DNA of 46,116 nt from assembly GCA_903834285.1 (NCBI GenBank), contig CAILIO010000383.1, forward strand, positions 1 to 46,116, read 5' to 3'. Both the position numbers and the translations under genes were made by a program. The stretch is from an uncultured Sphingomonadales bacterium. GTDB lineage: Bacteria; Pseudomonadota; Alphaproteobacteria; Sphingomonadales; Sphingomonadaceae. The notes under the pieces were generated by a model, which searched no databases, had not been told where the DNA came from, and saw only the letters and a program-made list of their open reading frames with translations. Shown one piece after another: positions 1 through 46,116 of this stretch. Position 1 is the first letter of the stretch; every line of letters starts with the position of its first letter.

Positions 1-1
1 C

Positions 2-3000
2 TACCCTTATCTCGCGCGTACCATCTGGGGCGATGTCGAAAACTTCCGCGTCGCGGACGGCAGCGTCATGGGCGATTGGCGCGGCGATGCCGGGCGCTGG
101 GAGTCCGGCTACTGGAGCCGCTGGAAAGGCGCATGGGCTTATACCCAGGGCGATTTCGCCATTGCGCATGAGGACGGCTCGTTCTCGTTCCACGGCCGCT
201 CGGATGACGTGATCAACGTCTCGGGCCACCGCATGGGCACCGAGGAAATCGAGGGCGCGGTGCTTCGCGACAAGGCGCTCGATCCCAATTCGCCGGTCGG
301 CAACGTTCTCGTCGTTGGCGCACCGCATCGCGAGAAGGGCCTCACCCCGCTCGCCTTCGTCGTCCCCGTCGCGGGCCGCAAGCTCACCGAGGAAGACCGC
401 CAACGCCTGTTCAGTCTCGTCCGCACCGAAAAGGGCGCGGTCGCGGTTCCCGCCGATTTCATCGAGGTCAGCCAGTTCCCCGAAACACGCTCGGGCAAGT
501 ACATGCGCCGGATGGTCCGTGCGCTCGTCGAAGGCGGCGATCTGGGTGACGTCACCACCCTGCGCAACCCGGAAAGCCTGACCGAGCTCAAGACCGCGAT
601 CGACGCCTGGCAGCGCCAGCAGCGCCTTTCGGAAGAGCAGTCGCTGTTCGAGCGCTACCGCTACTTCCTGATCCAGTACAACGCGGTGGCCCCCGGCAAG
701 CGCGTCGCCACCGTCACGGTCACCAACCCGCCGGTCAACGCGCTGAACGAACGCGCGATCGACGAGCTGGTGATCGTCGTCGAGCACCTTTCGCGCAAGG
801 ACGATGTAGTCGCGGTCGTGTTCACCGGTGAAGGGACATCTTCGTTCGTCGCGGGCGCGGACATCCGGCAGATGCTGGAGGAAATCCACAGCCTCGATGA
901 AGCGCTGGTTCTGCCCAACAACGCGCAACTCGCCTTCCGCAAGATCGAGATGATGGGCAAGCCTTGCATTGCGGCGGTCCAGGGCGTCGCGCTCGGCGGT
1001 GGCATGGAATTCGCGCTCGCCTGCCATGTCCGCGTGGCGGAGACGACCGCGCGCTTCGGCCAGCCCGAAATCCGGCTGCGCCTGCTTCCGGGCTATGGCG
1101 GCACGCAGCGCCTGCCACGCCTGCTGGCGGAGCGCCACGGCGCGACCGGCGTGCGCGATGCGCTCGATCTCATCCTCGGCGGGCGCAGCATCGATGCGAC
1201 GCAGGCGGCAGAGATTGGCCTCGTCGATGTGCTGGCCGAAGGCAGCCGCGATGCCCTTGCCGAAGCCCACGCCATGGTGCGCGATTGGGTGAAGCACGGC
1301 ACCGCCAGCGCACTCGGCAAGGCCTTCGCCGCGCGTGAGGAAGCGACCGTCCTGTGGGAAAAGCCCTCCAGCGTCGATCTCGATGCCGTGCTTCAGGACG
1401 ACTTCCTCCAGCGCATCCTGCGCCAGCTCAATTGGGCCGGACGCGGCACCGCAGGCGCCCGCGCACTCGATGCCGTGCGCACGGGCCTCGTTTCAGGGCT
1501 CTCGGCTGGCATTGCCCGCGAGGCCGCGCTGTTTGCCGAGGCGATCATCGATCCCGAAGGCGGCAAGACCGGCATCCGCCAGTTCATGGACAAAGTCGCG
1601 CCGCCGCTCCCCGTCCGCCGCGACGGCGTGTGGATCGACAGCGAGCACGAGACACGCGCCGCCGAGCTGGAAGCGAATGGCGACCTGCTCCCCGTCGGCG
1701 CGCCGTTCTATCCCGGCGTAACCGCGATCCCGCCGTACCAGTATGCCTTCGGCATAGCCCGCGACGCCGATACCGGCTCCCCGCGCTTTGGCCCGCCCGC
1801 GACGCACGAGCGCGAACTGATCGTCAAGGTGCCCGAGCCCGCGCCCAACGAAGCGCTGCTCTACATGCTGACCAGCGAGGTCAACTTCAACGATATCTGG
1901 GCGCTCACCGGCATCCCCGTCTCGCCGTTCGACAGCCACGAGGAAGACGTGCAAATCACCGGCTCGGGCGGCATCGCGCTTGTCGCCGCGCTCGGCAGCG
2001 AGACGCGCTCGGAAGGCCGCGTCAAGGTCGGCGATCTTGTCACGGTTTATTCGGGCACCAACGATCTGCTCTCGCCCGCGGTCGGTAACGATCCGATGTA
2101 CGCGGATTTCTCGATCCAGGGCTATGAAACCGAAACGGGCAGCCACGCGCAGTTCCTGACCGTGCAGGCGCCGCAAATGCACAAGGTCCCGCCGAACCTC
2201 ACGCTGGAGCAGGCGGGCAGCTATGTGCTGAACCTCGGCACGATCTCGCGCTGCCTGTTCACCACCTTGCAGATCGCGCCGGGCCGCACGCTCTTCGTCG
2301 AAGGCGCCGCCACCGGCACCGGGCTCGATGCGCTGCGCTCCTCGGTGCGGACTGGCCTGCAGGTTACCGGCCTCGTCTCCAGCCCGGACCGTGCTTCATT
2401 CATCACCGGCCAGCAGGGCGCGGTCGGCGCGATCAACCGCAAGGACCCGCGCTTCGCCGATCTCTACACGACCGTGCCCGAAGACACCGAGGCGGCCCGC
2501 GCCTGGGAAGCCGCCGGTGCGTCGCTGGTGGAGGAATACAAGGCGCTCAACGGCGGCAAGCTGGCCGACTACGTCGTCAGCCATGCCGGCGAGACGGCGT
2601 TCCCGCGCAGCTTCCAGCTGCTAGCCGAAAATGGCACGCTGGCGTTCTACGGTGCGTCCTCGGGGTATCACTTCAGCTTCATGGGCAAGCCCGGCAAGGC
2701 GAGCCCCGAAGATATGCTGCGCCGCGCCGCGCTGCGCGGCGGCGAGGCGGTGCTGATCTACTACGGTCCCGGCTCGGACGCGCTGCTCGACGACATGGGC
2801 CTTGAGATCATCGAGGCCGCACGCCGCTTCAACGCGCGCAGCGTCGTGACCACAACCACCGACGGCCAGCGCGAGTTTCTTGGCTCGCTGGGTCTGGAAG
2901 ATGCGATCGAGGGCATCGTCAGCCTTGAAAGCATTCGCCGGCGCGAGGGCGACAACTTCCTCTGGCCCGACACGATGCCGCGCCTGCCCGATGCCAAGGT

Positions 3001-3556
3001 GGATATCGAGGTCTTCAAGGCGGCCGTGCGCGACTATCAGGACCGCGTGATGAAGCCGTTCGGCTCGGCCATCGGCAAGATCCTGCGCTCGCCCGACAAC
3101 CCGCGCGGCGCGCCCGATCTGGTGTTCGAGCGGACCGGGCAGGACACGCTCGGCGTTTCGACCTCGCTGGTGAAGCCCTTCACCGGGCGCGTGGTTTTCG
3201 CCGAGGACTGCGCCGGCAGCCGCTTCACCTTCTACGCGCCGCAAGTCTGGACCCGCCAGCGCAAGATCCTCATGCCCACGGCCGCAATCCTCGGCACGCA
3301 CCTCTGCAATGCCTTCGAGGTCGCGCGCATGAACGACATGATTGCGGCGGGCCTCCTCGAAGTGACCGAGCCAGAAGTCGTCGGCTGGGACGGCCTGCCC
3401 GAGGCCCATCAGTCGATGTGGGACAACCGCCACTCGGGCGCGACCTATGTCGTCAACCACGCCCTGCCCGCGATGGGCCTGCGCAGCCGCGACGCGCTGC
3501 TCGAGGCTTGGGCGGTTCTCGGGGCGACTGAAGAAGCGGAGGCCGCCGATGGCTGA
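2..3556 (+). CDS. pcs: Propionyl-CoA synthase (trifunctional), 5'-truncated by window edge
   Basis: The frame is open from base 2, so the listed ATG at 68 is internal. About 1184 residues are visible of a family protein of roughly 1800. In order they are: the end of an acyl-CoA synthetase domain, with the adenylation motif GRSDDVINVSGHR and the catalytic-lysine motif TRSGKYMRR (residues about 1-190); an enoyl-CoA hydratase domain (about 235-440) with both catalytic glutamates in GGGMEFA and GQPEIR; and a zinc-independent MDR-type enoyl-CoA reductase (about 590-1180), related to crotonyl-CoA carboxylase/reductase. This order is the signature of propionyl-CoA synthase, which converts 3-hydroxypropionate, ATP, CoA and NADPH to propionyl-CoA and channels the toxic acrylyl-CoA intermediate. 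Malonyl-CoA reductase follows directly and would supply 3-hydroxypropionate. The cytoplasmic location is expected from the family. The only uncertainty is the missing N-terminus. Confidence 0.95.
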   Translation, partial: YPYLARTIWGDVENFRVADGSVMGDWRGDAGRWESGYWSRWKGAWAYTQGDFAIAHEDGSFSFHGRSDDVINVSGHRMGTEEIEGAVLRDKALDPNSPVGNVLVVGAPHREKGLTPLAFVVPVAGRKLTEEDRQRLFSLVRTEKGAVAVPADFIEVSQFPETRSGKYMRRMVRALVEGGDLGDVTTLRNPESLTELKTAIDAWQRQQRLSEEQSLFERYRYFLIQYNAVAPGKRVATVTVTNPPVNALNERAIDELVIVVEHLSRKDDVVAVVFTGEGTSSFVAGADIRQMLEEIHSLDEALVLPNNAQLAFRKIEMMGKPCIAAVQGVALGGGMEFALACHVRVAETTARFGQPEIRLRLLPGYGGTQRLPRLLAERHGATGVRDALDLILGGRSIDATQAAEIGLVDVLAEGSRDALAEAHAMVRDWVKHGTASALGKAFAAREEATVLWEKPSSVDLDAVLQDDFLQRILRQLNWAGRGTAGARALDAVRTGLVSGLSAGIAREAALFAEAIIDPEGGKTGIRQFMDKVAPPLPVRRDGVWIDSEHETRAAELEANGDLLPVGAPFYPGVTAIPPYQYAFGIARDADTGSPRFGPPATHERELIVKVPEPAPNEALLYMLTSEVNFNDIWALTGIPVSPFDSHEEDVQITGSGGIALVAALGSETRSEGRVKVGDLVTVYSGTNDLLSPAVGNDPMYADFSIQGYETETGSHAQFLTVQAPQMHKVPPNLTLEQAGSYVLNLGTISRCLFTTLQIAPGRTLFVEGAATGTGLDALRSSVRTGLQVTGLVSSPDRASFITGQQGAVGAINRKDPRFADLYTTVPEDTEAARAWEAAGASLVEEYKALNGGKLADYVVSHAGETAFPRSFQLLAENGTLAFYGASSGYHFSFMGKPGKASPEDMLRRAALRGGEAVLIYYGPGSDALLDDMGLEIIEAARRFNARSVVTTTTDGQREFLGSLGLEDAIEGIVSLESIRRREGDNFLWPDTMPRLPDAKVDIEVFKAAVRDYQDRVMKPFGSAIGKILRSPDNPRGAPDLVFERTGQDTLGVSTSLVKPFTGRVVFAEDCAGSRFTFYAPQVWTRQRKILMPTAAILGTHLCNAFEVARMNDMIAAGLLEVTEPEVVGWDGLPEAHQSMWDNRHSGATYVVNHALPAMGLRSRDALLEAWAVLGATEEAEAADG

Positions 3557-3572
3557 CCGACCGCGACGAACG

Positions 3573-3593
3573 ACCGCGCCGCAATAGCGCGGT
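3573..3593 (+). other. GC-rich hairpin between pcs and mcr
   Basis: ACCGCGC and GCGCGGT form a perfect seven-base-pair stem around a seven-base loop (CGCAATA), 16 bases after the pcs stop codon. It is followed by a C-rich run, not a T tract, so it does not look like a strong intrinsic terminator. It could attenuate transcription or protect the 3' end of the pcs message, which would let mcr be expressed at a different level. A chance GC-rich stem is possible. Confidence 0.35.
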
Positions 3594-3676
3594 CCCCCTC
3601 CCAGCTGCCCTCCCCAGGCCCACTACCACCTCAATCCCGCGCGCTGGATTTCGCGCGCATTCTTCAGGAGAGTGAC

Positions 3677-6600
3677 ATGGCCAAGGCAAAGACTATCGCC
3701 CCCGCGCCGCTCGCAGCGCCCGCTGGCACCCCCACGACCACCGGCCGCCTCGCAGGCAAGATCGCGCTCGTGACGGGCGCTGCCGGCAATCTCGGCGGTT
3801 ATATCGTGCGGCACTATCTGGCCGAGGGCGCAACCGTGGTGATGACCGGCCGCACCGAGGCCCGCCTCGAAGCGGCGGCCGAAGCGATGCGCGCGGCCAG
3901 CGGAGTCGATGCCTCGCGCCTTGCCACCGTGATCCTCGATGGCGGCGATCCGCAGTCGGTTCGCGATGGCGTTGCCGATGTCGTCAGCCGTTTCGGGCGC
4001 ATCGACATCCTCGTCAACAACGCCGGTTCGGCCGGCCCCAAGCAGCCGATCGAACAGCTGCCGTTCGACGAAGAAGAACTCGCGGCCCTCCAGAAGCGCG
4101 GCTCGAACGATACAGAGACCGTCCCGGCCGCGATGCGCAACATCTTCGGCGTCGCGTGGAACCTCGCCCGCACGGTCGCCGCGGCGATGCCCGAGGGCGG
4201 CTCGATTATCAACGTCTCGACCATCTTCTCGCGCACGCCCTATTATGCGCGCGCGGCCTATGTCGTCCCCAAGGCGGCGATGAACGCATGGTCGCGTGAG
4301 CTTTCGCTCGAGCTCGGGCCGCGGGGCATTCGCGTCAATCTCGTCTTCCCCGGCCCCATCGAAAGCGAGCGGATCCGCACCGTGTTCGCCGCGATGGACA
4401 CGATGCGCGGCGATGAGCAGGGCACCACTGCCAACACCTTCTTCGACATGATGTCACTGGAGCGCAGCACCGGCGGCGCGCCCAAGGCCAAGACCTTCCC
4501 GGTGCCGGACGACATCGCCTCGACCTGCGTATTCCTCGGCAGCGACGAATCCGCCGCTTATAATGGGCACGATTTCGAAGTGACCCACGGCATGACCGTG
4601 CGCAAGGAAGAGCGCTCCACTTATCTTGCACGCCCCACCATGCGCTCGATGGACGGCGCGGGCCTCGCGATCCTCATCGCGGCCGGTGAAGGCTGGGAAG
4701 AAGCGCTCGAGATCGCGAAGATCCAGATCGCCTGCGGCACCAACGTGCTCCTCGGCGTGCCGCGGCAAGCCGACGTCGCCATCGCGCAGGCGCGTGCCAA
4801 GGCGGAAGGGATCAGCGACGCGCTCACCATCGTGCGCTTCAACCGCACCGAGCCCGCCACGATCGAGGCTGCGCTCGCCACCTACACCGAAAGCAACACG
4901 CCGATCACCGGCGCGATCTTCATGCCGGTCTATGGCCCGCAGGAATTCGGCGGCCGCCTCGTCGATGCTGAAGACGATGTGATCGAGACTTTCATGGATG
5001 TCGAACTCGTCGGCGCCATGGCGCTCGCCCGCACGCTAAGCCGCTACTGGAAGCGCCATGGCTCGCTGCTCCAGGCGCCGCGCTTCATCTTCATGTCGAA
5101 CGCCAGCGACGGCAAGGACAACGTCTACGCCAACGTGCTGCGCGCCGCGATCGAGCAGCTCATCCGAATCTGGCGCGATGAATCCGAGATCGACGTCGCC
5201 CATGGCCGCCGCCGTCAGGGCGAATGGGGCAACCAGATCGTGCGCTTCAGCAATGCGGAAAGCGAAAACACCCGCTTTGCCGCCGGGCATGCCGCACGCG
5301 TGCTGATCAAGGAAAGCAAGATCGCAGAAGTCACGCTCTATGTGCCCCGCAGTATTGGCGAGGCAACGGGCGCGCGCAAGGCGATGGCGGGTTTCAGCGA
5401 GAACATCACCGGCCTGCATCTCGGCAAGGTTGCGCTGATCACCGGCGGCTCGGCCGGCATCGGCGGCCAGGTTGCGCGCCTCCTCGCGCTGGCAGGCGGC
5501 AAGGTCATGATGGTCGCCCGGCGCGAGAGCGAGCTGGCCGTCGCCCGCGCGCGGATCGTGAGCGAACTGGAAGACATCGGCTTCGCCGGGGTCGAGCGGC
5601 GCGTCCAGACCATGGCCGGTATGGACGTTAGCAATCTCGACAGCCTCAAGGCGGCCGTCGACGCCACGATCAAGGCCTTCGGGCGGATCGACTACCTCAT
5701 CAACAACGCCGGCGTTGCGGGCGCGGAAGAGATGGTCGTCGACATGAGCCTCGACGCTTGGAACTACACGCTCGACGCCAACCTCATCTCGAACTTCGTG
5801 CTGATGCATCACGTCGTGCCGATCATGAAGACGCAAGGCTCTGGCTACGTGCTCAACGTCTCGTCCTACTTCGGCGGCGAGAAATACCTCGCGGTCGCCT
5901 ATCCCAACCGCTCCGACTACGCCGTCTCCAAGTCCGGCCAGCGCGCAATGGTGGAATCGATGGCGCGCTACCTCGGGCCCGAAGTGCAGTTCAACGCGAT
6001 CGCCCCCGGCCCGGTCGATGGTGACCGCCTGGCCGGCACAGGCGGCAAACCCGGCCTGTTCGAGCGGCGCGGCAAGCTGATCCTTGCCAACAAGCGCCTC
6101 AATGCGATCCACGCCGCGGCGGTCAAGTCGCTCCGGCGCGGGGTGCGGGTGGAGGCGCTGCTCGGCCGCCTCACGCGCAACGATACTGTCCGCATGTCGC
6201 ACGATACCAACAACCCGCGCGAAATTCGCGAGTTGGCCTTGGCCTGCGCGCGCGAGGGTGACGGCGTGTGCACCTGGGACCGGTATCTGATGACGCCAGA
6301 CATCGCCGCCAAGCTCGTCAAACGGCTGCGCGGCGCCGGCTATTTTCTTGATAGCCCCGAGTGGGCGGACAGGCCCGATACCCAGGAGGCTAACTCCGGT
6401 TGGTTGCTCAAGACCCCGCCCGAGGACCAGCCCTTCCTCCCCGGCGACAAGATCGCGGTCGAGGCCAAAAAGGTCGGCACGGGCGTGCTCTCGCAGCTCT
6501 TCCTCGGCAAGATGCCGACCGAGACCGACGTGGCGCAGGCGACCGTGTTCTTCCTCGCCGACCGCGCCGTTTCGGGCGAGACCTTCATGCCCTCGGGTGG

Positions 6601-7387
6601 CCTCAGCGTCGAACGTTCGACCACCGAGCGCGAACTGTTCGGCAGCCCCAAACAGGAACGGCTCGACCAGATGCGCGGCCGCACCGTGTGGATGATCGGC
6701 GAGCACCTCACCGACTACCTTGCCGAAACCGCGCGGCAGTTCATCGTGGATTGCCACGTCGCGCGCGTGGTGATGATGACCGGCACCGAGGGCGCCTTCA
6801 CCGCGCTCAAGGAGCAGCTCGACGATCTCGAAAGCCCACCGCTCGAATATGTCGGGCTGGAAGGCGGCGTCGAGGCTGCGATGGACGAAGCGATCCGCCA
6901 ATGGGGCTATCCCACCACGATCGTCTCGACCCCCATGCAGCCGCTGCCGAACCGGCTGTTCGCGGTTGATGCGCTGCTCACGCCGGAGGAATTCCGCGGC
7001 CTGGTGGGCGACAACCTGACCAATCATTTCCGCGTCGCCCGCAAGGCCTCGCTCTATGATGATTGCCAGCTCGTCCTCGTTTCGCCCGACGTGCCGATGG
7101 GCGACAAGAGCCCGGCCTTCGCGCTTGCCAACTTCATCAAGACGACGCTGCACTCGTTCACCGCCACGTTGGCCGTGGAGAACGAGCGCCTCGTTCACGG
7201 CGCACCGGTCAACCAGATCAACCTTACCCGCCGCGTCCGGTCGGAAGAGCCGCGCGACCTTGACGAGCATCTCGAAGAAGTGAAGCGCTTTGCCCGCGCG
7301 GTGCTCCTCGTCGGCACTCCCCTCCCGGATGCCGAAGATTCGCGCTATCGTGCGCGCATCTATCGCGGGATGTCGATGACGGTGTAG
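3677..7387 (+). CDS. mcr: Bifunctional malonyl-CoA reductase (two tandem SDR-type halves)
   Basis: This 1236-residue protein resembles the Chloroflexus enzyme (about 1220 residues) along its whole length. It reduces malonyl-CoA to malonate semialdehyde and then to 3-hydroxypropionate with two NADPH. The N-terminal half (about 23-300) has the Rossmann motif TGAAGNLG, NNAGSAG, and a catalytic Tyr195/Lys199 pair in YVVPK; by homology it reduces malonate semialdehyde. The C-terminal half starts near residue 579 with TGGSAGIGG and has NNAGVAG and Tyr748/Lys752 in YAVSK; it performs the CoA-ester reduction. Each half carries further degenerate SDR-like sequence. A proline/alanine-rich extension of about 20 residues precedes the first fold. 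The ATG has AGGAGAG seven bases upstream. The gene sits between pcs and accA, so substrate supply and product use are encoded side by side. Cytoplasmic and probably dimeric, from family knowledge. Confidence 0.96.
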   Translation: MAKAKTIAPAPLAAPAGTPTTTGRLAGKIALVTGAAGNLGGYIVRHYLAEGATVVMTGRTEARLEAAAEAMRAASGVDASRLATVILDGGDPQSVRDGVADVVSRFGRIDILVNNAGSAGPKQPIEQLPFDEEELAALQKRGSNDTETVPAAMRNIFGVAWNLARTVAAAMPEGGSIINVSTIFSRTPYYARAAYVVPKAAMNAWSRELSLELGPRGIRVNLVFPGPIESERIRTVFAAMDTMRGDEQGTTANTFFDMMSLERSTGGAPKAKTFPVPDDIASTCVFLGSDESAAYNGHDFEVTHGMTVRKEERSTYLARPTMRSMDGAGLAILIAAGEGWEEALEIAKIQIACGTNVLLGVPRQADVAIAQARAKAEGISDALTIVRFNRTEPATIEAALATYTESNTPITGAIFMPVYGPQEFGGRLVDAEDDVIETFMDVELVGAMALARTLSRYWKRHGSLLQAPRFIFMSNASDGKDNVYANVLRAAIEQLIRIWRDESEIDVAHGRRRQGEWGNQIVRFSNAESENTRFAAGHAARVLIKESKIAEVTLYVPRSIGEATGARKAMAGFSENITGLHLGKVALITGGSAGIGGQVARLLALAGGKVMMVARRESELAVARARIVSELEDIGFAGVERRVQTMAGMDVSNLDSLKAAVDATIKAFGRIDYLINNAGVAGAEEMVVDMSLDAWNYTLDANLISNFVLMHHVVPIMKTQGSGYVLNVSSYFGGEKYLAVAYPNRSDYAVSKSGQRAMVESMARYLGPEVQFNAIAPGPVDGDRLAGTGGKPGLFERRGKLILANKRLNAIHAAAVKSLRRGVRVEALLGRLTRNDTVRMSHDTNNPREIRELALACAREGDGVCTWDRYLMTPDIAAKLVKRLRGAGYFLDSPEWADRPDTQEANSGWLLKTPPEDQPFLPGDKIAVEAKKVGTGVLSQLFLGKMPTETDVAQATVFFLADRAVSGETFMPSGGLSVERSTTERELFGSPKQERLDQMRGRTVWMIGEHLTDYLAETARQFIVDCHVARVVMMTGTEGAFTALKEQLDDLESPPLEYVGLEGGVEAAMDEAIRQWGYPTTIVSTPMQPLPNRLFAVDALLTPEEFRGLVGDNLTNHFRVARKASLYDDCQLVLVSPDVPMGDKSPAFALANFIKTTLHSFTATLAVENERLVHGAPVNQINLTRRVRSEEPRDLDEHLEEVKRFARAVLLVGTPLPDAEDSRYRARIYRGMSMTV

Positions 7388-7399
7388 CGGGACGGTTTG

Positions 7400-8341
7400 A
7401 TGGAATACCTGGCGTTCGAAAAGCCGATCGAAGCCCTCGCGAAGCGCGCCGCCGCACTCCGCGAGGGCAAAGGCGTCTCTGGTGAAGGCGAGGCGGAGGC
7501 GCTGATGCTCGACGAGCGGGCGCACCGCCAGCTCGGGGACATCTACGCGCGGCTCACCCCGTGGCAGCGAACGCAAGTGGCGCGGCATCCTTCGCGGCCG
7601 CATTTCGTCCACTATGTGCAGGGTCTGTTCGAGGACTTCCTGCCGCTGGGCGGCGACCGGCTCTATGGCAATGACCAGGCGATCATCGGCGGCTTCGCGC
7701 GGCTTGGCGGGCGCCCGGTGATGGTCATCGGCCATGCCAAGGGCGAAGATACCGCCTCGCGCCTGAGGCACAATTTCGGCATGGCGCGCCCCGAAGGCTA
7801 TCGCAAAGCCATCCGCCTGATGGAAATTGCCGACCGCTTCGGCCTCCCCGTCATCACGCTGGTCGATACGCCGGGCGCGTTCCCCGGCGTCGATGCAGAG
7901 GCGCGCGGACAGGCCGAAGCCATTGCGCGCAGCACCGAGAAGTGCCTCGAAATCGGCGTGCCGCTCGTCGCCGTGATCGTCGGCGAAGGTGGCTCGGGCG
8001 GCGCGGTCGCGCTCGCCAGTGCCAACCGCGTGCTGATGCTCGAACATGCGGTCTACTCGGTGATCTCGCCCGAAGGCTGCGCCTCGATCCTGTGGCGCGG
8101 CGCGGACCGCGCGCCCGATGCAGCCGAAGCGATGAAGATGACCGCGCCCGATCTCATGCAGCTCGGCGTGATCCACCGCGTGGTCTACGAGCCCATCGGC
8201 GGCGCGCACCGCAACCACGCCGAGACGATCAAGCGGCTCAGCACCGCGCTGCGCGCGGAGCTGCAGGACCTGACCTCGCTGACGGCTGAAGAATTGCGTG
8301 CCGACCGCTGGTCGTTCTTCATGAAGCTGGGTTCGATTTGA
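7400..8341 (+). CDS. accA: Acetyl-CoA carboxylase carboxyltransferase subunit alpha
   Basis: The 313-residue protein aligns throughout with AccA (E. coli 319 residues): an N-terminal FEKPIEAL segment, then the crotonase-fold core with DTPGAFPGV, IGEGGSGGA and SPEGCASILW. With AccD it transfers the carboxyl group from biotin carboxyl carrier protein to acetyl-CoA, giving malonyl-CoA. The ORF track begins at a TTG (7397), but the next codon, ATG at 7400, is preferred; a GGGACGG purine run lies just upstream. It starts 12 bases after mcr and is surely co-transcribed. In most genomes accA is a lone housekeeping gene, so its place here suggests a dedicated supply of malonyl-CoA to the 3-hydroxypropionate route. 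Whether it is the only accA of the genome cannot be seen. No accB, accC or accD is in the window. Confidence 0.95.
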   Translation: MEYLAFEKPIEALAKRAAALREGKGVSGEGEAEALMLDERAHRQLGDIYARLTPWQRTQVARHPSRPHFVHYVQGLFEDFLPLGGDRLYGNDQAIIGGFARLGGRPVMVIGHAKGEDTASRLRHNFGMARPEGYRKAIRLMEIADRFGLPVITLVDTPGAFPGVDAEARGQAEAIARSTEKCLEIGVPLVAVIVGEGGSGGAVALASANRVLMLEHAVYSVISPEGCASILWRGADRAPDAAEAMKMTAPDLMQLGVIHRVVYEPIGGAHRNHAETIKRLSTALRAELQDLTSLTAEELRADRWSFFMKLGSI

Positions 8342-8345
8342 CCGC

Positions 8346-8747
8346 ATGCCTGAAAGCGCGATCGAAAACGAGCGAGACGACCGCGAAGTGCTGCATGGCA
8401 TGCGCGGCGGCCCCGGCAGCGTCACGCTTCGCCACTTCCGATTTGACGGAAAGGGCGCGCCGACGCGCTTCCTGATCCTTGAAATCCCGCCTGGCGCCGC
8501 CGAGGGCAGCCACACCCATTACGCGGACGACCGCAACGGCACCGGTGCCTACGAGGAATTCTACTACGTCATCGCGGGGCGCGGCCTCGCAACGCTGGGC
8601 GACGAGACGTACCCCGTCGCGACCGGCGACTACTGGCATGCCCCGCTCGATCTGCCGCGCGGGCTGGCCAATGCCGATCCGGTTGAAGTGCTCAAGGTTC
8701 ATCTGACCGTGGTGCTGCGCGATCCGGACAGGCCAGAGCAGCCCTAA
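8346..8747 (+). CDS. Small cupin-domain protein, function unknown
   Basis: A 133-residue single-domain cupin. The first cupin motif is recognisable (SHTHYADDRNG followed by YEEFYYVIAGRG), giving two histidines and a glutamate as likely metal ligands. The second motif is GDYWHAPLDLPRG, with the fourth histidine. No signal peptide or extra domain is present. The start codon lies four bases after the accA stop, so it probably belongs to the pcs-mcr-accA transcript. Its stop overlaps the stop of the convergent tetR gene by four bases (CTAA). Cupins of this size range from sugar isomerases to small-molecule sensors and dioxygenases, so no activity is assigned. A role tied to reactive intermediates of the pathway is only a guess from position. 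Confidence 0.8.
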   Translation: MPESAIENERDDREVLHGMRGGPGSVTLRHFRFDGKGAPTRFLILEIPPGAAEGSHTHYADDRNGTGAYEEFYYVIAGRGLATLGDETYPVATGDYWHAPLDLPRGLANADPVEVLKVHLTVVLRDPDRPEQP

Positions 8748-9385
8748 AGGCGCAGGCAGGCCTCTTCGGCGATGGCCCTCGCGCGCGTCGGCGCGGCTCC
8801 CAGCCCAGTCAGGCCCAGCACCAGCATCGCATGGAGCGCCGTACGCGCGGCATCGTTGCCGGGCCGCTGCTCGACGAGGTTGGCCATGAGAATTTGGCAC
8901 AAGCCCAGCCAGTAGAGCACCCCGCCATCCCGCGCTTCTTCGCGCACCAGTCCTGCGCCAAGCGCCACGGCCAGATCGTGTACCAACCCGCGGTTGAGCG
9001 GATGGCTGCTGAGCGTCGAGCTTGCATGGCTGCGCAGCAGGACAATCGTGCGCTTGGGCTCGGCCAGCGCGAACACTGCGCCGGTGCGCATGCCGCCTGC
9101 AATCCGCAGAAGCGGATCGGCTACTTCGGCATTGGCCGCGCTAATGCGGCCTTCCAGTTCGAGCCGGACCTCATCGCCAATTGCCGATGCGAACGCAGGT
9201 TTGTCGGAAAAGTGATTGAAGAAGCTGCCTTTCGCGACGCCTGCCCGCGCCACAACCTCATCGATCGGGATCGCGTCGATCGGCTTTTCGGCCAGTAGTT
9301 CGAAGCCGGCAGCGATCAGAGCGCTGCGTGTGCGTGCCGCCCTGGGGGACAGCGTGGGGGGTAACAGGACGGGATGCGATGCCAT
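8744..9385 (-). CDS. TetR-family transcriptional regulator
   Basis: A 213-residue protein with a typical TetR N-terminal helix-turn-helix: residues about 18-62, including IDEVVARAGVAKGSFFNHFSD. The C-terminal ligand-binding part is divergent and names no ligand. The gene is transcribed away from the ring-cleavage genes, and the 103-base gap between them holds two matching palindromes of TetR-operator type. The simplest reading is an autoregulated repressor of the dioxygenase/hydrolase/hydroxylase operon, relieved by an aromatic compound or its ring-cleavage product. Its 3' end overlaps that of the cupin gene, but control of the 3-hydroxypropionate genes from this site looks unlikely because the operators are on the far side. 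Confidence 0.92.
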   Translation of the reverse strand: MASHPVLLPPTLSPRAARTRSALIAAGFELLAEKPIDAIPIDEVVARAGVAKGSFFNHFSDKPAFASAIGDEVRLELEGRISAANAEVADPLLRIAGGMRTGAVFALAEPKRTIVLLRSHASSTLSSHPLNRGLVHDLAVALGAGLVREEARDGGVLYWLGLCQILMANLVEQRPGNDAARTALHAMLVLGLTGLGAAPTRARAIAEEACLRL

Positions 9386-9397
9386 GTCTTAGCATAC

Positions 9398-9425
9398 TTG
9401 ACTATATGGTCATAAGCAAGATATT
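9398..9425 (+). promoter_or_regulatory. Candidate promoter of the ring-cleavage operon
   Basis: TTGACT (9398-9403) and GATATT (9420-9425), separated by 16 bases, resemble -35 and -10 elements reading towards the extradiol dioxygenase gene. The first palindrome covers the -35 and the second starts at the last base of the -10, so a bound repressor would block polymerase. The match is partial (four of six at the -10). Confidence 0.45.
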
Positions 9426-9440
9426 TGACCATATAGTCAA
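9398..9440. promoter_or_regulatory. Paired TetR operators (mirror-image palindromes)
   Basis: TTGACTATATGGTCA (9398-9412) and TTGACCATATAGTCAA (9425-9440) are near-palindromes of the form TGAC-N6-GTCA. The second contains the exact reverse complement of the first. Their centres are 27 bases apart, and they fill the gap between a tetR gene and the operon it diverges from. Such placement is classic for a TetR repressor acting on its own gene and its neighbour. Binding is inferred from position and symmetry only. Confidence 0.8.
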
Positions 9441-9488
9441 CTGCGACTCGCTTGGGATCCAAACGCGGGCCAGCCGGGAGAGCGCACC

Positions 9489-10508
9489 ATGCCGGTGATC
9501 AGGATCGATGACATTGCGCATGTCCGCTTTGCCGCGCCAGACCTTGCGGTGATGCGCGGCTTTCTGAACGATTTCGGCTTCGAGACTTTTGAGGATAGCG
9601 GACGCCTCTACGGCCGCGGCCGCGATGGCCGTCCGTTCGTCCACGTCACCGAGCCCGGCGAAACGCGCTTCCTCGCGGTGGGCCTGCGCGCCGCCTCGCT
9701 TGCCGATCTGGAGACGCTTGCGGTGGCCGAAGGCGTTTTGGTTGAACCCCTGGACGAACCCGGTGGCGGCCACGTCGTCCGGCTGGTCGATCCTGATGGC
9801 TACCGGGTCGAGGTCGTTGCCGGGCAGGAGGTGCATGCGCCCACCCCTCCCGTCGCCGATCCGCCGCGCAACACCGCCGCTGCCAAACCTCGCATGCGCG
9901 CGCCTTTGCGGCTCACGAGCGCCCCGGCCCATATCCAGCGCATCGGCCATGCCGTCCTGCGCGTGCGTGATTTCCGCAAGTCGGAAGGTTGGTACAAAGC
10001 CCGCTTCGGCCTCTTGACCTCGGACGAAGTGGAAGCGGCCAAAGGCGTCCCCCTCGGAGCATTCCTGCGCTGCGATCGCGGCGACGTGCCCAGTGACCAC
10101 CACACACTGTTCCTCGCGCAGCTGCCCGGCCCGCCCGGGCTGCTCCACGCCGCGTTCGAAGTCGCTCATTTCGACGACCTGATGCTTGGCCACCAGCACC
10201 TCAAGGCGGCAGGCCACAAGCCCGCATGGGGTGTGGGCCGCCACATCATGGGTAGCCAGATTTTCGACTACTGGCGCGATCCCTTCGGCAACGAGCTCGA
10301 GCACTGGACCGACGGCGATCTCTTCACCGCAGCGGATCCGCCGCAGAAACAGACCATGCAGGCGCTCCTTGCGGTGCAATGGGGCTCGCCCCATCCCATG
10401 CAGGCTGGCCGTCTTGCCCCGCCTACCAGCCTCGTCGCTTTCCTCATGGCGCTGCGCTTGCGCGTCCTCCGCCTTTTCCGCCGCAGATCAGAAGGTACCC
10501 CCGCATGA
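9489..10508 (+). CDS. Type I extradiol (meta-cleavage) ring dioxygenase, two VOC domains
   Basis: A 339-residue protein with two vicinal-oxygen-chelate domains, about 7-112 and 150-275, joined by a proline-rich linker. The second domain carries the Fe(II) triad expected from the BphC family: His154 (IGHAVLRV), His220 (LLHAAFEV) and Glu271 (NELEHW). His252 and Tyr261 (GRHIMGSQIFDYW) match the second-sphere residues of that family. The N-terminal domain is degenerate. It should cleave a catechol-type substrate next to the hydroxyl groups with O2. The C-terminal tail after 280 is unusually long and ends arginine-rich. The gene is first in a three-gene unit with an FAH hydrolase (ATGA overlap) and a flavin hydroxylase, under the divergent TetR. 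The exact substrate cannot be read from sequence. Confidence 0.85.
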   Translation: MPVIRIDDIAHVRFAAPDLAVMRGFLNDFGFETFEDSGRLYGRGRDGRPFVHVTEPGETRFLAVGLRAASLADLETLAVAEGVLVEPLDEPGGGHVVRLVDPDGYRVEVVAGQEVHAPTPPVADPPRNTAAAKPRMRAPLRLTSAPAHIQRIGHAVLRVRDFRKSEGWYKARFGLLTSDEVEAAKGVPLGAFLRCDRGDVPSDHHTLFLAQLPGPPGLLHAAFEVAHFDDLMLGHQHLKAAGHKPAWGVGRHIMGSQIFDYWRDPFGNELEHWTDGDLFTAADPPQKQTMQALLAVQWGSPHPMQAGRLAPPTSLVAFLMALRLRVLRLFRRRSEGTPA

Positions 10509-11344
10509 AGCTCGCCACTTATACCTCCGCTGGCCGCATCGGCACCGGCATCATCGTCGGGGACCATGTGATCGATACCGGCATCGAAGGGACGATGATC
10601 GACTTGATCCGCGATTGGGACGCACTGAAGGACGGACTTGCCGCAAAGGCGGCGGCGGGCGGCGGTGTGCCTCTTGCCGAAGTGACACTCGAAGCCCCCA
10701 TCCCGCGCCCCGGCAAGATCTTCGCCATTGGCCTCAACTATGCTGATCATATTGCTGAATCCAATATGCAAAAACCCGAGCGGCAGGTGTGGTTCACCAA
10801 AGCGCAGACCAGCGTCAACGCGCCTTTTGCCGATATCGAGATCGCCAGAGGCCAGATGACCACCGATTACGAAGTCGAACTCGTCGCGGTGATCGGCAAG
10901 GGCGGCAAGCATGTCTCCGCCACCGACGCCCCAGCCTCGATCTTCGGCTACTGCGTCGGCAACGATGTGACCGAGCGGATGTGGCAGCACGCTTCGCCGC
11001 AGTGGTCGCTCGGCAAGAGCTTCGACACCCACGCGCCGATGGGCCCGTGGATCGTCACTGCCGATGAAGTGGGTGATCCGCACTCCCTTGGCCTGCGTTG
11101 CTTTGTGAATGGCGAAAAGCGTCAGGATTCCAATACGTCACACCTCGTTTTCAACATCTGGCAGCAGGTCGAGCACCTCTCCGTCGGCATGACGCTGGAG
11201 CCGGGCGACTGCCTCTTCACCGGTACCCCCGGCGGCGTCGGCGCGGCGATGGACCCGCGCCAGTTCCTTAAAGCAGGCGATGTCGTCCGCTGCGAGATCG
11301 ACAACTTGGGTCACATCGAAGGCACCATGATCGCGGAAGGGTAA
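10505..11344 (+). CDS. Fumarylacetoacetate hydrolase (FAH) family protein
   Basis: The real start is the ATG at 10505 (MKLATYTS), which overlaps the dioxygenase stop as ATGA; the track ORF begins 42 codons too early. The 279-residue product has the full FAH fold signature: FAIGLNYADHIAES, the metal-binding DYEVELVAVIGK, and the C-terminal GDCLFTGTPGGVG. Family members hydrolyse or hydrate C-C bonds of acylpyruvates and of 2-hydroxydienoates made by extradiol cleavage. Between a ring-cleavage dioxygenase and an aromatic hydroxylase, the likely job is processing the ring-fission product. Acylpyruvate hydrolase, 2-hydroxypenta-2,4-dienoate hydratase-like or oxaloacetate decarboxylase activities are all possible. 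Confidence 0.9.
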   Translation: MKLATYTSAGRIGTGIIVGDHVIDTGIEGTMIDLIRDWDALKDGLAAKAAAGGGVPLAEVTLEAPIPRPGKIFAIGLNYADHIAESNMQKPERQVWFTKAQTSVNAPFADIEIARGQMTTDYEVELVAVIGKGGKHVSATDAPASIFGYCVGNDVTERMWQHASPQWSLGKSFDTHAPMGPWIVTADEVGDPHSLGLRCFVNGEKRQDSNTSHLVFNIWQQVEHLSVGMTLEPGDCLFTGTPGGVGAAMDPRQFLKAGDVVRCEIDNLGHIEGTMIAEG

Positions 11345-11348
11345 GGCC

Positions 11349-12809
11349 ATGGCCTTCGATTGCGATGTCCTGATCGCGGGTGGCGGGCCGACTGGCGTCA
11401 CGCTGGCGATCCTGCTCGCTCAACGCGGTGTGAAAGTGATCGTCGCTGAGAAGGAAGCGGAAATCTACCCGCTCCCCCGCGCCGCGCACATCGATCACGA
11501 AGGCATGCGCATCCTGCAGGAGGCCCGTGCGGCCGATGCCGTCATGGCCACCAGCCGCCGCGCCGCGCGCTATGAATTTCGCAATGCGCGGGGAGAAGTG
11601 CTGCTGTGCTTCGCAGGCTCGGACCGCCTCGGCCCGGGAGGTTGGCCGGGCGCCAACATGATCCACCAGCCCTCGGTCGAACGCGCACTGCGGACAAGCC
11701 TAGCCACCTGCCCCGATGCCGCGCTTCATGGTGGCTGGGAACTCGGCGTATTCGCCGAAGATGCGGAGGGCGTCACCGCGCAGATCGCCACGCCCGAAGG
11801 AGAGCGCACCGTCCGGACGCGCTGGCTCATCGGCGCGGATGGCGCGCGCTCGCCCGTGCGCAAGGCGATGGGGATCGCCTATGACGATCTCAACTTTGAA
11901 GAACCATGGCTGGTAATCGACGCGCTCGTCGATGATCCTGCGCGGCTGCCCACGGCCAATCTCCAGATCTGCGATCCCAAGCGCCCGACAACCTGCGTGC
12001 TGATGGGCGAAGGCCGCCACCGCTGGGAATTCATGATCCTGCCGGGCGAAACGCCTGAACAAGTGAGCGATGATGCCTTTATCTCGAGGCTGCTAAAGCC
12101 CTGGAATGTTGAAGGCGCAGTGCGGCTCGAGCGCAAGGCAGTCTACACCTTCCGCGCGCGCATTGCCCGCGAGTGGCGCAAGGGCCGCGTTTGCCTGGCC
12201 GGCGATGCTGCGCACCAGACCCCGCCGTTTGCCGGGCAGGGAATGTGTTCGGGCCTGCGCGATGCGGCCAATCTCGCGTGGAAACTGGCCGCGGTGATCA
12301 AGGATGGCGCGCCGGATAGCCTGCTCGACAGCTACCAGCCGGAACGCGAGCCCAACTTGCGAGCGACTATCGCGATGGCGATCATGATGGGCCGCATGGT
12401 CTGCACCACAAGCCGGTGGGGCGCTTTCCTGCGCGACACGAAAATGCGCATCGGCCGCGCACTGGGCAAGCTGCCTTCCGGGCCGCCGGGCTATCCGCCC
12501 ATCTCGACCGGAGCGATCCTAGTGGGCAGCGCGGGCGCGGGCAGCTATTTCCCGCAAGCCGTGGCGAGCGATGGCCCGAAGCTGGATGACCGCCTTGGCA
12601 ATAATGCGTGGCTGATCACGCGCGGCGGACTTGCGGCACCCGCCGTCACATCCTTCGCCCCTGCCCTGGCAGCATGGCTCGACACGCATCAAGCCGAAGC
12701 CGTGCTGGTGCGGCCCGACCGACATGTCTTCGGCACGGGCAATGCCACAACGCTCCGGGCCGCGTGGAAGGCCGCAACCGGCCTTGAGCCGCCCCCGCCC
12801 CTCGCCTAA
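11349..12809 (+). CDS. FAD-dependent aromatic hydroxylase (MhpA/PheA-like)
   Basis: A 486-residue class A flavoprotein monooxygenase. The FAD-binding motif is [10 protein letters not shown] near residue 11, the middle motif is [14 protein letters not shown], and the second FAD motif is [17 protein letters not shown] with the following [10 protein letters not shown] helix. This resembles 3-(3-hydroxyphenyl)propionate hydroxylase (MhpA, about 554 residues), with a shorter C-terminal domain. It would add an ortho hydroxyl to a phenolic ring with NAD(P)H and O2, giving the catechol that the upstream dioxygenase opens. It starts four bases after the FAH gene. The ring substrate is not determined; no MhpD, MhpE or MhpF homologue is nearby. 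Confidence 0.88.
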
Positions 12810-12844
12810 GCGAGGACGCGCTGGAACAGGCAGAAGGATCGAGC

Positions 12845-13942
12845 ATGCAGACCCCGCACTCGCCGCCCCGGTCGCGCCAGGATCAACCGTGGGTGCACTG
12901 GGCCATCGAGCGCATCGAGGCCGACTATGCGCGTTCTGCCGATACGCACTTGCTCCCGGTGCCGCTTCCGGCGCTGCCGGGCATCGCGATTTACCTCAAG
13001 GATGAGAGCAGCCATCCGACCGGCAGCCTCAAGCACCGCCTCGCGCGGTCGCTGTTTCTCCATGCGCTGTGCAGCGGCTGGATCGGGCCGCAGACCACAG
13101 TGGTCGAAGCGTCCTCGGGCTCCACTGCAGTTTCCGAAGCTTATTTCGCGCGCATGCTCGGCCTGCCCTTTGTCGCGGTGATCCCGGAGCGCACTGCGCG
13201 CGAGAAAATTGCCGCAATCGAAGCGCTGGGCGGCACCTGCCATCCGGTGCCCGATCCCGGCACTGTTCACGCTGTTGCTTCCCGCATCGCGGCCGAATGC
13301 GGCGGGCACCATATGGACCAGTTCACTTTTGCAGAACGCGCGACAGACTGGCGCGGCAACAACAACATCGCAGAAAGCATCTTCACGCAGATGCGGCGCG
13401 AACCCCATCCCGTACCGACTTGGGTCGTCTGCGGGGCAGGGACAGGAGGCACTTCGGCCACAATCGGCCGCTTCCTGCGCTATAACCGGCACGCGACCCG
13501 CCTGTGCCTTGCCGATCCGGCAGTGTCCGCCTTCCACCGTCATTGGCACGACCGCACGCAGAGCGAAGGCAGCGGCGAGCCTTGCCATATCGAGGGCATT
13601 GGCCGCCCGCGCGTCGAGGCCTCGTTCGTGCCCAGTGTGATCGACCGCGCCGAAGTGGTGAGCGACAGTGCCTCGATCGGCGCGGCGCGCGCGCTTTCGC
13701 GCCATCTCGGGCGGCGGGTCGGGGGCTCCACCGGCACCAACCTCGTCGCCTGCGCGCGCATTGCAGGCGAGATGGCGGCGCGCGGCGAGGATGGGGCGAT
13801 CGTCTCGATCCTGTGCGATTCAGGCGACCGCTACGCCTCCACGCTCTATAGCGACGACTGGCTTGGCGCGCAGGGGCTAGACGTCAGCAAGGAAGAGGCC
13901 CGCATGGTGCGCTTTCTTGCCGAGGGCTGCTGGAAAGAGTGA
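12845..13942 (+). CDS. PLP-dependent cysteine synthase/desulfhydrase family protein (Cds1-like)
   Basis: A 365-residue fold-type II PLP enzyme. Lys63 in [11 protein letters not shown] is the Schiff-base lysine, [11 protein letters not shown] binds the substrate carboxylate, and [13 protein letters not shown] is the phosphate-binding loop. The context [16 protein letters not shown] is characteristic of the Cds1 group of L-cysteine desulfhydrases described in mycobacteria, more than of CysK or CysM. The likely reaction is L-cysteine to pyruvate, ammonia and sulfide, though a synthase activity cannot be excluded. The start has GAAGGATC upstream. It follows the hydroxylase by 35 bases on the same strand and could share its transcript, but no metabolic link to ring cleavage is obvious. 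It converges with the VOC gene. Confidence 0.85.
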
Positions 13943-13954
13943 AGCCAGGCGGCC

Positions 13955-14479
13955 TCACCAAGGGATAATCAGCTGCTTGCCGTCCCAGTTTTCGGACTCG
14001 TGCCGGGCTTTGGCATACATGCCGCGAATGATCTCACTCTCCGGATAGAGCTCGAGCATGTGACCCATCGTGGCGCGCGCATCGATATAGCAGATTTGCG
14101 CGCCGAAGCTGACCACGAACTCGCTCGCCACCGGCATGCCTGCCGCAACATAACGGTCGCGCGTGCCTGCGTAATCCTCGCAGAACATTGCCACGTGGTG
14201 GATACCCTCGCCGCCATTAGGATACATATCGTGGAACGCGCTTGGCCCGGAGGAAACCAGCTCGACCAGCTCGATATTGAGGTCCCCGCTTTGCGCGAAC
14301 ACGCCGCGAATGCGGATCGGCTCTGCGGGCACGCCGCGATAGACATGGTCCGAAAGTACGCCCTGTCCGCCGCCGATGAACGGCCCCATACCGAACAGCT
14401 GGTTGTAGCGCGCACAGGCCGCCTCGAGATTGTCGACCACATGGCAGACCTGAATGAACGCTCCGCTAGGTACCGTCAT
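13955..14479 (-). CDS. VOC-family (glyoxalase-like) protein
   Basis: The start is taken at 14479 (MTVPSGAF), which has GAGGGGAT upstream; the 78 extra codons of the track ORF do not look like protein of this family. The 174-residue product is a VOC module with likely metal ligands in VCHVVDNLEAA, GIHHVAMFCEDY and MLELYPESE. The pattern is like the glyoxalase_4 / methylmalonyl-CoA epimerase-type group, but the substrate is unknown. The gene is divergent from the HSL esterase and convergent with the Cds1-like gene, so it stands alone. Ring-cleavage, epimerase or lactoylglutathione-type functions are all possible. Confidence 0.8.
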   Translation of the reverse strand: MTVPSGAFIQVCHVVDNLEAACARYNQLFGMGPFIGGGQGVLSDHVYRGVPAEPIRIRGVFAQSGDLNIELVELVSSGPSAFHDMYPNGGEGIHHVAMFCEDYAGTRDRYVAAGMPVASEFVVSFGAQICYIDARATMGHMLELYPESEIIRGMYAKARHESENWDGKQLIIPW

Positions 14480-14567
14480 CGCTATCCCCTCGCTTTTCTG
14501 TGCGGGAAACCTGACACTCATCGTCGGCCCCGTCCATGCCGGACTTGTCGCAATTTGGCGGCAGTTT

Positions 14568-14589
14568 GCGCTTGCCGAGCCGCAAGCGC
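14568..14589. repeat. Perfect 8-bp inverted repeat in a divergent gap
   Basis: GCGCTTGC and GCAAGCGC are exact inverted repeats around CGAGCC, placed in the 160-base gap between the minus-strand VOC gene and the plus-strand esterase gene. No T tract follows on either strand, so an operator or a simple stem is likelier than a terminator. No regulator gene adjoins it. Confidence 0.4.
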
Positions 14590-14639
14590 CCCGCAATGAA
14601 GGGCGGTAGAGCGCAAAGCCAACTGCATGAGGATGCCCC

Positions 14640-15584
14640 ATGACCACTCGCCATCTCGTCGATCCGGAACTCCTGCCGCTGATCGACCTGCTGCCCGACA
14701 GCTTCTTCACCACTGAGGCGCTGCCGGAAATCCGCGCAGCGGCGGAAGGCCGCTTCGCCTTTGTCGGCGCGCCGCCACTCGCGCCCGAAGTCAGGGTGAT
14801 CGAAAGCGAAGGCGGGCCGCTGGAGGTCTACTGGTACGACCCGGCGCCCGGCACCAAGGGACGCGCGGCGCTCCTTCATATTCACGGCGGTGGCATGGTC
14901 ATGGGCTCGGCGCGCTCGATGCAGCAGGCGCCTTCGGGCATTGCGGCCGCGCTCGCCATTCCAGTCGCCTCGGTCGAGTACCGCCTCGCGCCAGAATTCC
15001 CTTTCCCCGCCCCGCAGCAGGATTGCCTCGACGCGCTCACGTGGCTGGCCGGCAACGCCGAAACCCTCGGCGTCGATGCCACGCGCATCGGCGTGATCGG
15101 GGAAAGCGCGGGCGGCGGGCTGGCCGCTGCGACCGCGCTCATGGCGCGCGACCTCGGCGGACCGGCGCTCGCCGCGCAGTTCCTTACCTATCCCATGCTC
15201 GATCACCGCACCGGCAGCCACGTCTGTCCTTACGGCAATCCGGTGACGGGCGAGTTCGTCTGGACGCGCGCGCACAACCGCTTCGGCTGGGAAGCCCTGC
15301 GCGGGGACTATGCAGCAGACGATACGCGCAAGGGGTGGTTCTCACCTTCGCTCGCCGCAGATCTTGCAGGCCTTCCGCCAACATGGATCGGCACAGGTAG
15401 CCTCGACCTGTTCCTCGACGAGGACCTCGATTACGCGCTGCGCCTGGTGCGGGCAGGCGTACCGGTGGAGCTTCATTCCTACCCCGGTGCGATCCACGCC
15501 TTCAATGCCGTGACCGAAGCTGCAACCGCCAAGGCGTTCACCCGCGACATGCTCAGCGCCATCGCGCGGATGCTGCGGATCTAA
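14640..15584 (+). CDS. Alpha/beta hydrolase, hormone-sensitive-lipase (family IV) esterase
   Basis: A 314-residue esterase with the HSL-family oxyanion motif HGGGMVMGS, the nucleophile serine in GESAGGG, an acid residue in SLDLFLDEDLDYA and the catalytic histidine in GAIHAFN. No signal peptide, so it is intracellular. It should cleave short-chain carboxylic esters. It precedes the carnitine operon by 125 bases on the same strand. In that gap lie a GCTGG-GAA-CCAGC stem without a T tract and a good ribosome site for the next gene, so whether it shares the transcript is open. Confidence 0.9.
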   Translation: MTTRHLVDPELLPLIDLLPDSFFTTEALPEIRAAAEGRFAFVGAPPLAPEVRVIESEGGPLEVYWYDPAPGTKGRAALLHIHGGGMVMGSARSMQQAPSGIAAALAIPVASVEYRLAPEFPFPAPQQDCLDALTWLAGNAETLGVDATRIGVIGESAGGGLAAATALMARDLGGPALAAQFLTYPMLDHRTGSHVCPYGNPVTGEFVWTRAHNRFGWEALRGDYAADDTRKGWFSPSLAADLAGLPPTWIGTGSLDLFLDEDLDYALRLVRAGVPVELHSYPGAIHAFNAVTEAATAKAFTRDMLSAIARMLRI

Positions 15585-15709
15585 GCAAAGCTGGGAACCA
15601 GCATTACAAAAACTCACAGCGGCCCCGATTTTACGGCATCCGCACAATTCGGCATTCCAATCCGGCACGGCCCGACTAAGCTCTGCGACAAAGGCCGAGA
15701 GGGAGCCCC

Positions 15710-16600
15710 ATGAATTTCGAAACGTTCATCACCTGCGCCGTGACCGGCTCGGGCAACACCGCCGACAAGCATCCGGGCCTGCCCGTCACCCCTGCGCAGA
15801 TCGCTGACGCCGCGATCGAAGCGGCCAAGGCGGGCGCAGCCATCGCCCATATCCACGTGCGCGATCCGCAAACCGGCAAGGGCAGCCGCGATGTCGCGCT
15901 TTACCGCGAAGTGGTCGAGCGCATCCGCGCGAGCGATACCGACGTGGTGATCAACCTCACAGCGGGCATGGGCGGCGATATCGTCTTCGGTCCCGGTGAA
16001 AACCCTTTCCCGCTCGACGCAGCCGGCACCGACATGGTCGGCCCGATGGAACGTCTGCTCCACGTGCAGGAACTGCTGCCGGAGATCTGCACACTCGATT
16101 GCGGCACGATGAATTTCGCCGAAGCCGATTATGTGATGACCAACACGCCCGGCATGCTGCGAACCATGGCCGCCGAGGTGCAGCGCCTTGGTGTGCGGCC
16201 CGAGCTGGAGGTGTTCGATACCGGCCATCTCGTCTTCGTGAAGGAGCTGATCCGCGACGGGCTGCTCGATGATCCGGTGATGATCCAGCTGTGCATGGGC
16301 ATCCCCTATGGTGCGCCGGATGATCCTCTGACGACGATGGCGATGGTGCACCAGCTGCCGCCGGGCGCCGTGTTCAGCGGGTTCTCGATCGGACGCAATC
16401 AGCTGCCCTTCGTCGCCATGGCGGCGCTGGCAGGCGGCAATGTGCGCGTGGGGCTGGAGGACAACCTCTACATCGGGCGGGGGCAGCTTGCGACGAACGG
16501 AGCACTGGCCGAGCGCGCGGTGCAGATCCTCACCGGCATGGGTGCCCGCATCCTCACGCCAGCCGAAGTGCGCGCCAAGCTCAAGCTGCAGAAGCGCTGA
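15710..16600 (+). CDS. Beta-keto acid cleavage enzyme (BKACE, DUF849), probable 3-dehydrocarnitine cleavage enzyme
   Basis: A 296-residue TIM-barrel protein of the BKACE family, with Zn ligands His47 and His49 in AHIHVRD, and a [11 protein letters not shown] motif near the C-terminus that supplies the glutamate. Family members condense a beta-keto acid with acetyl-CoA and split it to acetoacetate plus a new CoA thioester. The next gene is an L-carnitine dehydrogenase, whose product is 3-dehydrocarnitine; this pairing is the known signature for cleavage to betainyl-CoA and acetoacetate. The start has GAGGGAG upstream. It begins an operon of eight tightly spaced genes ending at 25163. The substrate is inferred from context and family knowledge; the fold assignment is firm. 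Confidence 0.9.
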
Positions 16601-16613
16601 GGAAACTGACGAA

Positions 16614-18113
16614 ATGACATCTGAAATCCGCCCTGTTCTCAACCGTGTCGGCATTGTCGGCGGCGGCGTAATCGGCGCTGGTTGGGCCGCGCGCTTCGTG
16701 CTCAACGGCATCGACGTCTCGGTCTACGATCCCGATCCCGAAATCGAGCGCAAGACCGCCGCCGTCCTCGCCAATGCCCGCCGTGCGCTGACGCGCCTGT
16801 TCGGCAATGCATTGCCCGCCGAAGGCACTGTCACCTTCGCCAAGACACTTGCCGAGGCAGTGCACGAGGCCGATTTCATCCAGGAGAGCCTCCCCGAGCG
16901 CGAGGATCTCAAGATCCGCCTGCTTGCCGAAATGGACGCGGCAATGCCCGCCCACGCGGTGATCGGCTCGTCCACTTCGGGCCTGCTGCCGACCAAGCTC
17001 CAGTCCGGCATGGCGCGGCCTGACCGGCTCGTTGTCGGCCATCCGTTCAACCCGGTCTATCTCCTGCCGCTCGTGGAAATCTGCGGCGGAGACCAGACCA
17101 GTCAGGAAACCAAGGACATCGCCGCCGCCGTCTACACGCGGATCGGCATGAAGGTGCTCCATGTCCGCAAGGAAATAGACGGTTTCATCGCCGATCGCCT
17201 GCTCGAAGCCGTCTGGCGCGAGGCGCTGTGGCTGATCAAAGATGGCGTGGCGACCGCGTCTGAAATCGACGACGCGGTGCGCTTTGGCGCTGGCATGCGC
17301 TGGTCGTTCATGGGCACCTTCCTCGTTTACCGGCTAGCGGGCGGCGAAGAGGGCATGCGCCATTTCCTCCACCAGTTCGGCCCCTCCATGGAATGGCCCT
17401 GGACCAAGCTGATCGGCCCCAAGCTGACCGACGAGCTGATCGACACGATCGCGCGCCAGTCCGACGAGCAGGCGGGCGGGATCGATCTGCGGACCTATGA
17501 AAAGCTGCGCGACGATTGCCTTGTCGATCTCACCCACGCGCTGGAGCGCAATGATTTCGCCTCGGGCCAAGTCGCGCGCGCGCACCGGGCGCGGCTTGCC
17601 GAGGCGGGCAAGGCCGCTGCACCCGCGATCGGCTCGATCCTCGCCGACGGGCGGATGCTCACCATCGCGACCGCGGTCCAGCCCGAATGGATCGACTACA
17701 ACGAGCACCTCACCGAATATTGCTACCTCAAGCTGTTCGGCGACGGCTCCGACGTGGTGCTGGCCAAGATCGGCGCGGGCGCGGACTACGTCGCGGCAGG
17801 CCATTCGTGGTACACGGTCGAGACGCATATCCGCCATCTCGGGCAGGCGCGGCTGGGCGATGATGTCGAAGTGCGCACGCGCGTGCTGGCAAGCGATGGC
17901 AAGCGACTCCACCTGTTCCACGAAATGGTGCGCGGGCCCGAAACCGTGGTGATCGCGACCGCCGAGCACATGCTGGTCCATGTCGATGCGGCAGCAGAGA
18001 AATCGGCCCCCGCGCCGGAGGCCATGCAGGCAGCGGCGAAGGCGCTCGTGGCCGGACAGGCGCACCTGCCGCCGCCCGAGGGTATGGGCCGCCAAATCCG
18101 GATGCCGGGTTAA
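16614..18113 (+). CDS. lcdH: L-carnitine dehydrogenase fused to betainyl-CoA thioesterase
   Basis: The start is ATG 16614 (MTSEIRPV); the track ORF overreaches by 58 codons into the upstream gene. The 499-residue product has a 3-hydroxyacyl-CoA-dehydrogenase-type Rossmann domain (GIVGGGVIGAGWAARF, about 10-190), its helical C-terminal domain (about 190-320), and a hot-dog thioesterase domain (about 345-480) with DYNEHLTEY. This fused form is typical of L-carnitine dehydrogenases from proteobacteria. It oxidises carnitine to 3-dehydrocarnitine with NAD+. The thioesterase half would release glycine betaine from the betainyl-CoA made by the neighbouring cleavage enzyme. It follows that gene by 13 bases. 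The pairing makes the assignment strong. Confidence 0.92.
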   Translation: MTSEIRPVLNRVGIVGGGVIGAGWAARFVLNGIDVSVYDPDPEIERKTAAVLANARRALTRLFGNALPAEGTVTFAKTLAEAVHEADFIQESLPEREDLKIRLLAEMDAAMPAHAVIGSSTSGLLPTKLQSGMARPDRLVVGHPFNPVYLLPLVEICGGDQTSQETKDIAAAVYTRIGMKVLHVRKEIDGFIADRLLEAVWREALWLIKDGVATASEIDDAVRFGAGMRWSFMGTFLVYRLAGGEEGMRHFLHQFGPSMEWPWTKLIGPKLTDELIDTIARQSDEQAGGIDLRTYEKLRDDCLVDLTHALERNDFASGQVARAHRARLAEAGKAAAPAIGSILADGRMLTIATAVQPEWIDYNEHLTEYCYLKLFGDGSDVVLAKIGAGADYVAAGHSWYTVETHIRHLGQARLGDDVEVRTRVLASDGKRLHLFHEMVRGPETVVIATAEHMLVHVDAAAEKSAPAPEAMQAAAKALVAGQAHLPPPEGMGRQIRMPG

Positions 18114-18146
18114 CCGCAAGCGCCTACGAGGGGGAACGCAGACCGC

Positions 18147-19553
18147 ATGGCCTTGGTTGAAACGCGCTCGATCGATTACATTCCGCTCGCCGAGCGGAAA
18201 GGCAAAGTGCGCGATCTCTGGCCGGTGTGGTTCATGGGCGACGCGCATCTTGCGACGCTGGCGACGGGCGCGATCAGCGTCGCGGGCGGGTTGGATCTGT
18301 TCTGGTCGAGCCTTGCGGTGATCGGCGGCTGCGCTCTGGGCACGGTGCTGATGGCGCTTCACTGCACGCAAGGGCCCCATTTGGGCCTGCCGCAGATGAT
18401 CCAGTCGCGGCCCCAGTTCGGCTATATCGGCGCGCTCCTGGTCTGGATCGTCGCGCTGTTCACTTACATCGGGTTCAACGCGCTCAACCAGTCGCTGGCG
18501 GCCAGCACGCTTCGGGAGCTCGCTGGGGTGTCGGAAGCACCCGCGATCATTGGGTTCGGGCTCGTGGCCGCTCTGGTCGCGGTGATCGGCTACGATTTGA
18601 TCCACAGGGCGCAGCGGGTACTCGCCTATGTCATGATGGCGGCACTGGCAGTCTATACAGGCGGTCTCTTCCTGACGGTCGATCTCGCGGCCCTGTTGCA
18701 GCCCGGCGAATTCAGGCTGACACTGTTCCTCGTCCAATTCTTTGCGGCGGCGGGCTATCAGTTGAGCTGGTCGATCTATGTTTCCGATTACTCACGCTAT
18801 CTGCCACGCGAGGTGGGCATCCGCGCCTCGTTCTTCTGGACCTTTTGCGGGGCCTTCATCGGCGGGGCGTCGATGATGCTGGTAGGGGCCTTTGCGGGCG
18901 CTGCCTATGCCGATCCCGATATCATCGTGGCGCTGCGGCGCAGTGCGGACGCGATGTTCGGCGGGTTTGGCTGGATCATGCTGGTCAGCAGCTTTGGCGG
19001 GCTGATCACGATCACCTCGCTCAATCTCTATGGTTCCTCGCTAACGCTGCTGAGCGTGATCGACAGCCTGCGTCCGATCCGGCTGGGTGTCGCCCCGCGC
19101 ATGGCGGCGCTGGCGGTGGTCTTTGTCGCCTCACTCTCGCTCTCGCTGGCGATGAGCGGGAACGTGCTCCACAGCTTCGAGGCGTTTCTGGGCGTGCTGG
19201 TCTACCTCTTCACGCCGTGGACCGCGATCAACCTCGCGGATTTCTTCTTCGTGCGCAAAGGGCATTACTCGATCCGCGCGATGTTCATGGCGGACGGCAT
19301 TTATGGCCGCTGGAACTGGCGCGGGCTGACTTCTTACACTGTCGGCTTTGCGTCGATGATCCCCTTCTTCAAGACCGAGCTCTATGTGGGGCCGGTGGCG
19401 CGGGCCCTTGGCGGGGCGGATATCTCGATGCTGATCGGGTTGCCGGTCTCGGCGGCGGTCTATGTCTTCCTGTGCCGCAGTATGGACCTTGCTGCCGAAC
19501 TGGCGCAGATTCCCGCGCTTGACCGCAGTCTGGAAACGGAACCGGTGCGATGA
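18147..19553 (+). CDS. NCS1-family (purine/cytosine-permease-like) transporter
   Basis: A 468-residue integral membrane protein with about twelve hydrophobic segments and a soluble N-terminus. The family is recognised from the N-terminal WPVWFMGDAHLATLATGAI pattern and the GLPQMIQSRPQFGY loop, both typical of NCS1 cytosine/purine/allantoin/hydantoin permeases. It lies inside the carnitine operon, 33 bases after the dehydrogenase, and overlaps the next gene by ATGA. By position it would import the operon's substrate (carnitine, gamma-butyrobetaine or a related betaine), a role usually filled by BCCT or ABC systems. That substrate is inferred only. A small sodium- or proton-coupled solute is expected for the family. 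Confidence 0.88.
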   Translation: MALVETRSIDYIPLAERKGKVRDLWPVWFMGDAHLATLATGAISVAGGLDLFWSSLAVIGGCALGTVLMALHCTQGPHLGLPQMIQSRPQFGYIGALLVWIVALFTYIGFNALNQSLAASTLRELAGVSEAPAIIGFGLVAALVAVIGYDLIHRAQRVLAYVMMAALAVYTGGLFLTVDLAALLQPGEFRLTLFLVQFFAAAGYQLSWSIYVSDYSRYLPREVGIRASFFWTFCGAFIGGASMMLVGAFAGAAYADPDIIVALRRSADAMFGGFGWIMLVSSFGGLITITSLNLYGSSLTLLSVIDSLRPIRLGVAPRMAALAVVFVASLSLSLAMSGNVLHSFEAFLGVLVYLFTPWTAINLADFFFVRKGHYSIRAMFMADGIYGRWNWRGLTSYTVGFASMIPFFKTELYVGPVARALGGADISMLIGLPVSAAVYVFLCRSMDLAAELAQIPALDRSLETEPVR

Positions 19554-20617
19554 TCCTGCGCTGGCTGGCCTTGGCGGCGCTGGTGCTTGCGACACCGGTG
19601 AGCGCGCAGCCGATCGCCTTTCCCGATCATTTCGACCCCATCGGCACCCCGATTTCGAGCCTCAAGACGAGCGAAGGGCGCACGGTGCACTATACCGACA
19701 CCGGCGAGGCCGGCTGGCGTCCGATGCTCTTCATCGGCGGCGTCGGCACCAGCGCCCGCGCACCGGAACTCGTCTCCTTCCTCGATACCCTGCGCCGCCG
19801 CCTTAAGGTGCGGATCGTGGCGGTCGAACGCAATGGCCTTGGCGACACCGCCTATGACCCGGCGTGGACCTTCGCCGACTACACCAGCGAAGTGCAGCAA
19901 ATTCTCGGCCATCTCGGCATCGGGAAATTCGCGCTCGTCGCGATCTCGGGCGGCGGGGCTTATGCCGGCCATATTGCCGCGGCCATGCCCGAGCGGATCA
20001 CCTCCTGGCACATGCTCGCGGCCATCGCCTCCGCGCCCGCCGACAATCCGGTGTGCAAGGCCGACGCCGCCACTTTGGAAGCCATGCTCGCCAAGCAGGT
20101 CGGCGCTCCGCGCGAATTCTGGGCCATGCCGCCTGACGGTGTCGCTGCCAAAGTCAACGGCTTTGCCGACCGCGCCGCAGACGAGGGCGCCCATGCCTAC
20201 TTCATCGCCGGACAGCATGGCGACGCGCGTGCCGTCGCACGTGAATACCACCGCTTCTGCGACGCTCCCGCCCCCGTCGCGGCCTTCCCCGCTCCGGCGT
20301 ATTTCTACTACGGCGAGGCGGACAAGCTGGTGCCTCCATCGCAAGGCGATTTCTGGGCCAGCAAAGTCGCGGGCAAGGTGACCTTCCGCCGCTATCCCGG
20401 CGAAGGCCACGACGTGCAATATCGCCACTGGGACCAGCTCCTGCTCGATGTCGGCGGCCACGGCGACGCGACGCTGGTTTGCACGAAGGGCCGCGCGGGG
20501 TTGGTACCCGGCCTTGTCGAACCTGCCGCGCTGCCACGGGGCGACACGCTCGGCGTTTGCGCTTGGCAGGGCCGCAACACCGCCCCAAGGGAGCCGGACC
20601 ATGCCGCCCACAAGTGA
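19550..20617 (+). CDS. Exported alpha/beta hydrolase
   Basis: A 355-residue protein beginning with a clear signal peptide (MILRWLALAALVLATPVSAQ), so it is periplasmic or secreted. The hydrolase core has the nucleophile elbow AISGGGAYAG (Ala replaces the first Gly of GxSxG), an acid residue in YYGEADKLVPP and the histidine in EGHDVQYRHW. A proline/alanine-rich tail follows. It overlaps the permease by ATGA and the next thioesterase by 17 bases. In this operon a plausible job is releasing carnitine or a betaine from an ester such as an acylcarnitine before import; this is a position-based hypothesis, not shown by motif. Confidence 0.85.
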   Translation: MILRWLALAALVLATPVSAQPIAFPDHFDPIGTPISSLKTSEGRTVHYTDTGEAGWRPMLFIGGVGTSARAPELVSFLDTLRRRLKVRIVAVERNGLGDTAYDPAWTFADYTSEVQQILGHLGIGKFALVAISGGGAYAGHIAAAMPERITSWHMLAAIASAPADNPVCKADAATLEAMLAKQVGAPREFWAMPPDGVAAKVNGFADRAADEGAHAYFIAGQHGDARAVAREYHRFCDAPAPVAAFPAPAYFYYGEADKLVPPSQGDFWASKVAGKVTFRRYPGEGHDVQYRHWDQLLLDVGGHGDATLVCTKGRAGLVPGLVEPAALPRGDTLGVCAWQGRNTAPREPDHAAHK

Positions 20618-21167
20618 TGACAAGACCCACGGCCTCACCACCCCGCTCGAAGGTGTGGCTGCTGAACCATTCCAGCCCGGCGAGGCCATCCCCGCGCCGC
20701 TGCGTCTGATCCGCCCCATCGTCCCGCACGAATGGGTCGACTACAACGGTCACATGAGCGAATCCTGCTATCTACTTGTTTTCGGGGATCAGTCCGACGC
20801 GTTCTTCCGCAAGATCGGCATCGACGAGGCCTATCGCGCCGGCGGGCATTCGCTGTTCACCGTGCAGACGATGATCTTCAACCTCGCCGAAGCACATCTG
20901 GGCGATCCGCTCGATCTCGCGCTCCAGCTGATCGATGCGGACGACAAGCGCCTGCACATCTTCCACACGATGCACCACGGCGAGACGGGTAAACTCCTCG
21001 CGACCGGCGAGCAGATGCTGGTGCATGTCGACATGAACGCGGGTCGCTCGGCGCCCATGCCGCCGGACTTGCACGCCACGGTGCATGCAGTTCTGACCGC
21101 GCACGCCGGGCTTGAACGCCCCGCGCAAGCGGGCCGCTCCATCGGAATCAGACGGGATCCCAAGTGA
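20601..21167 (+). CDS. Hot-dog acyl-CoA thioesterase, probable carnitinyl-CoA or betainyl-CoA thioesterase
   Basis: The start is ATG 20601 (MPPTSDDK), following a GGAG-type ribosome site inside the end of the previous gene; the track ORF starts 51 codons early in another gene's sequence. The 188-residue protein is clearly homologous to the C-terminal domain of the carnitine dehydrogenase fusion in the same operon: DYNGHMSESCYL versus DYNEHLTEYCYL, then a shared DDKRLHIFH/DGKRLHLFH and GEQMLVHVD/AEHMLVHVD. Two related thioesterases in one operon fit two hydrolysis steps, carnitinyl-CoA to carnitine and betainyl-CoA to betaine. Which protein does which is not visible. Confidence 0.85.
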   Translation: MPPTSDDKTHGLTTPLEGVAAEPFQPGEAIPAPLRLIRPIVPHEWVDYNGHMSESCYLLVFGDQSDAFFRKIGIDEAYRAGGHSLFTVQTMIFNLAEAHLGDPLDLALQLIDADDKRLHIFHTMHHGETGKLLATGEQMLVHVDMNAGRSAPMPPDLHATVHAVLTAHAGLERPAQAGRSIGIRRDPK

Positions 21168-22315
21168 TGCATTTCGAACTCTCCTCCGAGCAGCAGATGC
21201 TGGTCGAAACCATCCGCCGCTTTGTCGAGACCGAGCTCTATCCGCATGAGAAACTGGTCGAGGAGACCGATAACGTGCCGGCAGATCTGGCCGCGGAAAT
21301 CCGCGCCAAGTCGCAGGCCCTCGGGCTCTACGCGGTCAACATGCCGGCCGAGCTTGGCGGCGGCGGCCTCGGCACGTTCGATACCACGCTGATGGAACGC
21401 GAACTCGGCCGCGCGAGCTACGGCCTGCAGATGATGATCGCTCGCCCCAGCAATATCCTGCGCGGGTGCGAAGGCAGCCAGATCGAGGAATACCTTCTCC
21501 CCACGATCCGGGGTGAACGCCACGATTGCCTTGCCATGACCGAGCCTGATGCTGGCTCCGACGTCCGCTCGATGCGCACCTTTGCGCGGCGCGATGGGGA
21601 TGATTTCGTCATCAACGGCACCAAGCATTTCATCAGCCACGCCGATGTCGCTGATTTCGTGATTCTCTGCGCCGCGACCGGCGAGGCAGGCGGCAAGAAA
21701 ACGATCAGCTGCTTCCTCGTCGATTTCGACACGCCCGGCCTCACCCGCCGGCGCGGGCCCAAGTGCGTTTCGCACCGCGGCTATCACCAGTGCGAGCTGA
21801 TTTTCGAGGATTGCCGCGTGCCCGCCTCCAACCTGCTCGGTAAACTCGACAAGGGGTTCGACCTGATGGGCCAGTGGCTGGGTTCCACGCGCCTGCAGGT
21901 CGCCACCACTTCGGTTGGACGCGGCCAGCGCGTGCTCGAAATGGCGACGCAGTGGGCCGCCACTCGCAAGCAGTTCGGGCAGGCGATCGGCAAATTCCAG
22001 GGCACTGGCTTCAAGCTGGCAGACATGAAGACCGAGCTGGAGGCCGCCGAACTCCTCACCTTCCGCGCCGCGTGGAAGGACGATCAGGGCACAATGACCG
22101 ATACCGATGCGGCCATGGCCAAGCTCTTCGCGTCCGAAGCGCTAGCGCGCGTGACGGACAACGCCCTGCAGATTTTCGGTGGGATGGGCTTGATGGACGA
22201 ACTCCCCATCGAGCGCTTCTGGCGTGATGCCCGCGTCGAGCGGATCTGGGACGGCACCAGCGAGATCCAGCGCCATATCATCAGCCGCGCGCTGCTGCGT
22301 CCGCTGGAGGCATGA
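21167..22315 (+). CDS. Acyl-CoA dehydrogenase, probable gamma-butyrobetainyl-CoA dehydrogenase
   Basis: The ATG at 21167 is preferred to the GTG at 21164; it overlaps the previous stop (TGATG). The 382-residue protein is a complete FAD-dependent acyl-CoA dehydrogenase: helical N-terminus, the middle motif CLAMTEPDAGSDVRSM, and the C-terminal RKQFGQAIGKFQ and QIFGGMGLMDELPIER. The position of the usual catalytic glutamate in (Y/W)EGTSEIQR is aspartate here (Asp362, WDGTSEIQR). E. coli CaiA also lacks that glutamate. With a CoA ligase and a CaiD-type hydratase immediately downstream, it should oxidise gamma-butyrobetainyl-CoA to crotonobetainyl-CoA, or reduce the latter as CaiA does. An aerobic catabolic direction fits the rest of the operon better. 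Confidence 0.88.
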   Translation: MHFELSSEQQMLVETIRRFVETELYPHEKLVEETDNVPADLAAEIRAKSQALGLYAVNMPAELGGGGLGTFDTTLMERELGRASYGLQMMIARPSNILRGCEGSQIEEYLLPTIRGERHDCLAMTEPDAGSDVRSMRTFARRDGDDFVINGTKHFISHADVADFVILCAATGEAGGKKTISCFLVDFDTPGLTRRRGPKCVSHRGYHQCELIFEDCRVPASNLLGKLDKGFDLMGQWLGSTRLQVATTSVGRGQRVLEMATQWAATRKQFGQAIGKFQGTGFKLADMKTELEAAELLTFRAAWKDDQGTMTDTDAAMAKLFASEALARVTDNALQIFGGMGLMDELPIERFWRDARVERIWDGTSEIQRHIISRALLRPLEA

Positions 22316-24387
22316 CGTCCGATCGGCTCGCCCGCCTGCTGCGCCCGCGCAGTCTGGCGATTGTTGGCGGCAAGGCGGCCGAGGAAGCCGTGCGCCAGTG
22401 CGTCGCGCTAGGCTTTGTCGGGCCGATCTGGCCGGTGAACCCGAAGCGCGCAGCGATGGGCGGCCTGCCCTGCTTTGCCGATTTGGCGGCGCTGCCTGAA
22501 ACTCCCGACGCGGTGTTCATCGCCGCCCCTGCCCCTGCCACCATCGCACTGGCAGGTACGCTTGCCGGAACCGGCGGCGCAATTTGCTACGCCGCCGATT
22601 TCGCCGAGAGCGGCGAGGAAGGCCGCGAGCGGCAAGCCGAATTGCTCGCTGCAGCCAAGGGCGTGCCGCTGATCGGCCCCAATTGCTACGGCATGCTCAA
22701 CTTGTTCGACCGCGTCGCGCTCTGGCCCGATCAGCATGGATGCCTGCCAATCGACAGCGGAAAAGGCGTCGCCATCGTCAGCCAGAGCGGCAACCTCGCG
22801 CTCAACCTCACCATGCAGGCGCGCGGGCTGCCAATCGGATATGTCATCTCGGTCGGCAATTGCGCCGACGTCACCCCGGCCGACCTGATCGAGGCGCTGA
22901 TTGCAGACGAACGCGTCAGCGCCATCGGCCTCCACCTCGAAGGTCTCGGCTCGGTCGCCCGTTTCTCGCAGGCCTGCCTCGCCGCGCGCGCGGCAGGGGT
23001 CCCGCTGGTTGCGCTCAAGACTGGCGCTTCGGTCAAGGGCGCAGCGCTCACGATGTCGCACACAAGCTCGCTCGCCGGAGCCGATGCGCTGTGCGATGCG
23101 CTGTTTGCGCGCTACGGCGTCGCCCGCGCGCATGATCCAGCGACGTTCCTCGAAACGCTCAAGCTGCTCCATGTCGCGGGGCCCTTGTGCGGACGGCGGA
23201 TCACCAGCGCCAGCTGCTCGGGTGGCGAAGCCTCACTGACGGCCGATCTGGCCGAAGCCGCCGGGCTCGAAACGCCGGACTTTCCCGCCGCCACGCAGGC
23301 CGCACTGGTGGAAGTCCTCGGCCCGCGCGTCCATGTCGCGAACCCGCTTGATTACCACACCTATATCTGGGGCGACCTCGCCGCGCAGACCGCCTGCTTC
23401 GCCGCGATGCTGGGCGCGGGCTTCGAAGCCTCGCTGCTGATCCTCGATTTCCCCCGCGCCGACCGCTGCACTGCCGCCGACTGGGACGTAACGCTCACCG
23501 CTTTCCGCGCCGCGTCTCGCGCGCATCCGGCGCCGCCAGGCACCGCTCGCATCGTAGCAAGCAGCCTTGCAGAGACGATGCCCGAGCCCATCGCCGCCGC
23601 GCTGATCGCCGAGGGCATACTCCCCGCCGCCGGTCTCGCCGAGGCCCTCCGCGCTATCGCCGCCGCCGCGCTTATCGGTGAGGCCTCGGCCCGACCTGCC
23701 CCTTTCTCGCTCACCGAACAGGCCCCGCCTATCGCGGGCGAGCCCAAGGTCTGGGACGAAGTGCACAGCAAGGCGGCGCTTGGCGCAGTCGGCGTGCCGG
23801 TCCCGCGTGGCCGGGTGCTCAACCGCGCCGAACTCGCCGACCCGGACACCACAATGCCGGCACCCTTCCCGCTTGTTCTCAAGGCCGTAGGCACTGATCT
23901 TGCTCACAAGACTGAAGTGGGCGGCGTCGCCCTCCGCCTCACCAGCCGTGAAGCGCTGCAAGCCGCCGCCGATGGCATGGCAAGCCTCTCGAACCAGTTC
24001 CTGGTCGAGGAAATGGTCGGCGGCGCGGTGGCCGAACTGATCGTCGGTGTGGGCCGCGATCCGCAGTTCGGCCTGTTCCTCACGCTCGGCGCGGGCGGTA
24101 TTTTCGTCGAACTCCTGCGCCAGACAGCCCAGGTCCTGCTCCCCGCCAGCCGTGCCGATATCGAAACGGCGCTCGCCGGACTGCCGCTTCACAAGCTGCT
24201 GGCAGGCTATCGCGGCAAGCCGGGCTGCGATTGCCCCGCGCTGGTCGACGCTATTGCGCGGATCGCCGCATGGGCCATGGACCATGCGGACCGGCTCGAG
24301 GAAATGGATGTCAACCCGCTGCTCGCGCTGCCAACCGGTGCAGTGGCCGTGGACGCGCTAATCCGCATCAGGGAACCCCAAGCATGA
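22312..24387 (+). CDS. ADP-forming acyl-CoA synthetase (ACD type), probable betaine:CoA ligase
   Basis: A 691-residue protein with the fused alpha-beta layout of nucleoside-diphosphate-forming acyl-CoA synthetases: CoA-binding Rossmann domain (about 1-125), succinyl-CoA-ligase-like domains (about 145-450) and a C-terminal ATP-grasp domain (about 475-691) with [16 protein letters not shown] and DVNPLLALP. The phospho-histidine is visible as His250 in MSHTSSLAG, close to the usual SHTGALAG. It forms acyl-CoA with ATP going to ADP and phosphate. It overlaps both neighbours by ATGA. Here it would activate gamma-butyrobetaine, crotonobetaine or carnitine, replacing the AMP-forming CaiC or the CoA-transferase CaiB. 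The specific substrate is inferred from context. Confidence 0.88.
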
Positions 24388-25163
24388 ACGCCGTAAACCT
24401 CGAATACCGGGATGGCACCCTGATCATCACGCTCGACCGGCCCAAAGCCAATGCCATCGACGTGGCAACCAGCCTCGAACTTTACGCGGCCTTCAAGACG
24501 CTCAACGACGATCCCGCCCTGCGTGTGGGGATCATCACAGGCACGGGGCGTTTTTTCTCCGCCGGGTGGGACCTTGGCGCGGCCAATGATGGCGAGGCGG
24601 TCGATGCCGACCACGGCCCCGGCGGCTTTGCCGGGCTGACCGAATATTTCAGCCTGACCAAGCCGGTCATCGCCGCGGTCAATGGCCTTGCCGTCGGCGG
24701 TGGGTTCGAGCTGGCGCTGGCGGCAGACCTGATCGTCGCCAGCGAGACCGCGAAGTTCTGGCTGCCCGAAGCGCAGCTCGGCATGCTCCCCGATTCCGGC
24801 GGACTGCTGCGCTTGCCCAAGACGATCCCGGAGCGGATCGCGCGCGAAATGATCCTCACCGGGCGCCGCATGGGCGCGGACGAGGCTGTAGCGCTCGGCC
24901 TTGCCAGCCGCGTGGTGCCGGGAGAGGCGCTTATCGATGCCGCTCTCGAACTGGCAACGATCATCGCCCGCTCTGCGCCACTCGCAATCGCCGCCGCGCG
25001 CGATATCCTGCGCGATACGGCCGGGATGGACGTGGAAGCGGGCTACAAGCTGATGCGCAGCGGCGCGATCCCTTCGTACCAGGCCATGCTGCAATCGGAC
25101 GATGCGCTCGAAGGCCCGCGCGCCTTTGCCGAAGGCCGTGCGCCGGAATGGAAGCGCCGCTAG
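24384..25163 (+). CDS. caiD: Crotonobetainyl-CoA hydratase (CaiD-like)
   Basis: The true start is ATG 24384 ([11 protein letters not shown]), with an ATGA overlap; the track ORF begins 51 codons early. The 259-residue crotonase matches E. coli CaiD (261 residues) along its length, including [41 protein letters not shown] and GRRMGADEA. Catalytic glutamates are Glu109 (GGGFE) and Glu129 (LPEA). It hydrates crotonobetainyl-CoA to L-carnitinyl-CoA. This is the strongest single pointer to carnitine or gamma-butyrobetaine metabolism in the operon. It is the last gene, and its stop shares CTAG with the convergent MFS gene. Confidence 0.92.
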
Positions 25164-26395
25164 GCCGCTTCCCAATCGACCGGCTTTACCTGTGGCAGGA
25201 TCGCCAGCCAGCCGATCAGCCCGAGCACGTTGACCAGTCCTGCGAGCAGGAACGCAGTGCCGTAGGATCCGCCGCCGGCATCGATCAGCACGCCGGCGAA
25301 GAACACGCCGATGATCCCTGGCATATTGCCCAGCATGTTCTGCACCCCCACCCAGCGCGCGGCGGCGGATGGGCCGCCCATGATCTGCGGGATCATGAAA
25401 TAGGCAGGCGAAGAGAACCCGAGGAAGACTTCGTAGACGAACAGCAGCGCGATGCAGGTCCCGAGCGGCATGAACGGCATCGCCAGCATGCACCCAAGCC
25501 CCGCCAGATGCGCCAGCGCCAGCGGTGCCTTGAGCGTGAGTGAAGGCGACCAGCCGCGCTGGATCAGCTTGTCGAACGCCCAACCCGCAGCGAGCGCGGC
25601 CAGCGCGTTGACGAGATAGGCGCTGGAAACCACCGTCGCCATATGCTCCTTGGAAAAGCCGCGCTGCATTTCGAGGTACATCGGCAGATAGCCGAGGATG
25701 AAATACCAGTTCCAGTTACCGGCAAAGTGGCCGAGGGAGGCGCCCCACAGCGCCCGTCGTGAGAGGATCTGACGCATGGTCACCGCCTGTCGCGCGAGCG
25801 TCTCGGCGGGCTTGGCTTCGCGGATATGTACCCGGCTCCAGGGCAATAGCCACAGCAGCGAGAGCGCACCGAACAACACGAAAGTCGACCGCCAGCCCCA
25901 GTGCGCCATCAGCATGCCGCCGATCAGCGTGCCTGCAGCGGGGCCGACCAGATAGCCGAAGCCAATGAGCCCGTTGGCAAGCCCCATCTGCGCCTTGGGC
26001 ACATTGCTGGCGATGATCTTAGAAGTGGTGGTGAAGGCGACGCTTTCTCCCATGCCGAGCATCAGGCGCAGCACGAAGAGCCCGTAGAAGCCCTGCACGA
26101 ACCCCGTCATCAGCGTGGACACGGACCATAGCAGCGCGCCCATCGCGAGCACCAGCTTGCCGCCCAGCCGGTCCGACAGCGCGCCCGCCGGCAGCTGGCA
26201 GAAGGCATAGGCAAAGTAGAACCCCGCCGCGAGCGCGCCATAGGCCGTGGCGCTGAGACCAAGGTCGGCGCGGATCTGCGTTGCGCCGGTCGCAAGATTA
26301 CCGCGGTCGATGTAGTTGATGAACAAGCTTGTCGCCATGAGCGCGACGAGCAGCAGCGGGGCCGTAGCCCGGCGGGCGCTTGCTTCATTCCGCAT
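25160..26395 (-). CDS. MFS transporter (ACS-like, 12 membrane segments)
   Basis: The start is ATG 26395 (MRNEASARR), 14 codons inside the track ORF, because the earlier residues are the 3' end of the aldolase gene read in another frame. The 411-residue protein has twelve hydrophobic segments, the early motif [15 protein letters not shown] typical of the anion:cation symporter branch, and the loop [16 protein letters not shown] that is the MFS signature. It overlaps the aldolase gene by 11 bases and is third in a POT/aldolase/MFS unit. A sugar-acid or other organic-anion substrate is usual for the family; none can be named. Confidence 0.88.
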
Positions 26396-27125
26396 AGTCG
26401 GAACCCTGCCGGTCCAGCATGCGCTTGAGCGCGGCAAAATGCAGTTCGATGCGGTCGAGCCCCTCGACTTCAGCGGAACTGGTATACTGTTCGATCGTCC
26501 GCCCCAGCACCGGTTCGCCGACCAACCGCAGTTTCTGCCCGCTCGATTGCGCCAGTATCTGCGTCATCGCAGCACGTTCGAAGAAATAGAGCGTGTTGAA
26601 GGCCTCCGCGACGCTCTTGCCAGTTGTCACCGCCCCGTGGTTGCGCAGCAGCAGGACGGCCTTGTCGCCCAGCGCCGCCGCCATGCGCCGGCCCTCGCTG
26701 CTGTCGAGCGCGAAGCCCGCATAGTCACAGTGCGCGACGAGCCCCGCAAATCCGATCGCGTTCTGGCTCGACATCAGAACCTCGGGCTCCTCCAGCATGC
26801 TCAGAGCGGTGGCATAGGGCATATGCGTGTGCATCACGCAGCGCACATCGGGCCGGGCGGCATGGAGCGGCGCGTGGATATGGAACGCAGTGTCCTCCAC
26901 CGGCCCGTCCCCCATCAACTTGTTGCCCGCGAAATCGACCACGAGGAAATGGGAGGCCCGTATTTCGGACCAATGCAGCCCGAATGGCGCGAGGAAGAAG
27001 CGGTCCGTGTAGCCGGGCACCAGCAGCGTGAAGTGGTTGTCGATGCCTTCGTTGTAGCCGAAGTGGACCGCGAGCCGGTGGCTCGCGGCCAGATCGACCC
27101 GTGCCTGCCATTCGGCGTCGCGCAT
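26385..27125 (-). CDS. Class II aldolase/adducin-family protein
   Basis: A 246-residue single-domain protein of the class II aldolase/adducin fold. Likely metal ligands are the histidines in CVMHTHMPYATALS and LRNHGAVTTG; FHIHAPLH adds another. The N-terminal GYNEGIDNHFTLLVPG matches the family start. Bacterial members cleave phosphorylated sugars (fuculose-, rhamnulose- and ribulose-phosphate enzymes) or are uncharacterised decarboxylase-like proteins; this one resembles the broad uncharacterised group. It overlaps the upstream POT stop by one base and the downstream MFS start, so the three are translated as a unit. Confidence 0.88.
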   Translation of the reverse strand: MRDAEWQARVDLAASHRLAVHFGYNEGIDNHFTLLVPGYTDRFFLAPFGLHWSEIRASHFLVVDFAGNKLMGDGPVEDTAFHIHAPLHAARPDVRCVMHTHMPYATALSMLEEPEVLMSSQNAIGFAGLVAHCDYAGFALDSSEGRRMAAALGDKAVLLLRNHGAVTTGKSVAEAFNTLYFFERAAMTQILAQSSGQKLRLVGEPVLGRTIEQYTSSAEVEGLDRIELHFAALKRMLDRQGSDYAE

Positions 27126-28504
27126 TAGAGTTTGGCCTCCGGCGTGCCGTCAAGCTCGCGGATGAGCGGCTTCCGCAGCAGCAGGATCACGACAGCGCCA
27201 ACCGCGCCGATGGCAGCGTCCATAGTCCAGAACGCCGAAGGGCTCATCGCATCGAAATGGCTGCCAACCCAGCCCGCCGTGACATGCGCGGCGAACGGGG
27301 AGAGGAAGGCAACGCCCATCAGCGTCGAGGCGACGCGCGGTGGCGCGGCCTTGCTGACAATCGCCATTGTCGTCGGCCAGTAGTACATCCAGCCGAGGCC
27401 CATGATCAGCCAGCCTGCGATGGCCCAGAAAGCGCCGACGCTGTGCTGCGCCGTCACGCCCAGATTGGCGAAGGCGAAGAGTAGCGCCGCGAAAGCAACG
27501 ATGGCCGTGCCGATGCCCTGCTTGGTGACATTGGCCGGCTCCTGCCCGCGCTTCGCCTGCCAGCTCCACAGCGCCACGAGGATCGGCGCGGCGAGGATCG
27601 AGCCGAACGAATCCATGCCGGCAAACCAGCTCGAAGGCACGGTGCCCAGCGGCGTCGCCAGATTGACCCACTGGTCGACCCACAGGATGCCGATACTCCA
27701 CACCATCGGATAAGTGATCTCGGCCGGAAAAGTGAGCGCGATGACGAAAATCAGCACAGCCACGCGGCGGCGCTCGGCCGGCGTGAGCGGCGGTGCTTTC
27801 TCTCGCGCGGTTGCCCCTGACCTCATTTTAGGCGGCTTGAAATCGGGCAGATGGCGCTGGCCGAGGATGTAGCCGACCATGGCCACGAGCATGAGCGCCG
27901 CCGCCACGGCGAACCCGGCATGAAAGCCCCAGATCGCGGCAATCAGTCCGGTTACCACCGGGCCGCTTGCTGCGCCGATGTTGATCCCGGTCGCAAAGAT
28001 CGTGTAGCCGCGCGATCGGCGCGATTCATCCACGCGCGGGTAGAGCGTGCCGACTTGCGCCGAGATATTCCCCTTGAGGAAGCCAGACCCCAGTATCAAC
28101 AGCAGCAATGCGATCACGAAACTCTCGTAGAACGACATCGCCGCGTGCCCGGCAGCCATCAGCAGCACGCCAAGTAGCACGGTCCGCTTGGGGCCGAGCA
28201 ACCGGTCTGCCACCCAGCCACCTATGATGGGCGTGAAATAGACGAGCCCCGCGTACCAGCCGTAGATGATCGAAGCGAAGGCAATGTCGCTCATCGGGCC
28301 GTTGAACTCGAGCCCATGGCGCAGCGCACCTAACCCGAGCACTTTGCCCGCATGGTGCGGCAGGAGCTCCTTCACCATGTAGAGCGTGAGCAATGCGGAC
28401 ATCCCGTAGAACGAGAAGCGCTCCCACATTTCGGTGAAGGCGAGGTAGTAGACCCCCTTGGGATGGCCGGCAAATTGTTCGAACTGCTGCTCGTCGGCCG
28501 CCAT
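27125..28504 (-). CDS. POT/PTR-family proton-coupled peptide transporter
   Basis: The track starts at a GTG (28507), but the next codon, ATG 28504, is preferred, with GGGGGTGAG upstream. The 459-residue protein has the POT proton-coupling motif EMWERFSFYG in the first membrane segment, the PTR2 signature around GYTIFATGINIGA, and about fourteen hydrophobic segments. Family members import di- and tripeptides with protons across the inner membrane; some take nitrate or other small molecules. It is the first gene of a unit with a class II aldolase and an MFS permease, an unusual combination for plain peptide uptake. Confidence 0.9.
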   Translation of the reverse strand: MAADEQQFEQFAGHPKGVYYLAFTEMWERFSFYGMSALLTLYMVKELLPHHAGKVLGLGALRHGLEFNGPMSDIAFASIIYGWYAGLVYFTPIIGGWVADRLLGPKRTVLLGVLLMAAGHAAMSFYESFVIALLLLILGSGFLKGNISAQVGTLYPRVDESRRSRGYTIFATGINIGAASGPVVTGLIAAIWGFHAGFAVAAALMLVAMVGYILGQRHLPDFKPPKMRSGATAREKAPPLTPAERRRVAVLIFVIALTFPAEITYPMVWSIGILWVDQWVNLATPLGTVPSSWFAGMDSFGSILAAPILVALWSWQAKRGQEPANVTKQGIGTAIVAFAALLFAFANLGVTAQHSVGAFWAIAGWLIMGLGWMYYWPTTMAIVSKAAPPRVASTLMGVAFLSPFAAHVTAGWVGSHFDAMSPSAFWTMDAAIGAVGAVVILLLRKPLIRELDGTPEAKL

Positions 28505-28609
28505 CACGTAAACTCACCCCCTATGGCACGCGCTATTGCCTGCGTGCGGTTGTTGCAAGGGATGGGCGATGGGCCCTCCCCTCGTCAATCGCCAAACGCA
28601 AGTCTGTGC

Positions 28610-29593
28610 TCAGGCAATTGTGATCACGGCATTGCCGATCAGCCGGCCAGACTCGACCGTTTCGTGCGCCTTGGCGCTGTCGGCCAGATCAAAGCTCGCG
28701 GCAATCGCGTGCTGCAAGGCCCCCGAGTCCAGCGCGGCAGTGAGCCGGGAGACAGTCGCCGCGCGTTCCCTTGCCGAGAGCAGATAGACCAGCAGCATGC
28801 GCACAGTCGCGTGGCGGAACATCAGCGGATAGAACGGCAGCCTCGGCTCCGCGTCCGCCATCGAGCCATAGGCCGCGATCACCCCGCCTTCGCCAAGAAC
28901 CGCAGTGGTCACCGCCAGATTGCCGCCGAATTCCACTTCGACCACGCGGTCAACCTGCTTGCCCTGATTGGCCGCAAGGATCGCCGCCGCGACATCGCCC
29001 TCACGGTAGTTCACCACCGCATGCGCGCCAGCCGCTTCAGCCGCCGCTGCCTTTTCAGGCCCGCTCACGGTCGCGATCACCCGCGCGCCGCCCCAACGGG
29101 CAAGCTGGATGGCATAGTGCCCCACCGCGCCCGCGCCGCCGGTTACCAGCACGGTCTGCCCGGTGACATCGCCATCGGCAAACACGGCATGGCACGCAGT
29201 CGAAGCCGGGATGCCAAGACAAGCCCCTGCTTCGAAACTCGTGCCCCGTGGCAAGGGAACGGCCTGCGCTTCCGGCAAGCACACAAACTCGGCGCACGTG
29301 CCGAAGGGCCGCCGCCAGGCCGCGTTCCACACCCAGACCCGAGTCCCGATCCGCGCGGACGAAACACCCTCGCCCACCGCGTCGATCTCGCCCGCGCCAT
29401 CGGAATGGGGGATCACGCGCGGGAATGCGATCGGCCCGCGCACCCCGGCGCGCGATTTCACGTCGGACGGATTGACGCCCGAGGCCCGCAGCCGCACCCG
29501 TACTTCGCCCGGGCCGGGCTGCGGCGTTTCCATCTCGTCAAGCCGCAGCACGGCATCGGCAGGGCCCGTTTCTTCGTACCAGACAGCGCGCAT
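28610..29593 (-). CDS. Zinc-independent MDR oxidoreductase (NADPH:quinone reductase-like)
   Basis: A 327-residue medium-chain reductase with the quinone-oxidoreductase layout: GroES-like N-terminal domain (SGVNPSDVKSRAGVRG) and the Rossmann motif GGAGAVGHYAIQLARWGGA. The structural-zinc cysteine cluster of alcohol dehydrogenases is absent. It should reduce a quinone, enone or alkenal with NADPH. Its start overlaps the stop of the upstream SDR gene by one base (TGATG), so the two form a pair. The substrate is unknown. Confidence 0.88.
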   Translation of the reverse strand: MRAVWYEETGPADAVLRLDEMETPQPGPGEVRVRLRASGVNPSDVKSRAGVRGPIAFPRVIPHSDGAGEIDAVGEGVSSARIGTRVWVWNAAWRRPFGTCAEFVCLPEAQAVPLPRGTSFEAGACLGIPASTACHAVFADGDVTGQTVLVTGGAGAVGHYAIQLARWGGARVIATVSGPEKAAAAEAAGAHAVVNYREGDVAAAILAANQGKQVDRVVEVEFGGNLAVTTAVLGEGGVIAAYGSMADAEPRLPFYPLMFRHATVRMLLVYLLSARERAATVSRLTAALDSGALQHAIAASFDLADSAKAHETVESGRLIGNAVITIA

Positions 29594-30399
29594 CAGGCCT
29601 CCATATCCAGCGACAAGCTTTCAGTATGGCCGTCGATCGCGATAGCCTGTCCGGAAATCCGCGCTCCCGCCGGCGACATCAGGTATTGCACCATTGCTGT
29701 CACATCCTCTTTGGTCGCGAACGTGCGCAGCGAGGTCTGCCGCTTGTATTCGCGCTCGACGTGCGCAACTGTCAGCCCCCGCTCGGCCGCATCGGCAGCG
29801 ATCACCCGGTCGATCCGCGGCCCTTCCACGCTCCCCGGGCAGATAGCGTTTGCACGGATGCCCTCGGGTCCGAGTTCCATCGCCAGCGTCTTGGTCAGCC
29901 CGATGAGCGCCCATTTGGTGGCCACATAAGGCCCCCGCAGCGGGCAGCCAAACAGCCCCGCGGTCGAGCTCATGGTGATGATCGCAGAGCCCGGCGCGCG
30001 GCGGCGCAGCAGCGGGATTGCGTGGCGCGTCATCAGGAACGACCCGTTGAGGTTGACGTCGATCGTGGTATTCCACGCCTCGATCGGCTGGTCCTCCAGC
30101 CGCGCGGTCGGCCCCGCGATGCCGGCGTTGTTCACGAGGAGGTTGATCCCCGCAGCATTGCGCGCGCGCAGATCGCTTTCAACCCATGCGTAGAACCGCT
30201 CGACCGACGCGGCATCGCTCACATCACAGACGCGCGCAGCAAGGCCATCCCGATCATGGCCAAGCGCTTCAATCGCCGCAGCATCCTGATCGCCGGCATA
30301 GACCAGCCAGCCATCGCCGCAGAGCGTTTCGGCAATGGCCAGCCCGATGCCGCTCGCCGCAGCCGAAATCACGGCAATACGCCGCTGCATTGTCCCCAT
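29593..30399 (-). CDS. SDR-family oxidoreductase
   Basis: A 268-residue classical short-chain dehydrogenase: cofactor motif SAAASGIGLAI (Ser in place of the usual Thr), NNAGIAG, the catalytic serine region MSSTAG, and Tyr/Lys in YVATK, followed by GIRANAICPGSVEGPR. A later in-frame ATG at 30390 is possible as the start. It lies 20 bases after cydX on the same strand, and is coupled to the MDR gene downstream. Reactions on a ketone or alcohol are expected; the substrate is not readable. Confidence 0.9.
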   Translation of the reverse strand: MGTMQRRIAVISAAASGIGLAIAETLCGDGWLVYAGDQDAAAIEALGHDRDGLAARVCDVSDAASVERFYAWVESDLRARNAAGINLLVNNAGIAGPTARLEDQPIEAWNTTIDVNLNGSFLMTRHAIPLLRRRAPGSAIITMSSTAGLFGCPLRGPYVATKWALIGLTKTLAMELGPEGIRANAICPGSVEGPRIDRVIAADAAERGLTVAHVEREYKRQTSLRTFATKEDVTAMVQYLMSPAGARISGQAIAIDGHTESLSLDMEA

Positions 30400-30419
30400 C
30401 CCCCGGTCTCGCGCTTTCG

Positions 30420-30536
30420 TCAGTCCCTGACGGTCCGGTCACCGGCCTCGTCTGAATGAAACTCGTGCCAGATGCCATTGAGGATCGCGACGCTCACCGC
30501 AAGGCCTAGGCCGAGAATCCAAGCAAAATACCACAT
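30420..30536 (-). CDS. cydX: CydX, small subunit of cytochrome bd oxidase
   Basis: This 38-codon gene is missing from the track as such and appears only as the end of a longer false ORF. It reads MWYFAWILGLGLAVSVAILNG and then a polar tail, which is the CydX/YbgT pattern: a start of MWYFAWILG, one membrane helix and a glutamate-containing end. GAGAGGAA lies at proper spacing upstream, 15 bases after cydB. CydX binds CydA and stabilises the haems of the oxidase. The tail is longer than the minimal family form. Confidence 0.92.
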   Translation of the reverse strand: MWYFAWILGLGLAVSVAILNGIWHEFHSDEAGDRTVRD

Positions 30537-30550
30537 GCGGCTTGTTCCTC

Positions 30551-31699
30551 TCAGTACATGTCGGGGTTGAGGCGGACTTCCTCGGCGCCAATGCGGCCGA
30601 ACATCACCCGGTAGGCCCAGGTCGTGTAGGCGAGCACGATCGGCAGGAAGATGAGCACGACGACCAGCATGATGAACAATGTCAGGTGGCTGGAGGAAGC
30701 GTTCCACACCGTGAGGCTGGAAGCGGGGTCGATGGAGCTGGGCAGGATGAACGGAAACATCGACAGCCCGACCGTGGCGATGATGCCCACGATCGCGAGC
30801 GAGGACCCGCAAAAGGCCAGCGCATCGCGCCGCATGCGCAGCCCGGCCAGCGCAACCACCGGGCCGAACAGGCCGAGAATCGGCGCGGCCATCATCCAGT
30901 GATGATCGGCAAGGTTGGTAAGCCACCCACCCGGCGCCGCCACAGCGCGGGCGAGATGCGGATTGGATGGCCCGCCCGTATCGACCAGCTCGGCCATGCG
31001 GAAGCCAAGGCCGCCCCATGCGACATAGGCGCCGCCCGCCGCGAAAAGCACCAGCGCTGCTCCGGCCGCCACCGCGCCAAAGCGCCGGGCGCGGAATTGC
31101 ACCGGTCCCGGCTCGAGCTTCATCGCCAGCCAGCCCGCGCCGTGCATGACCAGCATCGCCACGGAAAGTAGCCCGGTCAGCAGGGCAAACGGCGTGAATA
31201 AGCCGAGCAGCGAGCCCTCATAGAACGTGCGCAGATCGCTATCGAGCCGGAACGGCGCGCCGAGCAGCACATTGCCCACTGCCACGCCGAAGACCAGCGC
31301 CGGCACCAGTCCTCCGACAAACAGCGCCCAGTCCCACCGCGCGCGCCATGCCGGTTCGGGCCGCTTTGAGCGGTACTTGAAGCCTACCGGCCGCAGGATC
31401 AGCGACGCCAGTACAAGGAACATGGCAAGGTAAAAGCCAGAGAAGCTCACCGCATAGACGTAAGGCCAGGCCGCGAAGATCGCTCCGCCGCCGAGGATGA
31501 ACCAGACCTGGTTGCCTTCCCAGGTCGCGCTCACGGTGTTGATCACCATGCGCCGCTCAAGATCATTGCGCGCGACGAAGGGCAGCAGTGCCATCGCACC
31601 GAGATCGAATCCGTCGGTCAGTGCAAAGCCGATGAGCAGTACGCCGATCAGCACCCACCAGATCAGCCTCAACGTCTCGTAATCAAGCGGCAACGCCAC
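30551..31699 (-). CDS. cydB: Cytochrome bd ubiquinol oxidase subunit II
   Basis: A 382-residue membrane protein with about nine hydrophobic segments and the CydB start LIWWVLIGVLLIGFALTDGFDLG, then ERRMVINTVSATWEGNQVWFILGGGAIFAAWP, hallmarks of subunit II. The start is a GTG at 31699, supported by AGGAGAG six bases upstream. It stabilises CydA and completes the quinol oxidase, which reduces O2 to water with high affinity and no proton pumping. It follows cydA by 12 bases and precedes cydX. Confidence 0.95.
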   Translation of the reverse strand: MALPLDYETLRLIWWVLIGVLLIGFALTDGFDLGAMALLPFVARNDLERRMVINTVSATWEGNQVWFILGGGAIFAAWPYVYAVSFSGFYLAMFLVLASLILRPVGFKYRSKRPEPAWRARWDWALFVGGLVPALVFGVAVGNVLLGAPFRLDSDLRTFYEGSLLGLFTPFALLTGLLSVAMLVMHGAGWLAMKLEPGPVQFRARRFGAVAAGAALVLFAAGGAYVAWGGLGFRMAELVDTGGPSNPHLARAVAAPGGWLTNLADHHWMMAAPILGLFGPVVALAGLRMRRDALAFCGSSLAIVGIIATVGLSMFPFILPSSIDPASSLTVWNASSSHLTLFIMLVVVLIFLPIVLAYTTWAYRVMFGRIGAEEVRLNPDMY

Positions 31700-31711
31700 A
31701 GTGGCTCTCCT

Positions 31712-33301
31712 TCACTCGGCGGGGACGCTTTGATACGGGTTCGGCGCTCCGGATGGCGGCACCGGATCGCGGCGAGGATGCCACGGGGTGTAGCCTTCCG
31801 GCCCCTTGCTGATGGCCGCCACCATCAGCCGCACCTCGATCACCGCCAGCACGCTATAGAGCAGCGTGAAGCCCGCGATTGTGGTCCAGATCTGGCCGGT
31901 GGTGAGGCTGGAGGCTCCGAGGAAGGTCGGCAGCACACCGTCGACCGCCCAGGGCTGGCGTCCGAATTCGGCTACCATCCAACCCAGTTCGATCGCGATC
32001 CACGGCAGCGGGATCATCAGGACTGCTGCGCGCAGGAACCACTTCGCATCGAACCGGCGCGTATTGGCCAGAACCAGCGCCGTCGCAAAGAAACCGATGA
32101 ACAGGAAGCCGAGCCCCGCCATGCCGCGAAACAGGAAGAACAGCGCGGGCACGTTGGGCACGGTCGACCACGCCGCCTTGTCGAGCGCCGCGCTATCCGC
32201 CTTGCGCGGATCGGCGACAAAGCGCTTGAGCAGCAGGGCATAGCCCATATCGTCCTTCGCACTTTCGAACTGCGTGCGCGCGGCGATGTCCTTCGGGTTC
32301 ACCTTGAGCTTTTGCACCGCATCATAGGCAACCAGCCCGTGCTCGATGCGCATGCGGGCATGCGCTACCAGCGGATAGATCCCTTCAACCTGACCCGTCA
32401 GGCTGCGCGTGCCGATAATGCCGAGTACGTAGGGGATCTTGACCTCAAAGAGCGTCTCGCGCCCCGTGTTCGAAGGCAGGCCGAACACCGCGATCCCTGC
32501 CGGTGCCGGCTCGGTATGCCATTCCGCCTCGATCGCGGCGAGCTTCATCTTCTGGTTGTCGGTCAGCGTATAGCCGCTCTCGTCGCCCAGCACGACGACC
32601 GAGAGCGCCGAGGCAAGCCCGAAAGCGGCGGCCACGGCAAAGCTGCGCTTGGCCAGTTCCAGATGCCGCCCCTTGAGCAGGTACCACGCCGAAATGCCGA
32701 GCACGAACACGCTCGCCGCGACATAACCTGCGCTCACCGTATGGACGAACTTGGCCTGCGCGACGGGATTGAACACCACGTCGTAGAAGTTCGTCACTTC
32801 CATGCGCATCGTGATCGGGTTGAACGCGGCGCCGGTCGGGTGCTGCATCCAGCCGTTGGCGATCAGGATCCACAGCGCCGAGAGATTGGACCCCAACGCG
32901 ACCATGAACGTGGTAAAAAGGTGCTGACGTGCGCTCAGCTTGTCCCAGCCGAAAAACATCAGCCCCACGAAGGTCGCCTCGAGGAAGAAGGCCATCAGCC
33001 CCTCGATCGCCAGCGGTGCCCCGAAAATATCGCCAACATAGTGTGAATAGTAGGACCAGTTGGTGCCGAACTCGAACTCCATGGTGAGGCCCGTCGCCAC
33101 GCCCAGCACGAAGTTGATACCGAAGAGCTTGCCCCAGAAACGGGTGATATCCCGCCAGATCGGGCGATCAGTCATCACATAGACGCTTTCCATGATGACC
33201 AGAATGAACGACAAGCCGAGCGTGAGTGGCACGAACAGGAAATGGTACAGCGCGGTCAATGCGAACTGCAGCCGGGAAAGCTCCACCACTGCCATATCCA
33301 T
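31712..33301 (-). CDS. cydA: Cytochrome bd ubiquinol oxidase subunit I
   Basis: The start is ATG 33301 (MDMAVVELSRLQF); the track ORF adds 91 non-homologous codons that run antisense into cydD. The 529-residue protein matches CydA (E. coli 522 residues), including the long Q loop. Haem-region motifs are visible: LYHFLFVPLTLGLSF, FFLEATFVGLMFFGW, NGWMQHPTGA, HTVSAGYVAAS and FRGMAGLGFLFIGF with the axial methionine. It holds haems b558, b595 and d and the quinol site. It is first in cydABX and divergent from cydDC across an 84-base gap that must hold both promoters; I see no clear FNR box there, only a GATTCCAAATC imperfect palindrome next to the cydD start. Confidence 0.96.
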   Translation of the reverse strand: MDMAVVELSRLQFALTALYHFLFVPLTLGLSFILVIMESVYVMTDRPIWRDITRFWGKLFGINFVLGVATGLTMEFEFGTNWSYYSHYVGDIFGAPLAIEGLMAFFLEATFVGLMFFGWDKLSARQHLFTTFMVALGSNLSALWILIANGWMQHPTGAAFNPITMRMEVTNFYDVVFNPVAQAKFVHTVSAGYVAASVFVLGISAWYLLKGRHLELAKRSFAVAAAFGLASALSVVVLGDESGYTLTDNQKMKLAAIEAEWHTEPAPAGIAVFGLPSNTGRETLFEVKIPYVLGIIGTRSLTGQVEGIYPLVAHARMRIEHGLVAYDAVQKLKVNPKDIAARTQFESAKDDMGYALLLKRFVADPRKADSAALDKAAWSTVPNVPALFFLFRGMAGLGFLFIGFFATALVLANTRRFDAKWFLRAAVLMIPLPWIAIELGWMVAEFGRQPWAVDGVLPTFLGASSLTTGQIWTTIAGFTLLYSVLAVIEVRLMVAAISKGPEGYTPWHPRRDPVPPSGAPNPYQSVPAE

Positions 33302-33385
33302 CGCTTGTGCCCTTTCGCGGCCTGAGCGCGCCAGCGCGTCCGAGTCTGACGCTGCCTTCCGCAACCAAATAAACGATTCCAAATC

Positions 33386-34918
33386 ATGAGGATACACAAA
33401 GCGGCAGGCCTTGCCTGGACGTCCGATATAGCAGGGGCCGCAGTGTTTGCCTGGGGGGTGGCCACGGCGCTGGAAGCCCGGCTTGCGGGCGGCACAACCT
33501 CGGGCTTGGCGACCGGCTCCGCGCTGGTAGTGCTTGGCGGCTTGCTCAGGCTTGCCAGCCAGTATAGCGCGCAAGTGCTGGGTTTTGACAAAGGCCGCGC
33601 GCTGGCGCGAGCGCGGCGCGCGGCCGTTTTCCCCAGACTACTCGCCATCGCGGGCCCCGGTGCGCCCGCGCTCGGTGCAACCGCCACGTTCGGGATCGAC
33701 CATATTGCCGCCGAACAGGCCCGCGCCGCGCGGTTTGATCCAGTGCGCCAGTCCGCGACACTGGCCCCTCTCCTCGTGGTCGTCGTGGTCGCGTTCCAGA
33801 GCCGGGTTGCCGCGCTGATCCTCTTCGCGACGCTGATCCCGTTCGTGATCGGCATGATCCTCGCCGGCGGGGCCGCCCGGCAAGCTGCGGACCGGCAGAT
33901 GGCAGCCATTGCTGCGCTCTCCGCACTCTATGTCGACCGGATCCGCCACTTGCCGATCATCCGCCACTTCGGCGCCGAGGAGCGGATCGCCCGGCAGGCT
34001 GGCGGCGCGGCGCAGGACGTCGCGGAGCGCACCATCGCGGTGCTCAGGGCCGCATTCCTCTCAAGCGCAGTGCTGGAATTCTTCGCCGCGCTGAGCGTCG
34101 CGCTGGTCGCGGTCTATTGCGGGTTCAGCCTCCTCGGCCTGCTGCCCTTCCCCGCGCCCGAGCATCTCGATTACCGCGCGGCGTTCTTCGTGCTGGTGAT
34201 GGCGCCGGAATTCTACCTTCCGATGCGCCGCCTTGCTGCGGCCTATCATGAAAAGCAGTTGGGCGAGGCTGCGGAGAAGGCTCTGGCGGAAGTGCCGGAG
34301 CTGGTCGCCCGCCCCTGCGCCTCCGAAGGTGTCGCGCTGCGCGATGTAGTCGTGGTCTGGCCAGGCCACCGCATCGGCCCGATCAGCTTCGAACTTGGCC
34401 GGGTCGGTCTGGTCTGCATCACGGGGCCGACCGGCAGCGGCAAGACCAGCCTGCTCGCTGCAATCGCCGGGCAAGTCGCGCCAAGCGAAGGCACGCTTGA
34501 AACGCTCCCGCCCGGGGCCATTGCATGGGCCGGCCAAGTTCCGCTGCTCCTGCCGACAACGCTCGCGGAAAACCTTCGCCTCGGCCGGCCCGATGCAGAC
34601 TGCGCATCGGTGGCCAAGGCGGTGGGCGCGGTGGGGCTCGATGCGCTGGTCGCTAGCCGGACGGACGGACTCGCCACCGTGATCGACCACCACGGCGCCT
34701 GGCTCTCTGGCGGCGAGCGGCGGCGCGTCGGCCTCGCCCGCGCGCTGATCGCGGATCGCGCGCTGCTGCTGGCGGATGAACCTACCGCCGATCTCGATGC
34801 GCCAAGCGCCGAGCGGATCGTCGCACTGCTGGCCAACGAAGCGAAGCGCCGCGCGGTGATCGTGGCGACGCATGATGAACGGCTGGCTGCCGTTGCCGAC
34901 AGGATCATTGCGCTGTGA
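33386..34918 (+). CDS. cydD: Thiol reductant ABC exporter subunit CydD
   Basis: A 510-residue ABC exporter half: a membrane domain with about six helices (to about residue 300), then a nucleotide-binding domain with Walker A GPTGSGKTS, signature LSGGERRRVGLARAL and Walker B ALLLADEPT. Paired with the next gene and placed next to cydAB, it is CydD, which with CydC exports glutathione and cysteine to the periplasm and is needed to assemble cytochrome bd. Its stop overlaps the cydC start (GTGA). By homology alone it could be another type of ABC exporter; the context settles it. Confidence 0.92.
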   Translation: MRIHKAAGLAWTSDIAGAAVFAWGVATALEARLAGGTTSGLATGSALVVLGGLLRLASQYSAQVLGFDKGRALARARRAAVFPRLLAIAGPGAPALGATATFGIDHIAAEQARAARFDPVRQSATLAPLLVVVVVAFQSRVAALILFATLIPFVIGMILAGGAARQAADRQMAAIAALSALYVDRIRHLPIIRHFGAEERIARQAGGAAQDVAERTIAVLRAAFLSSAVLEFFAALSVALVAVYCGFSLLGLLPFPAPEHLDYRAAFFVLVMAPEFYLPMRRLAAAYHEKQLGEAAEKALAEVPELVARPCASEGVALRDVVVVWPGHRIGPISFELGRVGLVCITGPTGSGKTSLLAAIAGQVAPSEGTLETLPPGAIAWAGQVPLLLPTTLAENLRLGRPDADCASVAKAVGAVGLDALVASRTDGLATVIDHHGAWLSGGERRRVGLARALIADRALLLADEPTADLDAPSAERIVALLANEAKRRAVIVATHDERLAAVADRIIAL

Positions 34919-36507
34919 TCGCGCTGCGCTTCCCCCTTCCCCTGCCGCCGCGCGTGAGGGGCCGGATCACGATTGCCTTCTTCGCGGCGCTGGCCGCCGG
35001 GGTGGGCGGGCTCGCACTGCTGGGGGTCTCGGGATGGTTCCTGACCGGCGCCGCGCTGGCAGGTGCAAGCGGCACGGCGGCCGTCGCGGCCTTCAACTAC
35101 CTGCTGCCAAGCGCGGCGATCCGCGGCCTTGCTGTGGTGCGCACTGCGGCGCGCTATGGCGAGCGGCTGTGGTCGCATGAGGCGGCGCTGCATGCCCTTG
35201 CGGGGCTGCGCAGCACCCTGTTTGCCCGCCTCGCCCACGCCGATGGCCGCAGCGCGCCCGATTTGTCGAGCGGCGATGCGAGCGCGCGGCTGATCGGCGA
35301 TATCGCGGCGCTGGAAGACCTCGTCGTGCGGCGCCCCGGCATACCGGCGGCCGTCGGCACGGCGCTGGTCGGGCTGGTGGCCGTGATGCTGGCAGGATGG
35401 CTGGCAGCCCTGCTGCTGGCCGCCGTGCTGGCGCTGCTGCTTGTGGCGTTGGCACTCCTGCCGCCCCGCCTGAGCGCCGCGCCGGCGGCCGATGCGGCCG
35501 CAGCGGTCTCTCGTCTGCGCCGCATGTTGGTAGACTATGCGGCGGCGCGCAGTGAAATCATCACCTATGGCCTTGCTGACCGCGTGACCATGTTGCTGGC
35601 AGCAGAAGCGGACCAGCTGGACAAGGCGCAGCGCCAGTTGGCACGGATCGAGGCCGCGAGCAGTGGTCTGCTCATTCTGGGCAGCACGTTTGCCGCGGCC
35701 GCGGCGCTGCTGGCCAGCACCGCCGCACCGCCAATCACCGCGCTCGCCGTGCTGGCAGCAACCGCGAGTATCGAGGCCGTTGCCGCGATCGCCCGCTCGA
35801 GCGCGCGTGAGGCGGCTGTTGCCGAGGGCACTGCAAGGCTGCAAGTGCTGCTCACGCTGCCCGCACCGCACGCAGCAACTGCATTGCCGGCCATGGCCCC
35901 GCAGCCGCTCGGTTTTGGCGCGGCGTGCTTCCCGCCAGGAAGCCGCATTGCGCTGACGGGGCCCTCGGGATCGGGCAAGACGCAGGTGATCGAGGCGCTG
36001 GCCGGCCTGCGCGCGCCGTTCCACGCGCTTGCGATGGGCGGTACGCCGCTCGCCGAGCGGCCCGCATCCCTTATCCGCGAACAGGTCGCGCTGGCACCGC
36101 AAGAGCCGATGCTGATCGCCGGGACCATCGCCGACAACTTGCGCCTCGCCCGCCCGGGCATCGATGCCGCCGCGATGGAGCTGGCGCTGCGCACGGCGCA
36201 GCTTTGGCCGCGGATCGAGCGCATGCCGCAGAGGCTCGATACAGTGCTGGGAGAGGATGGCGGGGTGCTTTCAGGCGGAGAGCGCAAGCGGCTCTCGATC
36301 GCGCGGGCACTGCTGGCCGAGCGCCCCTGGCTCCTGCTCGATGAGCCCAGCGAAGGGCTCGACGCCGCTACCGAGGCCGCGCTGGTCGCCGCGCTCGAGG
36401 TCTGGCTCGATGCCCGCGGCATGGGGCTGGTGATTGCCTCCCACCACCCCCCGCCGCTCAGGCTAGCAAGCCAGCACATCGCGGTAGCGGTGGTGCCGCG
36501 AGCCTAG
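34915..36507 (+). CDS. cydC: Thiol reductant ABC exporter subunit CydC
   Basis: A 530-residue partner of CydD with a GTG start overlapping the cydD stop. The N-terminal membrane domain includes GGLALLGVSGWFLTGAALAG, a CydC-typical first segment. The ATPase domain has Walker A GPSGSGKTQ, signature LSGGERKRLSIARALL and Walker B WLLLDEPSEGLD. It forms the heterodimeric thiol exporter of the inner membrane. An alanine-rich composition is common for the clade. Confidence 0.92.
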   Translation: MIALRFPLPLPPRVRGRITIAFFAALAAGVGGLALLGVSGWFLTGAALAGASGTAAVAAFNYLLPSAAIRGLAVVRTAARYGERLWSHEAALHALAGLRSTLFARLAHADGRSAPDLSSGDASARLIGDIAALEDLVVRRPGIPAAVGTALVGLVAVMLAGWLAALLLAAVLALLLVALALLPPRLSAAPAADAAAAVSRLRRMLVDYAAARSEIITYGLADRVTMLLAAEADQLDKAQRQLARIEAASSGLLILGSTFAAAAALLASTAAPPITALAVLAATASIEAVAAIARSSAREAAVAEGTARLQVLLTLPAPHAATALPAMAPQPLGFGAACFPPGSRIALTGPSGSGKTQVIEALAGLRAPFHALAMGGTPLAERPASLIREQVALAPQEPMLIAGTIADNLRLARPGIDAAAMELALRTAQLWPRIERMPQRLDTVLGEDGGVLSGGERKRLSIARALLAERPWLLLDEPSEGLDAATEAALVAALEVWLDARGMGLVIASHHPPPLRLASQHIAVAVVPRA

Positions 36508-36581
36508 CCTATTCGCCAGCCGCCTCCCCGCGCCGGATAGGATAGTCTTGGTTCCATCATGGCCAAGCACGAGGTGTCCAA

Positions 36582-36944
36582 ATGCCGGTGACCATCCTGA
36601 CCCTGCTCAAGCGCCGTCCCGGCATGAGCAAGGCCGATTTCATCGCCTATTACGAAACCCATCACCGCCTGATCGGCGAGAAAGTGCTGGGCCCCTGGGC
36701 GACCCGCTATGAACGCAAGCATCTCCATCCCATGGATGGCAGCGATATCGATTACGATTTCGACGTAGCGATGGAGATCGAGTTCGCCGACGAGGAGTCC
36801 ATGGCCGCATGCTTCGCCGCGATGGCCGATCCGGAGACGCGGCGCGAGATTACCGAGGACGAGGAGCGGCTGTTCGACCGGCCCCGCATGCGCGTCTACC
36901 GCGTCGAAAACTACCGCTCCGACCTGCCGGTGAAGCCGGGCTGA
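36582..36944 (+). CDS. EthD-domain (dimeric alpha/beta barrel) protein
   Basis: A 120-residue protein with the EthD-type pattern: a start of TILTLLKRRPGMSKADFIAYYETHH and the later YDFDVAMEIEFADEESM. Such small ferredoxin-like-fold proteins often act as accessory or cyclase-like enzymes near ring-degrading or oxidative clusters. The gene is alone on its strand, 74 bases after cydC, and ends eight bases before the convergent tetR stop. No function is assigned. Confidence 0.8.
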   Translation: MPVTILTLLKRRPGMSKADFIAYYETHHRLIGEKVLGPWATRYERKHLHPMDGSDIDYDFDVAMEIEFADEESMAACFAAMADPETRREITEDEERLFDRPRMRVYRVENYRSDLPVKPG

Positions 36945-36952
36945 CCAGTGCC

Positions 36953-37630
36953 TCAGACCACCATCTTGCCCGCATAGATCAGGCGTAACACTTCGTTCGA
37001 CAGTCGCTGCGCCCTCTGTGTGCGCGCCTCGCCAAAGACGGGCTGCTGCAGCAGCAGGCCCATGTGCAGCGTCGTCACGAAGTCGCTCGCCAGCTTCATC
37101 TGCTCCCACTGGTCGCGCCAGTGCGGGAATGCCTCGATCATCTCGGCAATCCACACTTCATCGTATCGGCGCACAACCGGGCCGAAGAACTGGTCCAGCT
37201 CCGCATCCGTCCGCGCGGCGACGGCGAGTTCGATGTAGGCTGCATATTCACGCGCCTGCACGCTGCGCCAATGTGCTGCCGTGGCGATCTCAAGCCGGTC
37301 AGCGTCAGAAGCCTGCGCCATCTCGGCTAGATAATCTTCCAGATAGAGGCGCATGCGTTCGTAGAAGACGTGCTCGATCACCGCGCCGACAATATCCATG
37401 CGGGTCGGAAAATGGTGGTGCATCGCCCCGCGAGAGACCCCCGTGCGCTCCGCCACAGCCTGTGTGGTAAGGCCGGAATAGCCGCCTCCGACCAGGCAAT
37501 CGACGGCAGCCTCGATGATGCGCAGGCGCGTGCGCGCGCTCTTCTGCTGCTGCCAGCGGGCTGGCTGCGCATCGTGCCCGGCAGGTTGCAGGGCATGCAG
37601 CACCCGCGTTTTAGTCGTCGATCCAGTCAC
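36953..37630 (-). CDS. TetR-family transcriptional regulator
   Basis: A 225-residue regulator with an N-terminal arm of about 30 residues, then the helix-turn-helix ARTRLRIIEAAVDC through GLTTQAVAERTGVSRGAMHHHFPTR (about 33-80). The C-terminal domain resembles the group of TetR proteins near degradation genes. The start is a GTG (37630); the arm could be shorter if a later codon is used. It is convergent with the EthD gene and downstream of the AraC gene, so its target is not clear from position. No matching operator was found beside it. Confidence 0.9.
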   Translation of the reverse strand: MTGSTTKTRVLHALQPAGHDAQPARWQQQKSARTRLRIIEAAVDCLVGGGYSGLTTQAVAERTGVSRGAMHHHFPTRMDIVGAVIEHVFYERMRLYLEDYLAEMAQASDADRLEIATAAHWRSVQAREYAAYIELAVAARTDAELDQFFGPVVRRYDEVWIAEMIEAFPHWRDQWEQMKLASDFVTTLHMGLLLQQPVFGEARTQRAQRLSNEVLRLIYAGKMVV

Positions 37631-37665
37631 CTGGCTTGCCCCCGCCCCGCCTGCAGTGAGGCCGC

Positions 37666-37685
37666 AAAAGCCCCGTACTAGGGGC
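37666..37685 (-). terminator. Intrinsic terminator after the AraC gene
   Basis: On the minus strand, six bases after the AraC stop, GCCCC-TAGTAC-GGGGC forms a five-pair GC stem with a six-base loop and is followed at once by TTTT. This fits a short Rho-independent terminator separating the AraC gene from the tetR gene downstream. The stem is short, so termination may be partial. Confidence 0.55.
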
Positions 37686-37690
37686 GTATC

Positions 37691-38536
37691 TTACCCGTTC
37701 GATAGCCTGCCAGCCAGCAGCATCTTGCGGTGCACCGACGGGCTCACCCCGAAGGCGGCGCGGTAGCACTGCGAGAAATAGGCGTGGGAGCGGAACCCGG
37801 TGCGATATCCGATCTGTGAGACCGGCAGATCACCGGTCGCCAGCATACGCGCCGCCTGCTGCAACCTGAAGCGGGTCTGGTAGGTGACGAACCCCGCGCC
37901 GAAGGTCTTCGCGAACAGACGCGAGAAATAGGACGCTGATAATCCGCACAGCGAGGCCGCCTCGGCGAGCGACAGCGCCTTGTCCGGAAACCGTTCCCAA
38001 TGCTGGAGGAGCGGGCGGAAATGCGCGAGGCCGGAGGATGGTGCAGGGTCCTCGCAGCCATCTTCCCCGAAGGCTCCCCGCAGCGCGAGAAGCAAGGCTT
38101 CGAGCAAGACGATGATTTGCGCCTCTGGAAGGTGATCCTCAAGGCTGGCGGCGAGCCAATCGAGCAGCAACGCCGCGCGCTCTGCCGCAAGCGCGCCGGG
38201 CGCGGCTGCGCAAGCAGCGGCCGGCAGCGCCGGGATACGGGGATCGATGGCTAGCGGATCGAACTGCACCAGCGTCCACCGCCGAACACCGGGTGCAAAA
38301 GCGAAATCGTGGATCGCCATGCCCGGCGCATAGAGCACCGATCCCGGCGCAAACGCCCATTCGCCCGCTTCGCTGATGAAGCTGCCGCTGCCTTGCTCCA
38401 TAAACACGAGTTCGGCGAGCCCGTGAAAGTGAAGGAACCGCTCGGGCACGGGCTCGCCCGCAGGCTGTCGGACGCGCTCGATCCGCACCGACCGTCCCGG
38501 CGGCAGGGCAACAGGTTCGGAGAGCGCGGGCAGCAT
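37691..38536 (-). CDS. AraC-family transcriptional regulator
   Basis: The start is set at ATG 38536 (MLPALSEP), giving 281 residues, the normal family length. The 481-residue track ORF runs 200 codons antisense into the next gene. The N-terminal cupin sensor is visible (LHFHGLAELVFMEQGSGSF and APGSVLYAPGMAIHDF). Two helix-turn-helix units follow: LSLAEAASLCGLSASYFSRLF, and LPVSQIGYRTGFRSHAYFSQCYRAAFG. No good ribosome site precedes either candidate start. It is divergent from the dioxygenase/GH13/GH92 operon over 132 bases and likely controls it in response to a sugar. Confidence 0.88.
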   Translation of the reverse strand: MLPALSEPVALPPGRSVRIERVRQPAGEPVPERFLHFHGLAELVFMEQGSGSFISEAGEWAFAPGSVLYAPGMAIHDFAFAPGVRRWTLVQFDPLAIDPRIPALPAAACAAAPGALAAERAALLLDWLAASLEDHLPEAQIIVLLEALLLALRGAFGEDGCEDPAPSSGLAHFRPLLQHWERFPDKALSLAEAASLCGLSASYFSRLFAKTFGAGFVTYQTRFRLQQAARMLATGDLPVSQIGYRTGFRSHAYFSQCYRAAFGVSPSVHRKMLLAGRLSNG

Positions 38537-38668
38537 AACAAGATATTGATAATTTATTGCCGGGATTGTTGCAATCGCCCCCGATGATATCCGCATGTAC
38601 GATAGGTATAGTCGTGCGCAGGGTTCACCCCCGGACCAATCCCGTGCAGACAAGAAAGCGCGCGCCCG

Positions 38669-39466
38669 ATGATCAACCTGCCCTATGCCGTTTCGGACGA
38701 CGCGATTGCCCGCTACAGGCGTGAGGGCTTCGTGCGCCTGCCCGGCCTGCTCGATGCTGCGGACCTCGAAGACTATGGCGCTGAAATCACCCGGCTGACC
38801 CTGGCGCTTAACACCCAACACAAGCCGCTTGAGGAACGCGAGACCTACGACCGCGCGTTCCTGCAGGTGATGAACCTCTGGCGCTGCTCGGAGATTGCCC
38901 GCAGCTTCGTCTTCGACCAGCGGCTCGCGGGCATAGCGGCGGAGCTTCTGGGGGTGAACGGCGTGCGGCTCTATCACGACCAGTCGCTCTACAAGGAACC
39001 TTCGGGCGGGATTACCCCGGCGCATGCCGACCAGTACTACTGGCCGCTCGCGAGCGACCGTGCGATCACCGTATGGATCCCGCTGCAGCCGGTGCCGCTC
39101 GAAATGGGGCCGCTGGAGTTCTACGCCGGCAGCCACCGGACCGCGCTGGGCCGCAACCTGCCGATCTCAGACGAGAGCGAAGCGCGAATCACTGCCGAAA
39201 TGGAAGCGCAAGGGCACCCGATCGACCGCGCGCCTTATGCGCTGGGTGACATAAGCTTTCACTCGGGCTGGACATTCCACCGCGCCGGGCCCAACTTCAG
39301 CGACCGGCCGCGTTCGGTGATGACAATGATCTACATCGATGCCGAAATGACCGTGGCCGAGCCCGCCAACGCGGTGCAGCAGGCTGATCTGGCTCAGTGG
39401 CTGCCGGGGCTGAAGCCAGGCGATCTCGCCGCCTCGCCGATCAATCCGGTGCTGTTTCCGCGATGA
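38669..39466 (+). CDS. Phytanoyl-CoA dioxygenase (PhyH) family protein
   Basis: A 265-residue Fe(II)/2-oxoglutarate-dependent oxygenase. The iron triad is visible as His119 and Asp121 (HADQ) and His204 (FHRAGPN); an arginine in RPRS would bind 2-oxoglutarate. The family hydroxylates diverse small molecules, so the substrate is open. It starts an operon with two exported glycosidases, overlapping the first by ATGA. Such oxygenases recur near sugar operons of sphingomonads and Bacteroidetes, but their role there is not established. Confidence 0.88.
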   Translation: MINLPYAVSDDAIARYRREGFVRLPGLLDAADLEDYGAEITRLTLALNTQHKPLEERETYDRAFLQVMNLWRCSEIARSFVFDQRLAGIAAELLGVNGVRLYHDQSLYKEPSGGITPAHADQYYWPLASDRAITVWIPLQPVPLEMGPLEFYAGSHRTALGRNLPISDESEARITAEMEAQGHPIDRAPYALGDISFHSGWTFHRAGPNFSDRPRSVMTMIYIDAEMTVAEPANAVQQADLAQWLPGLKPGDLAASPINPVLFPR

Positions 39467-41031
39467 AGTGGCCGGTCATCGTCGCCGCTCTTCTGGCGTT
39501 TGCGGCTCCGGCCGAAGCACGCAGCCTGCGGCCCGCATCGACACCGCCGGAGATGGTCTACCACGTGTTCGTGCGCAGCTTCGCTGACAGCAACGGCGAC
39601 CGGCAGGGCGATCTAAACGGCATCCGCCAGCGGCTCGGCTACTTGCAGCGGCTGGGGGTGACGACCTTAATGCTCACCCCGCTCTACCCCTCGCAGTTCT
39701 ACCACAACTATTTTGCCGACGATTTCGAGGGGATCGATCCCGAGTTCGGCACCAGGGCGGATTTCGCCGCGCTGGTGCGCGATGTGCACGTGCGGGGGAT
39801 GAAGATCATCCTCGACGAGGAAATCCAGTACGTTTCCGACCGGCACGCGTGGCGTACCGCTTCGTCCGGGCAGCCCGATGGTCCTTACGGCAAGTTTCTG
39901 CTCTATCGGGACGCGGCGAACCGCGAGCCTTTGCCAACCTTGCTCGGCACCAACGACTTCACCGTATGGCCCGGGCAGAAGCGGCAGATCTTTACAGTCA
40001 ATCTCGCCGAACCCAAAGTGCAGGCCTACTTTGCGCGCTATCTCACCGCCTGGGCCGATCCCGATCACGGCGGTGACCCCTCCGACGGCGTAGATGGTTT
40101 CCGCATCGACCACATGATGGACGATCTCGACAATGCAGGGGTGCTGAAGGACCTGCTCGCGAGCTTTTGGGCGCCGATCATCACGCAGCTGCATGGGGTC
40201 AATCCGAAGCTGCGCTTCATCGCCGAACAGGCCGATTGGGGCGATGGCGCGGCCTTCTTCGCCAGGGGCCGTGTCGACATGGTGTTCGCCTTTCCGCTCT
40301 GGCGCGCGGCGGGGGCGCTCGATGCGGCAGGGTTTGCCAAGGCGATCGTGCAATCGAACGCGGTGATACCGGCGGGGCGCAGCCAGCTGGTTTTTGTCGA
40401 AAACCACGATACCCCACGCTTTGCCCATGGCGCACCGCGCCGGGCGGAAATCCTGCGGCTGGGCGCAGCCATCACGATGCTGACGGGCTGGGTGCCGAGC
40501 CTCTACTACGGGCAGGAAATCGGCATGTCGGGCGCGCAGACTGATGACTATGCCGCGAGGGGAGACCAGCCCGCCAATGCCGACGCGCGCGATATTCCGC
40601 TGCGGCAGGCCTTCCGCTGGGTGCCCGATCCGCTGGCAGCGGGCAACGCCGCTTGGTACCGCGCCTTTCCGGATGCGTACCATACGCCGGACAGCAATGT
40701 GCCGGGCGACGGTGCCTCGGTCGTCGAGCAGGAGAGACATCCAGACTCGCTGCTCAATACATATCGCACGCTGGCGGACCTGCGGGCGCGCTGGCCAGCG
40801 CTAGCGCGAGGCGCGACGCGAGTTTTGTCGCAGCAGGGCAATCTTGTCCTGCTCGAGCGCCATGCCAAGGCTGGCACGGCGCTGGTGTTGTTCAACTTCG
40901 GACGTGAGACTACACGTGCCAGCTTGCCCCTGCCTTCAGGCGCCGTCCGGCGCTTTGGCGAGGCGCGGCTGGAGGGCAGGTTGGTCGCCGCTCCGGCCTA
41001 CTCCGCAACTTTCTGGACCACTGCGCTATGA
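39463..41031 (+). CDS. Exported GH13-family alpha-glucan hydrolase
   Basis: The start is ATG 39463 (MKWPVIVAALLAF), overlapping the upstream stop; the track ORF is 22 codons too long. The 522-residue product has a signal peptide ending near PAEARS, then a GH13 barrel. Catalytic residues are Asp216 (DGFRIDH), Glu255 (FIAEQ) and Asp316 (VENHDTPR). Conserved region I reads LDEEIQYVSDRHAW in place of the textbook DxxxNH, a variant I recall from some alpha-amylase-like proteins. It should cleave or transfer alpha-linked glucose units in the periplasm. The exact linkage is unknown. Confidence 0.9.
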   Translation: MKWPVIVAALLAFAAPAEARSLRPASTPPEMVYHVFVRSFADSNGDRQGDLNGIRQRLGYLQRLGVTTLMLTPLYPSQFYHNYFADDFEGIDPEFGTRADFAALVRDVHVRGMKIILDEEIQYVSDRHAWRTASSGQPDGPYGKFLLYRDAANREPLPTLLGTNDFTVWPGQKRQIFTVNLAEPKVQAYFARYLTAWADPDHGGDPSDGVDGFRIDHMMDDLDNAGVLKDLLASFWAPIITQLHGVNPKLRFIAEQADWGDGAAFFARGRVDMVFAFPLWRAAGALDAAGFAKAIVQSNAVIPAGRSQLVFVENHDTPRFAHGAPRRAEILRLGAAITMLTGWVPSLYYGQEIGMSGAQTDDYAARGDQPANADARDIPLRQAFRWVPDPLAAGNAAWYRAFPDAYHTPDSNVPGDGASVVEQERHPDSLLNTYRTLADLRARWPALARGATRVLSQQGNLVLLERHAKAGTALVLFNFGRETTRASLPLPSGAVRRFGEARLEGRLVAAPAYSATFWTTAL

Positions 41032-43211
41032 TCGACCGCCGCTGCCTGCTCGCGCTGACCGCATCTGCGGGTACCCTGCCTTTTGTCGGCTCGTCAGCGT
41101 GGGCACGGGACGACCGAGCGGGCCTCGTCGATCCCTTTATCGGCACGGATGGCACTGGCCACACTTTCCCCGGCCCAAGCCGCCCCTTTGGCATGGTCCA
41201 GCCGGGGCCCGACAATGCCGGATCGGGCTGGGACTATACCTCGGGCTACCAGTACCGCGCGCCGCGCATCCTTGGTTTCTCGCAGAACCGCGCGAGCGGC
41301 ACCGGCATTCCGGAACTTGGCGACGTATTGCTGCAACCAAGCGTCGAGCGGCGCGAAGACCTTGCCAGTACTTATGTCAAGACCAGCGAAGTGGCGCGGC
41401 CCGGCTACTACGCAGTCTCGCTGGCGGACAACGGCGTGCGAGTGGAGCTGACCTCGACCCTGCGCAGCGCCATACACCGTTACCGCTTTGCGCGTGGCGG
41501 GAGGGTGTGGGTGCTGGTCGATCTCCAACATGGCCTCACTTTCCGCACCGACCGGCAGCCAGTCCAATCGGTCGCCAACGACTTCAGCGCGGACGGCTTC
41601 GAAGGCGAGGCGGTGCGGCAGAACTGGACCACTCGGCACGTCGCGTGGTCGGCCCTCTTCAACCGGCCGATCGCTGCGGTGGAGACACTGCCGCCGCGCG
41701 TTGGGGAAGCCGCGCCGCGCTATCTGCTAGCGTTTGATCTCGGCGAGGACGCCACCTTGCAGGTGCGCATCGGGCTTTCCACCACCGACCGCGCCGGCGC
41801 GCGGCGCAACCGCGATGAGCAGGGCGGGTGGAATTTTGATGCAATCGCGGCCGAAAGCCGCGCCGAATGGAGCGCCTTGCTGGACCGCCTGTGCATCGAC
41901 GCACCAGCAGATCAGCAGCGCATCTTCGCCACCGCGCTCTACCACGCGTTCCTCCACCCTTCGGTGATCAGCGATCTGGATGGCCGTTGGCGCGGGCCGG
42001 ACGGCACGGTGCGGCAAGTGGGCAAGGGCCTGCGCTATTCCACAATGTCGCTGTGGGACAGCTTCCGCGCCGCCAATCCGCTCTACACGCTTCTCGTGCC
42101 CGAGCGCGTCGACGATTTCGTGAACACGCTGCTCGATCACTCCGATGCGGCGGGCAGGCTGCCGAAATGGCCGATCTGGGGCGGCGAGACGGGCACGATG
42201 ATCGGCGAGCCCGCGCTGCCGGTGATCGCCGATGCCTGGGCCAAGGGCTTTCGCGGATTTGACGGCCAGCGCGCGCTGGCGGCCATGGTCGCCACTTCCA
42301 CACGCGATGCCAAGCCGCTCTATCCGGGCGACGATTCTCTCTCAGTCTGGTCGATCTACGACCGGTTCGGCTACTACCCCTTCGATCTCGTCAGCGGCGA
42401 AGCTGTCTCGCGCTCGCTCGAAGCCGGGATCGGCGATACAGCGACCGCGCGCATGGCAGCCATGCTGGGCGAGCCGGCCCAGGCCCGCCACTATGCCGCG
42501 AGGGCGGCGGGATGGCGGCAGCTGATCGACCCGGAAACACGCCTTGCCCGCGGGCGCGACAGCAAGGGCCGCTGGCGCACCCCGTTCGATCCGCTCACGC
42601 CGACCTCCCCGCTTAACAACCCCGGCGACTACACCGAAGCCAATGCCTGGCAATACACCTGGACGCCCGCGCTCCACGATGCGCCCGGCCTGATCGCGGC
42701 GTGGGGCGGCAAGGCGGAGCTAAAGGCCATGCTCGACCGCTTCTTCTTCGGCCTGGCCGCCTCCAAGGGCTCCGAATACCTCGGGCAGGAAGCGATGATC
42801 GGACAATATGCGCACGGCAACGAGCCGAGCCACCATATCGCCTGGCTCTACGCCTTTACCGATAGTCCGGAGACCGGCCACCGCCTCATCGCGCGGATTG
42901 CGCGAGGCTTCTACCGCGATCTGCCAGCCGGGATCATGGGCAACGAGGATGCCGGGCAGATGAGCGCGTGGTATATCTTTGCCACGCTCGGGTTCTATCC
43001 CGTCGATCCCTCGAGCGGTTCCTATGTCGCTGGCGTTCCCCTCGTGAGCCGCGCGACGATCAACGTCCCCGGCCACCGCCCGCTTCAGATCGAGCGCCGC
43101 GGCACGGGCGAGAGGCTGCGGGCCGTCCGGCTGAACGTCGAGCTGCTGCCGACCACCCGCCTGCCGCACGGCAAGCTGGCGGCAGGCGGGAAGCTTGTGT
43201 TCGATCTCTAG
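41028..43211 (+). CDS. Exported GH92-family alpha-mannosidase
   Basis: A 727-residue protein with a signal of twin-arginine look (DRRCLLALTASAG) and an SAWA-type cleavage region. GH92 motifs are clear: VDPFIGTDGTGHTFPG near residue 35, HGNEPSHHIAWLYAF near 596 and MGNEDAGQMSAWYIFATLGFYP near 637, the last holding the general-base aspartate. GH92 enzymes are calcium-dependent exo-alpha-mannosidases. It overlaps the GH13 gene by ATGA, so both sugar enzymes and the dioxygenase are co-expressed. Its stop shares CTAG with the convergent crotonase gene. Confidence 0.92.
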   Translation: MIDRRCLLALTASAGTLPFVGSSAWARDDRAGLVDPFIGTDGTGHTFPGPSRPFGMVQPGPDNAGSGWDYTSGYQYRAPRILGFSQNRASGTGIPELGDVLLQPSVERREDLASTYVKTSEVARPGYYAVSLADNGVRVELTSTLRSAIHRYRFARGGRVWVLVDLQHGLTFRTDRQPVQSVANDFSADGFEGEAVRQNWTTRHVAWSALFNRPIAAVETLPPRVGEAAPRYLLAFDLGEDATLQVRIGLSTTDRAGARRNRDEQGGWNFDAIAAESRAEWSALLDRLCIDAPADQQRIFATALYHAFLHPSVISDLDGRWRGPDGTVRQVGKGLRYSTMSLWDSFRAANPLYTLLVPERVDDFVNTLLDHSDAAGRLPKWPIWGGETGTMIGEPALPVIADAWAKGFRGFDGQRALAAMVATSTRDAKPLYPGDDSLSVWSIYDRFGYYPFDLVSGEAVSRSLEAGIGDTATARMAAMLGEPAQARHYAARAAGWRQLIDPETRLARGRDSKGRWRTPFDPLTPTSPLNNPGDYTEANAWQYTWTPALHDAPGLIAAWGGKAELKAMLDRFFFGLAASKGSEYLGQEAMIGQYAHGNEPSHHIAWLYAFTDSPETGHRLIARIARGFYRDLPAGIMGNEDAGQMSAWYIFATLGFYPVDPSSGSYVAGVPLVSRATINVPGHRPLQIERRGTGERLRAVRLNVELLPTTRLPHGKLAAGGKLVFDL

Positions 43212-44068
43212 TCCTTCCGGCTTGCCCGCGCCTCGCGCTTGATGATCTCGAGGCCCTCAGGATCGACCAACTGGCCGAATTGCGCGAAGTTGTTGGCATG
43301 GCCGAACTGGTGCAGGTTGAACGCGGACTGGATCGCGTTCCACATCCCTTGCGCGTCCATCGACTGGTTGACGCTCATCTTCGCGGTCTTGAGCCCGATG
43401 GCCGGGCGCGACGCGATCTTCTCGGCCATTGCGAGCGTGAAACTGTCGAGCTCCGCGCGCGGGACGACCTCGTTGACCATGCCGAGCGCCTTCGCCTCCG
43501 CCGCACCGATCGGCTCGCCCGTAAACAGCATCTGCTTGGCCTTGCGGTGACCAAGCTCGAAAGCGTGGACGAAAAATTCGTGGCCGTTCATGCCGAAGGC
43601 GACCACCGGATCGGAGAACTCGGTATCGTCGGCGGCGATGATCAGGTCGAACGGCCAGATCAGCATGAGCCCGCCGGCAATCGCCTTGCCCTGCACCTGC
43701 ACGATGATCGGCTTGGGCAGATTGCGCCAGCGCCAGCAGAAGCCGAGATAGACTTCCTGTTCGCGCGACATGTGGCCCTGCGGTCCCGGACTGCGATAGC
43801 CGCCAAAACCGAGGATCGGCGGACGCAGATCGCCGATGCGCGACCGGTCGCTCAGATCATGGCCCGAGGAGAAGTTCTTGCCGTCCGCCGCGAAGATGAC
43901 GACGTTCACCTCGTCATCGTCCATCGCCACATCGAGCGCATCGTTGATTTCGTAGAGCATGCGCAAGCTTTGCGCATTGTGCTTGTCGGGCCGGGCCAGC
44001 GTGATCCGGGCGACGCGCGCGGCGGGCCGGTCGTAGCGAATATCCTCGAAAGCCGACACTTCACGCAT
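43208..44068 (-). CDS. Crotonase-fold protein lacking the usual hydratase glutamates
   Basis: A 286-residue enoyl-CoA hydratase/isomerase-superfamily protein with the CoA oxyanion-hole segments NFSSGHDL and KAIAGGLML. Where hydratases have glutamate in GGGxE, this reads AGGLML; where they have GQPE it reads SDPVVAFG. Both catalytic acids are therefore replaced. A remaining aspartate (FSDP) could act in another chemistry such as isomerisation or decarboxylation. RKAKQMLFTGEPIGAAEA and the C-terminal part are otherwise typical. The ATG has AAAGGAAA upstream. It is divergent from the MDR/SDR pair, suggesting one small acyl-CoA or enone pathway. Confidence 0.85.
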   Translation of the reverse strand: MREVSAFEDIRYDRPAARVARITLARPDKHNAQSLRMLYEINDALDVAMDDDEVNVVIFAADGKNFSSGHDLSDRSRIGDLRPPILGFGGYRSPGPQGHMSREQEVYLGFCWRWRNLPKPIIVQVQGKAIAGGLMLIWPFDLIIAADDTEFSDPVVAFGMNGHEFFVHAFELGHRKAKQMLFTGEPIGAAEAKALGMVNEVVPRAELDSFTLAMAEKIASRPAIGLKTAKMSVNQSMDAQGMWNAIQSAFNLHQFGHANNFAQFGQLVDPEGLEIIKREARASRKD

Positions 44069-44138
44069 CCCAAATTTCCTTTCGCCTCGCGCCGCCCCTA
44101 TGCTCCGAGGCCTGCATGGGGCCGTTTGGCACTCCGGC

Positions 44139-44152
44139 TGACCAGTCCGTCA
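44139..44152. promoter_or_regulatory. TGAC-N6-GTCA palindrome in a divergent gap
   Basis: TGACCAGTCCGTCA lies in the 199-base gap between the crotonase gene and the MDR gene, 70 bases from the former start. It has the same half-sites and spacing as the two operators at 9398-9440, though the central bases differ. It could be bound by the same or the second TetR regulator. A chance match is quite possible. I see nothing else in this gap apart from ribosome sites. Confidence 0.3.
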
Positions 44153-44267
44153 ACTATCAAGGTAGCGGGGCAATCGGCAGCGTCAGCACTATCGCCAGTT
44201 TGCGCAAGCTTGGCTAAGCGGGAGGGTACGGCTCGCCGATGTGGTGCCGATGCCGGAAAGGGAACTG

Positions 44268-45272
44268 ATGCCGCAAAATGCCCGCCATATCGTGCTGGTA
44301 CGCCGACCAAAAGGTGCGCTGCGCAGCGACGACTTCGCCGTCCGCACCGGGGTGCTCGGCGATCCGGCAGCGGGCGAAGTCCTCGTGCGCAACTTGTGGC
44401 TCTCGCTTGATCCGTACATGCGCCTGACCATGAGCGAGCAGGGCGGGCTGCACGGCACGGTTCCGCTCGAGACGGCGCTTCCGGGAAGTTCCGTGGGCGA
44501 AGTGATCGCCAGCGCCAGCGACGACCTGCCCGTCGGCAGCATGGTCGTCTCGCGGACCTATGGCTGGCGTGATCACTACCTCGCCCCAGCGCATGAGCTC
44601 CTGCCGCTGCCCGCAGCACCGGGGCCGATCCAGCGCTATCTCGGTCTCTATGGCCTCACCGGCATCACGGCATGGGGCGGCCTCTTTGGTGTGCTCAAAC
44701 CGCAGCCGGGCGAGACGCTGTTCGTGAACGCGGCGGCCGGAGCTGTCGGCATGGTCGTGGTGCAACTCGCCAAACGGGCCGGCGCGCGGGTGATCGCCAG
44801 CGCAGGTTCGGACGCCAAATGCGCATGGACCACCGAGGTGCTGGGCGCGGACCATGCCATCAACTACCGGAGCGAAGACCTCGCAGCCCGGCTGGCCGAG
44901 CTGGCACCCGAAGGCCTTGCCATGGCGTTCGACAACGTCGGCGGCGAGCAACTCGAAATCCTGATCGATGCCATGGCCCCGCGGGGCCGGATTGCTTTGT
45001 GCGGTGCGATCGCCCTTTACGATGGCGCAAACTACCGCGCCGGTCCTGGCAACCTCTTCGCCACGGTCGAGAAGCACGTGAGCATCACCGGCTTCAACGC
45101 GGGCTTCTATTTCGCCGACGCACCGCGCATCATCGCCGAGCTTGCCGCCGCCGAGGCGGAAGGTGCATTGGTGGACGAAGAGACAATCGTCGAAGGGCTG
45201 GAGGCCATGCCGCAGGGCTTTATCGACATGATGGCCGGGGCCAGCCGCGGCAAGATGCTGGTGAGAGTGTAG
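44268..45272 (+). CDS. NADPH-dependent alkenal/enone reductase (MDR, PTGR/CurA-like)
   Basis: The start is ATG 44268 (MPQNARHIVL), which has GGAAAGGGAA upstream; two earlier in-frame starts lack such a site. The 334-residue protein has the PTGR/CurA-type layout: LSLDPYMRLTMSE near residue 53, GLTGITAWGGLFGV, and AAAGAVGMVVVQLAKRAGA for NADPH. It should reduce a carbon-carbon double bond next to a carbonyl. The SDR gene follows after two bases, so the two are coupled. Confidence 0.9.
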   Translation: MPQNARHIVLVRRPKGALRSDDFAVRTGVLGDPAAGEVLVRNLWLSLDPYMRLTMSEQGGLHGTVPLETALPGSSVGEVIASASDDLPVGSMVVSRTYGWRDHYLAPAHELLPLPAAPGPIQRYLGLYGLTGITAWGGLFGVLKPQPGETLFVNAAAGAVGMVVVQLAKRAGARVIASAGSDAKCAWTTEVLGADHAINYRSEDLAARLAELAPEGLAMAFDNVGGEQLEILIDAMAPRGRIALCGAIALYDGANYRAGPGNLFATVEKHVSITGFNAGFYFADAPRIIAELAAAEAEGALVDEETIVEGLEAMPQGFIDMMAGASRGKMLVRV

Positions 45273-45274
45273 CG

Positions 45275-46063
45275 ATGGATCTTGGGATCAAGGGGCGCAA
45301 GGCGCTCGTCAACGGCGGCAGCGCGGGCATGGGGCGCGGCGCCGCGCTGGCGCTCGCGCGCGAGGGCGCGGAAGTGTTCATCGCCGCGCGCGGGGCCGAG
45401 CGGCTGGAAGCAACTTGCGCTGCCATCGCTGCCGAAACGGGCGCTACGGCCCACCCCATCGTCGCAGATCACGCCAGCGACGAGGGCCGCGCGGCCATCC
45501 TCGCCGCCTGCCCCGATCCCGATATCTTCGTCGCAACATGCGCCCCGCCGCCCTTCACCGGCGATTTCCGCGATGTCTCGCGCGAGGAATTCGAACGCTC
45601 CGTTGCCACCGCGCTGCTGAGCCCGATCGACTATATCAAGGCGGTCTCCGTGCCGATGATCGAGCGGCGCTGGGGCCGGATCGTCAACATCAGCACCGGC
45701 GCGGCGAAGTATCCCGCCGCGATGCGCGTGCTTTCAGGCCCCCCGCGTGCCGCGCTCGCCAACTATTGCCACGCGATTTCCAAGGAGCTCGCCCGGTTCA
45801 ACGTGACGGTGAACTCGGTGCTGCCCGGCATGCACCACACCCCGGGCATCGAGGAAATGATGGGCCCGCGCGCGGCTGCCAATGGCCGCACGTATGACGA
45901 GGAAGTCGCGTCCTTCGTGAAAGCGGTGCGCATTCCCGCCGGGCGCTTCGGCGATGCCGAAGATCTCGGCGCGCTGGTGGCAATGTTCTGCAGCGCGCAG
46001 GCCAGCTTCCTCACTGGCCAGTCGCTGGTGATCGACGGCGGCATGGGAACCTCGATTTTCTGA
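45275..46063 (+). CDS. SDR-fold protein lacking the YxxxK active site
   Basis: The start is ATG 45275 (MDLGIKGRKA), two bases after the MDR stop; the longer track ORF is an overlap artefact. The 262-residue protein has an SDR cofactor motif close to canonical (NGGSAGMGRGAA), a conserved serine in NISTGA, and the C-terminal LTGQSLVIDGGMG. Aligning the helix before FNVTVNSVLPG puts SGPPR where YxxxK belongs, so both Tyr and Lys appear replaced. This resembles the beta-ketoacyl-reductase-like SDR subgroup known to lack the tetrad. It may bind NAD(P) without classical dehydrogenase chemistry. Confidence 0.87.
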   Translation: MDLGIKGRKALVNGGSAGMGRGAALALAREGAEVFIAARGAERLEATCAAIAAETGATAHPIVADHASDEGRAAILAACPDPDIFVATCAPPPFTGDFRDVSREEFERSVATALLSPIDYIKAVSVPMIERRWGRIVNISTGAAKYPAAMRVLSGPPRAALANYCHAISKELARFNVTVNSVLPGMHHTPGIEEMMGPRAAANGRTYDEEVASFVKAVRIPAGRFGDAEDLGALVAMFCSAQASFLTGQSLVIDGGMGTSIF

Positions 46064-46116
46064 GCCGCGAACACAAAGTTGAACGACTAAATGCGCCCAC
46101 TTGCGAACATCCGCAG
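46064..46116. other. Right-edge tail without a supported gene
   Basis: Fifty-three bases follow the last stop codon. An ATG at 46091 opens a frame to the window edge, but it is too short to judge and lacks a convincing ribosome site. No terminator hairpin is visible. Confidence 0.5.

Follow-up and report, generated by a model that had tools for sequence, protein, structure and literature searches.

The removal of O-methyl groups from sugars has so far been credited only to cytochrome P450, and we know of no route by which bacteria outside the porphyran system achieve it. In porphyran users such as Zobellia and Formosa, a CYP236A-type P450 demethylates 6-O-methyl-galactose (G6Me); the genes of the dehydrogenases FoADH and ZoADH adjoin that of the P450, and an esterase is encoded nearby (PMC10033563). 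Growth on G6Me requires the ZoADH gene, without which the strain grows poorly; in vitro both enzymes prefer aromatic aldehydes and act neither on G6Me or galactose nor on formaldehyde, whether or not thiols are present (PMC10033563). The reaction matters because O-methyl groups can block glycosidases: the methylated terminal mannose of freshwater algal N-glycans resists jack bean alpha-mannosidase, as found with Chlorella, in whose N-glycans 3-O- and 3,6-di-O-methyl-mannose occur (PMC6344472). Here we describe an operon of an uncultured, Novosphingobium-like Sphingomonadales bacterium whose PhyH-family dioxygenase, judging from its gene partners in relatives, probably carries out sugar O-demethylation with 2-oxoglutarate.

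The operon lies in a contig of 46,116 nucleotides, referred to below as the window. The PhyH, GH13 and GH92 open reading frames proposed in an earlier note on this DNA were confirmed at the coordinates given in Table 1, all on the forward strand. Its description of four-base ATGA overlaps at both junctions and of a divergent AraC gene was likewise borne out by the sequence and by Pfam matches; an alternative start of the AraC gene at 38536 would yield a shorter protein. In a consensus promoter scan, the number of matches was about that expected from shuffled sequence. The gap between AraC and PhyH gave a single weak promoter-like match (38584-38612), not above chance, and no credible promoter was found inside the operon, where the sole match fell within the GH92 coding sequence. 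Independent promoters, which the note had named as evidence against a single unit, were not detected above chance internally. A four-base overlap likewise joins two consecutive ABC-transporter-like genes upstream (33386-34918 and 34915-36507; CydDC-like by eye); within this genome, ATGA-type coupling is therefore nothing peculiar to the operon. On the other side, the last four bases of GH92 are shared with the end of a convergent enoyl-CoA hydratase gene (43208-44068, reverse strand), beyond which lies an apparently unrelated neighbourhood of CoA and dehydrogenase genes. PhyH and GH92 each have one match in the window's own genome.

Table 1. Features of the operon and of related loci (window coordinates unless a locus is named)
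Feature	Location	Strand	Basis
AraC-family regulator, divergent	37691..38596	-	HTH_18 and HTH_AraC Pfam matches
AraC/PhyH intergenic region, likely site of the operon promoter	38597..38668	.	position
PhyH-family Fe(II)/2-oxoglutarate dioxygenase, 265 aa, predicted cytosolic; predicted sugar O-demethylase	38669..39466	+	PF05721
Codons of the predicted iron triad H119-x-D121...H204 and 2-oxoglutarate-binding R215 of PhyH	39023..39313	+	conservation
PhyH-GH13 stop/start overlap, ATGA	39463..39466	+	sequence
Exported GH13 enzyme, GH13x clade, 522 aa	39463..41031	+	PF00128 (2.7e-45)
GH13-GH92 stop/start overlap, ATGA	41028..41031	+	sequence
GH92 alpha-mannosidase-type enzyme, 727 aa, probably exported	41028..43211	+	PF17678, PF07971, TIGR01180
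TIM-barrel gene of related loci	L097:10806-11693, L045:7280-8113, L035, L044, L083, L095, L096, L105, L107

To assess conservation, we took similarity to PhyH as the sole criterion and gathered 80 related loci, whose PhyH shares 57-85% identity with that of the window. They belong to the Alpha-, Beta- and Gammaproteobacteria, with a few from other groups, and together with the window make 81. GH13 was present in 65 of these loci, GH92 in 54 and both in 45, and 74 held at least one of the two. Since the loci were chosen by PhyH only, the recurrence of the same neighbours in 74 of 81 shows that the operon is not a chance arrangement, an explanation we reject. Separation of the three genes in relatives, the other outcome that the note had regarded as contrary, did not occur in that these 74 loci keep one or both glycosidase families. 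A related AraC gene accompanies 55 loci, and the neighbourhood counts support a single catabolic unit that is conserved and flanked by its regulator; the PhyH-GH13-GH92 triple is a real functional unit. Only Novosphingobium loci (L031, L032 and L061) showed its exact order, and in the other loci gene order and content vary; many gammaproteobacterial loci carry GH13 beside PhyH without GH92. Queries for TonB receptors and MFS transporters gave no match in the 18 kb around the operon, so that the receptor or sugar transporter expected of a TonB-linked polysaccharide utilisation locus was not found there; among the 81 loci, MFS genes occurred in 20 and receptor genes in four.

PhyH matches PF05721 (E 5.6e-27; 95.8 bits against a cut-off of 22) and, as far as hydropathy tells, has no signal peptide, in agreement with the cytosolic location proposed earlier. 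Residues H119, D121, H204 and R215 are invariant across 44 aligned sequences; from knowledge of the family we take the first three to be the metal triad and R215 to bind 2-oxoglutarate, and the predicted iron site is intact. An AlphaFold2 model (pLDDT 93.4) is closest in fold to SnoK and SnoN, followed by MysH, with EvdO2 and AviO1 lower. Sequence and fold neighbours include SnoK, SnoN, EvdO2, AviO1 and kanamycin B dioxygenase, several of which act on sugar moieties. SnoK and SnoN, the closest solved PhyH-family enzymes by both measures, act on the nogalamine sugar in nogalamycin biosynthesis; unlike the enzyme proposed here they are biosynthetic, share about 28% identity with PhyH, and catalyse cyclisation and epimerisation rather than demethylation. 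We know of no PhyH-family sugar O-demethylase, and a search of the open-licence literature found neither a 2-oxoglutarate-dependent sugar O-demethylase nor a PhyH protein with GH92 in a glycan locus.

Both glycosidases are predicted to be exported, as the note had proposed, although by hydropathy the signal peptide is clear in GH13 and weaker in GH92, where a twin Arg is present. The GH92 protein matched both domains of its family (PF17678, 1e-132; PF07971, 5.5e-52) and TIGR01180 above cut-off. Its closest solved relatives, B035DRAFT_03340 (7ZGM) and BT3130 (6F8Z), are both alpha-1,3-mannosidases, and its E537 and D641 align with residues of BT3990 that we take to be the catalytic acid and base. 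The window enzyme thus resembles 7ZGM and 6F8Z in both domains and in the aligned acid/base pair, whereas its operon has no PNGase or other N-glycan enzyme. These features suggest an alpha-mannosidase-type enzyme that would release mannose or methyl-mannose. The GH13 protein retains the catalytic triad D216, E255 and D316. Its GYD motif, however, reads N-Y-F84 and the region-I His is replaced by Y123, changes shared by every GH13x sequence examined; the GH13c enzymes found at other loci keep the canonical Asp and His. In GH13 enzymes, this Asp and His make contact with O4 and O6 of the sugar at the -1 subsite, and their replacement makes an altered or substituted sugar there plausible. The label "alpha-glucosidase-type" is too strong, as two -1 subsite residues on which alpha-glucosidases rely are replaced although the triad is kept; an ordinary alpha-glucosidase is a weakened candidate. 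GH13x and GH13c are mostly mutually exclusive among the loci (p 8e-6), and GH13c looks cytosolic (one sequence checked, without signal peptide).

The gene partners that link PhyH to demethylation come from its relatives. In 29 loci, a zinc ADH gene lies directly downstream of PhyH as its immediate same-strand neighbour, with in most cases a PF00756 esterase lacking a signal peptide next in line; over all 81 loci, ADH occurs in 33, the esterase in 37 and both in 32. In L050 these genes show stop/start overlaps, and the AraC-PhyH-ADH-esterase order of relatives recurs in Bacteroidota, on the Emticicia oligotrophica plasmid pEMTOL04 (L141, NC_018744.1). The plasmid cluster is found near a recombinase gene and TonB receptors, surroundings that suggest mobility. 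The closest solved relatives of the ADH are ZoADH (8H2B) and FoADH (8H2A), at 372-381 bits with the next best at 182. A canonical glutathione-dependent formaldehyde dehydrogenase was rejected for this ADH, whose score of 206 bits falls short of the 544-bit cut-off and whose relatives have contrary biochemistry (PMC10033563).

An independent search in genomes not selected by PhyH, with close ADHs defined by at least 47% identity, found such an enzyme in only 5 of 399 Pseudomonadota genomes: three with the P450 and two with PhyH, the latter two without an orthologous P450. The P450s of the three genomes share 65-74% identity with the L127 query, itself matching 6G5O at 636 bits, and one of the three has a porphyranase-domain gene close to the ADH. 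Among 346 genomes of one gammaproteobacterial order, ten carried the P450; the ADH occurred in nine, every one of which also had the P450 (Fisher p about 6e-17). The cassette of these genomes again pairs ADH with esterase, in most cases next to an AraC gene. No CYP236A-type P450 occurs in any of the 80 loci related to that of the window. ADHs from the two settings share 30-60% identity (mean 46%), the P450-linked ones forming one clade. As the cassette occurs with either oxygenase, the simplest reading is that PhyH replaces the P450.

Relatives of the window locus share with the CYP236A-type system the ADH family, a neighbouring esterase, often a divergent AraC gene, an oxygenase gene beside glycoside hydrolases and a predicted intracellular action on the released monosaccharide. 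In contrast, the PhyH loci employ a 2-oxoglutarate enzyme without ferredoxin or reductase, GH92 and GH13 take the place of the porphyran enzymes, and no galactose genes were seen. The window differs further in that neither it nor its nearest relatives have the ADH or esterase beside PhyH, and no close ADH was found in its own genome (best 32% identity), so that the proposed function is transferred from relatives mostly 59-66% identical. ADH and esterase were gained or lost at least nine times in the tree, the window lying in a branch without them, which makes the pair an exchangeable accessory to a constant PhyH. A glutathione-dependent formaldehyde dehydrogenase encoded in the same genome, above its curated cut-off, could serve in their place.

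On balance, we consider it somewhat probable that PhyH is a 2-oxoglutarate-dependent O-demethylase of an O-methyl hexose released by GH92 and/or GH13, an assignment by association with its partners in relatives. The operon would then serve to take up and use an O-methylated alpha-linked saccharide. Exported GH92 and GH13x would trim it outside the cytoplasm, and the freed O-methyl hexose, most likely methyl-mannose or methyl-glucose, would be imported; the presence of GH92 suggests the former, and the gammaproteobacterial loci with GH13 but no GH92 suggest the latter as well. PhyH would hydroxylate the O-methyl group with Fe(II), 2-oxoglutarate and O2, and the hydroxymethyl ether would yield free hexose and a one-carbon unit, namely formaldehyde or, in loci with ADH and esterase, perhaps formate. 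AraC may sense the substrate. Against O-demethylation stand, besides the missing ADH and esterase at the window locus and the cyclisation and epimerisation chemistry of the closest characterised PhyH enzymes, the lack of a transporter in the operon and the inactivity of FoADH and ZoADH on formaldehyde, its thiol adducts, G6Me and galactose. A more specific and rather tentative proposal is that the ADH, where present, oxidises the hydroxymethyl ether directly, giving a formate ester that is then cleaved by the esterase to formate and sugar with no release of free formaldehyde, PhyH being the first 2-oxoglutarate O-demethylase of glycan catabolism; such a route would explain the growth defect of the ZoADH knockout. 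If PhyH is indeed an O-demethylase, a known reaction would gain a new enzymatic route, in which a single soluble 2-oxoglutarate enzyme replaces a multi-component P450 system, and the use of methylated sugars by such a pathway would be indicated as widespread in freshwater and soil. It would also offer a handle on the role of FoADH, ZoADH and the neighbouring esterase (PMC10033563).

The proximity of SnoK and SnoN in sequence and fold raises the question of whether PhyH instead acts on a ring or deoxy carbon of the sugar set free, by hydroxylation or epimerisation, and so converts an unusual hexose to a normal one. A sugar-isomerase-like TIM-barrel gene directly 3' of PhyH in nine loci, never found together with ADH or esterase (p 0.003), would suit such chemistry; no NCBIfam profile matched it under the threshold applied, it has no relative of solved structure, and it gives no clue to the sugar. 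We regard this alternative as possible but unlikely, and it leaves unexplained why the cassette is otherwise common only to the methyl-galactose P450 system. The note had envisaged hydroxylation of whatever part is released. Cytosolic action on a released sugar is probable, whereas the note's further options, an aglycone substrate or a tailoring role, are less favoured, as the partners point rather to O-demethylation. Oxidation of an aglycone or non-sugar substituent would accord with the many small-molecule substrates of PhyH enzymes, the preference of FoADH and ZoADH for aromatic aldehydes and the exported esterases of several loci, but the loci contain no recurrent gene for further aglycone breakdown, and we think it improbable.

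That this is an ordinary mixed sugar operon in which PhyH plays an unrelated part is very improbable: unrelated genes can share operons and the exact triple was observed in Novosphingobium only, yet in 74 of 81 loci glycosidase neighbours are kept, across several classes and despite changing order and partners. Least credible of all is cleavage of the C-S bond of sulfoquinovose. SqoD of Marinobacterium aestuarii is likewise an iron/2-oxoglutarate oxygenase of modified-hexose catabolism, acting on C6 of glucose, but it is paired with the reductase SquF and sulfite excretion (PMC12890257). The PhyH loci show no recurrent reductase or sulfite gene, GH92 does not fit such a pathway, and SqoD, set apart here by its description only, was judged an unlikely model.

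A few loci stand out in the wider sample. Three contain a second PhyH-like family (L071:1425-2255, with the same cluster in L046 and L051). PhyH relatives of 42% identity occur in a Gram-positive, on the Priestia megaterium plasmids NZ_CP065214.1 (L142) and NZ_CP064276.1, the former with a divergent AraC gene. Finally, the PhyH of a contig binned as Candidatus Planktophila lacus (L089) is nearly identical to that of a Janthinobacterium-binned contig and falls inside a burkholderial clade, a placement that is probably a binning error.
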